Shown in pieces: positions 1 to 64,000 of a stretch of 64,000 bases of DNA. Numbering within the stretch: the first letter of the stretch is position 1; each line of letters begins with the position of its first letter. The translations under genes and the position numbers were made by a program. The notes beneath the pieces were generated by a model that was given only the letters and a program-made list of their open reading frames with translations, was not told the DNA's origin and did no database searches. Origin of the DNA: Beroe forskalii (lineage: Eukaryota; Ctenophora; Nuda; Beroida; Beroidae); the NCBI GenBank assembly GCA_011033025.1, contig WFMF01000075.1, positions 1-64,000 on the forward strand, in the 5' to 3' direction.

Positions 1-72
1 CTAGCTGCACAATACTATTTACACCTGAAAGAACTGGGAGACAACAAAATGTCCACCCAATCCCTCCAGAAC

Positions 73-485
73 ATTCCCTAAACACAAGTCTTCAGGATAT
101 TCATTATTCCCTAAACACAAGTCTTCAGGATATTCCCTAATTTCCTAAACACACGTCTTCAGGATATTCCCTATTCCCTAAACACAAGTCTTCAGGATAT
201 TCCATATTCCCTAAATACAAGTCTTCAGGATATTCCCTAATTTCCTAAACACACGTCTTCAGGATGTTCCTTACTCCCTAAACACAAGTCTTCAGGATGT
301 TCCCTATTCCCTAAACACAAAAACACAAGTCTTCAGGATGTTCCCTATTCCCTAAACACAAGTCTTCAGGATATTCCCTATACCCTAAACACAAGTCTTC
401 AGGATGTTCCTATGTTCCCTAAACACAAGTCTTTAGGATGTTCCCTATTCCCTAAACACAAGTCTTCAGGATGTTCCTTATTACC
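73..485. repeat. Minisatellite, about 32-33 bp (ATTCCCTAAACACAAGTCTTC)
   Basis: About a dozen copies of a unit containing CCCTAAACACAAGTCTTCAG followed by GATRTTCC, with small indels. Confidence 0.95.
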
Positions 486-1900
486 TTGCAGTCAAGATGT
501 AGCAGTGGTGTAAGATCCATGGTAGGTGTGGTAATAAGGAGGTTAAATAGTCGCAGCACGTGCACAGTAAAGTACAGTAAACTGCAGGAAGCCGGCTATG
601 GACTACTGTCACACTATAATGATGCCTGGTATTCCCCCGACATCAGCAAACCAGTACAGGCCCTGATAATGACGTCATCTAACCACTGTAACACTGGGGA
701 AGAGTTAACACAGAGTAATCAAGCCGTAGTGCGACTCCTTTATTACTGTATGACCTATGCAGTATGCACTCGTGTGCATTGTACATTGTGCAATAAGTAC
801 ATTGCACATTGTACAATGTACAATGTGTACACATTGTACAATGTACAATGCGTGCATTGTACATTGTACAATGTGTACACTATACAATATACATTGTACA
901 ATGTGCACGCGTTATACTATGACGACATGATTAGCACTACACCGTGCTTCATACTTTTAAACCTTTTTGACAGGTATCACAATAAATAAATAAATTTCAA
1001 CATAGTCAAATAAATATCAGGAGAGGAAAATTTAAAAAAAGACATAGAAATTTAAAAAAAGACATAGAAATTAAAAAACGACATGGAAATTAAAAAGGTT
1101 CAACAGACAAAGATTGAAACTGAAGACTTTGAAGGGGCGAAAGGTAATCAACTTTAATTATCAAAGTTTTTGAAAACAACTTTCGAAGATTTTTTAAAAA
1201 CAACTTTGCTGGAATATTATCCATATTCTGGAATAATACATATTACATAGTGCACTCTCTTTTTGGATGCATGAAATCCATGCTTATGCATTACGATATT
1301 TCAGCTCACTATGTAATAATATCCTGCATATTGCACTCGGCTGCGCCTCGTTCAATGCGACTCAGTCGTCCCAAGATGAGGAGAGTAGGTCACGAAATCA
1401 AAGATTACTATCATTACTAACGATATTCGATGTTATTTCCTAAGACCTATTTCATGCTCTTAAGACCTATTTCTTGCTCCTTAAACCTGTATAAATGTAG
1501 AAATATAAGCGCAGCACTGAAGGCACATACTGCTATAGCACTACACTTACAACTCTACAAGACCACGCACAACGTAAACCTGACAAAAGGCAGATGCGCG
1601 AATCAAGCCAAACAACAAAAACCCGTCGCGTGCTGTTATCAATGTCAATCGACGGCACTAAAAACAAAGCAGATGAGATGTTAAGGCATAATCTGCAGTG
1701 TACACTGTACGAGTACGGGAGAAAGTATGAGTTGAGAATGGGAGATGTTTTCAGTGTACGAGTTGAGAATGGGAAATGTTTTCAGCTGACGAATGAAGGT
1801 TCTGACTCAGGACTCAGAGACTCTCAGTACTAATGAAGGGTGCTGCCCTTCAGTGGGCGGGGCACTCACGTTCCATCAGGCAGGATGCAAAGGACAAAGC
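486..1900. other. Intergenic, no gene recognised
   Basis: AT-rich DNA with palindromic TGTACAATGTACA clusters at 775-905 and a short GACATAGAAATTTAAAAA repeat at 1030-1090. Open frames here lack coding character. Confidence 0.6.
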
Positions 1901-1904
1901 ATTC

Positions 1905-2757
1905 CAAGGCTAATCATTGCACTCATAGCCGCATTCCAAGCCAGGCTAATCATTACACCCATAGCCGCATCCCAAGCGAGGCTAATCATTACACCCATAG
2001 CCGCATTCCAAGCCAGGCTAATCATTACACTCATAGCCGCATTCCAAGGCTAATCATTACACCCATAGCCGCATCCCAAGGCTAATCATTACACCCATAG
2101 CCGCATCCCAAGGCTAATCATTACACCCATAGCCGCATTCCAAGGCTAATCATTGCACTCATAGCCGCATTCCAAGGCTAATCATTACACCCATAGCCGC
2201 ATTCCAAGCCAGGCTAATCATTACACCCACAGCCGCATTCCAAGGCTAATCATTACACCCATAGCCGCATTCCACAATTGCACCCATAGCCGCATTCCAA
2301 GCCAGGCTAATCGTACATTACACCAAGCAGCCGCATTCCACATTCCCAATCTAATCATTACACCCATAGCCGCATCCCAAGGCTAATCATTACACCCATA
2401 GCCGCATCACGAGCCAGGCTAATCATTACACCCATAGCCGCATCACGAGCCAGGCTAATCATTACACTCATAGCCGCATTCCAAGGCTAATCATTACACC
2501 CATAGCCGCATCACGAGCCAGGCTAATCATTACACCCATAGCCGCATTCCCAAGCCAGGCTAATCATTGCACCCATAGCCGCATTCCCAAGCCAGGCTAA
2601 TCATTACACCCATAGCAGCATTCCAAGCCAGGCTAATCATTACACCCATAGCCGCATTCCAAGCCAGGCTAATCATTACACCCATAGCCGCATCCCAAGG
2701 CTAATCATTACATCCACAGCCGCATTCCAAGCCAGGCTAATCATTGCACCCATAGCA
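1905..2757. repeat. Minisatellite, 31-36 bp (GGCTAATCATTACACCCATA)
   Basis: Roughly 26 units of GGCTAATCATTACACCCATA followed by GCCGCATTCCAA, with or without GCCA. Confidence 0.96.
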
Positions 2758-3528
2758 TACAATGACAATACGCACTACGCAGCGGTGAAAAGGCAAATTC
2801 TTGGCGGGTAAAAGTATATACTTTGTTTCCGATATTGGAAATCAGTTTACGCTAGTACCAGAGAAGAGTAAAGTGGTCCTGTGGAGCTAAGCTACACTAA
2901 ATAAATTGGCAGTTTTTTAAAGCAAAAAGGAATTTATTTACAAATATCACTTGAACTCGGACACCTTACTCTTGAGAAAGCTAACAGAAGCGTACTACAG
3001 TGATTTCAGTGAGGGAAAGCAAATAAACTTCAGACGTTATCGATCCTAATTAATCGAGTTGTATGGCATCAGGAATACTCAAACAGTTGTATGGGTTACG
3101 TTGTATCTTCTTACAGCGACAAGGAACTATTTTTTAAAGCGATGGTATTCTAACGGCAACTACTTCACCAAGTGAACAGTTCAATCTGAGTAAGCATATA
3201 GACTATAGGCACCCTATGTTCTTGAATCTACGGCAAAAACAAGAAAATTCAGTGCAAATCAACTTCTCCACTTAATGAACCTGCTACAAGCTAAGAGTAA
3301 CTAGCAGTAGTAGTAGTACAAGCAGTAAAATCTAAAGGGCGATCCTATTGAAATATACAAGGGAGAGCAGTTTATGACGTCACTATCACAGGTTAAGGTG
3401 GTGCGTTTCTCTCCATCAGGTGATGGGAGGCAGGTGATACCCGAGAGCCCGACTATCTGTTATCATTGTGATATAATCAGAGAGGCAGTAGAGTGAGGCA
3501 TCTATCCGCTATCTAATTGTTAGGATAC
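2758..3528. other. Intergenic, no gene recognised
   Basis: Unique AT-rich sequence. A CRE-type TGACGTCA at 3375-3382 belongs to a dispersed element (see findings). Confidence 0.6.
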
Positions 3529-6500
3529 TCAGGGGCCTGTCTGTATCTCCTGTAATCACTGTACACAGAGTGTCTGTATCTCCTGTAATCACTGTACACA
3601 GAGTGTCTGTATCTCCTGTAATCACTGTACAGTGTACACAGAGTGTCTGTATCTCCTGTAATCACTGTACAGTGTACACAGAGTGTCTGTATCTCCTGTA
3701 ATCACTGTACAATGTACACAGAGTGTCTGTATCTCCTGTCACAGTACACAGAGTGTCCTGTAATCACTGTGTAATCTGTACAGTGTGCACAGAGTGTCTG
3801 TATCTCCTGTAATCACTGTACAGTGTACACAGAGTGTCTGTATCTCCTGTAATCACTGTACAGTGTACAGAGTGTCTGTATCTCCTGTAATCACTGTGTA
3901 CAGAGTGTCTGTATCTCCTGTAATCACTGTGTACACAGAGTGTCTGTATCTCCTGTAATCACTGTACACAGAGTGTCTGTATCTCCACAGAGTCTGTATC
4001 TCCTGTAATCACTGTACACAGAGTGTCTGTATCTCCTGTAATCACTGTACACAGAGTGTCTGTATCTCCTGTAATCACTGTACACAGAGTGTCTGTATCT
4101 CCTGTAATCACTGTACACAGAGTGTCTGTATCTCCTGTAATCACTGTATGTACAGTGTACACAGAGTCCACTGTACACTCCTGTAATCACTGTTGTACAG
4201 TCTGTGTCTCCTGTAATCTGTACACAGAGTGTCTGTATCTGTAATCACTGTACAGTGTACACAGAGTGTCTGTATCTCCTGTAATCACTGTACACAGAGT
4301 GTCTGTATCTCCTGTAATCACTGTACACAGAGTCTGTATCTCCTGTAAAGTGTCTGTATCTCCCAAAATCACTGTACACAGAGTGTCTGTATCTCCTGTA
4401 ATCACTGTACAGTGTACAGAGTGTCTGTATCTCCTGTAATCACTGTACAGTGTACAGAGTGTCTGTATCTCCTGTAATCACTGTACAGTGTAATCACTGT
4501 ACAGTGTGCACAGAGTGTCTGTATCTCCTGTAATCACTGTACACAGAGTGTCTGTATCTCCTGTAATCACTGTACAGTGTACACAGAGTGTCTGTATCTC
4601 CTGTAATCACTGTACAGTGTACACAGAGTGTCTGTATCTCCTGTAATCACTGTACAGTGCAAGCACAGAGTGTCTGTATCTCCTGTCACTGTACAGTGTA
4701 CACAGAGTGCTCCTGTATCTCCTGTAATCTGTATCTCCTGTACAGTGTACACAGAAAAGTCTGTATCTCCTGTAATCACTGTACAGCACACAGAGTGTCT
4801 GTATCTCCTGTAATCACTGTACACAGAGTGTGTCTGTATCTCCTGTAATACTGTACAGTGTACACAGAGTGTCTGTATCCTGTAATCACTGTACACAGAG
4901 GTCTGTATCTCCTGTAATCCACTGTACAGTGTACACAGAGTGTCTGTATCTCCTGTAATCACTGTACAGTGTACACAGAGTGTCTGTATCTCCTGTAATC
5001 ACTGTACAGAGTGTCTGCATTCCTGTAATTATTGCAGAGTGTCTGTATCTCCTGTAATCACTGTACACAGAGTGTCTGTATCTCCTGTAATCACTGTACA
5101 CAGAGTGTCTGTATCTCCTGTAATCACTGTACACAGAGTGTCTGTATCTCCTGTAATCACTGTACACAGAGTGTCTGTATCTCCTGTAATCACTGCACAC
5201 AGAGTGTCTTGTATCCTGTAATCACAATGTACACAGAGTGTCTGTATCTCCTGTAATCAGTGTACACAGAGTGTCTGTATCTCCTGTAATCACTGTACAG
5301 TGTACACAGAGTGTCTGTATCTCCTGTAATCACTGTACACAGTACACAAGTGTCTGTATCTCCTGTAATGTACACAGAGTGTCTGTATCCTGTAATCACT
5401 GTACACAGAGTGTCTGTATCTCCTGTGTAATCACTGTACACAGAGTGTCTGTATCTCCTGTAATCACTGTACACAGAGTGTCTGTATCTCCCTGTAATCA
5501 CTGTACACAGAGTGTATCTCTGTAATCACTGTACACACAGAGTGTCTGTCTCCTGTAATCACTGTACAGTGTACACAGAGTGTCTGTATCTCCTGTAATC
5601 ACTGTACAGTACACACAGAGTGTCTGTCTCCTGTAATCACTGTACACAGAGTGTCTGTATCTCCTGTAATCACTGTACACAGAGTGTCTGTATCTCCTGT
5701 AATCACTGTACACAGAGTGTCTGTATCTCCTGTAATCACTGTACAGTGTACACAGAGTGTCTGTATCTCCTGTAATCACTGTTATTTTTTACAGAGTGTC
5801 TGTATCTCCTGTAATCACTGTACACAGAGTGTCTGTATCTCCTGTAATCACTGTACACAGAGTGTCTGTATCTCCTGTAATCACTGTACACAGAGTGTCT
5901 GTATCCTGTAATCACTGTACACAGAGTGTCTGTATCTCCTGTAATCACTGTACAGTGTACACAGAGTGTCTGTATCTCCTGTAATCACTGTACACAGAGT
6001 CTGTATCTCCTGTAATCACTGTACAATCACTGTACAGAGTGTCTGTATCCTGTAATCACTGTACAGTGTACACAGAGAGTCTGTATCTCCTGTAATCACA
6101 CCGTGCACACAGAGTGTCTGTATCTCCTGTAATCACTGTACAGAGTGTCTGTATCTCCTGTAATCACTGTACAGTGTACACAGAGTGTCTATCTCCTGTA
6201 ATCACTGTACAGAGTGTCTGTATCTCCTGTAATCACTGTACACAGAGTGTCTGTATCTCCTGTAATCACTGTACAGTGTACACAGAGTTCAGAGTGTATC
6301 TCCTGTAATCACTGTACATTTAAGAGTGTCTGTATCTCCTGTAATCACTGTACAGTGAGTGTCTGTATCTCCTGTAATCACTGTACACAGAGTGTCTGTA
6401 TCTCCTGTAATCACTGTACAGTGTACACAGAGTGTCTGTATCTCCTGTAATCACTGTACAGTGTACACAGAGTGTCTGTATCTCCTGTAATCACTGTACA

Positions 6501-9500
6501 CAGAGTGTCTGTATCTCCTGTAATCACTGTACACAGAGTGTCTGTATCTCCTGTAATCACTGTACAGAGAGTGTCTGTATCTCCTGTAATCACTGTACAG
6601 TGTACACAGAGTGTCTGTATCTCCTGTAATCACTGTACACTGTACACAGAGTGTCTGTATCTCCTGTAATCACTGTACACAGAGTGTCTGTATCCTGTAA
6701 TCACTGTACAGTGTACACAGAGTGTCTGTATCTCCTGTAATCACTGTACAGTGAGTGTCTGTATCTCCTGTAACCACTGTACACAGAGTGTCTGTATCTC
6801 CTGTAATCAGTGTACACAGAGTGTCTGTATCTCCTGTAATCAGTGTACACAGAGTGTCTGTATCTCCTGTAATCACTGTACAGAGAGTGTCTGTATCTCC
6901 TGTAATCACTGTACACAGAGTGTCTGTATCCTGTAATCACTGTACAGTGTACACAGAGTGTCTGTATCTCCTGTAATCACTGTACACAGAGTGTCTGTAT
7001 CTCCTGTAATCACTGTACACAGAGTGTCTGTATCTCCTGTAATCACTGTACACTGTACAGTGTGTCTGTCTCTGTAATCACTGTACAGTGTACACAGAGT
7101 GTCTGTATCTCCTGTAATCACTGTACACAGAGTGTCTGTATCTCCTGTAATCACTGTACACAGAGTGTCTGTATCCTGTAATCACTGCACAGAGTGTCTG
7201 TATCTCCTAAAATCACTGGCACAGAGTGTCTGTATCTCCTGTAATCAAGTGTCTACACAAGAGTGTCTCCCTCACTGTAATCACTGTACAGTGTACACAG
7301 AGTGTCTGTATCTCCCTGTAATCACTGTACACAGAGTGTCTGTATCTCCCTGTAATCACTGTACAGTACACAGTGTCTGTATCTCCTGTAATCACTGTAC
7401 ACAGAGTGTCTGTATCTCCTGTAATCACTGTACAGTGTACTCTGTATTCCTGTAATCACTGTCTGTATCTCCCTGTAACCACTTTTTCTTTGAGTGTCTG
7501 TATCTCCTGTAATCACTGTACACAGAGTGTCTGTATCCTGTGTCACTGTACAGTGTACACAGAGTGTCTGTATCTCCTGTAATCACTGTACACAGAGTGT
7601 CTGTATCTCCTGTAATCACTGTAGTGTACAGAGTGTCTGTGTCTGATGTATGTACTCTCCTGTATCTCCTGTAATCACTGTACACAGAGTGTCTGTATCT
7701 CCTGTATCACTGTACACAGAGTAATCTGTATCTGTAATCACTGTACAGAGTGTCTGTATCTCCTGTAATCACTGTACACAGTATCCTTAATCACACTGAG
7801 TGTCTGTATCTCCTGTAATCACTGTACACACAGAGTGTCTGTATCTCCTGTAATCACTGTACAGTGTACACAGAGTGTCTGTATCTCCTGTAATCACTGT
7901 ACCAGAGTGTCTGTATCTCCTGTAATCACTGTACAGTGTGTGTCACACCTGTAGAGTGTCTGTATCTCCTGTAATCACTGTACACAGAGTGTCTGTATCT
8001 CCTGTAATCACTGTACAGTGTACACAGAGTGTCTGTATCTCCGCTCCTGTAATCACTGTACAGTGTACACAGAGTGTCTGTATCTCCTGTAATCACTGTA
8101 CGTGTACAGAGTGTCTGTATCTCCTGTAATCACTGTACAGTGTCTGTATCTGTAATCACTGTACAGTGTACACAGAGTGTCTGTATCTCCTGTAATCACT
8201 GTACACAGAGTGTCTGTATCTCCTGTAATCACTGTACAGTGTACACAGAGTGTCTGTATCTCCTGTAATCACTGTACACAGAGTGTCTGTATCTCCTGTA
8301 ATCACTGTACAGTGTACACAGAGTGTCTGTATCTCCTGTAATCACTGTACAGTGTACACAGAGTGTCTGTATCTCCTGTAATCACTGTACCAGTAATACA
8401 CAGAGTGTCTGTATCTCCTGTGATCACTGTACACAGAGTGTCTGTATCTCCTGTAATCACTGTACAGTGTACACAGAGTGTCTGTATCTCCTGTAATCAC
8501 AGTACACAGAGTGTCTGTATCTCCTGTAATCACTGTACAGTGTACACAGAGTGTCTGTATCTCCTGTAATCACTGTACACAGAGTGTCTGTAATCACTGT
8601 ACAGTGTACACAGAGTGTCTGTATCTCCTGTAATCACTGTACAGTGTACACAAAGTGTCAGTATCTCCTGTAATCACTGTACAGTGTACACAGAGTGTCT
8701 GTATCCTGTAATCACTGTAGACAGAGTGTCTGTATCTCCTGTAATAACTGTACACAGAGTGTCTGTATCTCCTGTAATCACTGTACACAGAGTGTCTGTA
8801 TCTCCTGTAATCACTGTACACAGAGTGTCTGTATCTCCTGTAATCACTGTACACAGAGTGTCTGTATCTCCTGTAATCACTGTACACAGAGTGTCTGTAT
8901 CTCCTGTAATCACTGTACACAGAGTGTCTGTATCTCCTGTAATCACTGTACAGTGTACACAGAGTGTCTGTATCTCCTGTAATCACTGTACAGTGTACAC
9001 AGAGTGTCTGTATCTCCTGTAATCACTGTACAGTGTACACAGAGTGTCTGTATCTCCTGTAATCACTGTACAGTGTACACAGAGTGTCTGTATCTCCTGT
9101 AATCACTGTACACAGAGTGTCTGTATCTCCTGTAATCACTGTACACAGAGTGTCTGTATCTCCTGTAATCACTGTACAGTGTACACAGAGTGTCTGTATC
9201 TCCTGTAATCACTGTACAGAGAGTGTCTGTATCTCCTGTAATCACTGTACAGTGTACACAGAGTGTCTGTATCTCCTGTAATCACTGTACAGTGTACACA
9301 GAGTGTCTGTATCTCCTGTAATCACTGTACAGAGAGTGTCTATATCTCCTGTAATCACTGTACAGTGTACACAGAGTGTCTGTATCTCCTGTGATCACTG
9401 TACACAGAGTGTCTGTATCTCCTGTAATCACTGTACAGTGTACACAGAGTGTCTGTATCTCCTGTAATCACTGTACAGAGAGTGTCTGTATCTCCTGTAA

Positions 9501-10192
9501 TCACTGTACAATGTACACAGAGTGTCTGTATCTCCTGTAATCACTGTACACAGAGTGTCTGTATCTCCTGTAATCACTGTACACAGAGTGTCTGTATCTC
9601 CTGTAATCACTGTACACAGAGTGTCTGTATCTCCTGTAATCACTGTACACAGAGTGTCTGTATCCTGTAATCACTGTACAGTGTACACAGAGTGTCTGTA
9701 TCTCCTGTAATCACTGTACAGAGAGTGTCTATATCTCCTGTAATCACTGTACAGTGTACACAGAGTGTCTGTATCTCCTGTAATCACAGTACACAGAGTG
9801 TCTGTATCTCCTGTAATCACTGTACACAGAGTGTCTGTATCTCCTGTGATCACTGTACACAGAGTGTCTGTATCTCCTGTAATCACTGTACAATGTACAC
9901 AGAGTGTCTGTATCTCCTGTAACCACTGTACACAGAGTGTCTGTATCTCCTGTAATCACTGTACAGTGTACACAGAGTGTCTGTATCTCCTGTAATCACT
10001 GTACACAGAGTGTCTGTATCTCCTGCAATCACTGTACACAGAGTGTCTGTATCTCCTGTAATCACTGTACAGTGTACACAGAGTGTCTGTATCTCCTGTA
10101 ATCACTGTACAGTGTACACAGAGTGTCTGTATCTCCTGTAATCACTGTACACAGAGTGTCTGTATCTCCTGTAATCACAGTACACAGAATGC
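3529..10192. repeat. Giant minisatellite, 33- and 40-bp units
   Basis: 6.7 kb of a unit with GTGTCTGTATCTCCTGTAAT and CACTGTACACAGA. A 40-bp variant carries an extra GTACAGT. The 33-bp unit is 11 codons, so it is open in several frames on both strands (for example repeats of SVSPVITVHRV), which explains the many spurious reading frames here. Units are cleaner towards 8.6-10.1 kb and more broken at 4.6-7.9 kb. Confidence 0.98.
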
Positions 10193-10669
10193 GCCCTCTC
10201 AAGTGTCCCTTCATCACACTCAGCAAATGAACCTACGAATGGTAACGCAGTACCAACTTCCGAGAGGAGGATTATGCAACTGGTAAAATACAGCGAAAAA
10301 GAGAATGGAGCTGATGGTTTCTTCATAGAATTTAGAGGAGCTGCTTGGGAGAGACAATTACACAGTACACTCACTGGACTGCGTGGTGAGCCGGTCATTA
10401 GCTAGAATTATATACCGGCCGAGCCTACTCTATACATATATTACAATGTAGTATATGCTGTAAAGTGTACAACTTTCAGCAGTGTCAAATCTATAAAGCT
10501 GCCTAGTGGCAGGCATTCCACTTTTCGTACAGTAGAACGTAGCACCTTTAACACAGTGGAACATGCCCCTAAAACTACAGGAAAACGTCCTGCATTGTAA
10601 TGTTCGTAGTAATTAAAATCCTCAAGATTAGCTGGTGCCTGGAAGCCGGCGGCTTTCTTCACAGTGCAC
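10193..10669. other. Unique spacer between two arrays
   Basis: No convincing gene. A minus-strand open stretch at 10441-10671 has mixed composition but no recognisable domain. Confidence 0.5.
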
Positions 10670-12372
10670 AATAGGTACTGCTACTGCTAATCAAGTGGGT
10701 ATCTCATGGTCCACAGTGCACAATAGGTACTGATACTGCTAGTCAAGTGGGTATCTCATGGTCCACAGTGCACAATAGGTACTGATACTGCTAGTCAAGT
10801 GGGTATCTCATGGTCCACAGTGCACAGTAGGTACTGCTACTGCTAGTCAAGTGGGTATCTCATGGTCCACAGTGCACAATAGGTACTGCTACTGCTAGTC
10901 AAGTGGGTATCTCATGGTCCACAGTGCACAGTAGGTACTGCTACTGCTAGTCAAGTGGGTATCTCATGGTCCACAGTGCACAGTAGGTACTGCTAGTCAA
11001 GTGGGTATCTCATGGTCCACAGTGCACAATAGGTACTGATACTGCTAGTCAAGTGGGTATCTCATGGTCCACAGTGCACAATAGGTACTGCTACTGCTAG
11101 TCAAGTGGGTATCTCATGGTCCACAGTGCACAATAGGTACTGCTACTGCTAGTCAAGTGGGTATCTCATGGTCCACAGTGCACAATAGGTACTGATACTG
11201 CTAGTCAAGTGGGTATCTCATGGTCCACAGTGCACAATAGGTACTGCTACTGCTAGTCAAGTGGGTATCTCACGGTCCACAGTGCACAATAGGTACTGCT
11301 AGTCAAGTGGGTATCTCATGGTCCACAGTGCACAGTAGGTACTGCTAGTCAAGTGGGTATCTCATGGTCCACAGTGCACAATAGGTACTGCTACTGCTAG
11401 TCAAGTGGGTATCTCATGGTCCACAGTGCACAATAGGTACTGCTACTGCTAGTCAAGTGGGTATCTCATGGTCCACAGTGCACAATAGGTACTGCTACTG
11501 CTAGTCAAGTGGGTATCTCATGGTCCGCAGTGCACAATAGGTACTGCTACTGCTAGTCAAGTGGGTATCTCATGGTCCACAGTGCACAATAGGTACTGCT
11601 ACTGCTAGTCAAGTGGGTATCTCATGGTCCACAGTGCACAATAGGTACTGATACTGCTAGTCAAGTGGGTATCTCATGGTCCACAGTGCACAATAGGTAC
11701 TGCTACTGCTAGTCAAGTGGGTATCTCATGGTCCACAGTGCACAGTAGGTACTGCTACTGCTAGTCAAGTGGGTATCTCATGGTCCACAGTGCACAGTAG
11801 GTACTGCTAGTCAAGTGGGTATCTCATGGTCCACAGTGCACAATAGGTACTGATACTGCTAGTCAAGTGGGTATCTCATGGTCCACAGTGCACAATAGGT
11901 ACTGCTACTGCTAGTCAAGTGGGTATCTCATGGTCCACAGTGCACAATAGGTACTGCTACTGCTAGTCAAGTGGGTATCTCATGGTCCACAGTGCACAAT
12001 AGGTACTGATACTGCTAGTCAAGTGGGTATCTCATGGTCCACAGTGCACAATAGGTACTGCTACTGCTAGTCAAGTGGGTATCTCACGGTCCACAGTGCA
12101 CAATAGGTACTGCTAGTCAAGTGGGTATCTCATGGTCCACAGTGCACAGTAGGTACTGCTAGTCAAGTGGGTATCTCATGGTCCACAGTGCACAATAGGT
12201 ACTGCTACTGCTAGTCAAGTGGGTATCTCATGGTCCACAGTGCACAATAGGTACTGCTACTGCTAGTCAAGTGGGTATCTCATGGTCCGCAGTGCACAAT
12301 AGGTACTGATACTGCTAGTCAAGTGGGTATCTCATGGTCCACAGTGCACAATAGGTACTGCTAGTCAAGTGG
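10670..12372. repeat. Minisatellite, 52 bp with 46-bp variants, higher-order structure
   Basis: Unit: GTGGGTATCTCATGGTCCAC, AGTGCACAATAGGTACTG, CTACTGCTAGTCAA. Diagnostic variants (the shortened unit with CACAGTAGG, and TCACGGTCC) recur about 817 bp apart, showing a second-level duplication. Confidence 0.96.
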
Positions 12373-12393
12373 GGTTGTGAAGAGAGAGCATCT

Positions 12394-12903
12394 TCACAGG
12401 GAGCACTCTCCCTGGACAACATTACCAAGGCAACCACAACCAAGGCAACCATTACCAAGGCAACCATTACCAAGGCAACCATAACCAATGCAACCACAAC
12501 CAATGCAACCACAACCAATGCAACCATTACCCTGATTATTGAGTGTAGAGGGGGAGTTAGCCAAGGCAACAAAGGGTGAGATCTGAAGACTGCCGTCTGA
12601 CAGGTCCTCTTCTGAAGGGAAGAGCACTAAGGAAGTGCCACAGCAGTCTTCAGGCCACACTCCAAACGAAGATTCTGTGAAAATATCCCCAGGGATTGAG
12701 CCTTTGCGACGGGACAAGAGTGAGACTGGCAGCTGAAAGTCACCAGAAGCTAGAGGGTCAGGAACAGGCAGCATGGCAGGGGCGCCATTCTTTTTGTTGT
12801 CAGAGGGAAGGTTCAGGTTTTGTGGACTTTTTCCTTGTTTATTGTTGTGTTCCCTTCCTGTTTCAATATCTGATTTATTGTTAGTAAAGCTACTAATCGT
12901 CAT
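12394..12903 (-). CDS. Unassigned open reading frame, possible exon
   Basis: 169 codons on the minus strand from an ATG. The first 120 residues have ordinary protein composition, for example SLLSRRKGSIPGDIFTESSF and VLFPSEEDLSDGSLQISPF. The last 45 are a Gly/Cys/Leu repeat that is a translation of an 18-bp minisatellite at 12418-12530. I recognise no family. It could be a 3' exon that ran into repeat DNA, or chance. Confidence 0.35.
   Translation of the reverse strand: MTISSFTNNKSDIETGREHNNKQGKSPQNLNLPSDNKKNGAPAMLPVPDPLASGDFQLPVSLLSRRKGSIPGDIFTESSFGVWPEDCCGTSLVLFPSEEDLSDGSLQISPFVALANSPSTLNNQGNGCIGCGCIGCGCIGYGCLGNGCLGNGCLGCGCLGNVVQGECSL
12418..12530. repeat. Short tandem repeat, 18 bp (CAAGGCAACCATTAC)
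   Basis: About six to seven units of RCAACCAYWACCAAKG. Read on the minus strand it gives the Gly/Cys repeat at the end of the 12394-12903 open frame. Confidence 0.85.
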
Positions 12904-13236
12904 TATAGTTTGTTAAACTTAAATACTTAAATCATCATGTGAATTAAATTTCAAACATTTCAGATAGTTTTGGTTTAGAGAATAAGGGTTATGAGTAACT
13001 CTAAAACTTGAAGGGAAGACACTTTAATGCCACTTCTTGAGAATTGTAGAAATTAAGTGTAGGTAAATTATGTGAATGTCACTATAAGCTAATTCACAGT
13101 TCTTACATAAAGCAACAATTTTGGTTAAGCTGGACTCAAAAATAAGAACAAAAGTTAGAGTTTGATATCAGATACCCCTGCTTGCTAAAAATATTGATTT
13201 TCCCACCATGGTAAAACCCAGACTATATCGTATATA
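12904..13236. other. AT-rich spacer
   Basis: No gene or repeat recognised. Contains the left copy of the 11-bp duplication flanking the Penelope-like element at its end. Confidence 0.6.
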
Positions 13237-13253
13237 TTATAAAACACCTACAC

Positions 13254-13505
13254 GTGAAGAAGTCTTGCTACACCCACAAGAAGCAGCTTCTCAAACACAA
13301 GAAGAAGTTTGACGCCCTCCTCGCCGAACACGACACTCCCTTCCTCTCCCCCTACGCAGCTCTCCCGACGTTCGACATCCACACACCCACCTTTCGAGGA
13401 CCTCTTCACCACCAAACCTATCACCAAGGACCACACCACGAAGACCGTCATCAACCTCTCCGACCATCCCCTCACCACGGCTCAGACTGAAGTCCTCTCC
13501 TCGGG
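13254..13505 (+). pseudogene. Penelope-like element, N-terminal part (frameshifted)
   Basis: One frame reads HKKQLLKHKKKFDALLAEHD, and the next reads TVINLSDHPLTTAQTEVLSSG minus its last residue. This resembles the NLS..PLT..E..VLSKGLKF region ahead of the RT in Penelope proteins. The LKFVPTP that should follow is one base out of frame at 13506. Confidence 0.65.
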
Positions 13506-15152
13506 CTGAAGTTCGTTCCTACCCCACCACCGACCCTACCCCGACTTGGCTCCCTCATCCAGAACGTCACCAAACAACTCGGAGACGGAATGGAATCCTC
13601 GGTCACACATCAGGTTACCTCTGTATTGTCTGACTATGACCCACAACGTGACACTACCCGTGACAATTTGACTAAACAACAACGTTCTGCTTTGACATCA
13701 CTCAAGAAACTTAAGTCTGAACTTCGCTTTCTTCCTGCTGACAAAGGCAACGCCACCGTTGTCTTGACCAACCAGCAATACATTGACAAGGTTAACGACC
13801 ACTTATCTTCAGGAAGCTACACTCTTCTCTCGTCCGACCCTACAGCGTCCATCACCAACAAACTTCACAACGTCCTCAAGAAGCTGCTCAAGGAGAAGAA
13901 GATCGACGCCTCCCTCTTCAAACAGATGTGGAACCTCCACCCCAGATGGCCTCAGCTCTACGGTCAACCGAAGATCCACAAACCTGGAGCTCCCATCCGT
14001 CCTGTGGTCTCCTTCTACAACACCCCTCTCGAGGCTCTCCACAAAACCCTGTCCCATATCCTGAAGCCCCTGACGCAGAACCACCTCCGCCTCAAGGACT
14101 CCCTCGACTTCCGATCCAGATTCCTAACATCCCTCAACCCTTCCTACCCCTACCACTCCTCCCTCGACGTCCAGTCCCTCTACACCTCCTGTGACATGCG
14201 CCTAGCCATGAAGTCAGCCATCTCCTCCTTCGAGCAGAACCCCTCCCTCCTACCTTCCAACCTCTCCTCCTCTACCATCAGGACTCTCATCTCCTTCTGC
14301 CTTGACAACTCCTACCTCGAGTTCAACGGCTCCTTCTACTCGCAGGATGTTGGTGGACCCATGGGCTCCCCCCTCACGGTGCAGCTAGCAGAGATCCGGG
14401 TAGCAGAAGTCGAAGACCTCGCCCTCTCCACCTCTCCTGACCCTCCCAACTCCTACTGCCACTTCGTTGACGACGGCCTTGGCTCCTTCAGGGACAGACA
14501 ACACGCAGACTCCTTCCTCAACTTCATCAACTCCCTGACGGACGACCTCACCTTCACCCTGGAACACCCCTCTCCCGACGGAACCATCCCCTTCCTCGAC
14601 GTCCTCATCCATCCTGACAAGTCCACATCGGTCTACAGGAAACCCACCCACACCAACCTCTACACCCGCTACGACTCCTGCACAACGACTTCCTCCAAGG
14701 ACAGTGTCATCAGATCCCTCACCAGACGGGCCCACAACCTCTGCTCTCCTCAACACCTCGACGCGGAACTTCAGACAGTACGACACACCCTCCTACAGAA
14801 CGGATTCCCTCCCTCCCGCATCTCCTCCATCATGACAGAGGTCTCCCAGAAGTTCAACAATCCCTCCACCCACCAATCTCTCGCTGCCTTCAACAGAGAC
14901 ATCAAACCACGACCCTCCTTGAAGACCTTCCTCCCCTTCCATCCCTCCCTCTCCAAACCCATCAAGAAGATCCTCAACGACCACGACATCGACGTCACCT
15001 TCTCCTCCAACACCTCCTCCGGAACCTCCTCACCAAGACAAAGACTACTCCTCCCTCCTCCCAGACTCCCAACACCATCTACGAGATCAGCTGCCTCGAC
15101 TGCCCCGCCAAGTACAACGGACAGACCTACCGCCCCCTCCTCGACAGAATGA
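13506..15152 (+). CDS. Penelope-like reverse transcriptase domain
   Basis: Open from LKFVPTPPP; the longest ATG-started part begins at 13590 (520 aa). Counting from that Met: FLPADKGNATVVL at about 48-60, YGQPKIHKPGAPIRPVVS at about 124-141, motif A SSLDVQSLYTS at about 190-200 (catalytic Asp), motif B GGPMGSPLTVQLAE at about 255-268, motif C HFVDDG at about 291-296 with the Asp pair intact, then FLDVLI and YRKPTHTN, the latter typical of Penelope elements. The RT copies element RNA into DNA at the target. After about residue 478 this frame no longer encodes the element protein, because a one-base shift moves the nuclease into another frame. Confidence 0.92.
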   Translation: MKFVPTPPPTLPRLGSLIQNVTKQLGDGMESSVTHQVTSVLSDYDPQRDTTRDNLTKQQRSALTSLKKLKSELRFLPADKGNATVVLTNQQYIDKVNDHLSSGSYTLLSSDPTASITNKLHNVLKKLLKEKKIDASLFKQMWNLHPRWPQLYGQPKIHKPGAPIRPVVSFYNTPLEALHKTLSHILKPLTQNHLRLKDSLDFRSRFLTSLNPSYPYHSSLDVQSLYTSCDMRLAMKSAISSFEQNPSLLPSNLSSSTIRTLISFCLDNSYLEFNGSFYSQDVGGPMGSPLTVQLAEIRVAEVEDLALSTSPDPPNSYCHFVDDGLGSFRDRQHADSFLNFINSLTDDLTFTLEHPSPDGTIPFLDVLIHPDKSTSVYRKPTHTNLYTRYDSCTTTSSKDSVIRSLTRRAHNLCSPQHLDAELQTVRHTLLQNGFPPSRISSIMTEVSQKFNNPSTHQSLAAFNRDIKPRPSLKTFLPFHPSLSKPIKKILNDHDIDVTFSSNTSSGTSSPRQRLLLPPPRLPTPSTRSAASTAPPSTTDRPTAPSSTE

Positions 15153-15463
15153 AAGAACACGAGAGATGCTACAGACTGAATAACGCAGTTGACGACACTA
15201 CAGACAGAGTGAAATCTGCTCCAGCTCATCACTCCCTCACCACTGGACACAACATTGCCTGGAACGACATCCACATCCTCAAGTCCCTCCCCTCCCGCTC
15301 CCACCTAGACCTGACAGAACAGGCTGCCATAGCCACTAGGAAACCATCTATGAACAGAACAGACAGCGCTCCAAAGTGCAGCACCCTGTGGAACCCCATC
15401 CTCCCCAAGATCTCCTCAACCTTCAGACCTACTGACTCAGGAATCCTCTTCCCCAACTACTGA
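15020..15463 (+). CDS. Penelope-like GIY-YIG endonuclease domain (shifted frame)
   Basis: In the +2-register frame the sequence resumes with LRNLLTKTK, then NTIYEISCLDCPAKYNGQT, DRMKEHE and the histidine-containing ALTTGH-type region (HHSLTTGHNIAW), ending LTEQAAIATRKPSMNR. This is the C-terminal GIY-YIG nuclease of Penelope-like elements with a Cys pair (CLDC). The usual YIG is YNG here. In these elements the domain nicks target DNA. Confidence 0.85.
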   Translation, partial: RNLLTKTKTTPPSSQTPNTIYEISCLDCPAKYNGQTYRPLLDRMKEHERCYRLNNAVDDTTDRVKSAPAHHSLTTGHNIAWNDIHILKSLPSRSHLDLTEQAAIATRKPSMNRTDSAPKCSTLWNPILPKISSTFRPTDSGILFPNY

Positions 15464-15599
15464 CACCACTTTTTCTTGTTTATGTTATTAGTGATATTGT
15501 ATTTGATTATCCCGTCACCTGATCACTCACACCCTCCACCCATCCCCCACTCCTTGACACCACTCATTTCATTTATAAGCATCCTCTCACCTTCCATCT

Positions 15600-15660
15600 T
15601 CAGCTGACGACGATAATCACATGATTTTCGAAAGCTCCTGATTTAAAGTTTATCGTATCA
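15600..15660 (+). ncRNA. Possible hammerhead-ribozyme-like motif at the 3' end of the Penelope element
   Basis: CTGACGA is followed by a hairpin (CGATAATC paired with GATTTTCG, one T-T mismatch) and AAAGC. Hammerhead ribozymes in Penelope elements have CTGANGA, stem II, then GAAA. The fit is imperfect at the G12 position, so this is only a suggestion. Confidence 0.25.
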
Positions 15661-15689
15661 TTGAAACGTTTTAACTTGCTCTCTAAGTT

Positions 15690-15880
15690 ATAAAACACTG
15701 TAATTGACAAGTTCCACAACAGGAATAACCACAACGAGCTGACTTTTTAATTGCATGGACAGATGAAGCGACAGATGTACTTGTGATACTGGCATCATCA
15801 GAGAAGTCCTCTTCATTGTCTGTTATATGTGATTGGAAAGCAATGTTCACATCTGCCAGCTCGGCATGTGCAACCTGATT
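15690..15880 (-). CDS. Unassigned open stretch, possible exon
   Basis: After a possible acceptor (TTAAATCAG) the minus strand reads VAHAELADVNIAFQSHITDN, then EEDFSDDASITSTSVASSVH. The balanced, acidic/Ser-rich composition looks coding. The Penelope-like element is inserted just beyond its 3' side, so it may belong to the same gene as the open frame at 12394-12903. No family recognised and no clear donor. Confidence 0.3.
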
Positions 15881-17080
15881 TAACAAGACGTTCTAATTGG
15901 TTATGAAAATAATTGAGGTAAAATTCAAGCTTAGTTACACTCTTAGATGGAGAAACAAATTTCTTATCCATCAATTTACAATATTTGTTATTGTAAATGT
16001 ATCTGACAACTCATTCAAAAGTTACATTTAATTTCAAATTTGAAAAGCAACTAACCTTGCAGGTATAGAAATTCTCAAAACTAACTGTTCTCTTATCAGA
16101 TACTCTATCACCATTCATTTTTCTAGTCATGAATCAGGTATAGAAAAATGAATTTTGCCATAATCCAAACCATTTTACACTAGAGTTTCATCTAAAGCTG
16201 TTCTCTTAACAACATCATCTATCACCATGGATCTTATCTTACCAAAGGTGTGCATATTTTTAGATTATCTCACAATTTTAATTTATATTTTAATGGTAAT
16301 CAAACTAGAATACTTTAATACAAACAGGTGTGCAACCATTTTACACTGATGAGTTTCATCTGAAGCATATAGCCACTGTGACCTTTCTCCAACAACATCT
16401 ATCTCAACGGTGGATCATAGGTCTTTTGCCAAAGGAATTGTTAAATCACATTATAAGTCTTCTATTTTCGTCTTTTTCTTTCAGCTTGGCAGGAAATTTT
16501 GTAGTTAACATTTAAAATGACAATATGGTATTCAAATATTTCACTGAGCAATAAATATCCCATTCTTCATAACATAATTAATGCACCAAACTGCAACCTT
16601 AATTGACATTTCGCCACCTCGAAATAATTTGAATTACCTTTCTCCGAAAACATTTGCCATGTAAATTTTAGGTGAATATACTGTTAAATCAGTATCACAC
16701 GCGTTCAAATTGTGATTTTGTGGAAATTTCAGACACCGATCTCAGAGGTGGCGACACCTCAGTAACATAGGTACCTATGTTGCATTTTATGGTATGTTAA
16801 TATCAGAAGACATGTTTCTTTTGAATAGCACATTATGTACATAAGTCTTCTAAACTTTTTCGTCTTACTTTCTTTCAGCGGCCAAGGATGGCCCAAATGA
16901 ATAACAACATTTATAAATGACAATATGATAACCTAAATATTTCACTGAGCTAACCTAAATATCCCATTCTTCATGATTAGACATTCAATTAATGTTATCA
17001 CAAAAGGGCTGCAATTTAACCTATATTGACATTTTGTCTTTTACTAAATAATTTGAATTACCTTCAATGTACATTAAAAC
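15881..17080. other. Intergenic AT-rich DNA
   Basis: Unique, weakly self-similar sequence. Segments near 16330-16560 and 16860-16990 share TTTCTTTCAGC and CAATATGRTA..CACTGAGC-like blocks, suggesting an old duplication. No gene recognised. Confidence 0.55.
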
Positions 17081-17089
17081 ATTTATAAA

Positions 17090-17730
17090 AGGGGCTCACT
17101 GCCGGACTGCCTGACGGCCTGTATTTAACAGGCAGTGTGCAGCTCAGTGAGCCGCACATACATGAGTTGGACACGCTCCTATGACCTCATGACCTGTGAT
17201 ATTTTCAATTTTATTCATTTTTCAAATGTGTACATGGATCGATCAAAAGACCCGCCGAAAGAACGCGCAAATTTCAATGCGCGCGCAAGGTTTCAATTTG
17301 CTAAGCCCGCATAGACGCCCTAACCAGGGCCCTGGTTACGCGCACGGAGAACCCGCATAAGTGTGCTGTGCATGTGTGTACGCGCGGTGCTTTAGCTTTG
17401 TGCTGTGTGTACGCGCGCGTGGCGCTTCCCCTACTCGCGCGTAACACAAACAGGGACATATGTGTTTAGCAAGGTTTCAATTTCCTAAGCCCGCATAGCG
17501 GTGGCGTGTCGAACTCATTTATGCGCGGCTAGGGCTTTTCAATGCGCGGCGTAATATTCCTAAGCCCGCTTGCTGCCTGTAATTAATAGGCAGCGCCGCC
17601 GACGATAACAGGGATATACGCGTTTAGCAAGGCGTAATAGTGCCCGGCTTGCTGCCTGTAATTAATAGGCAGCGAGTTGCCCTAACCAGGACCCTGGTTA
17701 CGGCGGACGCGCACGCGCGCGCGCATGAGT
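17090..17730. mobile_element. Cluster of GC-rich palindromic MITE remnants
   Basis: Several stem-loops built from GTCGAACTCATTTATGCGCG-like arms, paired CTGCCTGTAATTAATAGGCAG-type hairpins (17573 and 17651, given here as CTGCCTG/AATTAA/TAGGCAG) and AACCAGGGCCCTGGTT (17323 and, with one change, 17682). The arms match the element at 33279-33419. Confidence 0.6.
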
Positions 17731-18411
17731 CGCGCAACGTTCGACAAGGCCCCTGTTGGTGTGTGTACTATGGAAGTTAAGCGCGGCGCGCTGCGCGAGC
17801 CAAACAGGGATATACGTGTTTTGCAAGTTTTTAATTTGCTGTTAAGGGGACACAGAAGAAAAATTTTCAGCTGCAGAGTGCAGGTGCCATGCCATCCTGC
17901 CGCCTATGTAGGCGTGTTAGATTACCTGAATATGAGACGACGAGACGTAACTGAGATGATTGAAACACGTATACCCCTGTTATATTATCGTCCGCGTCGC
18001 GCTTCCTCAGGGAAGCGCGCGGCGGCGCGCGTACACAGTACACACCTATGCGGGCCTAGGAACTCAGATGACTGAAATTTTTAATCGCAATTCAAGTTCC
18101 TAATCCTAAACACACTTTTGATCTGATACACACTTTTGATTGGAATTTTCTGATGCGGTTAAAAGCATTTAGTTGATTTGAATTAAAATTATAGGGTTTC
18201 AAATTTGCGAACGAGGTGTTTCGTAATCGTAGCAGCGCCGAGTGAGCAATGTATTTGCAGGCCCGACGTAATATAAAATTCTTAGACTAGACAGTGCAGT
18301 GTGACACCATGACTGACTTATTTTATGTATACTGACTTTATTTGTAATTCACCCTGCCTACATTTTAGTCACACATACAAACTCGGTGATCATGATCTGT
18401 AATTGTAAATG

Positions 18412-18488
18412 TGCGGGGCGAGCGGGGCTTGAACCTACAACTTCTGATTGCCGGTCAGTGCTCTACCAATTGAGCTATCACTACCAAT
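18412..18488 (-). ncRNA. tRNA-like relic or SINE head
   Basis: The minus strand has a D-arm/box A TAGCTCAATTGGTAGAGC and box B GGTTCAAGCCC at normal spacing. The acceptor ends do not pair and the anticodon loop lacks U33, so this is a tRNA-derived repeat or pseudogene, not a working tRNA. Confidence 0.55.
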
Positions 18489-20020
18489 TGACTGTATTAT
18501 TGTTATAGCAACACACGTGTTGCTGGGGATGACGCAATTCTTCTCACGTGATCTGGTGGTAATTGTCAGTGACAAATATGAGAATGTCACGTGTATTGTT
18601 GTCACGTGTTACTTTGAATTTGATGATGCGGTGTATCTTCAAGTCTACTTAAGCATAAAGTTCAAACCCACCTACTCAGCTACTCAGTGCACTGTTTTTC
18701 ACTTTTCAACTCATATTTTATTTGTTTTACAGATAAAAATATATGGTTTCTGAGTGATGTCACTGTTATATGGTTTAGAATAGTGGGTTGAATATGACGA
18801 AAACTACCTATTTTTCATATTTAGAAACAGAATTTCCTGCTGTCTCGAATCTCACGATGATATCATATTTTTACAAAACTGTGAACTCAGAACTGAAAGT
18901 GAAAGTAAATATTGAGAGGAAATGCTTTTTTGTGTGTGTGTGTGTGGTTTTTACACAGGTTTACACATTTTCAATTTCAAATTTATTAAATCTCTGCAGG
19001 ACTACGGCTCTCCTACTCCTACTCCTAGTCCTAGTCCTAGGCCTCATGCATTAGCATCATCAATCCATGATTTAGATTATCATTTTATTATTATCATTTA
19101 TTTTATTATTATCAATATCATGGAAATGGAATTGTGGATCAGTAAATTTTAAGTTTTATAATACGACTCGTTTTCAGAATCATCTTGATCTTTTGCCTCT
19201 CGACACCTGCACCCCTTAAGGTGAAAATGTCGCGCTTAACAATTTGAATTCTGTATCTCTTAAAGCTCTCTGAGTGTGTCGCTAGGAGAAAGAGAAGTGG
19301 TCCCGCCCCCTGAGCTATGTTTACTGCAGGAATCGCCCCTGTTGCCACGGCAACTGTGGCCAGGTGTTGCAGTAATTACTGTGGGGAGCGAACTCATCAC
19401 TCAATCAGACAAAGCGTTAGCGAAAGAACTCTGCTCCGTGAGTTGCCACCTGACGTCATTATCAGGGTTTAGGGTGGGGAGTTGATGACGTCATTAGAGT
19501 CCCGCAGCGGGCGCCGCTAACGAGATTTGGGTTCTCACGTGTCACTGTCACAGGGGGAGGGAATATTCGTAACGAAATTAGCCCCAAAGTTAAATTGGAA
19601 ACGGCACTCGAGCGAGAAATAGGGTCATTTTCCCAGCCGCCTGCGACCTTGACATTTACTAAATGATTTAGGGAGATGATTGAATTTGAATGGCATCCAT
19701 TCTTTAACTACTCATGCCACCGCGAGGTAAATATCAATATGTGAAATGGGATTCAGAATCAGAGAGCGCGCATTAAATTCAAAATCAAATCAAGTTTTTA
19801 GCCACGCTGATCCTATTAGTAATAGTATTCCCACTCCTATGGCTAAAAGTATAGTGGAGTGACATCACAACTCAGAACATCAAGACATGACAATGACGTC
19901 ATCCTATTAGTTTAGTTTCCCACTCCTACAGCGACACAGCTGCGTGCAGGAGACTCATTAAAGACTTTCACTTTACTTTGTTATGGGCCGGTTGCTGGGG
20001 CAATGACATGAGCTCTGCCA
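18489..20020. other. Intergenic, no gene recognised
   Basis: AT-rich with several CACGTG sites near 18.51-18.61 kb and a TGACGTCA pair at 19451 and 19486. Confidence 0.55.
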
Positions 20021-20023
20021 CAC

Positions 20024-20110
20024 CACGTGACTCCAAAGTCACGTGACTCAAAAGTCACGTGACTCAAAAGTCACGTGACTCAGGTGGCAAATTAGCCTCG
20101 CGGTCACGTG
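20024..20110. promoter_or_regulatory. Cluster of five CACGTG E-boxes
   Basis: Five CACGTG cores in 87 bp, four spaced about 16 bp apart within GTCACGTGACTC units. A TATAAG-like sequence lies at about 20123. The start site of any gene it serves is not visible; the nearest known start is 21162 on the plus strand. Confidence 0.4.
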
Positions 20111-20419
20111 CACTCGGCGGTCTTATAAGCCAGGTGCAGAAGCTCTTGCTACTGTTTATACCCGCTCTAACGAGAGCTTCTTCTTTACTCTCCCCCTTAT
20201 TCGCCATATTTGATGTCAGCTGAAATTTTAAATTTCTGCAAGTCGCACAGAAAATATTTTGCATTCTAATTAATATTAGATCGAGATGCCCGGACAGCGC
20301 ATGATTTTATTTTTATTTTGTACCAAAATTACTTACCCAAGAATGAAAATTTCTATCGAAAAATCATTTCGTCAAAAAATTTCAATATACATATAAACAT
20401 TTCGGAGCATTTTCACATC

Positions 20420-20854
20420 GGGGCCATCCATGAAGGACGTCCGCAGACTTGTGCATTTAGGCCCCGGCCCCTCCCAGTCCCCCTTGTCTGCAATCTACCC
20501 TCCCCCAGTCCCCCGAAGGTCCGTAATTTCATCGAAAATTTTGTGTGTCACTGTAAGTGCAGTCCCTATTTTTATGCTCGCTTTCAGTTGCTTAATAATT
20601 CAAGTTCAATAATTAAGAAAATGAAAGCGAGCATGAAAATGGGGGCACAAAAAATTTATTGCGACAAAATAAGTCCAAATTGTCAAAAACCGTCGGTTTT
20701 CTACCGAAATGCTCGTCAAATCAACCTAAACTTTCATAAAATGCACACACCCGGCGCTGATCCCCATTCATTGCCTGCCGCAACCCTTTATCAATATCAG
20801 TATTAATGTAATGTAATGATACCCTTCATCAGTAAAGCAGTAATGGATGGCCCT
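20420..20854. mobile_element. MITE-like element with GGGGCCATCCAT ends
   Basis: About 435 bp between GGGCCATCCAT and its inverted copy ATGGATGGCCC. An internal inverted pair (ATGCTCGCTTTCA and TGAAAGCGAGCAT) makes it largely self-complementary. No transposase. Confidence 0.65.
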
Positions 20855-21161
20855 AAATTAACACGATTTTAAAAATTGAAATTGAATCTTTGAATTTTCA
20901 ACAATGAAAGTGAACCCAAGCAATTTTAAATTCAACGTTGTCGGGATCCTCTTTCCATTTCAAAAGTTTAGCTGGACATAAAATTTTATTAGATTTCTCC
21001 GTTACTGCAATGTTTTGCTTGCTTGAAAGTGAAACATTTAAAAATTCCTAACTGCTAAACTCATAAAACAAAATTCAGCAATTTTCAGTACGTGATTTTT
21101 AGGTTAATATTTTTATCCTTTTTAAAGATTAAATCAGATCTACTCAATTAGGGTGTTCATT

Positions 21162-21296
21162 ATGAAGTGTTTCCTACTCTTCCTCGCCTTGGCTGTCGGA
21201 TCGCAGGCCTTCAATTGCTACGTTGGGGACGCTTCGTCTTCTGCGAGCACGTTATGTGCAGTGAGCGACGACGTAACGGCGAATTCCTGCGTGGGG
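21162..21296 (+). CDS. Cys-rich GPI-type protein, exon 1 (signal peptide, module 1)
   Basis: The ATG at 21162 is followed by a 16-residue hydrophobic leader and FNCYVGDASSS. Donor GGG|GTGAGT, phase 0. A 29-bp minisatellite starts about 10 bp into the intron. Confidence 0.82.
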
Positions 21297-24241
21297 GTGA
21301 GTTCACTTTGAACTGTTCACAGTTAGGCGCTGGAAAATGCACTGTTCACAGTTAAGGCGCTGGAAAATGCACTGTTCACAGTTAGGCGCTGGAAAATGCA
21401 CTGTTCACAGTTAGGCGCTGGAAAATGCACTGTTCACAGTTAGGCGCTGGAAAATGCACTGTTCACAGTTAGGCGCTGGAAAATGCACTGTTCACAGTTA
21501 GGCGCTGGAAAATGCACTGTTCACAGTTAGGTGCTGGAAAATGCACTGTTCACAGTTAGGCGCTGGAAAATGCACTGTTCACAGTTAGGCGCTGGAAAAT
21601 GCACTGTTCACAGTTAGGCGCTGGAAAATGCACTGTTCACAGTTAGGCGCTGGAAAATGCACTGTTCACAGTTAGGCGCTGGAAAATGCACTGTTCACAG
21701 TTAGGCGCTGGAAAATGCACTGTTCACAGTTAGGCGCTGGAAAATGCACTGTTCACAGTTAGGCGCTGGAAAATGCACTGTTCACAGTTAGGTGCTGGAA
21801 AATGCACTGTTCACAGTTAGGCGCTGGAAAATGCACTGTTCACAGTTAGGCGCTGGAAAATGCACTGTTCACAGTTAGGCGCTGGAAAATGCACTGTTCA
21901 CAGTTAGGCGCTGGAAAATGCACTGTTCACAGTTAGGCGCTGGAAAATGCACTGTTCACAGTTAGGCGCTGGAAAATGCACTGTTCACAGTTAGGCGCTG
22001 GAAAATGTTGTCAGGCGTTGCCTGACCCCCTCGCGCGCGCGAAGCGCGCGTGCCACGACTCGCAGAGTCGTGACAAATAAATTTAAAATTTCAAATAATG
22101 GGTCTGACGACGTCAGACAAGGAAAATGCGCCGAATTTCGACCTCTGTAGAGACAGAGTATACTGTATAATACTCTATGATTTTTTAAATGGGAAGTGTA
22201 ATACAATTCCCATCATGATCATCACGTGTTTGACTACAGATATTCCGAAGGAGATGACCGTCATGATATTAATCAGGCTTCCTGTTACCCTACTGGGGAT
22301 GTAATAACCTGCATTTCAGCCGACCTTTACTGACTACACTGGCTTCCAAACTCCTGCTGTTAAGTACCAGTGCGGGGCTAACGCCGATACGGGTGTCTGT
22401 GTGGTGGCTAGTGATGACTCGGCTGCCACGGGCTGCAAGGAATGCACTGGCACAGGTCCTCACTTTTTAATTCTGTTCATTATATTTTCTGTTTCAATTA
22501 ATTCTATTTTTAAGGACCACGCAACAGGTGAACAAACCCTGATAGTGATAATAGTGACCAACTACTTCTAGTGTTATTTAATCGATAATATCTCAATGTC
22601 TCAAATTGGAATGTTCCGATGAAGCGTGCTTTACTTTTAGTCCTAGGGCAGTTTATACACTACATGATGTACAGTGCATAGTGTCGCTGGGTATACTAAA
22701 TCTAATGTATATTACATTTACAGCTGACTGCAACAAACCGGTCGAGACGACCACCTTCAAGTGCCAGGTCTACACCTACACCGACAAATGGGGGGCAACG
22801 GATACTCCTCAGGACTGCATCATCCTGAAAGCCGAAGAGGAGGCGAAGACTAACTGCAACAAGTGAGTCATGCGTTTGTTTCTTTGTTTGTTTCTTTGTT
22901 CGTTTCTTTGTTTGTTTCTTTGTTTGTTTCTTTGTTTGTTTCTTTGTTTGTTTCTTTGTTCGTTTCTTTGTTTGTTTGTTTCTTTGTTCGTTTGTTTGTT
23001 TGTTTATCCGTTTCTTTGTTCGTTTCTTTGTTTGTTTCTTTATTGTTTTTCGTTTGTTTGTTTTATATTTAGTAATAGTTTTTCGTTTGTGAACAGAAGT
23101 AATATCGAACACATTGGACTTGGAGCTGTGAGGTCCAGGAAAATTGATGCTGCTATAATGGCTGTTTACGTATAAATTTGGACAAGCCAATCGGATCCCC
23201 AATTGAATTCTAATTGGTTGTTTGGCACGTTCCCTGCAAAGTTTGACTCTCCTCGACTCTGAATCCTTAACTCTGCAGGCCCAAGACAGCCGAGACAGCT
23301 CAGGCAGATTACACAAACACTGGAGTAGCTGTGTGTGGGAAGTGTGCCGATGATACGAACTGTGCGAACTACAAGCCTAAGATGTTCGAATGCGCAGCCT
23401 GGTCGTACGACGAGACCACCAAAAAGTGGACAGCCGCGGCGGACAAAACATCTTGCGGACCTATTGAGAGTACTGAGGATGGAAAGTGCAACCAGTAAGT
23501 GATATCTCTAATACTACACGTGCAATATTAGTTCATTGGTTACAGCGCGTGCAATACACTCTTTAGTAACTGCACGTGCAATATTAGTTCATTGGTTACA
23601 GCACGTGCAATACAATCTTTAGTTACTGCACGTGCAATATTAGTTCATTGGTTACAGGGCGTGCAATACACTCTTTAGTAACTGCACGTGCAATATTAGT
23701 TCATTGGTTACAGCACGTGCAATACAATCTTTAGTTACTGCACGTGCAATATTAGTTCATTGGTTACAGCACGTGCAATACACTCTTTAGTTACTGCACG
23801 TGCAATATTAGTTCATTGGTTACAGCACGTGCAATACACTCTTTAGTTACTGCACGTGCAATATTAGTTCATTGGTTACAGCACGTGCAATACAATCTTT
23901 AGTTACTGCACGTGCAATATTAGTTCATTGGTTACAGCACGTGCGATACACTCTTTAGTTACTGCACGTGCAATATCAGTTCATTGTTTACTGCACGTTC
24001 CATACACTCATTGGTCACTACAAGTGCAATACGCTACCTCAGCCACTACTCGACCCTAATGTTACACTTCCCCCGCAGGCCTGAAGACGTGAACGGCGCT
24101 GCGACAGGCGGCTATGCCAGCACTAGTCCCTGCGGCGCCTGCGGCACAGACGCCAAGAACTGCAAGACCGTAAGCGGCGCTGCCATGGCAACCCTCAGCG
24201 TCCTGCTTCTCACCCTCACTGCTCTGCTCCACTTCTACTAG
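21162..24241 (+). CDS. Secreted cysteine-rich, probably GPI-anchored three-module protein, whole gene (5 exons)
   Basis: Five plus-strand exons join in phase: 21162-21296, 22320-22455, 22724-22862, 23279-23494, 24079-24241, giving 262 aa. It starts MKCFLLFLALAVGSQAF, a signal peptide, and ends in a hydrophobic tail (MATLSVLLLTLTALLHFY) after small residues, as in GPI-anchored proteins. Between them lie three related cysteine modules, each ending in a C-x2-C-x(5-6)-C pattern: GCKECTGTADCN, VCGKCADDTNC and PCGACGTDAKNC. The last two also share an F-x-C start and a CN(K/Q)P element. The spacing recalls small extracellular disulfide domains of the Ly6/uPAR type, but I do not recognise the family. 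All donors are GTGAGT, GTAAGT or GTCCTC, and all acceptors end CAG. Likely a cell-surface protein of unknown ligand. Confidence 0.85.
21306..22012. repeat. Minisatellite, 29 bp, in intron 1 of the Cys-rich gene
   Basis: About 24 nearly identical units of AGGCGCTGGAAAATGCAC plus TGTTCACAGTT, starting about 10 bp after the exon 1 donor. Homogeneity suggests recent expansion. Confidence 0.97.
22320..22455 (+). CDS. Cys-rich GPI-type protein, exon 2
   Basis: Reads PTFTDYTGFQTPAVKYQCG, then GVCVVASDDS and GCKECTGT. Acceptor ATTTCAG, donor ACAG|GTCCTC (weak), phase 1. Confidence 0.82.
22724..22862 (+). CDS. Cys-rich GPI-type protein, exon 3
   Basis: Reads DCNKPVETTTFKCQVYTYTD, then PQDCIILKAEEE and NCNK. 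Acceptor TTACAG, donor AACAA|GTGAGT, phase 2. A (TTTGTTTC)n tract starts about 10 bp after the exon. Confidence 0.85.
22871..23065. repeat. (TTTGTTTC)n simple repeat in intron 3
   Basis: Imperfect TTTGTTTC/TTCGTTTC units starting about 10 bp after the exon 3 donor. Confidence 0.95.
23279..23494 (+). CDS. Cys-rich GPI-type protein, exon 4
   Basis: Reads PKTAETAQADYTNTGVAVCG, KCADDTNC, then FECAAWSYDETTKKW and SCGPIESTEDGKCNQ, spanning the junction of modules 2 and 3. Acceptor CTGCAG, donor ACCA|GTAAGT, phase 2. Confidence 0.86.
23515..23990. repeat. Minisatellite, about 56 bp, in intron 4, two CACGTG per unit
   Basis: About eight units containing CTGCACGTGCAATATTAG, TTCATTGGTTAC and AGCACGTGCAATAC. 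Each has two E-box cores and an inverted CCAAT box (ATTGG). Starts about 20 bp after the exon 4 donor. Confidence 0.95.
24079..24241 (+). CDS. Cys-rich GPI-type protein, exon 5 (C-terminus)
   Basis: Reads PEDVNGAATGGYASTSPCG, ACGTDAKNC, then the hydrophobic GPI-type tail to TAG. Acceptor CCGCAG. The stop codon overlaps the first unit of a 14-bp tandem repeat. Confidence 0.86.
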
Positions 24242-24372
24242 TTCTAGTTCTGGGACTCTAGTTCTGGGACTCTAGTTCTGGGACTCTAGTTCTGGGACTC
24301 TAGTTCTGGGACTCTAGTTCTGGGACTCTAGTTCTGGGACTCTTGTTCTGGGACTCTAGTTCTGGGACTCTA
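24236..24372. repeat. 14-bp tandem repeat at the stop codon of the Cys-rich gene
   Basis: About nine units of ACTCTAGTTCTGGG. The stop TAG lies in the first, degenerate unit, so most of the array is 3'UTR. Confidence 0.93.
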
Positions 24373-25282
24373 GAAGTAGAAGGGGTCGCTCTGCCCCACT
24401 TTTAAGAAGAGTTGCAGCCTTGAGAATTTTCTTTGTAAGACACTGAGAAATGATGGAGGCCGTTTCTTGGCACATTTCTGTATTTGAAACAGTTAATGAT
24501 CCGACAGAAAGTTGACAAACTCAAACCAAATTTTGACTGCCGGGTTTGTATTTTTGATCGTCTGTATCTTAAATCTTTTTCATTTTATATGATTTCGATT
24601 TTATTATCATTATCTTATTTTTAGCATCAACATTGGTGTAAGATTAGATCTTTTCATTTTCAGTTTTATAATTGTAAATTTGATTTTTTTTGAAACATCA
24701 GTATTATTACATAAATTCTAATAAAAAGTAGTTTATCTCTCAAATTGTAAAATTCGATTTCTGGAATTGTTCTGAAAGATTGTATTCCTTGATTTTAATT
24801 TCAACTTTTAGGCTGAAAAACCAAAAAGTAAAGTGACAGTTAATAAAATTTCTGGAACTCATCTGCTTGTGATCACTTCGGTTGTGGATTTGGATAACGA
24901 AAAGTGGGCTTTTCCACTTGTTTTCTATCATCTATTAAAAACTCAGGCTGACTAGATTTCGCTAAAATTTTTCAAATTCAATGTCATCACGAAATACGTT
25001 TCCTTACAAAAAAATTCCCGCATTTGATTGAAATAATAGGGGAAGTTCCCAAGTATTGACATCATTGAGATTCAAAATTGACGCATGAATATCAGAAATG
25101 CATGAATATATGTTACAACAGCGGAATTAGCACTTCAAAGCTCTAAATAATGTGTAAAAACTTTGGCAAAATTTTCTACAAAATATAAAACACAACCAAA
25201 GCATTTGTTTGGCTCCATAAAATAATAATCAATGCTAAGATTTCAGAAAATGTTAGGACATTCGCCATCGGGTGGCCGATAA
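24373..25282. other. 3' flank, AT-rich
   Basis: Contains the candidate poly(A) signal; no other gene or repeat recognised. Confidence 0.55.
24720..24725 (+). terminator. Candidate poly(A) signal AATAAA
   Basis: AATAAA about 480 bp after the stop codon of the Cys-rich gene, in AT-rich DNA. Its position suits a 3'UTR that includes the 14-bp repeat. Confidence 0.45.
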
Positions 25283-25419
25283 CAGGGGCAGTTCGAACTG
25301 CAGTTTTGTGTGCGCCGTGTAAGTTTGTACGGCGTATACTTATAGATACATATCTAAAATGTCAGTACGCCGCGTAAACTTACGCCGCGCACACGAAACA
25401 GCAGTTCGAACTGCCGCCG
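25283..25419. mobile_element. MITE with CAGGGGCAGTTCGAACTGC ends (copy 1)
   Basis: Terminal CAGGGGCAGTTCGAACTGC and its inverted CAGTTCGAACTGCCGCCG, with long internal complementarity (GTGTGCGCCGTGTAAGTTT versus AAACTTACGCCGCGCACAC). TAA and TTA flank it. The ends and TTA-type target suggest PIF/Harbinger- or mariner-like mobilisation. Confidence 0.7.
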
Positions 25420-25709
25420 TTAGCGTGCCAAGGACTCTTCAAATACTACTTATAGTGGTCTCTGCTGAGGGTTCCCAGGGGCAATCCCCCGATCAATGCT
25501 GGACCAGTCAGCAAACAAATTCAACAGTGAAGCCACCAATAGGACATGAACTAATCATACAAGGTAGATCCCACGGGCTAAAAGAAGATTGAGAAACTGA
25601 CATCGCCATCGCGCCAGTTTGTGATTATAGTTTATACTGTTCCACTCTAGAAATCTACAGACGCCACTCAAGAAATCTTGTCGACACCCAGGGATTTATG
25701 GCTACGTTA

Positions 25710-25844
25710 CAGGGGCAGTTGGAACTGCAGTTTGCGCGGCTTTTGTGTGCGCGGCTTGAGTTTGTACGGCGTATGGACATTAAGTAACAAGTCTGTGCGC
25801 CGCGCAAACTTAAGCCACGCAAACTTCACTTTGAACTGTCACCG
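25710..25844. mobile_element. MITE, related copy 2
   Basis: CAGGGGCAGTTGGAACTGC at one end and GAACTGTCACCG at the other, with TTA on both sides. Internal GCGCGGC/GCCGCGC arms match copy 1. Confidence 0.7.
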
Positions 25845-26345
25845 TTACGCAACAAGCTTCATTATCATTTTAGATCAACTAAGATAATTAGCTTCGTTAG
25901 GTCAAATCACTAATCAAATGCAATACAATTCTAGTATGTAGTAAAATGGTAAAAGTTTAAGAAATTATGTAATAAGTGGATTTTACACTTACAGGCTCAA
26001 CAATCCAACCCTTTTTAAATGGGTGTAGGAAAACATTATAAAGGAGTAAAGGGGATCGGTGAATACTCGCCCACGGAAATAATTGTGGATTTAAAGCATC
26101 GAAAACAGAATTAGAAAATGAAAATACTTGATAAGAGATGGTGTCACAAACCCATCTAACTTCACAGAGTTTTGCTACTTCATCAAATTGGATCACGCTT
26201 CATAACTAAAAATAAGGCTTTACCGAAAACATTATATTTATACGCCGTGATGAATTGGACAGTGGGCACAGAATTCTTTTTAACTCTAAAACTTTGGAAG
26301 AGGCTCTCAATATGACATTTTAAGATGGCAACAGATGTATTTACA
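25845..26345. other. AT-rich intergenic DNA
   Basis: No gene recognised. A minus-strand open stretch at 25957-26196 lacks any domain signature. Confidence 0.5.
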
Positions 26346-29300
26346 CAACCTCTCTAATCACGTGACACAGCCTCTCTAATCACGTGACACAGCCTCTCTA
26401 ATCACGTGACACAGCCTCTCTAATCACGTGACACAGCCTCTCTAATCACGTGATACAGCCTCTCTAATCACGTGACACAGCCTCTCTAATCACGTGACAC
26501 AGCCTCTCTAATCACGTGACACAGCCTCTCTAATCACGTGATACAGCCTCTCTAATCACGTGATACAGCTTCTCTAATCACGTGACACAGCCTCTCTAAT
26601 CACGTGACACACAGCCTGTCTAATCACGTGACACAGCCTCTCTAATCACGTGACACAGCCTCTCTAATCACGTGACACACAGCCTCTCTAATCACGTGAC
26701 ACAGCCTCTCTAATCACGTGACACAGCCTCTCTAATCACGTGACACAGCCTCTCTAATCACGTGACACACAGCCTCTCTAATCACGTGACACAGCCTCTC
26801 TAATCACGTGACACACAGCCTCTCTAATCACGTGATACAGCCTCTCTAATCACGTGATACAGCTTCTCTAATCACGTGACACAGCCTCTCTAATCACGTG
26901 ACACAGCCTCTCTAATCACGTGACACAGCCTCTCTAATCACGTGACACAGCCTCTCTAATCACGTGATACAGCCTCTCTAATCACGTGACACACAGCCTC
27001 TCTAATCACGTGATACAGCTTCTCTAATCACGTGACACACCGCTTCTCTAATCACGTGACACACAGCCTCTCTAATCACGTGATACAGCCTCTCTAATCA
27101 CGTGACACACAGCCTCTCTTATAACGTGATATAGCCTCTCTAATCACGTGATACAGCCTCTCTAATCACGTGATACACAGCCTCTCTAATCACGTGATAC
27201 AGCCTCTCTAATCACGTGACACAGCCTCTCTAATCACGTGATACAGCCTCTCTAATCACGTGACACAGCCTCTCTAATCACGTGACACAGCCTCTCTAAT
27301 CACGTGACACAGCCTCTCTAATCACGTGACACACAGCCTCTCTAATCACGTGACACAGCCTCTCTAATCACGTGACACACAGCCTCTCTAATCACGTGAT
27401 ACAGCCTCTCTAATCACGTGACACACAGCCTCTCTAATCACGTGACACAGCCTCTCTAATCACGTGATACAGCCTCTCTAATCACGTGACACAGCCTCTC
27501 TAATCACGTGACACAGCCTCTCTAATCACGTGATACAGCCTCTCTAATCACGTGACACAGCCTCTCTAATCACGTGACACAGCCTCTCTAATCACGTGAC
27601 ACAGCCTCTCTAATCACGTGACACAGCCTCTCTAATCACGTGACACAGCCTCTCTAATCACGTGATACAGCCTCTCTAATCACGTGACACACAGCCTCTC
27701 TAATCACGTGACACAGCCTCTCTAATCACGTGATACAGCCTCTCTAATCACGCACGTGACACACACAGCCTCTCTAATCACGTGACACAGCCTCTCTAAT
27801 CGTGACACAGCCTCTCTAATCACGTGTGACACACAGCCTCTCTAATCACGTGACACAGCCTCTAATCACGTGACACAGCCTCTAATCACGTGACACAGCC
27901 TCTCTAATCACGTGACACAGCCTCTCTAATCACGACACAGCCTCTCTAATCACGTGACACAGCCTCTCTAATCACGTGACACAGCCTCTCTAATCACGCT
28001 CTAATCACGTGACACAGCCTCTCTAATCACGTGATACAGCCTCTCTAATCACGTGACACAGCCTCGATCTCTAATCGTGACACAGCCTCTCTAATCACGT
28101 GATACACAGCCTCTCTAATCACGTGACACAGCCTTTCTAATCACGTGATACAGCCTCTCTAATCACGTGATACACAGCCTCTCTAATCACGTGATACAGC
28201 CTCTCTAATCACGTGACACAGCCTCTCTAATCACGTGACACAGCCTCTCTAATCACGTGACACAGCCTCTCTAATCACGTGACACAGCCTCTCTAATCAC
28301 GTGACACAGCCTCTCTAATCACGTGATACAGCCTCTCTAATCACGTGATACAGCCTCTCTAATCACGTGACACACAGCCTCTCTAATCACGTGACACACA
28401 GCCTCTCTAATCACGTGACACAGCCTCTCTAATCACGTGACACAGCCTCTCTAATCACGTGACACAGCCTCTCTAATCACGTGACACAGCCTCTCTAATC
28501 ACGTGACCTCTCTAATCACAGCCTCTCTAATCACGTGACACAGCCTCTCTAATCACGTGACACACACAGCCTCTCTAATCACGTGACACAGCCTCTCTAA
28601 TCACGTGACACAGCCTCTCTAATCACGTGACACAGCCTCTCTAATCACGTGACACAGCCTCTCTAATCACGTGACACAGCCTCTCTAATCATGACACAGC
28701 CTCTCTAATCACGTGACACACAGCCTCTCTAATCACGTGACACAGCCTCTCTAATCACGTGACACACAGCCTCTCTCAATAATGACACACACACAGACAC
28801 TCTCTAATCACGTGATACAGCCTCTCTAATCACGTGACACATGCCTCTCTAATCACGTGACACAGCCTCTCTAATCACGTGACACAGCCTCTCTAATCAC
28901 GTGATACAGCCTCTAATCACGTGATACAGCCTCTAATCACGTGACACACAGCCTCTCTAATCACGTGACACAGCACGTGACACCTCTCTAATCACGTGAC
29001 ACAGCCTCTCTAATCACGTGACACAGCCTCTCTAATCACGTGACACAGCCTCTAATCACGTGACACAGCCTCTCTAATCACATGACACAGACTCTCTAAT
29101 CACGTGACACAGCCTCTCTAATCTCGTGACACAGCCTCTCTAATCACGTGACACAGCCTCTCTAATCACGTGACACGGCCTCTCTAATCACGTGACACAG
29201 CCTCTCTAATCACGTGACACACAGCCTCTCTAATCACGTGCCTCTCTAATCACGTGACACAGCCTCTCTAATCACGTGACACAGCCTCTCTAATCACGTG

Positions 29301-30160
29301 ACACAACCTCTAATCACGTGACACACAGCCTCTCTAATCACGTGACACAGCCTCTCTAATCACGTGACACAGCCTCCTCTCTAATCACGTGACACAGCCT
29401 CTAATCACGTGATACAGCCTCTCTAATCACGTGACACAGCTGCACAGCCTCTCTAATCACGTGATACAGCCTCTCTAATCACGTGACACAGCCTCTCTAA
29501 TCGTGACACAGCCTCTCTAATCACGTGACACAGCCTCTAATAATCACGTGACACAGCCTCTCTAATCACGTGAATCACGTGACACAGCCTCTCTAATCAC
29601 GTGACACAGCCTCTCTAATCACGTGACACAGCCTCTCTAATCACGTGACACACAGCTACAGCCTCTCTAATCACGTGACACAGCCTCTCTCTAATCACGT
29701 GACACAGCCTCTCTAATCACGTGATACAGCCTCTCTAATCACGTGACACACCTCTCTCTAATCACGTGACACAGCCTCTCTAATCACGTGACATAATACA
29801 GCCTCTCTAATCACGTGACACAGCACAGCCTCTCTAATCACGTGACACAGCCTCTCTAATCACGTGACACACAGCCTCTAATCACGTGACATGTCTCTAA
29901 TCACGTAGCCTCTAATCACGTGACACACAGCCTCTAATCACGTGACACAGCCTCTCTAATCACGTGACACAGATCCCAGCCTCTTCTCTAATCACGTGAC
30001 ACAGCCTCTCTAATCACGTGACACAGCCTCTCTAATCACGTGACACACAGCCTTCTAATCACGTGACACACTCAACTCAGCCATCGTAATCTTTAAAAAT
30101 AACATTCAAGGAATCACGTTTGCTGCGGACACAGCCTCTCTAATTGCTCCTCTAATCACG
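26346..30160. repeat. Giant 22-bp minisatellite, one TCACGTGA E-box per unit
   Basis: Unit CTCTCTAATCACGTGACACA plus GC, with TAC and +2 (CA) variants and rare broken copies, more disordered after 27.7 kb. Length divided by period gives about 165-170 units. The palindromic core is the preferred site of MiT/TFE, USF and other bHLH-zip proteins. Confidence 0.98.
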
Positions 30161-30780
30161 TGAACACAGCATAAGGAAAAACGTTCTCTAATCAATGACA
30201 CAGTCTTGTAATCACTGAATACAGCCTTCATCAAAACTATCAAAGAATCAAACTCTATAAGTTGATGATCAAAACCTCTCTAATAGAACGTGACACAGAA
30301 TCGTCTCTAACGGAATAAATTCACAGAAGCTCAACAGAGGCACAAGGCTAACAATAATAAAAAAACAAAAACAGGAAAGTAATAGCACGTACAGGAAACT
30401 TCATGTAATCATGTCCCGTTGGAACAGGTTGGAAAGCAATTGCAAATAATCAAGCCTCTCGATAGGAGGATTCCTGGAGGAGACTATCTTACAATAGATG
30501 CAATCATTTCCATAAATAAACTAAAATTACATCAAAGCATCAATCAGAAACCACACTCTAAGTACACACTACACAGCAACACACTGCATTCCATTTCTTT
30601 TCCCTTGATGAAATATCAGATGAAGATAATGTTATCCAAACAAATTAACAACAGTTTCCAAGATCTTCTAAAGGGAGAATCACGAATGAATATGAGCCTT
30701 TACTCAATTCACAAAAGTTTTTAATATGTGTAATCCGCTATTTTTTTGGGGACACTCAAAAATCATCATGTCACCCCCCC
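30161..30780. other. AT-rich interruption of the E-box array
   Basis: Starts with decayed units, then unique sequence. The plus-strand open frame at 30419-30724 has no recognisable domain. Confidence 0.6.
30720..30725 (-). terminator. Possible poly(A) signal of cbl (ATTAAA)
   Basis: This is the first hexamer of this type I see downstream of the cbl stop on the minus strand, in an AT-rich interruption of the E-box array. If used, the 3'UTR would contain about 17 units of the 22-bp repeat. Confidence 0.25.
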
Positions 30781-31156
30781 CTCTCTAATCACGTGATACA
30801 GCCTCTCTAATCACGTGACACAGCCTCTCTAATCACGTGACACAGCCTCTCTTATCACGTGACACACAGCCTCTCTAATCACGTGACACAGCCTCTCTAA
30901 TCACGTGATACAGCCTCTCTAATCACGTGACACACAGTCTCTCTAATCACGTGACACAGCCTCTCTAATCACGTGACACAGCCTCTCTAATCACGTGACA
31001 CACAGTCTCTCTAATCACGTGACACAGCCTCTCTAATCACGTGACACAGCCTCTCTAATCACGTGATACAGCCTCTCTAATCACGTGACACAGCCTCTCT
31101 AATCACGTGATACAGCCTCTCTAATCACGTGACACAGCCTCTCTAATCACGTGACA
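30781..31156. repeat. 22-bp E-box array, second block
   Basis: About 17 further units, ending 13 bp from the cbl stop codon, so probably part of the cbl 3'UTR. Confidence 0.97.
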
Positions 31157-31169
31157 GAACCACGTGACT

Positions 31170-31603
31170 TCAGTTCCTAGACACGAAACTCTGGAGTATG
31201 CGTCGAGTCATGTCCTCGTTGTCCCCCACGATCTCCATGGCTCGCACAATGTCCTCCTCCGCGAAGCCCTCGAGTCGCAGTTTCGCTGCGGTAGAGCCGC
31301 CCTCGCTGGGCTCGTTCTCGTACGTGGGATCCGCAGCCGACTGATTCTCGTAGATGTCCTCCTCGGAGCGGTCCGCCGCGTCGAAGAGGCTCTGGTCCGG
31401 GTCGTAGAGCGAGGCGGGCCGCAGCGCGATGTCCACCAGCCCGCCCGAGCGGGAGGAGGCGGGGGAGGCAGCCGCCTCGTGGTTACCCGGGTTACCTTGG
31501 TTACCCGGGTTACCCTCCCCGCCAAGCCGCAGAGAGTCGGGCGGCGGGTTCTCCAGCGGCGAAACGTTGCAGTAGCCAGCGCAGGGCGGCCCGTCGAACT
31601 GAC
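31170..31603 (-). CDS. cbl: cbl exon 16 (C-terminal tyrosine motifs and UBA domain)
   Basis: Reads [36 protein letters not shown], then a UBA domain [19 protein letters not shown] through ILQSFVSRN and TAG. Cbl and Cbl-b end in the same kind of UBA. The YEN motifs fit adaptor docking sites. A Gly/Asn/Pro repeat ([11 protein letters not shown]) is encoded by a GGTAACC-type repeat at 31478-31516. Confidence 0.94.
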
Positions 31604-34600
31604 CTGTGCACGGGATCAGGTATTTCCTTGCGGTATTTCCGCTAAAATCAGCGATAATTCAGTGAACTCTGAATTCTGATTGTCTGCGAGGCGAAGGAGA
31701 GTCCTTGCACTCTAGGACCGAATAACAGCAATGCGCGGAGTCAGGGAGGATTCCGTGATCGGTGGTCGGATGATTCCGCTTCTCTTAAAACCAGTTAAAA
31801 CACGCCCCTGTTCCCAAAGGAGACAGTGTAAAACATTTCGGATAAGGGGCGGTGCAGAAATTAAATTAAAATAATGGAAACCCACCTGAATCCTGCCCTT
31901 ACCCACCTGAATCCCAGAGGTTGGTCGTGACTTCTTGCAAACTGGCGTCGGAAAGGAGGTTCCGAGTGCCGTTGCTAAGGGTCGCATTATCCTCGTCCGT
32001 GTTGCAATACAACTCCTCTTTTACCTGGGGATTGCGGTGTAGGAGGTTGAAAGGGGGCTGGTAAAAGGCTGGAAAGGGGGCTGTTAAGGGGCTGGAAAGG
32101 GGGCTGGTTAAGGGGGCTGGTAAGGGGGGCTGTTAAGGGGGCTGGTAAAAGGCTGGAAAGGGGGCTGGTAAGGGGGCTGTTAAGGGGCTTGAAGGGGCTG
32201 TTAAAGGGCTGGAAAGGGGGCTGTTAAAGGGCTGGAAAGGGGGCTGGTAAAAGGCTTGTAAGGGGGGCTGGTTAAGGGGCTGGAAAGGGGGCTGTTAAGG
32301 GGCTGGAAAGGGGGGCTGTTAAAGGGGCTTGAAAGGGGGCTGGTAAAAGGGGGCTGGTAAAAGGCTTGTAAGGGGGCTGTTAAGGGGCTGGTAAAAGGCT
32401 GGAAAGGGGGCTGGTAAGAGGCTTGTAAGGGGGCTGTTAAGGGGCTTGAAAGGGGGCTGTTAAGGGGCTGGAAAGGGGGCTGGTAAAAGGCTTGTAAGGG
32501 GGCTGGTTAAGGGGCTGGAAAGGGGGCTGTTAAGGGGCTGGAAAGGGGGCTGTTAAGGGGCTTGAAAGGGGGCTGGTAAAAGGCTTGTAAGGGGGCTGGT
32601 TAAGGGGCTGGAAAGGGGGCTGGTAAAAGGCTTGTAAGGGGGCTGGTAAGGGGGCTGGAAAGGGGGCTGGTTAAGGGGCTGGAAAGGGGGCTGGTAAAAG
32701 GCTTGTAAGGGGGCTGGTAAGGGGGCTGTTAAGGGGCTGGTAAAAGGCTGCAAAGGGGGCTGGTAAAAGGCTTGTAAGGGGGCTGTTAAGGGGCTTGAAA
32801 GGGGGCTGTTAAGGGGGCTGGTAAAAGGCTGGAAAGGGGGCTGGTAAAAGGCTGGAAAGGGGGCTGGTTAAGGCTGGAAAGGGGGCTGGTAAGAGGCTGG
32901 AAAGGGGGCTGGTAAAAGGCTTGTAAGGGGGCTGTTAAGGGGGCTGGTTAAGGGGCTGGTAAGTGGGCTAGATGGATTTCTCCCATCCCTAGCGCGCAGC
33001 GCTCGGAAATTTGGAGGGTCGGAATTGCTGTGCGCGCGGCGAAGGGTAGGGTTACATCCTAGAAAAGTAGAAAAGGGGGCATGATGGGTGCCATCATGGA
33101 CCATGATGTACATCAGTCTTGATTTGATGATGTGATAATATAATCACACTATTTCTTGACTGCTTGTCATCAGTTAGAGACTGTTCCAGCTTCTTCTATC
33201 AGAAACTGTCATGCAGAAACTGAATCATCAATCAACATGCTCTAATCACTAAGATAGGGAATCAGGAAATTTAACAGGGACGAGTCGAACTCATATGTGC
33301 GCGGCTTTTCCATGCGCGGCTTAATCTTGCGCGGCTCACTGCTTGTTATTAACAGCCAGTGAGCTGTGCACGATTACACCGCCCATGGGAAAGCCGCGCA
33401 CGCAGAAGTTCGACACGTCACGAGAAACTTCCAATGTAATTACAGACATAATTAATAAATTTGTGGGTGTTTAGACATGACAGAAAGACATCACAGACAC
33501 TTTAAAACATGCAAATTGAAACCACGTGTCAACAGATCAATGTAACAACGTGTCTCAGCACTTCAAGTGACTGACGACTTGGGGGAAGTAACGTAGAGTA
33601 CGATAGCACAGCATCACAAATATCAAGAAAAGCGGAAGCTTGTGGCACCTCTGTGAAAATAGTTGGCCGTCGGTCGGAGTTTATTTGGTATTCTCCGATC
33701 CTATCTCCGTAGTATTCAACCTAAGCAGCATAGTTACCATAGCAACATAGCAACCCGACATAGTCACCATAGCAACGAAACATTGACGACAAGAGTGTCA
33801 TAGAAACACAAAGACGCTATAAGACCATAGTTGACTGTAGAAATCAGGAATATTTAGTTTGTAATTGACAGCTGACTCGTAACAACAAAACAGACACTAA
33901 TCTCTCCAATTAATTTGGAGGAATAACTCACATTTGCATAGTTCGTAGCTCTTCTGTCTGCATCTGAAAAAAGCGTGTCAAAACCTTTTGGGTGGTACTC
34001 GTGGGTTATTTTCTATCCCGAGTGGGATGAATTAGGAAGAATCCTAAACACTCAAATACAAGATTCACTTATTCAGAAGTCATTAAACGAGGGTTATATG
34101 GAATTGAATGAAATAATTATGAGTCACACTGTTCAACCCTTTCTCTAAATCCGAAATCGTCCGAAAATTGATTAGTGAGAAAATAACACAAACATGGATA
34201 TACAAGAAAATCGAGTGGAATTTAGTCCAATCGCAAAAGCTTTTGTAAATGAAATCGTTAATAGCTTGTGGAGAACACTTGAAGTAAGACAGCGAATAGC
34301 AGAGACAGGTTACTGTCAGTTTACTGTCAGGTTACTGTCAGTTTACTGTCAGTTTACAGAGAAATCAGGGAGTTCTGCGACCTGGGACAAGTCCTGACAG
34401 AAAAGTGTCTAATGTCAGCAGTCGACCGCCGTTAGTTGAGCTTATAGCAGGGCGCGATAGCTTCTCCTCGAATCCATATTATCGCTGTTTCCCAGCGAGG
34501 TAATCATCACTGCTATAATCCTCGAATTAGCACTGCTAGAATAAGCGCGATGATTCAAATTACCACTGCTATAATCCTCGAATTAGCACTGCTAGAATAA

Positions 34601-37600
34601 GCGCGATGATTCCAATTACCACTGTTAATCCTCATTACCACTGCTAATCAGCGTGATAATTCAAATTACCACTGTTAATCCTCATTACCACTGCTAATCA
34701 GCAGATAATTCCCAAATCATTTGGATTTTGAGGACCGTCCGATAGCAGAAGCAGCACGTATCAGCGGTCGTAACAGCAAGAAAGAGCGCTTATCACCTCT
34801 CTTGGCGGTGTCTCTGTGTCTCCCTTACCCTCTCCCTCCTCCTCCCCCTCCTCCTCCTCCTCCTCCTCTTCTAAACAGCAGGTACCCTCATCACTATCGT
34901 CAGACTCCCCTCCACACGCCATCCCAGACAGCAGAGCGTCAGTGTCAGACCTCACCGGGATCTCATCCTCAGTCTCCGTGATGATGATGTGGTCCTCCAC
35001 AATGGACTTTGGGAGGGGGGAGGAGAGAAGAGGGGTGCTCTCCCCAGGGGGGAGGGGGGCTGCCTCCCCAGGGGGGAGAGTAGGAGGGAGGGGAGGAGGG
35101 ATATTAGGAGGAAGAGATGGAGTGTCGGAGAGGGAGGAGGGAGGGAGTCAGGAATGGGAGGTGGCTGGTTGGAGGAGGGGAGAGGAGGAGGGAGGGAGTC
35201 AGGAATGGGAGGTGGCTGGTTTGCTCGGAACTTGGGCTGGTTCTCCTGAGTGGCGGCCCTCCTGAGAGGCAGGGCCGGGGGCTCCTCCTCCTCCTCCTCA
35301 GGGGGGGATGAGGGGGCGGGGTCAGACATCACCCCTCTCAGAGCGCAGTGCTCCTTCCCTTTCTTCTTGAGGGGCGTGTCCAGCGGCAACCCCAGCTCTC
35401 CCAGCATCTGTTCTCGGTACTTCTTCTCTTTAGCCGTCATCTCAGTCCTCTTCACTTTGGGAGACTTAGGGGCTTTCTGGGTCTTCTTAGAGGGCTTCGG
35501 AGAGGTCAGATTGTCCTTGGAGCTCTGCTTGCCTTCCTTCTTCTCCTTCTTGTTTTTGGATTTGGTGGCGACCAGCGACATTCCAAAGAGTCCTATCTGG
35601 TTCATTGCATCATCTCGAGACTTGAGGTCCTTGTCAGAGGGAGTCTTTGAGGACGTCATCGTGATAAGAGGAGGATCAGATCCTGGTGGAAGGTTGCACA
35701 GGAGTTACACAGGAGTTACAGAGGAGTTACAGAGGAGTTACAGAGGAGTAACACAGGAGTTACACGCAGTGTGGAGTTGGAGTGTATTAGAGGAGTGAGG
35801 AGGGGTGTATTAGCATAAACACCGATCATACAAGGGACATCTCACATTCTCCATAGTCTGTGAGGGTATAATTACTGTGGGGACATGATCAATCATTGAA
35901 TGAGTATTCAACACAGACATAATTACTGCCTGCTCAGTTATCACGGAGATAATTACTTAATATAACGGCTTATTGAAGAGCGAAATGGAACGATATTCCA
36001 CAGCACCATTTGTAAAAAGTCAAGGTTAACAATCGCAAGGATACTCCACTGTAAAAAGTCAAGGTTAACAATCGCAAGGATACTCCACTGTAAAAAGTCA
36101 AGGTTAACAATCGCAAGGATACTCCACTGTAACATACAAGGGGCACTCTGAACTATAGATAGAATCTGGGACAATGGTACCCTAAACTTTGTGAACAATG
36201 CCAAGGGTCACGTGTCTATGCAGAATATGCAGAATATCCACTGTAGGAATGGAAGCAGTACATGTAAAGTATGTTGTTTGTGAGGGGCGCTGAAAACCAC
36301 ACAACAGAGCATTGCTGAGATGTTGCAGAGCCCTCTATCATCGACCCTTATTATGGGAGTCATAATTACAGAGCTGAACAAAAGAGATATTTGGAGGACT
36401 ATCTGACTAACAAAACAAGGAGCTATCTGACTAACAAAACAAGGACCTATCTAACAAAACAAGAAGCTATCTGACTAACAAAACAAGGAGCTATCTGACT
36501 AACAAAACAAGGAGCTATCTAACTAACAAAACAAGGAGCTATCTAACTAACAAAACAAGGAGCTATCTGACTAACAAAACAAGGAGCTATCTGACTAACA
36601 AAACAAGGAGCTATCCGACTAACAAAACAAGGAGCTATCTGACTAACAAGGAGCTATCTGACTAACAAAACAAGGAGCTATCTAACAAATCAAGAAGCTA
36701 TCCGACTAACAAAACAAGGAGCTATCTGACTAACAAAACAAGGAGCTATCTGACTAACAAAACAAGGAGCTATCTGACTAACAAAACAAGGACCTATCTA
36801 ACAAAACAAGGAGCTATCTGACTAACAAAACAAGGAGCTATCTGACTAACAAAACAAGGAGCTATCCGACTAACAAAACAAGGAGCTATCTGACTTACAA
36901 AACAAGGAGCTATCTGACTAACAAAACAAGGAGCTATCTGACTAACAAAACAAGGAGCTATCCGACTAACAAAACAAGGAGCTATCTGACTTACAAAACA
37001 AGGAGCTATCTAACAAAACAAGGAGCTATCTGACTAACAAAACAAGGAGCTATCTGTCTAACAAAACAAGGAGCTATCTGGCTAACAAAACAAGGAGCTA
37101 TCTGACTAACAAAACAAGGAGCTATCTGACTAACAAAACAAGGAGCTATCTGACTAACAAAACAAGGAGCTATCTGACTAACAAAACAAGGAGCTATCTG
37201 ACTAACAAAACAAGGAGCTATCTAACAAAACAAGGAGCTATCTGACTAACAAAACAAGGAGCTATCTGACTAACAAAACAAGGAGCTATCTGACTAACAA
37301 AACAAGGAGCTATCTAACTAACAAAACAAGGAGCTATCTGACTAACAAAACAAGGAGCTATCTGACTAACAAAACAAGGAGCTATCTGACTAACAAAACA
37401 AGGAGCTATCTGACTAACAAAACAAGGAGCTATCTGACTAACAAAACAAGGAGCTATCTGACTAACAAAACAAGGAGCTATCTGACTAACAAAACAAGGA
37501 GCTATCTGACTAACAAAACAAGGAGCTATCTGACTAACAAAACAAGGAGCTATCTGACTAACAAAACAAGGAGCTATCTACTAACAAAACAAGGAGCTAT

Positions 37601-40600
37601 CTGACTAACAAAACAAGGAGCTATCTGACTAACAAAACAAGGAGCTATCTGACTAACAAAACAAGGAGCTATCTGAACTCTGGGACTAACGTGATAGAGC
37701 TTTGTGCTCAGTGTACACGCGCATATAAAGGTTAAAGGACTGGTGATAAGAATAGGCAGAGCTGTGATGACGTCATCAACACAACACAAAGCAGTGGGTA
37801 GTTGACACAAGCTACTGTAGTAGAAGTAATAGGGAGTAGGGCAGGTTGAATATGAATAAAAGATGGGGCTCCTATAGCTCCTTCATCAACCTCCCCGTAA
37901 TTATATACACAGAAACTACAGCGGCAAGTTGTCACGTCATGAGTGTTAACGTGAAGCCACTAGACCCTAATGAAGGTATTTATAAAGGAGCAACTCACTG
38001 AGGATGTGAAGGAATGTGCTCCATAAAGCCATGTTTTAGAGTTGCAGTACAGTCACCTACAGTAGCTTGTGTCAAGTATACAGTCACCAGAAAACTACAG
38101 GGCAAACAGATGACCGTACACCTATTTAAAGGTACTCCTATAGATTCTAGTGCACAATTAAATCTAGAATGGCAACAAAGTCATGCGGTAAAGATGAACA
38201 GAATTCATGTCAAGTTCGCCAATTTCCCTCATCAAAGCACCTGCATAGATAAGACTTTAAGTTCGACAATGAGCTCGCCTCGTTTAAGCACCTTTTCAGA
38301 TAAAATTTTGGTTCGATAATGAGCTCGCCTTGTAGATAAGAATTTGGGCTCGATAATGAGCTCGCCTCGTCCATTACCCAACTAAGAGGTGGTCTCAGCT
38401 TTGCCTCGACCCTGTCAGCTGTGGAGTGTGGAACACGGCCACCACTTCGCCATGTAACCGCTTAATAACTACTCCCTGGCCAATGGGCTCCGCGCGATTC
38501 AATCGTTTATGCAAAAACAACCGAATTATTCGTTATGATTAACAACCAGTGTTACATGATTATTCATTTGGGGTCGTAATTAGTCACTGCGTTATAGCAA
38601 AATCGAAATTTATTTATTTGAACTTGAGACTGTCTTGTGTCTAATGCCTAACAAAACTTTCCATACTATAAATTTCCAAGGTAAAATAAAAGTTTCAAAA
38701 TAAGTGCGATTGCAATTAAAAACGATCTTCATAAAAACCAAAAAAGCTAAGACGTGTTATACTGAGTAAAAGGAGGATATTAAAAGAAAAGAAAATATTA
38801 AACTAAAAACAGGAAATGACCTCGGACCACTGAAAGCAGCTCTCTCTCTCTCTCTCTCTCTTCACACGCTCAATTCTCAGTTAAAATCTGACCAAGGAAA
38901 GGCACATGGGACAGTAGGCACTTGAAATGACGTCATTATCAGGGTGTATAGTGTTGAGTTGACGCTTTCAAAGCGCCTTCCCAGGCAGCCTATAGAGAAG
39001 ATGAAGGACTAAGCACACTCTACACAGCGAGGGAGTTGGGGTCAGCAAGGGAAACGAAGGGCTGATCACACTTTTAAAACACGGTTAATTGGGGTATCAA
39101 GAACTGGTTAGAGTTCACCGCGGAGTTCGATTGTGAGCCAGAGGGCGAGTGCCGCGGGATTGAGTCCCAGGGTGAAACAAGAAATAATAGGGCATGATGC
39201 TGCAGTCCCAACACCAGGGTAGAAATAATAGGGCATAATGCTGCAGTTCTGATCAAGGAATACGTGACTGGAAGAGGTTGCTGCTCAGTGCTCCCCCTAT
39301 CGATGTCAGCAGTTCAATATAAGACTGCGCAGGAAAAACAGATGTGCGTTATTTTCAGGGTTTAGCGTGGTCACCCTAAACAGTTCGCACAACTTTTCCA
39401 GTATACAGAAACAACGGTTTAGAGTTACATGCCTAAACTTGAGTAGAAGCAGAACTACACAGCAATCTCTGGTACGGTAACAATTTCCAGGATAAATATA
39501 GCTATCCCCGGTAACTGGGAACAACATGAAATGTAGCTAGGGCGGGAATGTAGATTATTGACTGTAACCAGATCAAAATCACACTTCTGTGAGGGTCACA
39601 TGACCCTTTGTGTTACAGGAGCTTCGATTCAGCTCACTGCTCACTCGCAGTCGGTTCCTAGCGCAGGACCATAAACGCTAATACTCTCGGATTTTGGTTA
39701 AATTTTTGCTTTAAGTATGTCGTGTTCATTAAAACAGACAATAGGTTTGACAGTTCATGGAACTGTTATAATCTTGATTCCATCGCCACATTTCCAGAAT
39801 ACTTGAGGATACTCACCGGATAATTCGTGAGTATCTTGAAGAGCTTGCACGTCCGAAAAGAAGGGGTTCGTAGTGCTCATCTGAAATGACAGAGACTTTG
39901 ATTTCTGAGAATCAGACCCATTTCACACAAAAATAATGATTTCTCTGGCAGTTAGCGACAAATGAGCGGAAATTTTTAAGTAAAATGACACTCGACAGGT
40001 CGCAGGTTGAAAGTGCTAATGAGCACCTGGACACAGAACCTCTAAAAAGTGGGTGTGTCACTTTTCATTCAAATACATCTCATAAATAAAGTGCCATTTA
40101 AGTGCCACTCATTGAGCTGGAGAATGAGTCGTTGCCGGGGGTGTTGTGGAGGGGCGGTGGCTGCGTGAGGGGCAGAGCCGGGGGCGCTAGCGGGGGCGGC
40201 ACCCCCGGGATGGGCGGAGGTCCGAGGACGGGCGGCGAGTTCAGCACGTCACTCACAGTGGGAGGGTGGGGCGGGGGCAGGGTCGGCACGGGGCCTGACA
40301 GCTGAAACAAACACGGTTTAGTAGCAGGTTTATGTACAATCGTGCGACACATTGCACGCTAGTATTCTCTATCAAAATACCACTAATTTCCAAGAGGGGG
40401 AATTCCCATCTCTCACCAACTCCTATCAAAACACCACTCCTTCCCATCTCTCACCTGCTCCTTCTATCAAAACACAACATTTCCCATCTCACCTGCTCGG
40501 TTTTAGGCATGGTGGTGACTCACCTGCTCGGTTTTAGGCATGATGGTGACTCACCTGCTCGGTTTTAGGCATGGTGGTGACTCACCTGCTCGGTTTTAGG

Positions 40601-43600
40601 CATGGGGCCACCTGCCTTTTAGGCATGATGGCGGCTCACCTTTTTAGGCATGCTGGTGACTCACCTGCTCGGTTTTAGGCATGGTGGTGACTCACCTGCT
40701 CGGTTTTAGGCATGGTGGTGACTCACCTGCTCGGTTTTAGGCATGGTGGTGACTCAGCTGCTCGGTTTTAGGCATGGTGGTGACTGGAGGGAGGGGCGGG
40801 GGTCGGGACGGCACCAGAGTCTCCGTCCCGTCGTTAGGCCGCCTTGGCAGGGGCGGCTGACTCCGGCTGCTGCTGTGAGGGCTGTGCGACTGAAGTAGAG
40901 TGGTGTCAGAGTGGTGTCAGAGTGGGGTGGTGTCAGAGTGAAGTGGTGTCAGGGTGCAGTGGTGTCAGAGTGAAGAAGTGTCAGAGCAGGGTCGTTCGAC
41001 TGGGAAGAGTTAATCTTCAGAAGTTATCGTAGTTTGACATGGTCAGCTGAAGACTTCCTTCTGAGGATGTTTCCTGAAAAAGTAACACCCAAAATATTCC
41101 CAAATTGAGTGGCCCTTCTCCTCTATCCACCACAAACCTGTTGTTGCTTGGCAGTCTGCCCCTTGCGGTCCCCTCGGTCTGGAATGGGAGGAGCACCAGG
41201 TTGAGGGGCTGCCGCCCGTCCACTCGGCCCTGCTCCGTCAGCCTCCCGCGCATTCACACTCCCCTTACACCTGACAGTGGGGTGGTGTCAAAGCGGTGTC
41301 AGGGTGGTGTCAGAGTGTTGTCAGGCCTAAGCTAAGGGTTGTGTTGTGTCAGAGTTAAGTGGTGTCAATGTGAAGTGGTGTCAGAGTGGGTTGGTGTCAG
41401 AGTGGAGTGGTGTCAGCATGGAGTGGTGTCAGGGAGAATGGAAGTGGTATTAACAAAGATTGGGGTCAGAGTAAAATGGTGTCAGGCTGGAGTGGTGTTA
41501 GAGTGGAGTGATTTCAGAGTGGAGTGATGTCAGAGTGAAGAGGTGTCAGTTTGGAGTGGTGTCAAGGAGAATGGTGTCAAGGAGAAGTGGTGTCAGAGCG
41601 GTGACAAAGTGTTGTCAATTGCTCGAAGTGAATAAAATTCTGAACATAAAATGCTTTAATTTAACGGTTATATATAACAAAATGCTGTTTTAAGTCCCAT
41701 CCCATAACACTGTTGAGTTTCCACCTTTTAAACACACATATCTCACACAGAGTGATGCCCCTATTCTCCTTACACTCGCTAACAGAAGCTATTCTTATGA
41801 ACAAGTCAAGGTTGGCTAATAACGTGGAGTGTGGGCGTGTATTGGGTATTAGCGGGGGAGCAATAACACTATTCAGTGCGTCATTAGCCCGCTAAGTAGT
41901 GCCTACAGAGGGGGAATAATACAGCACTGCTTTCAGGGAGAGCAGGGCTCCTTTGAGTTAAAAGCTATTTAACAGCCCATTCAAAATACCAATGGTTTGA
42001 CATCACACTCGGGCATAATTCTACCACATCTGTTTGAAGTGTGGCTTTATAATCGTTAGGGAGAATGAGGTGACGACGAGGCTTCGTTTGAAAGGGCTTA
42101 TAATGCTGACTGCAACCAACTTACCTTGAATTAGTTAAATAGCTTGAAATAGAGTGATAGTGAAATAAGTAATCGAATACAGCTAATCAATAGTTCAAAC
42201 TCTGTGAGTTTAAACAGATTTATCGCAGAGTAATGCTGGCTGCTAGCTTAATATTTCGCCTCACCGACGCATGGACGGAGAGAGTTAGCTAAGAACAGCA
42301 GTATTTGAAGTTGGTTAGAGATTATAAGATTAGCAGATATGAACTTGGAAACCGATCATTGAAATCCTAAGGGCGCACAGGACGGTTTTGCTCTGAATGC
42401 TCCAGGCGTTAAGTTAGAATTCAGCCCTTCACACGTCGGGGAATGGGATCATGACTTGGAGTAGCAGCGCCTCCCACGGGTCGGTGTTACGAACCCCGGC
42501 ACACTACGAGTGCAGGAGCTACGAGCTATTTATCTTATTTCCCACGCACAGACGCATTTCATGGGTCAGGAATGCTGACAATGATGCATTGGGTAACCAT
42601 TAGGAATGCTGACAGTAATGCTTTTTACCCAGGAGGGGAAATAGAAAGTGGCTTAGCTTTACCTCGCTTTTTGGAGAGTAGTAACACTGCCTCTAAAGGG
42701 TTGGGGGTTCAAAATCTAATAAAACTTTAACTTGAATAATGAATTTAATTAAAATTAAACTTTATAACCATCGTTAGAATTACATAAAAATGAAATATGA
42801 GTCTTAGATTTATACATGATTTAACATCGTAGAATAATGAATAATTTCACATAGTAGAAACTGTTTTTGGAGTGAATGTGAGTGTACAGACGAAAGCGAA
42901 TGTATTGCGTACTCATAGAAATGCCCCATACTCGGAGATTTACTCAGAACACGGAATGAAGTTGGAATGGGAGGGATAACAGTACACACTGGGGTAAGAA
43001 TGCATGATTCTATCACATAAGAATTTATGATATTATCTGAACACTTCATCTGCGGTTTAGGTGTTCAAATCTGAAGGTGTTATCATGAGATGAGAATGTC
43101 TGACTACTTCAGATCACAGCTTTTCATAAGTCAGTGTTGGGTTGTTGAGACTATAAGAATGTCTAATGAGAATTAGGTACTTCTAATTGAAATGATTCTA
43201 GTGTCTGTACTCCTGAAAGATCTCGTAAGAATGTCTGAAGAATGTCTAAATAACATTTTCTAACAACAATGTCTGATGATAATATCAGATAAGAACTCAC
43301 TGGAAGAACTGATTAGAATTTCAGATAAGAATGTAAGTGTTTACTCATTACTTCATTAAAATAATTTACTCCTAAAAGAACTCACTGGAAGGGATCCACC
43401 TCAACATGCTCGTAGTCCTTTACTTGCGCCCTACAGAAGGGGCAAGTCAGAGCAGTGCTCTTATCATGCTCCTGCCATTGGAACAGACACTCAGAGCACA
43501 GCAAGTGGGAGCAGGGCTGTAACTTGACGTCCTTATCATTCTCCTGGCAGATCTGAAGGGGCATTATTCCATATATGGTATAATGTGAGGGGTATTATTC

Positions 43601-46600
43601 CTTATTAGTGATAATGAGGTACTCCACTCAGAGCACAGCAAGTGGGAGCAAGGCTGTAACTTGACGTCCTTATCATTCCCCAGGAAGATCTGCAATAGGG
43701 AACACTCATAAATTAGGCAGCGCACAAGCCTGATCAATCCTCCAATTTGAGGTTATATGAAAGGCATGGTACTCTTTTGATACATATTTCTATGGGGGGG
43801 GGGGCATGAGGACGAAGACATTCGTCATAAAGGTTGAATGCCTTAGACCAAACCAACCATTATTCAACTTTTATATATCAGATCTGGTCTTAGATTATAC
43901 AATTTCTAAACAATTCGATATTCTTAACAATAGATTATCATATTTGGGAGGGGGGTTCAGCGCCAACACAGCAACAGTCTAACATTCCATCATCTGAGAT
44001 TGGTTAGGTTATGTGTCAATAATATTAAGTGTATAACACCTTACACAGTTATTACACAGTTTTAATCAGCAGCACTGAAGTGACAATATCATCAAGAATT
44101 ATCCTAATAAATTAATAGAGTATAACCGTCTTCTTCTTACAAAGAACCTAAGTACTAAATTATCTTTATAACAAGGAAGCATGAAGTTCATTAGACCTAG
44201 CCCTCGTAGGTTACATGAGTAATTTGAAGTATTGTGGCAGTTGACACTGGTTACTCAGTAAGTCTGGGGTTTAACCTGTGGATTAATGGTTAAATTGCCT
44301 CATCCTGCTGAAATATAAAGACAGGATAATCGTCCTATTTACATTCAAATGTCGATCTCTTTGACCAGGTTAAAATTACATCAGATATTCCGTTTACCTG
44401 TGCGCGCCGCGCGTCAAATCTACAAGTCTACAAGATAAACGCGCGTGATTTCGATGTGCTAACAATTTGTGGTTACGCGGAAATTAGCGCAAAATTAAAG
44501 CACACCAGCGCGGCGCGCAGCATTCTGTTTACCTTTTGCTGCCTTGCGCGCATGTAATTCTATTTTCTATCATCACTCGCAGCCCCACCCAACACAACAA
44601 AATATAACCACAGAAGTGTTTAACTGCGCAGGGTTTTAAAAGAGCGGGGAAAGGAAACCATTCGTTGCAAAAATTATCCTGTGCACTGCTAGGGCTGTAA
44701 TTATGAGGAAACAAGGTAGTCATATGTGACATGTCGCTATATCTCAGTACATTGCTAGTATAGAGGAAACTAGGAGGGCGTGATGACGTCATTGTCAGGA
44801 CTCAGAGGGGTCAAATGACAACGTCAACTGGTAACTTCCGGGAAAAGAGAAACTTTCTTCCGGTGTAGAAAGTAACCGAATATCAGGTATACAATTAAAC
44901 AGTAAACACGATGTAATTTCACACACGAAGTGTTATTGGCAATGTGCCCAAGTGTATTATCCGCAATATAAACAGAGTTCCCATACTCAGAGGGAATAGG
45001 ACAATGTTATCCGGGGATGAAATAGGAAGTTATGGGTTCAGTGTGTCAATTAAACACCGATTTGGTGAGGGAATCAGGAAGTAATTGAGAGTTACTATTG
45101 ATAACCGATATTTATAAATGATAAATAAATTCAAGTAATTTGTTACCCGCTTAGACATATCACATAGTTAAATATAACCCCGAATTTTCAATACTAAATG
45201 GAGGGATAATTTGTAGCACTAAATGGGGGGCAAAACTACTAAATGGGGGGGGGGTAATCTTTCTTCATTTTGTCAGTTTCCTGCCTCAATAGTACGGTTT
45301 ATCCCTAGAATTTACCTGTAAATATGGAACACGCGATCAGATGGAAATCCCCATAATTTTAATCAAATAACTTTTAACACGGGGGGGAAGCATTTGATTT
45401 GACAAAATCAAATTATCATGCTGTCTTAGACAGATCCCTCAAATCCAAGTATTTCAAAGAATATCTGATTCTTTCCAGGATGACCATGTTGTCCTCGTAA
45501 GGACACATGATACGAGTAATTTGTATCACGCTTAGACATAGTTAAATATAACCCGAAAGGAATATGTTAGCCATTCAATAGCCATTAATAACCGATAATT
45601 AATTATCAGTTATTATGAGGGCTACAATAAGCATTGCTTATAGTAGCCCTCATTAAGCAACCAATACTTGATAATAGAGGGTTACTAGGACATGCACGGA
45701 GTTAATATAAATGGGGGGGGTTATTGTACAAAACGGGGGGGGGGGATAATTTGTTACACTAAATGGGGGGGATAATTTAACAATAAATGGGGGGTACTGC
45801 TAATCTTCTCTATTCCATCGGATCGTGACTCCAAACACCTGCAATTAACTGATTAAGTTTCCTGGCTTTGAGTTTTATCTGCTCAATGTAAAAATAATAC
45901 GTAATATCCCTGGGATTTACCTGTAAGTACTGATATGGCAGTTACCTATCAGCAATGAGAGTTACCTGTAAGTTATCTGTCAGTACTGGCATTTGACTGT
46001 AAGTACTGACAGTCAACTGTAACTCGTTAGTCGCAACTACACAATATGAAACACCCGATCCGAGGTAAGTCCCCAAAATGTTAATTAAATACCTTCTAAA
46101 ACAGGGGGGGGGCATTTGATTTGATAAAATCGAATTATCATGCAGTATTTCACAGATTTTTCACCAAGTCCAAGTTTGTCAAAGAATATCTGATTCTTTC
46201 CAGGATGACCATGTTGTCCTCGTAAGGACCACATGATGCAAGTAATTTGTATCACGCTTAGACATAGTTAAATATAACCCGAAAGGAATATTTTAGCCAT
46301 TCAATAGCCATTAATAACCGATAATTAATTATCTGTTATTATGAGGGCTTCTATAAGCATTGCTTATAGTAGCCCTCATTAAACAACCAATACTTGATAA
46401 TAGAGGGTTACTAGGAAATGCACGGAGTTAATATAAATGGGGGGTAATTATACAAAACGGGGGGGGTAATTTCAATACTAAATGAGGGATAATTTGTAAC
46501 ACTAAATGGCGGGGTTGCTTCTACTAAATTACTAAATGGGGGGGGTACTTGTACAAAACGGGGGGGTCTTTTCAATACTAAATGGGGGGTGGTATTACTA

Positions 46601-49600
46601 ATATTCTTTATTTCGTCAGATCGTGACTCCAAACACCTGCAATTAACTAACTGGTTGAGTTTCCTGGCTCAATAGTACGTATTATCCCTAGAATTTACCT
46701 GTAAGTGTTTGAAAGTTATCTGTAAGTACTTACAGCTGACTGTAAGTACTGACAGTCAACTTTAACTGCGTTAGTCGCAACTACATAATATGAAAACGAG
46801 ATCAGAGGTAAATCCCATAATGTTAATTAAATAAAACGGGGGGGGGGGTAGTCAAAGACCAAACCCCCAAAAAAGCTCAGTCGTTAGATTTCTTTGTTAA
46901 AAGCGTTTTCTCGACTGATTTCGGTAATTAAGACCATCAAAAACAAAATGGGCCTTGTTGCCAACGAAATTTTGTTGGCAACAGGCCCAAATCGGCCACG
47001 CCCTTTTTCTGTAATACGCTTGGCTGATTTTCTGTATCTCGGCCCAGGAAGGTCGTAGAGACTTCGTTTTGGGCGCAAAAGAATCGCAAAGGCCATGTTT
47101 TTGTACAATTCTTCCTGAATATATGCCCTGAAATGCTCAGGAACAAAGTTATTGGCGAAAAACTAATTGTTTGGTCATTCGCAAGACATGGCGGTTGTAA
47201 TTTTTGTATTTCGGTCCAGGAAGTTCGTAGAGACTTCGTTTTGGGCGCAAAAGAATTGCAAAGGTCATGTTTCTATACAATTCTTCCTGGATATATGCCC
47301 CATAGTGCTCAGGAACAAAGTTATGGGCCGAGAACCACTTGTTCAGTGAAGTGCATTATACAGTTCAGAGGCAATTTCTGTATCTCGGCCCAGGAAGGTT
47401 GTAGAGACTTCGTTTTGGGCGCAAAAGAATCGCAAAGGCCATGTTTTTATACAATTCTTCCTCAATATACGCCCTTAAATGCCCAGGAACAAAGTTATTG
47501 GCGAAAAACTAATTTTTTGGTCATTCGCAAGACATGGCGGATGTAATTTTTGTATCTCGGTCCAGGAAGGTCGTGGAGACTTCGTTTTAGGCGCAAAAGA
47601 ATCGCGAAGGTCATTTTTTATGTAATTTTTACAGACATAACTTTCTCTAAAATATTCAGGAACAAAGTTATGGGCCAAAAATTGATTTTCAGTCATTTGC
47701 CAGACATAGCAGAGGAAATTTTTGTACCTCGGCCCAGGAAGGTGGTAGAGGCTTCATTTTTGGTGCATGTGAATCGCAATGGCCATGTTTATATACGACT
47801 TGTCAGTTGTCGAATAGATACATGTCCTAAAATGCTCAGGAGCGGAGCTATGGGCAAAATCTGATTTTTCTCTCCTTTGCAAGACATGGCAAAGGCAGTT
47901 CTAGTATCTCAGCCCAGGAAGTTCGTAGAGTCTTAGTTTTGGACGCAAAGAAGCAGTAATGGCTATGTTCATATAGGACTTGTTATCAATATTAATAAAC
48001 ATATTATGCCATAAAATACTCCGGAAAAAAGCTATGGCAATTCACTGATTTTCAGTCTTTCGCAAGACATGGCGGATGTAATTCGTGTATTTCTGTATCA
48101 TAACTCGGCCCAGATAGTTCGTAGAGACTTCGTTTTGGACGCAAAAGAACTGAAGAATAGCTTAGTCTTAGTAAAACGGCCAGGGTTGGTTTAATCGACC
48201 AGGCCGGTGGGCCATGCTGAGTATGGAGACTATCCCTAGTACACTAGACGAAGGGCGTGACCTCCTGGGTGGTTTTTGAACCACCCGACTGCCGGGGATA
48301 TCTGAGCTGAGGCAGCCAGTCTGTCCAGGACCTCTCTCTGGACCGGCAAGCTGCCAACGCCCATGGCATCAATCAGACTACAAAGCAAGACGAGGCTTGC
48401 TCGAAGGATTAAGTCAGAGATCTGCCAAACGTGGCTATGTACCACCCCCTTCGTCTAGATGAGTCACTGGGAGGTCTGACCCAGCCAGACTGTGTAAATG
48501 ATATTCCCATTGATTGGGATTCAACTGGGCTCAATGGGCAAAGCCCCGTTCCAGCATGGAACAACAGAAGGAAGGAACAAGAAATTTAGCAATGGTCATT
48601 TTTATTATATATAACATGCCCTAAATTCCATGGGAGGGTTGTGTCAAGCATAACCCTTCAAGGTTCCTGTGCCAAGAGTTCACGGTGAGGTAGTGCAGTT
48701 GCCAGTTGGTTATTAAGGCGTAGATCAATGGTTTGATTGAAAAACCATTGCTGGTTTGATTACGGGCCTGCCTACCGTACAAAGGGCAAGGGACTCATCT
48801 CGAGTCTATGCAGCCTGGCGGTTCACTCAGCCGAGTGGACACGAAACTGGGCAGGAGGAATAAATAAGAAGCTGCCCATTACAATTTACTTTAATCCTTA
48901 TATTCCTGTCATTGGCTGTTAAGTGTTACAGCTGTTTGAATGGAAATAAAATCTTCAAAATAAAAATGAAATCAAAACTCTGCAAACTTGCTTTTCATCC
49001 CAAAACTCTGTACCTGAGTAATCTAGAGCATATGATTATTGACAAGTCGCACATAAACACGATCATTACATGGAGAAAGTCCCAAACATCAAGGCATAGC
49101 TGCCAAATTTTGAAAAAACCGTCGCAGGGCAAGATTTTTGACGAAAAGAAGGGCAAAAAGAAGGGCAATAGGTACCTTTTTGCGGAGCAAAATTGGTCAT
49201 TTTAGCAGGCAAATCACCTGATGAACGCATGCTACCATAGGCTTTTAGGTACCTTTTTGAACACCAGCTACACCAACCACCAGGTACACCACCAGGTACA
49301 CCAGCCAATTATGGGTACCTTTTCGAACAAACAGTTACACCAACCATTAATGTGTATCTTTCTGAACCACCAGTTATACCAACTAATTATGGGTACCTTT
49401 CTGAACCACCACTTATGCTAACCAATTATGGGTGCCTTTCTGAACCACCAGTTACACTCACCAATTATGGGTACCTTTCTGAGTCACCAGTTACACCAAC
49501 TAATTATGGGTACCTTTCTGAACCACCAGTTACACCAACCAATTATGGGTACATTTCTGAACCACGGTCAGTTACACCAACCAATTATGGGTACCTTTCT

Positions 49601-52600
49601 GAACCACCAGTTACACCAACCAATTATGGGTACCTTTCTAAAGTCTGAACCACCAGTTACACTAACCAATTATGGGAACCTTTCTGAGCCACCAGTTACA
49701 CCAACTAATTATGGGTATCTTTCTGAACCACCAGTTACACTAACCAATTATGGGCACCAACCATTAGTTACACTAACAAATTTCTGAACCACCAGTTACA
49801 CTAAACAATTATAAGCACTCGAAAAACTAGTTACACTAACCAATTATGGGTACATTTCTGAACCACCAGTTACACTAACCAATTATGGGTACCTTTGAAA
49901 ACCACTAGTTACACCAACCAATTATGGGTGTTATTTCTGAACCACTAGTTACACTAAGCAATTATGGGTACCCCCAATAACCAGTTACACCAGTTACCAA
50001 TTATGGGTACTTTTCTGAACCACCAGTTACACCAACCAATTATGGGTACCTTTTTGAACCACCAGTTACACCAATCAATTATGGTGCCTTTTGAACCACC
50101 AGTTGTACACCAACCAATTATGGGTACCTTTCATTCTTTCAATAACCAGTTACACCAGTTACCGATTATGTGTACCTTTCTGAACCACCAGTTACACCAA
50201 CCAATTATGGGTACTTTTCTGAACCACCAGTTACACCAACCAATTATGGGTACCTTTTGAACCACCAGTTACAACCAACCACTATGGGTACTTTTTTGAA
50301 CCACCAGCTACACCAACCAATTATGGGCAATTTTTAATAACCAGTTACACCAGTTACCAATTATGAGTACCTTTCTGAACCACCAGTTACACCAACCAAT
50401 TATGGGTACCTTTTTGAACCACCAGTTACACCAACCAATTATGGGTATCTTTCTGAGCTACCGCCACCAATAACACCAACCAATTATGGGTACCTTTCTG
50501 AACCACCAGTAACACTAACAATTATGGGTACTTTTCTGAACCACCAGGTAAACTAAAAAATTATGGGAACCTTTCCGAACCACCAGTTACACTAAACAAT
50601 TATGGGTACCTTTCTGAACCACCAGTTACACTAACCACTATGGTTTTATGGGTATCTTTCTGAACCACCAGTTACGCCAACCAATTATGGGTACCTTTCG
50701 AATTATGGGTACTTTCTGAACCACCAGTTACTAAACAATTATGGGTACCTTTATGAACCACCAGTTACACTAACCAATTATGGGTACCTTTCTGAACCAC
50801 CAGTTACACCAACCAATCATGGGTACCTTTCTGAAATACCAGTTACGCCACCAATTACAACAACCAATTACATCAACCAATTATGGGTACCTTTCCGAAC
50901 AACCAGTTACACTAAACAATTATGGGCACCTTTCTGAACCACCAGTTACACCAACCAATTATGGGTACCTTTCTGAACCACCAGTTACACTAATCAATTG
51001 TGGGTACTGTTCTGAACCACCAGTTACGCCAAACCAATTATGGGTACCTTTCTGAGCCACCACTTACGCCACCAATTACACTAACCAATTATGGGTACCC
51101 TTTTGAACCACCAGTTACACTAAACAATTATGGGTACCTTTCTGAACCACTAGTTACACCAACCAATTATGGGTACATTTCTGAACCACCAGTTACACTA
51201 ACCAATTATGGGTACCTTTGAAAACCACTAGTTACACCAACCAATTATGGGTACATTTCTGAACCACTAGTTACACTAAGCAATTATGGGTACCCCCAAT
51301 AACCAGTTACACCAGTTACCAATTATGGGTACTTTTCTGAACCACCAGTTACACCAACCAATTATGGGTACCTTTTTGAACCACCAGTTACACCAATCAA
51401 TTATGGTGCCTTTTTGAACCACCAGTTACACCAACCAATTATGGGTACCTTTCATTCTTTCAATAACCAGTTACACCAGTTACCGATTATGTGTACCTTT
51501 CTGAACCACCAGTTACACCAACCAATTATGGGTACTTTTCTGAACCACCAGTTACACCAACCAATTATGGGTACCTTTTTGAACCACCAGTTACACCAAC
51601 CAATTATGGGTACTTTTTGAACCACCAGTTACACCAACCAATTATGGGTACCTTTTAATAACCAGTTATACCAGTTACCAATTATGAGTACCTTTCTGAA
51701 CCACCAGTTACACCAACCAATTATGGGTACCTTTTTGAACCACCAGTTACACCAACCAATTATGGGTATCTTTCTGAGCTACCAGTTACGCCACCAATAA
51801 CACCAACCAATTATGGGTACCTTTCTGAACCACCAGTAACAGTAACAATTATGGGTACTTTTCTGAACCACCAGGTAAACTAAAAAATTATGGGAACCTT
51901 TCCGAACCACCAGTTACACTAAACAATTATGGGTACCTTTCTGAACCACCAGTTACACTAACCAATTATGGTTTTATGGGTATCTTTCTGAACCACCAGT
52001 TACGCCAACCAATTATGGGTACCTTTTCGAACAACCAGTTACAATTATGGGTACTTTTCTGAACCACCAGTTACACTAAACAATTATGGGTACCTTTATG
52101 AACCACCAGTTACACTAACCAATTATGGGTACCTTTCTGAACCACCAGTTACACCAACCAATCATGGGTACCTTTCTGAAATACCAGTTACAATAACCAC
52201 TTATGGGTACCTTTCTGAGCCACCAGTTACGCCACCAATTACAACAACCAATTACATCAACCAATTATGGGTACCTTTCCGAACAACCAGTTACACTAAA
52301 CAATTATGGGCACCTTTCTGAACCACCAGTTACACCAACCAATTATGGGTACCTTTCTGAACCACCAGTTACACTTATCAATTGTGGGTACTGTTCTGAA
52401 CCACCAGTTACGCCAAACCAATTATGGGTACCTTTCTGAGCCACCACTTACGCCACCAATTACACTAACCAATTATGGGTACCTTCCTGAAGCAACAGTT
52501 ACAACATCAATTATGGGTACTTTTCTGAACCACCAGTTACACTAAACAATTATGGATACCTTTCCGAACCACCAGTTACACTAACCAATTATGGGTACCT

Positions 52601-55600
52601 TTCTGAACCACCAGTTACACCAACCAATAATGGGTACCTTTTTGAACCACCAGTTACACCAACCAATTATGGTGCCTTTTTGAACCACCAGTTACACCAA
52701 CCAATTATGGGTACCTTTCTGAACTACCAGTTACAATAACCAATTATGGGTACTTTTCTGAACCATCAGTAACACTAACAATTATGGGTACTTTTCTGAA
52801 CCACCAGGTAAACTAAAAAATTATGAGAACCTTTCCGAACCACCAGTTACACTAAACAATTATGGGTACCTTTCTGAACCACCAGTTACACCAACTAATT
52901 ATGGGTACCTTTTCGAACCACCAGTTACACCAACCAATTATGGGTACCTTTTCTGAACCACCAGGTAAACTAAAAAATTATGGGAACCTTTTCGAACCAC
53001 CAGTTACACTGAGCAATTATGAATACCTTTTCGAATAACCAGGTAACTTTGGGTATTGGGTATTTTTGACACTTATGCTCATCCTGTTAAGTATACTTTT
53101 TTAAACTGCACTAACATCCATACTAATATAAGTACTTTTAAAAAGTTAAAAATTGAAATAGTGCCGATACCATCTTCTGCATTTCTGTGTTCCACAAAAT
53201 ACACAACTTTGCAGAAATTCGATAAACCCATCGATGAAGATGCTTGTAATCCAAATGATGATTGATGAATCACTGATTCAGGCTACAGGTATATTAATCA
53301 ATTAGTGTGTATTTATTTTTTCAACTCACCGATTTTAAAATCTTATTCCTATGATACAGGAAAATATAGGTACCTTTCGGACTGATTTGCCCTGCTAAAG
53401 CAGGGCTCGGTTTGCAAAGCAGGGCAAAAAGCAGGGCAAAGCAGGGCACCCTGCGAAAGAAGGGCAAATTGGCAGCTATGCATTAAGGGTACCAGAGGCA
53501 TCCCTGTAGCTGCAACCCGCCAATGCTGTAAGTGGTTTCCGGGGATCGACCCATAAGCTGGCAGTACGCCAGTACCCCTCTGGGGCATGGTTAGTGGTTA
53601 CCCCTACTTTACAATACAATGCAATGGGAGTAACCCTGACAATATCCCCCAAACTCACACTTAACCCGAACCCCTTACCCTTTAAACCATGACCTCGACT
53701 ACTAATTATAACCTTATAACCCCTTATCTATGGCCTAGAAGCCCTCTTAACTTAAACCCTGGCTCATAAAACTTAAATTTACAATTACCGGTACCCTAAC
53801 TACAACTCAACCCTAATCCTCGCCCCCTAAGGGTTAGTAAGGGTCAGGTTGTGGGGTTATGACTAGGATTCGAATTAAAGGCGTGAGGACTCCGATTATA
53901 GGCGACAATTAGGGCTTGAGTTATGGTTATAGCCATAGGGCTGCGATTATTGTTGGAATGTTAGGGTTCAGGGTTGGAGTTTGGGGTTTGGCTTACCGGC
54001 TTAGGTTTATGGTAAGGTGGTAGGGTTATGGTTAAAGTAAAATAAGAGGTAAGTGGTGACTGGTGAGGGATTGAAGGTAGGGATTTTGTAATTGTTGAGT
54101 AAGGGCTTTAGGTCTTAAGGGTATGTATTAGGTCCCGAGATTGGGTCAGGCCCATAACTTTGTTCCTGAATATTTAAGTATTTAAGAGGAAGTTTTCTGT
54201 AAAAATTACATAAAAACATGACCTTTGCGATTCTTTTGCGCCCAAAACGAAGTCTCTACGACCTTCCTGGGCCGAGATACAAAAATTACATCCGCCATGT
54301 CTTGCGAATGACCAAAAAATTAGTTTGCCGCCAATAACTCTGTTCCTGAGCATTTAAGGGCATATATTCAGGAAGAATTGTATAAAAAACATGGCTTTTG
54401 CAATTCTTTTGCGCCCAAAACGAAGTCTCTACGACCTTCCTGGGCCGAGATTCAAAAATTACATCCGCCATGTCTTGCGAATGACCAAAAAATTAGTTTT
54501 TCGCCAATAACTTTGTTCCTGGGCATTTAAGGGCGTATATTGAGGAAGAATTGTATAAAAACATGGCCTTTGCAATTCTTTTGCGCCCAAAACGAAGTCT
54601 CTACGACCTTCCTGGGCCGAGATACAAAAATTGCCTCTGAACTGTATATTGCACTTCACTGAACAAGTGGTTCTCGGCCCATAACTTTGTTCCTGAGCAC
54701 TGTGGGGCATATATCCAAGAAGAATTGTATAGAAACATGACCTTTGCGATTCTTTTGCGCCCAAAACGAAGTCTCTACGACCTTCCTGGGCCGAGATACA
54801 AAAATTACATCTGCCATGTCTTGCGAATGGCCAAAAAATTAGTTTTTCGCCAATAACTTTGTTCCTGAGCATTTAAGGGCATATATTCAGGAAGAATTGT
54901 ATAAAAACATGGCCTTTGTGATTCTTTTGCGCCCAAAACGAAGTCTCTACGACCTTCCTGGGCCGAGATACAGAAAATCAGCCAAGCGTATTACAGAAAA
55001 AAGGGCGTGGCCGATTTGGGCCTGTTGCCAACAAAAATTTCGTTGGCAACAAGGGCCATTTTGTTTTTGATGGTCTTAATTACCAAAATCAGTCGAGAAA
55101 ACGCTTTTAACAAAGAAATCTAACGGATGGAGGTTTGGTCTCTGACTAGGGGGAGCATTTGATTTGATAAAATCAAATTATCATGCAGTCTTAGACCGAT
55201 TCCTCAAGTCCAAATATTTCAAAGAATATCTGATATTTTGTAGGATGACCTTGTAGTCTTCGTAAGGACCACAAGATTTGATACTGCCTCGTGCTAATTA
55301 GTGTACTAATAAACACTCGGCTTCGCCTCGGGCGATTAGTATATAATTGGCACTCGGCTTTGCTTCGTGCAATCAATGCAACAGTATCACTAATCACTAT
55401 GCGCCGTTAGATTGGAGCATATTAACCATACCTTGCATTGCTGGAAAGTAGATCCCATACTAGTGTATATCTCGTATTCTTCCTCAGTCACTTGGATCAC
55501 TTTTTTCTGCTTCTCGTGCTGTATCACCGTCAGGTCAGGGTTCTGGTCCTTTCCGTCAGGGTACAGATAGCTGAGGATAGCTGGGCTTACAGGAGCAAAA

Positions 55601-58600
55601 TCTTTATTAGAAGTCACAGTGAGGAATGGGGTATTCATTAAATCTTCATTAATCACTCTACCAAATCTTCATGAAATTTAAAGTTAGCTTTTAAATCAGT
55701 CTTGAGCAGTGATATACCTAATGAAACATAAAACTGAAACCTATAAGGAATATCTAGATCCCCTCCCCGAATCCCCAGCCCTCCCCACCCCCGATGACTC
55801 ACTATCCGTCTTGAGCCCCCAAGATGAGCGCCTCACAGAGGCTCTTGTTTTGAGGAATAGTTTGCAGAATCTCATGCTCACTTGTCACGTAGCCAATAGC
55901 CCAGAGACCCAGCCGTGTACAAGACAGCCGGAATATGTACCTGGAATAAGGTACAGTGTAAGGTACAGTGTACAGTGTACCTGCCCATCTTGGAATAAGG
56001 TAAAGTTTAACGTCTTGTTGGTGTAAGGAAAAGTATATAGTGTATGGGGGGTCTGTATATTGTACAGATGTACACTGTACAGTGCACAATGTAGAGTATA
56101 TACTCTATTTTATATTCCAAGGTTTCTGTCCAGTTGGGAATAATATGAACCTGTTGGGAAGGGTATAATTCGTATAATAAAGGTGATGTGAGAAGAAGCA
56201 AGGTACAAGGTACAAGCCACCAGGGTACCAAGCCAATGTACCTTGTACTGGGGAATCTGCACCTGAGAAAAAACTGTTAGGCTGTCTGAAAGAAACTTCC
56301 CCTAAGTCCCCCTGCTGAGCATGTTTTAGAATGTTTTCGGATAATGGATATAATAAAGCTCAGCCGTTATTTCTGTTGAAAGTCCCCATCTCTCTGTACA
56401 TTGCCCACCTGCACTTTAAAGACTCCTGAGAGAAGATAAACTCCTTGCTCAACATTGATAGCTGGAATTTAGGAGCTGCCTCAATGCTCTTTACACACAA
56501 TCAATCCGAATCAGGTCTTATAATTCCTGCGTACACACTACACTGTACAGTGTACACTATACACATTGCAGTGTACACTGTACAGTGTACACTATACACA
56601 TTGCAGTGTACACTGTACAGTGTACACTATACACATTGCAGTGTACTTCACCATTTCGTAATATAGCCTAATTCTATTTCCTGCTCGACGGTACAATGCT
56701 CTCATAGAAGTAAGTTGGTGATATCATTATCATGTCTTATAATGGTAAGTTTATGTTGTCAGCATCACGCGTAAAATAGTAAGTTGATGTTGTTAGCATC
56801 ATGTTGATCCCGTCATTTCATCAAACCGTCCATTTTCTATGTGGTATCACGTGTATTATTCCCTGCTCTCAAAAAACGTGTAAAAATCTGAGTTTGAGTA
56901 GAAAATGAAGGCAAAAATAGCAAATAACCATTAACCATTCTTACCCCCGATAATGACGTCACCTCCTTGTACCTTGTACGCGAGGTATATAAATATTATT
57001 TTCACGCTGGTGACGGATTAACAGGGCAGATTTAATTATCATCTAACATAGACATTATGTTTCCCCAACACCTCGACAATAACGTTTGATACAAGATGTG
57101 CGAGGTTTGTAGGGTTTCCTTCCCCTTTCGGAGTTTCCATAAATAATAGTAAGTTGCAAAGATTAGAGGGGGGTGTAAATTGTAAATGTTCAAACACGGG
57201 ACTACGTGTTAGTATCAGGAATAAAAACACTGTTCCGATTGCAACATTTCACAAAATTTCAAAAAATAACACTCCTCAAAATGAGTTAAGATAATCAAAC
57301 TGGATCCAGTATAGGTTTACTCACGTCCCAGGCTTGTGGATGTACTTGTGGAGTCGCTCCTTCACTTCCCCATAAGTCAGGAAGGCCTGGTACCCAGTGT
57401 GAGTGACAGCCAGCATCTTCCAGTTTATTAGGAGCGTGTCCCAGGGCTGGAAGAGTCGCGTGAAGACGTCGTACTCGAACACCGACACCTGAAGAAATCA
57501 CTCGTGGAGATAGAATACTGTTTTTACTGTTTTTACTGTTTAAAAGTTTCTTTACTGAAAGTTACGCCATTCTCATGGGTTGTAGTGGTAATTTGATGAA
57601 TTGATGATGTCATTTTCTGGAGTTTTAGTGGGGAGTTGATGATGTCACATCAAACTGCAGCCCCCAAATCTGGATGATGATAATTAATTTGAAGTGTGTT
57701 GACTTGGCACCCAGATTACAGCATCCCCTCATTATAATGCAGTAGCAGTACAAAGGCCCCCTCTAATTATACACTGCACACCCCCACACAGCAAGGGTGA
57801 CGTCATTATCAGGGGTTAGAGTGGTGTGTTGGTGACGTCATTATCAGGGGTTAGAGTGGTGTGTTGGTGACGTGATTATAAGGGGTTAGAGTGGTGTGTT
57901 GATGACGCTATTATCAGGGGTTAGAGTGGCGAGTTAGTGACGTCATTATCAGGGGTTAAAATGGTGTGTTGATGACGTCACACAGCCACTTCTGCAGCAA
58001 TCAATAATCACAGCATCCAGGGATATGTATCCATTGCTCATTAATTGACTTTGTATATTCAAATTAGTGGTGTCAAAGTGGTGTTGTGTCAGCTTGTATA
58101 TTGTCAAAGTTAAGTGGTTTCAGAGTGATTCAGTGTAAGTGTAAAGTGGTGTCACTGTAAAGTGGTGTCAGAGTAAAGTGGTGTCAGAGTAAAGTGGTGT
58201 CAGTGTGAAGTGGTGTCAGTTCGAAGCGTTGTCAGAGTGGAGTGGTGTCAGAGTGAAGTGGTGTCAGAGTGATTCAGTGTAAGTGTAAAGTGGTGTCAGT
58301 GTGAAGAAGTGTAAGTGTAAAGCGTTGTCATTGTGAAGTGGTGTCAGTGTAAAGTGGTGTTAAGTGGTGTCAGTGTAAAGTGGTGTCAGTGTAAAGTGGT
58401 GTCAGAGTGATTCGGTGTAAGTGTAAAGTGGTGTCAGTGTGAAGTGGTATCAGAGTGATTCGGTGTAAGTGTAAAGTGGTGTCAGTGTGAAGAAGTGTCA
58501 GTGTAAAGTGGTGTCAGTGTAAAGTGTTTTCAGTGTAAAGTGGTGTTAGTGTAAAGTGGTGTCAGAGTAAAGTGGTGTCAGTGTGAAGTGGTGTCAGTGT

Positions 58601-61600
58601 AAAGTGGTGTCAGAGTAAAGTGGTGTCAGTGTGAAGAAGTGTCAGTGTAAAGTGGTGTCAGTGTTAAGTGGTGTTAGTGTAAAGTGGTGTCAGAGTAAAG
58701 TGGTGTCAGAGTAAAGTGGTATAAGTGTAAAGTGGTATAAGTGTAAAGTGGTATAAGTGTAAAGTGGTGTCAGAGTAAAGTGGTGTCAGTGTGAAGTCGT
58801 ATAAGTGTAAAGTGGTGTCAGTGTAAAGTGGTATCAGAGTAAAGTGGTGTCAGTGTGAAGTGGTGTCAGAGTAAAGTGGTGTCAGAGTAAAGTGGTGTCA
58901 GTGTGAAGTGGTGTCAGTGTGAAGTGGTGTCAGTGAAGGAACTCACCATGTCGTTGTGGGTCAGGTCGATGGTTGACTTGAGAGCCATGGCCTCGTAACT
59001 ACTGGTGATAGGATGCACATTCGACAACGTCATTCTGAACTCCTTCCACGAGACGATCACTCTGAAAAACATATTCTCTAAAAATACATAAATTCTTGAA
59101 AATTCTTAATTTTTCTTGAGAAACCCCCCATTATCTCACGCACGATTCACATTTTAAAAAGACAAAATCACTCTAGAAATTTAGGCCGCATTTTTGACTC
59201 AAACCGTATCATCCAACATCCTGAAAGATAAGTCAATTTTGAAATAATTGTAAATCTTGCGTACAGTGTAAATGTAATCAGAAAGTTCGAGAAATTTTAC
59301 GATCATATTTCAAGCGACAAAAATAGAAGCTAGAATTGTAAATGTACAAGTTTTATATTTTGGAGGCAGATGTTTGAACGATTTGCTAACACGAGAGAAT
59401 TTCATACTTCATATCTGTCGGATTGACACCTGACACCGATAGAGCATGATTCCATGCTTCAAATATTAGTAGCATTTGAGCGTTTATAATCGGCATTCTG
59501 AACTTATAAGATCACACAATTTCATCATTTCAAATCATCACTAGATGGACTTTGCCTGGAACGCTGAGTTGATTTAACTTCAGGATTTCACTGTCAAAAT
59601 GGAGCTATTAGCTTCATCCGAACTGCTGCTCAGTGTAGGGCTTTAAGTGGTTTGACTGCCAATCTACAAACTCCCGAGGTAGTACTATGAATAATCATAC
59701 GCGGTCCTTACTGTAAATAGAGAATTTTGTGGGGTCTGGTCGTTATCCACTTTTAATTTTTCAGATTTGAAATAATTTCAATTTTGTTAATGATAATTCT
59801 TAGATTGATAAATCTAATGGAAGACTGTCAGAATAAATGACATTTACAGTAAAGTTTGATATATGGAATATTGGAATGGTTTAAAGGACGGAGGTATTAT
59901 TGGTATCCTTAGCAACCTGCAACGGCTAAACAACATCGGCTAAGCAGACATCGACCTGAGGGATGAGGGCTAGGGGGCCTATCAACTGGATTGTGTCACT
60001 TCGGCTTGCTGCCGTATGCAACCATTCACAGAGCTCGCCCCAAGATTAGCACATTCGTAATCCAGCTCTGGGATTACAACTACTACCAGTGTAGTGAGAG
60101 TCTTACAGCAGGCAGTGGAGAGGGAGAAGAGTTGCAACTAGTTATTCTGTTAAGGTTTAACACTGTTATAACACTCAGTGCTGCTATTAGAGGGGTATAC
60201 AGTGTATAATTAAGTACAAGGTAGGTATACACATTGCACATTGTCTGGTTCAAGTACATCCGTGTATAATAATGTATACTGTATACTTGTATAGTGTATA
60301 ATGTATAATCCCTAAAATACATAATGTATACGATGTACACTATACTGTATAGTGTATAATGTATAATCCCTAAAATACATAATGTATACGTTATACACTA
60401 TACTGTATAATGTACATTGTCTAGTGCATTTTCTAGTGCATAATGGATTGTGTATACTGTATAATATAACATGTTTGTATCACTCTACTGCGTACGGAAT
60501 ATCAATGTATAATGTAAACTGTACGATGTATACTGCCTTGCGTAATTACGCAGGTATGCCTACGTTTGTAAAACTCATGAATGTACAATGTCCCTAGTGT
60601 GAAGATCAATGTTAAGCAATGAAGTCATAGCGGGAAATATTTTATTTTTATTCAATTCAAATGCGATAAATGTACAACTGTGTATTCACTTCCCATTGTA
60701 TAATGTCAATGATGAATAACTTAATCAATACCACACAGTATACACATCATAGGTCGATAAAAGAATAAACAGCCGTGGGTTGAAATCTGGTTGAAATCTG
60801 GTTGTGAGTAGCAGAACACACTCGATAAGAATTCATTTCCCTTCCAATGAAAGGTAACAATTGGTTTTCAGTCTTCATTCCTATGAGTTACACGCTCAGT
60901 GAGATCAGGAACATTGTCGAGAAGTGAAGGTTAGCCGTTAGTGTCATATGACATTTACGCCTTATAATTCATATTTTAAAGATGGAATTACAGCATTTTG
61001 ATTAATTACTATTAATTTAATCTAATCATTTCGCCATCATTGATGGTTCAATGACTCAAACACTCACTTGTCGCCGAAGTAGTTCTTCCAAAAGTCCGCA
61101 GCCTCTTCCTTCGTTATCCGGAATTCAGCCCCAATAAATATACTGAAATTATTAATCTTAATGAGCTTAGCATCGTACTGGGGTTCACAAGTTTGGGAGA
61201 GGTGATCAAGAGTTTTTTAATATGGTTTGTTTTGCATACAAATTAAAATTCAGCGAATTCTAGCATATAATAAAGGAATCACAACTTTTCATCAATGCAT
61301 GATGTACTATACATCACATTGTATATTTACAAATAGTAACTAAACTGTAAAGGCAGTGTACAAACGTAAACCTGTTAGGGAAGAGTGCGCGCAGTTCCAG
61401 AAGCATGTGGCTGATGTGAAGAGACAATCGCGTGAGGGTCTTCCTCTCCGTACTGTTCTCATTGAAAACATTCCGATTATCACGAAACAGCTTGATGCCA
61501 CGCTTCAACTGAAGTAGTGAATTGAATATCATTTTACAGTACAATTGCAATATGACAAATAATATATTGTTATAAACTGAAAATAAAAATTAACTTCTTG

Positions 61601-62352
61601 GTGGTTCTGAGGGATAGCACTTGTTTAAGGACCAAGTCAGTCATTTGGATTTTAAACTGTTAAGAATAAGAGAAGACAGTGGCTGGAAAGGAGAAGGGTG
61701 CCTGAAACTTGAAACAAGTTCTTTAGTTTACCTCACATTATATTAGTGAAGAAAAATGAAACCATTTCTCACCTTATTACAAACGTTTTCAACGAACAGT
61801 CTGAAGTAGGTGTTGCTGTTGAGTTCATTCATACGATTTTCATATTGCTTGAAGATTTCTGAGAGTGTCTGAAAGTTCATCATTACCATATTGTTATGAT
61901 GCAAAAATGATAAAAATTAAACAATGATAAATGATGCATTTTCAATTGTGAATGGTAATCAGCTAAACATTTGTTTTTGGCAGACTTACCTGAAACATGT
62001 GAGGGAGGAGATCGAGTAAATAAGGAGGAGACCTTTTGAGGCCAAGGTCTGGATTACTGCAGAACTTCACCAGCTTCTCTAGCAATTTTTGGACCCTGTG
62101 GTTAAGGTTAATCACATTGTTAATTAAGAACAAAGTTTTTTTTTATTAAGAACTGTTTTGTGGAAGCAAGGAAGAAGAGTTATACAGTAAAAATACTAAG
62201 GACAACATAATTTCAGTAGGTTTCTTAATCTGAAACCTTTCAATGGTCCGTTTGTCAATATTGGATCCATCTAGAGCACTTTGAGCACCACTGCGATTTG
62301 CTCCAGTGAACCTAGAGAATAGTCCACTAATCCCTGAAATTACACGAAACAT
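31170..62352 (-). CDS. cbl: cbl: Cbl-family RING E3 ubiquitin ligase, whole gene (16 coding exons)
   Basis: Cbl proteins bind phosphotyrosine on activated receptor and Src-type kinases through a 4H/EF/SH2 (TKB) region and ubiquitinate them through a RING finger, acting at the plasma membrane and endosomes. Sixteen minus-strand exons were found by translation and joined by GT/AG and intron phase: 62352-62237, 62095-61990, 61868-61773, 61508-61372, 61142-61068, 59061-58947, 57488-57325, 55940-55803, 55570-55432, 43552-43386, 41270-41138, 40889-40758, 40301-40109, 35682-34797, 32024-31907, 31603-31170. Predicted length is about 1049 aa, in the range of long Cbl proteins. Domains: 4H about 39-151, EF about 152-245, SH2 about 246-335, linker 336-362, RING 363-405, proline-rich tail, C-terminal UBA. 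All phases agree except exon 14, which is one base out of register. Exon 12 lacks a GT donor. The initiator Met is the least certain point, because an upstream first exon is possible. Family identity is very secure. Confidence 0.95.
31907..32024 (-). CDS. cbl: cbl exon 15 (tail)
   Basis: Only phase 0 is open across it: [19 protein letters not shown], then [17 protein letters not shown]. Acceptor CCCCAG lies 15-20 bp from a long pyrimidine-rich array. Donor TCAG|GTGGGT, phase 1, joins exon 16 to give DSGQFDG. A second TCAG|GTGGGT lies 21 bp further in. Confidence 0.8.
32040..32968. repeat. Pyrimidine/CAG-rich array in the cbl intron before exon 15
   Basis: On the gene strand the units read CCCCCTTTCCAG, CCCCTTAACAG or CTTTTACCAG. 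Each is a short pyrimidine tract ending in AG, like a 3' splice site. The array ends about 15-20 bp from the true acceptor of exon 15. Confidence 0.95.
33279..33419. mobile_element. Palindromic MITE (GACGNGTCGAACT ends)
   Basis: Left arm GACGAGTCGAACTCATATGT and right arm AGTTCGACACGTC. The arms continue as GTGCGCGGCTTTTCCATG versus CATGGGAAAGCCGCGCAC, with a central TGTTATTAACA hairpin. Lies in a cbl intron. Confidence 0.7.
33420..34796. other. cbl intron 14, unique part with short repeats
   Basis: GTTACTGTCA repeated at 34312-34358, and a twice-repeated block with ATTACCACTGCTATAATCCT and TAGCACTGCTAGAATAAGCG at 34500-34700. No exon recognised. Confidence 0.6.
34797..35682 (-). CDS. cbl: cbl exon 14 (lysine-rich, proline-rich and acidic tail), one-base frame conflict
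   Basis: The first part reads [20 protein letters not shown], a Lys-rich block with KSPKVKR, then two repeats of [14 protein letters not shown] second frame carries [42 protein letters not shown] and a Glu run. Acceptor CACCAG, donor AGAGAG|GTGATA (phase 0, as exon 15 requires). At 886 bases the exon is one base short of the expected register. The switch falls in a C/T-rich tract at about 35120-35150, within a duplicated segment. This may be an assembly error, a real frameshift, or an unseen small intron. Confidence 0.72.
35697..35765. repeat. 10-12 bp repeat next to the exon 14 acceptor
   Basis: Six to seven units of AGGAGTTACAG or AGGAGTTACAC, beginning about 15 bp upstream of the exon (gene sense CTGTAACTCCT). 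Confidence 0.9.
35994..36131. repeat. 39-bp repeat, three copies, cbl intron 13
   Basis: GTAAAAAGTCAAGGTTAACA plus ATCGCAAGGATACTCCACT, three times in tandem. Confidence 0.93.
36402..37675. repeat. 24-bp minisatellite, cbl intron 13
   Basis: Over fifty copies of AAGGAGCTATCTGACTAACA plus AAAC, with a shorter variant lacking GACTAA. Copies become uniform towards 37.1-37.6 kb. Confidence 0.97.
37676..40108. other. cbl intron 13, unique part
   Basis: Contains a (CT)n run near 38839-38861, a TGACGTCA element at 38928, and a duplicated block with AATAATAGGGCATRATGCTG at 39182-39245. No exon recognised. Confidence 0.6.
40109..40301 (-). CDS. cbl: cbl exon 13 (proline-rich tail)
   Basis: Reads [37 protein letters not shown] and SFSSSM, a typical Cbl proline-rich tail with potential SH3-binding motifs. 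Acceptor TTTCAG, phase 0. The donor is inferred at ATGA|GTGGCA, which is weak but gives the phase 1 needed by exon 14. Confidence 0.78.
40483..40757. repeat. 31-bp array of 5' splice-site copies after cbl exon 12
   Basis: On the gene strand each unit reads CATGCCTAAAACCGAGCAG followed by GTGAGTCACCAC, i.e. the last bases of exon 12 plus a consensus donor. About eight to nine copies, some shortened. The exon-proximal copy has CT instead of GT. Confidence 0.92.
40758..40889 (-). CDS. cbl: cbl exon 12 (proline-rich tail), donor lost
   Basis: 44 codons reading [18 protein letters not shown], then [19 protein letters not shown], with SH3-ligand-like proline runs. Acceptor CTTCAG. Where GT is expected (40756-40757) the sequence is CT (GAGCAG|CTGAGT). 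Downstream repeat copies carry GAGCAG|GTGAGT. Using the nearest intact one would add 31 bases and reach a TAA in frame. The exon is a multiple of three, so skipping it would keep the frame from exon 11 to exon 13. Confidence 0.68.
40890..41610. repeat. AGTGGTGTCAG minisatellite flanking cbl exon 11
   Basis: Degenerate 15-18 bp units (GTGGTGTCAGAGTGAA) on both sides of exon 11 (about 40900-41000 and 41275-41605). The exon 11 acceptor CTGTCAG sits at the edge of a unit. The same unit forms the array at 58070-58934. Confidence 0.9.
41138..41270 (-). CDS. cbl: cbl exon 11 (proline-rich tail)
   Basis: In the frame required by exon 10 it reads [14 protein letters not shown], then [16 protein letters not shown] and ends KQQQ. 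Acceptor CTGTCAG|G completes the split Gln codon; donor CAACAG|GTTTGT, phase 0. Low conservation is expected in the Cbl tail, so the evidence here is phase, splice sites and composition rather than homology. Confidence 0.78.
41611..43385. other. cbl intron 10
   Basis: Unique AT-rich sequence with many AGAATGTCTGA/GATAAGAATGT near-repeats at 43080-43330. No exon recognised. Confidence 0.6.
43386..43552 (-). CDS. cbl: cbl exon 10 (RING finger)
   Basis: Reads [47 protein letters not shown]. With the CK of exon 9 this gives a complete C3HC4 set (C-x2-C, C-x-H-x2-C-x2-C, C-x2-C). The Trp of the E2-contact segment and the DPF after the RING are conserved. Acceptor CTTCAG, donor TTCCA|GTGAGT, phase 2. 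A partial decoy copy lies 137 bp upstream in the gene direction. Confidence 0.97.
43624..43692 (-). pseudogene. Partial decoy copy of the cbl RING exon
   Basis: About 65 bp repeat the 5' part of exon 10 including an acceptor (ATTGCAG). In the exon frame it reads [19 protein letters not shown]. The Cys of ICQEN is replaced (IFLGN), so a metal ligand is missing, and no donor follows. It looks like a local duplication trapped in the intron. Confidence 0.8.
43700..45120. other. cbl intron 9, unique part with a small GC-rich inverted repeat
   Basis: TGTGCGCGCCGCGC (44399) and GCGCGGCGCGCAG (44509) bound about 120 bp and may be a MITE. A TGACGTCA element lies at 44784. Otherwise nothing recognised. 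Confidence 0.5.
45125..46848. repeat. Tandem 0.73-kb unit with poly-G tracts, cbl intron 9
   Basis: Blocks such as GCATTTGATTTGATAAAATC, CAGGATGACCATGTTGTCCT and AAATATAACCCGAAAGGAAT recur about 726 bp apart (45393 and 46117 for the first). A third copy is cut at 46848 and continues at 55149. Each has several runs of 7-11 G. Confidence 0.88.
48160..49245. other. Interior of the foldback element, left
   Basis: Contains a short inverted pair ACTAGACGAAGGG (48243) and CCCTTCGTCTAG (48448), and a block GCATAGCTGCCAAATTTTG (49096) that recurs inverted at 53466-53483. The minus-strand open frame at 48236-48445 has no recognisable domain. Confidence 0.55.
49246..53050. repeat. Minisatellite, about 36-40 bp, inside the foldback element
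   Basis: Units of AATTATGGGTACCTTTCTGA, ACCACCAGTTACACCAACC, about one hundred copies with many small changes. A segment at about 49.96-51.0 kb is repeated at about 51.29-52.44 kb, copying variants such as CATTCTTTCAATAACCAG. Confidence 0.97.
53051..54146. other. Interior of the foldback element, right
   Basis: Contains CAGGGCAAAGCAGGGCA repeats at 53390-53465 that mirror GGGCAAAAAGAAGGGCAA at 49150. The rest is a low-complexity stretch rich in CCCTAA/TAGGGT-like words (53640-54130). No gene. Confidence 0.5.
55149..55290. repeat. Continuation of the interrupted 0.73-kb unit
   Basis: After the element the sequence resumes GGGGGAGCATTTGATTTG, ATCATGCAGTCTTAGAC and TAGGATGACCTTGTAGTC, in the same order as in the copies at 45.4 and 46.1 kb. 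Confidence 0.85.
55432..55570 (-). CDS. cbl: cbl exon 9 (linker helix)
   Basis: Reads [13 protein letters not shown], then [20 protein letters not shown]. Both linker tyrosines equivalent to the regulatory pair in human CBL (368/371) are present as YEIY. Ends with the first RING cysteine (CK). Donor AAG|GTATGG, phase 0. It is followed by a 12-kb intron before the rest of the RING. Confidence 0.97.
55803..55940 (-). CDS. cbl: cbl exon 8 (SH2 phosphotyrosine pocket)
   Basis: Carries [19 protein letters not shown], the Cbl SH2 core. The phosphotyrosine-binding Arg of FRLS and the RLG motif, whose Gly is needed for binding in human CBL, are both kept. It continues through ILQTIPQNK. Donor GGATA|GTGAGT, phase 2 both ends; the split codon completes the DGYYLYPDG motif with exon 9. 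Confidence 0.97.
55941..57324. other. cbl intron 7
   Basis: Contains TGTACAGTGTACA-type palindromes (55950-56090) and a 34-36 bp unit ACACTGTACAGTGTACACTA repeated three times at 56535-56645. No exon recognised. Confidence 0.6.
57325..57488 (-). CDS. cbl: cbl exon 7 (EF-hand to SH2)
   Basis: Reads [16 protein letters not shown], then [20 protein letters not shown] and HKPGT, matching the Cbl stretch from [16 protein letters not shown] through the start of SH2. Acceptor CTTCAG, donor GGGAC|GTGAGT, phase 0 in, phase 2 out. Confidence 0.96.
57791..57985. repeat. 35-bp repeat with a CRE (TGACGTCA) per unit, cbl intron 6
   Basis: Five units of GTGACGTCATTATCAGGGG plus TTAGAGTGGTGTGTTG; one has GTGATT and one GCTATT in place of the CRE. 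Confidence 0.92.
58070..58934. repeat. AGTGGTGTCAG minisatellite next to the cbl exon 6 donor
   Basis: About 50 degenerate 15-17 bp units (GTGTAAAGTGGTGTCA), ending 13 bp from exon 6. Related to the arrays around exon 11. Confidence 0.95.
58947..59061 (-). CDS. cbl: cbl exon 6 (EF-hand)
   Basis: Reads [31 protein letters not shown] and HNDM, matching Cbl TIVPWKVFRQ and [17 protein letters not shown]. Donor ATG|GTGAGT. A minisatellite begins about 13 bp into the following intron. Confidence 0.95.
59062..61067. other. cbl intron 5
   Basis: AT-rich. At 60230-60420 there are two copies of a palindromic block with GTATAATGTATAATCCCTAA and AATACATAATGTATACG. No exon recognised. Confidence 0.6.
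61068..61142 (-). CDS. cbl: cbl exon 5 (4H to EF-hand junction)
   Basis: A 75-base exon reading [19 protein letters not shown], nearly the Cbl FRITKADAAEFWRKFFGDK block that opens the EF-hand part. Phase 2 at both ends. Acceptor TTTCAG, donor AA|GTGAGT. Confidence 0.95.
61372..61508 (-). CDS. cbl: cbl exon 4 (4H domain, end)
   Basis: Contains [16 protein letters not shown] and [20 protein letters not shown], matching the Cbl stretches RLFKEGKERMYEE and LTKLSLIFSHML. Acceptor CTTCAG, donor AACAG|GTTTAC, phase 0 in, phase 2 out. Confidence 0.94.
61773..61868 (-). CDS. cbl: cbl exon 3 (4H domain)
   Basis: 32 codons, phase 0 at both ends. Translates to [17 protein letters not shown] then [12 protein letters not shown], equivalent to the Cbl helix that reads LSKYEDN and YFKIYIDSL. 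Acceptor TTTCAG, donor AAG|GTGAGA. Confidence 0.92.
61990..62095 (-). CDS. cbl: cbl exon 2 (4H domain)
   Basis: Translates to a 4H segment with [10 protein letters not shown] and [15 protein letters not shown], the Cbl SPPYILDLLPDTYQ signature. Acceptor CCACAG at the upper end, donor CAG|GTAAGT at the lower end, phase 2 in and phase 0 out. Confidence 0.93.
62237..62352 (-). CDS. cbl: cbl exon 1 (N-terminal leader, start of 4H)
   Basis: Reads [10 protein letters not shown] then IDKRTIER, comparable to the short leader and first helix of Cbl 4H. The donor GAAAG|GTTTCA gives phase 2, which matches exon 2. The ATG at 62350-62352 opens the frame. However, a possible acceptor (TTTCAG) lies inside its first codons at about 62335, so the true start could be in an earlier exon that I do not see. 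Confidence 0.75.
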
Positions 62353-63139
62353 TAAGCAATGAAAATACCTTTCAGAAGTTAAAAAACTGTAAAAGTAAAG
62401 GTCTACATGAATGATGGAAGTCTATAAACTGGTCATAGTCCCATGGTCATAGATCATTATAAGTCACCATATTAGCAGTAGTATTTTTATTGTTCACATG
62501 ATGGCTTGTTCAGAACATATACGTAGCAATACAGAGAAGCAAATGTATACAACAAACCTCCTTCAGCCATTTACACATAGATCATCCTGCACATTTAAAT
62601 AAACACTTCCTTTATTCCAATGGTGAGAATAAGTATCTTATGTCACCTGGTTACAATACATGAATGTACCTGTAAAGAAGTACTTAATTTTGTTAAAGTA
62701 TGAGGAATAGATATCTAGCCCAAATAAAGATCAAAATCTAGAGCTATGGTTTACTAGCAAAAACATTGTTAGATAAAGGGACACATGATCTTGTGTTCTA
62801 CACCCCAAACACTACATCCCCAACATTATACTCCCTACTACAGTTACTACACTACTGCAAATCTATAGAGGAAAACAGGGGATCAAACATTGAGTTCAAT
62901 GATTGTTCTTATATTGGACTCCCTAACATAAAATCCCCTGATGAATAAACAGTAAACACAAATCAAACACATTGATCTGTGGTTGAAAAGGTCTCTTTTG
63001 AACATTTGACCCCTAGGACTGTAGCTAGGAGGCAGGCAGTGGGGGCAGTTTTGCTCTAGTTATAATGGATATTGAAATATTCATGTTAGGATATTTTTGT
63101 GTGTAACTGTAAAAGAGTGCATGAATGATAAACTTGATA
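62353..63139. other. Upstream flank of cbl
   Basis: AT-rich, no promoter element or upstream exon that I can support. A plus-strand 60-codon frame at 62766 lacks coding character. Confidence 0.5.
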
Positions 63140-63374
63140 TAAGGCGGCCGTAATGTTTGTTGGTTGATCGAATGGAATTGGTCAATCGATTAACTCCATT
63201 TGAAAGATGTGTTTTCCTGGTCTCTAATGACTTGAATTGTGTTTAAATGATCAATATTAAGTTGTTTCTCTACTAGCCCAAAGATTTTATATTTAAAACA
63301 CATCAGTCAATCAAATGAAGTTGATCGATCGACCAATTCCATTCGATCGACCGACGAACATTACATCCGCCTAA
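63140..63374. mobile_element. 235-bp MITE with 65-bp inverted ends
   Basis: Left end TAAGGCGGCCGTAATGTT and GATCGAATGGAATTGGTC; right end is the inverted GACCAATTCCATTCGATC and AACATTACATCCGCCTAA. The arms are about 65 bp with few mismatches. No coding capacity. Confidence 0.8.
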
Positions 63375-64000
63375 TTATATTGACCCCAAAAAATTTCCAG
63401 GGGCTAGGCCAAACCCCTTGCCATAGCTTGCTCACTGTGAAGGGCCCTGCCCAACCTGAAAAAATCCTGGCTATGGGCCTGGAACATGCAACTGTGCTTG
63501 GAAACATGGGATCAGGTGTCGAATGATTACCTTGTCTGAGGACATAGTGTTAAGCAACATGACCCATATAAAACCTTCCTGACTCTATCTCCAAATACCT
63601 CCCATTTGATAAGTGTCTGAAGAAGACTTTCCAGCATAAGCAGAAGAAGGGTGCAATCCCCTGGTTCTGGGAGCACATGTGTAATCATTCTGATTGTAGA
63701 ATCATGTGCCATCCTTCCTGTTGTGGATCTCTTTGCTCCATTTAAGTCCCTCTCTACCACCTTCCTGGCTGATGATTTCATACTATGGGCCTAAATTGTG
63801 AGGACCTGGAACCCCCTTAATCTTCCCTCTCCATATGTGGAATGTCAGTAACCAGATTTCGGCTTGATCTGCCTGCACTGCTAACACCCTGGAGTCCTTC
63901 CAATTAGTGTGTGGGTTTGATATCGTTTTTATCATTTTTAAGAATTGAGTTTCACTGCACCAATGATCAATCACTTAAAACTGCCCATCAAATTTTGGTT
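63375..64000. other. Flank, no gene recognised
   Basis: Two minus-strand open stretches (63527-63781, 63783-63974) have no recognisable domain and no clear splice context. Confidence 0.45.

Follow-up and report, generated by a model that had tools for sequence, protein, structure and literature searches.

The intron that follows exon J of a cbl gene begins with a minisatellite in which the end of the exon and its 5' splice site are repeated in tandem, and in the assembly the copy of the splice site that adjoins the exon reads CT in place of GT. We consider it somewhat better than an even chance (probability of about 0.55) that this is a real broken donor, at least in the assembled haplotype, within a minisatellite of the mirage type, as such duplicated exon-intron boundaries are called in amphioxus. 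Read in this way, the assembled haplotype is predicted to skip exon J or to run into a stop codon just beyond it.

The cbl gene and the array at exon J

The window, that is, the whole stretch of 64,000 nucleotides that was analyzed, is the first 64 kb of one contig (C858) in a genome assembly of 216 Mb and 1,134 contigs. The same genome holds 83 homeodomain matches, with at most 4 per contig and no Hox-like cluster among them, and 9 matches to the innexin family. These counts and the size of the genome speak weakly against a lancelet, and the degree of identity between the Cbl product and CBL from the PDB, given below, does not point to one either. The cbl gene lies on the minus strand of the window, as do all its features given below. 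Eleven exons (A to K), the edges of which were set from splice signals as read, join in frame into 447 codons without a single stop, and on this account the base-level quality in these exons looks good. The predicted product has the domain set of a Cbl E3 ligase, with Cbl_N, EF-hand-like, SH2-like, and RING regions (Pfam families PF02262, PF02761, PF02762, and zf-C3HC4, all above the cut-off), and it aligns with CBL from the PDB at 472 bits with 202 of 337 aligned residues identical. Farther along the presumed gene, a candidate frameshift near positions 35110 to 35150 hints at an imperfect consensus there, and Pfam searches at an E value of 0.01 returned no match for a UBA-like last exon or for the piece of the open frame at 34955 to 35704.

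Exons A to H are additionally backed by homology, whereas exons I, J, and K were placed by open reading frame and phase, without homology. The RING exon H (43386 to 43552) was identified by a RING search, by its frame joins, and by the matches to CBL from the PDB and to Pfam, and exon I (41138 to 41270) is in phase with it. Exon J (40758 to 40889; exon 12 of the initial annotation) has the acceptor CTCTACTTCAG, a translation that starts SHSPHSSS, and a length of 132 bp in phase 0, and it is in frame with both of its neighbors. A 16-bp minisatellite detected by TRF (40897 to 40986) ends 8 bp before its acceptor. Exon K (40257 to 40301) follows, with the acceptor GTTTGTTTCAG, the donor ACT/GTGAGT, and an uncertain downstream end.

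The donor-bearing minisatellite that had been described downstream of exon J is present, both by direct reading and by TRF, which places it at 40488 to 40785 with a period of 31, 10.1 copies, 88% matches, and a score of 456. It starts inside the exon, the final 28 nt of which (AGTCACCACCATGCCTAAAACCGAGCAG; 40758 to 40785) are a copy of the repeat unit, and this bears out the proposal that the splice donor was amplified together with the exon end. Nine intronic units follow (40493 to 40757), six of them 31 bp long and three shortened to 25, 28, and 26 bp near the middle of the array. Four of the nine are identical (GTGAGTCACCACCATGCCTAAAACCGAGCAG), and two more differ from these by one base, namely, the CT unit and the unit at 40554. 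Between 40757 and 40492 there are ten donor positions, nine of which present GT; the exception is the exon-proximal one, which has CT. Six of them are exact CAG/GTGAGT donors (40726, 40695, 40664, 40585, 40554, and 40523) that score 8.2 bits with a generic weight matrix, more than any of the other ten donors modeled for cbl, and three are variants (AAG/GTGAGC at 40639, CAG/GTGGCC at 40611, and CAG/GTGAGA at 40492). The initial picture of uniform 31-bp units with GTGAGT thus holds for six units and for six donors but not for the three short units and the three variant donors.

At its far end, the array joins GTGAGATGGG..., which is repeated at a period near 38. This second repeat (40403 to 40492; period of 38 to 41 by TRF and reading) starts with CAG/GTGAGA...GATGGGAA, shares a GAGCAG/GTGAG core with the 31-bp array, and is probably the former start of the intron. 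With up to three mismatches allowed, the 31-mer has at least seven matches across the 216-Mb genome, and since these lie solely within the exon J array, chance and a dispersed repeat are rejected as its source. The exonic copy agrees with the commonest unit at 28 of 28 positions, which indicates an array that is apparently young or undergoing evening-out.

We infer from the sequence that slippage or unequal exchange duplicated in tandem the junction of exon J, comprising 28 nt of the exon and the GTG that follows. A short AG homology shared by the exon (CC-AG-TCACC) and the start of the intron (GTG-AG-A) may have primed the event. A duplication seamed at this AG would produce copies with the donor GTGAG/T, and every new copy would bring a strong CAG/GTGAGT donor with it. 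Since exon J itself ends in a repeat copy, of 28 bp, no copy can be named as the original, and the former junction could just as well lie at the far end, 40492. The earlier claim of a lost donor stands insofar as the exon-proximal GT is absent from the assembly, but "loss of the original" is inexact, because the exon-proximal copy is one member of the array and the CAG/GTGAGA junction at 40492 is intact.

The exon-proximal donor and the predicted splicing of exon J

The exon-proximal donor (40756 to 40757) has C at 40757 and T at 40756 in the assembly, giving the hexamer CTGAGT by direct reading, in agreement with the initial annotation. The nearest intact GT is found at 40726, 31 bp beyond exon J, and reading on from the exon into the array gives QLSHHHA followed by TAA (40737 to 40739), the first in-frame stop. 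Because this TAA precedes the first intact donor, every downstream donor of the array includes it. Joining exon I to exon K preserves the frame. The order of stop and donor and the frame-neutral skipping of a 132-bp exon were both correctly recognized. Within exon J there are four GTs, all at −1.9 bits or less with generic weights; the one at 40814 has the highest score, −1.9 bits, and lies in phase 0. The full form with exon J would hardly be producible from the assembled haplotype, because the stop comes before the intact donors and the GTs inside the exon are weak.

A G-to-C change at position +1 of the exon-proximal donor in the assembled haplotype would leave the spliceosome with the downstream copies, each of which would add at least 31 nt and cross the TAA, yielding truncated or decayed mRNA. 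Skipping of exon J would be the only route found by which the frame beyond it is preserved and no weak cryptic site is needed. The predicted short product, with LSHHHA as its last residues, keeps the TKB and RING regions and loses the C terminus. We expect the exon J allele to be hypomorphic or polymorphic, with no designed switch.

What is special in the broken-donor reading hangs on one base, and that base lies among tandem repeats, where a read is readily put in the wrong place. An error of assembly or consensus, such that the true sequence beside exon J is GTGAGT and the array an ordinary, harmless mirage, is a serious possibility, although we doubt it, since the same gene reads 447 codons without a stop. 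The change is also a substitution; if long reads were used, indels would be the more usual kind of error. An error would be in keeping with the exon-proximal GT being retained in all three of the other donor arrays that were read, and with one mirage that was apparently misassembled in the draft amphioxus genome, according to the accessible part of its description (PMC3087553). A second cbl locus, haplotig, or paralogue for checking the base was not found by the RING search, the sole matches of which were cbl itself and a partial copy of the gene's RING exon.

The location of the stop within the first intronic unit and the frame neutrality of exon J would also suit a functional switch, with the exon regulated as a poison exon or as an alternative terminal one and with either the short product (LSHHHA and stop) or the skipped form serving a purpose. 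Poison exons are marked by conserved and regulated inclusion leading to decay of the mRNA. A short form of Cbl exists in Drosophila. We nevertheless judge a switch to be improbable, as the stop sits in repeat sequence and requires no selection. A wrong gene model, with exon J ending elsewhere (e.g., at CTG/GTGCCG, 40814) and the array always intronic, seems very improbable indeed: the GT at 40814 is in phase 0 but has only −1.9 bits, and the open frame reaches CAG just as it stands before GT in most later units, where the phase fits exon K. The reading that we prefer, a broken donor in a mirage, is backed by arrays of the same anatomy, with the exon-proximal GT intact, on contigs C2, C77, and C110 and by the placement of arrays near junctions in cbl and myosin introns (see next section). 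Against it stand the possible frameshift near 35110 to 35150 as a sign of imperfect consensus, the frame of exons I, J, and K, which comes from open reading frame and phase alone, and the strict count of junction-spanning copies, in which junctions do not exceed intron positions in general (see next section). Moreover, the accessible data suggest that amphioxus mirages leave splicing undisturbed (PMC3087553, PMC3902484), whereas the sequence at exon J predicts a disturbance.

Arrays at other splice junctions of the genome

Across the whole genome, three copies of CAGGTGAGT at a spacing of 12 to 42 bp gave 423 matches, against 73 for the reversed pattern, and CAGGTAAGT at a spacing of 10 to 40 bp gave 166 against 13; both counts include triples that overlap, and the matches listed come mostly from a few large arrays. 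Part of the CAGGTGAGT excess is plain motif frequency, because single copies also differ (2,375 against 1,139). Among the matches listed, the CAGGTGAGT triples fall, by manual grouping, at four array places on three contigs (one each on C2 and C110 and two on C77), and the CAGGTAAGT triples fall at seven further places. Flanks were read for three of the four CAGGTGAGT places listed, and in all three the array starts inside an apparent exon end. On C2, the unit GACAATGTCCAG/GTG fills the intron after an exon ending in LDNVQ, and the following exon is in phase by eye. On C77, the unit ends with GTGGTGCCAG/GTGAGT and the exon with PTLVEGGVVPG, and on C110 they end with CTGTGCACAG/GTGAGT and LLTNLTVH, respectively. 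The front of the C110 exon carries a 22-copy, 62-bp array of the acceptor and the exon start. The exon-proximal GT is intact in all three of these arrays, as well as in a two-copy case at myosin exon L080. The exon pieces from C77 and C110 gave no Pfam match at an E value of 0.01. Donor arrays of the mirage type, as judged from these places, appear to recur in this genome.

The placement of arrays relative to splice sites was evaluated in cbl and in a myosin sample (69 myosin-head matches, 47 of which lie inside the nine stretches examined), with myosin junctions predicted by a generic weight matrix. Kinase loci were dropped as a junction sample, being mainly whole domains in one open frame. 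The window stands out in that tandem repeats make up 42% of it, compared with 4.8% of 30 kinase loci and 7.4% of the 9 myosin stretches. Thirty-six of 38 neighboring myosin exon pairs were used, the other two having no usable predicted pair of sites, and a tandem array is present in 9 of the 36 introns. With arrays placed randomly within their own introns as the expectation, arrays touch 2 of 72 myosin intron ends (0.06 expected) and lie within 30 bp of 4 of 72 (1.72 expected), making 6 of 72 touched or nearby against 1.79 expected (P = 0.0008). For cbl, 1 of 20 ends is touched and 6 of 20 are within 30 bp (0.07 and 1.76 expected); the 7 of 20, against about 1.8 expected, include the exon J array, and only six ends are independent because the touched one belongs to that array, which was given at the start. 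Clustering at junctions is therefore supported, as far as the placement of arrays in cbl and myosin introns is concerned.

A strict count of tandem copies that span a junction gave a different picture: such copies occur at 5 of 102 junctions, compared with 61 of 600 intron positions chosen at random and 13 of 600 positions in exons. In this count, weak scores removed 7 of the 87 myosin junctions predicted, and the exon J array is included among the 22 cbl ends. One of the hits reflects duplication of a whole exon (L074), and the junction arrays L076 and L080, found by TRF, escaped the strict rule. Junctions are thus covered no more than introns generally, and a junction hot spot by coverage is unsupported. 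Arrays crowd toward splice sites yet rarely extend across them. Selection at the splice site itself, together with slippage in the simple sequence that flanks it, would explain crowding without crossing, so that a dedicated mechanism is unnecessary.

Significance and comparison with known junction-spanning minisatellites

An array of identical donors provides a natural experiment on the choice that the spliceosome makes between equivalent 5' splice sites, and on the way in which slippage alters introns and isoforms. The loss at exon J, if real, shows failure at the exon-proximal position with nine GT copies downstream. Should junction clustering prove general across the genome, outside lancelets, mirages would contribute to splice-site change more widely than the few known genes suggest. 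A broader reading, which we regard as rather unlikely, is that mirages are widespread and prefer junctions in a non-lancelet animal, and that the cbl array has outlived its authentic donor, offers decoys only, and has changed the C-terminal isoforms. If true, it would be a naturally occurring example of exon use being rewritten by a minisatellite.

The known systems are compared here as described in the accessible parts of the cited papers. Intron gain by tandem duplication of AGGT (the Rogers model), reported for ATP2A1, fission yeast, and the potato RdRp gene (PMC4974935), likewise involves a repeated segment that holds AG/GT. Under that model, both intron ends would lie in duplicated copies; the exon J array differs because the acceptor of exon K, TTTGTTTCAG, lies outside it, and it implies no new intron. 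The Caenorhabditis elegans CeRep25B element is, like the exon J array, an intronic minisatellite with a link to splicing, in its case a statistical one to alternative splicing (PMC4039745), but it is a dispersed family in introns beside alternate exons and is not described there as a copied junction. Beyond lancelets, humans, and the intron-gain cases, no junction-copying array is reported in the literature searched, which covered few subscription papers.

Two human variable-number tandem repeats (VNTRs) come closer. The CBS VNTR has 16 to 21 copies of a 31-bp unit, c.1444_1467+7 (PMC2630376, PMC5188458), and spans the boundary of exon 13 and intron 13, with 24 exonic and 7 intronic nucleotides by its notation (PMC2630376); a higher copy number goes with lower activity (PMC5188458). 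The units at exon J are also 31 bp long and span the junction, but the gene and the sequence are unrelated, the equal unit length is a coincidence, and the accessible descriptions of CBS mention no loss of the authentic donor. In intron 18 of ABCA7, a 25-bp VNTR starts with the GT that serves as the donor of exon 18, and the retention of one unit causes a frameshift to a stop, while greater length leads to more skipping of exon 19, not 18 (PMC5954066). It shares with the exon J array its donor-bearing units and the stop reached by reading on; it differs in that its donor is canonical and its unit starts at the GT, apparently copying no exon end.

The closest likeness is to the mirages of amphioxus, minisatellite-like tandem duplications of an exon-intron boundary found in Adh3, the globin genes BflGb6 and BflGb9, and TnC, and in imperfect form in PGBD5, in which many units with AG/GT signals repeat the 5' or 3' ends of exons and measure 10 to 72 bp in Adh3 (PMC3087553, PMC3902484). 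The exon J array is also a tandem duplication of a boundary with splice signals: its repeats span the junction, with 40488 to 40785 overlapping the last 28 bp of the exon, and its units hold CAG/GTGAGT in six cases and variants in three. It differs in that its exon-proximal donor is lost in the assembly, whereas the reported mirages apparently splice undisturbed. Length variation between haplotypes is another mark of mirages; the assembly contains one cbl haplotype. By its anatomy, the exon J array appears to belong with the known junction-spanning minisatellites, that is, with the mirages and the CBS and ABCA7 VNTRs.

Duplicated pieces of the RING exon and a downstream frame in cbl

The RING exon of cbl (43386..43552, minus strand) is accompanied by copies of both of its ends. 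A partial copy of its first part lies directly upstream of the real exon, at 43621-43677 on the minus strand, and itself carries an acceptor-like CCCTATTGCAG. This copy is a decoy exon produced by tandem duplication. On the same strand, the end of the exon recurs together with its donor, as TTCCAGTGAGTTCTT, at 43290-43310, and this duplicate lies 85 bp downstream of the genuine donor.

Further along the gene, a long open frame rich in proline and acidic residues spans 34764-35682 on the minus strand and is presumed to be a later cbl exon. The frame changes near 35110-35150, and inspection of this interval by eye on the minus strand revealed no clear acceptor. Two explanations are considered for the change: an indel of small size, or an intron that escaped notice.

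Repeat arrays at splice sites

A 16-bp minisatellite family, with a unit of about TGACACCACTTCACTC, occurs in cbl introns at 40897-40986, 41280-41598, and 58133-58935, as well as in a myosin intron on another contig (L073, 437-1296, corresponding to 2506-3365 on the reverse strand of that stretch). In several cbl introns and in the myosin intron, the family adjoins splice sites, ending 7 to 12 bp from the junction. It seems to be present in many introns and has perhaps moved from intron to intron.

A stretch of a different contig (L042, C110:118001-124000) contains 22 copies of a 62-bp unit at 1865-3250. Each unit comprises the branch region, the acceptor, and the first ∼33 nucleotides of the exon, and the array is a mirage, that is, a minisatellite whose units copy an exon-intron junction with its splice signal, located at a 3′ splice site. 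The same exon presents a donor mirage at its opposite end.

Inverted pairs and tandem-repeat load

Contig C77 carries two occurrences of a very long donor array, at 417548-420317 (plus) and 453471-455730 (minus), in opposite orientation and with 33 kb in between. Inverted pairs are also found among the homeodomain and kinase matches, on contigs C198, C695, C573, and C758. Such pairs are perhaps uncollapsed haplotypes or inverted duplications.

Across the window (1-64000), tandem repeats account for 26,910 of 64,000 bases (42%), counted as 53 merged arrays with a period of 8 or more, a share far above the values obtained for other loci of this genome.
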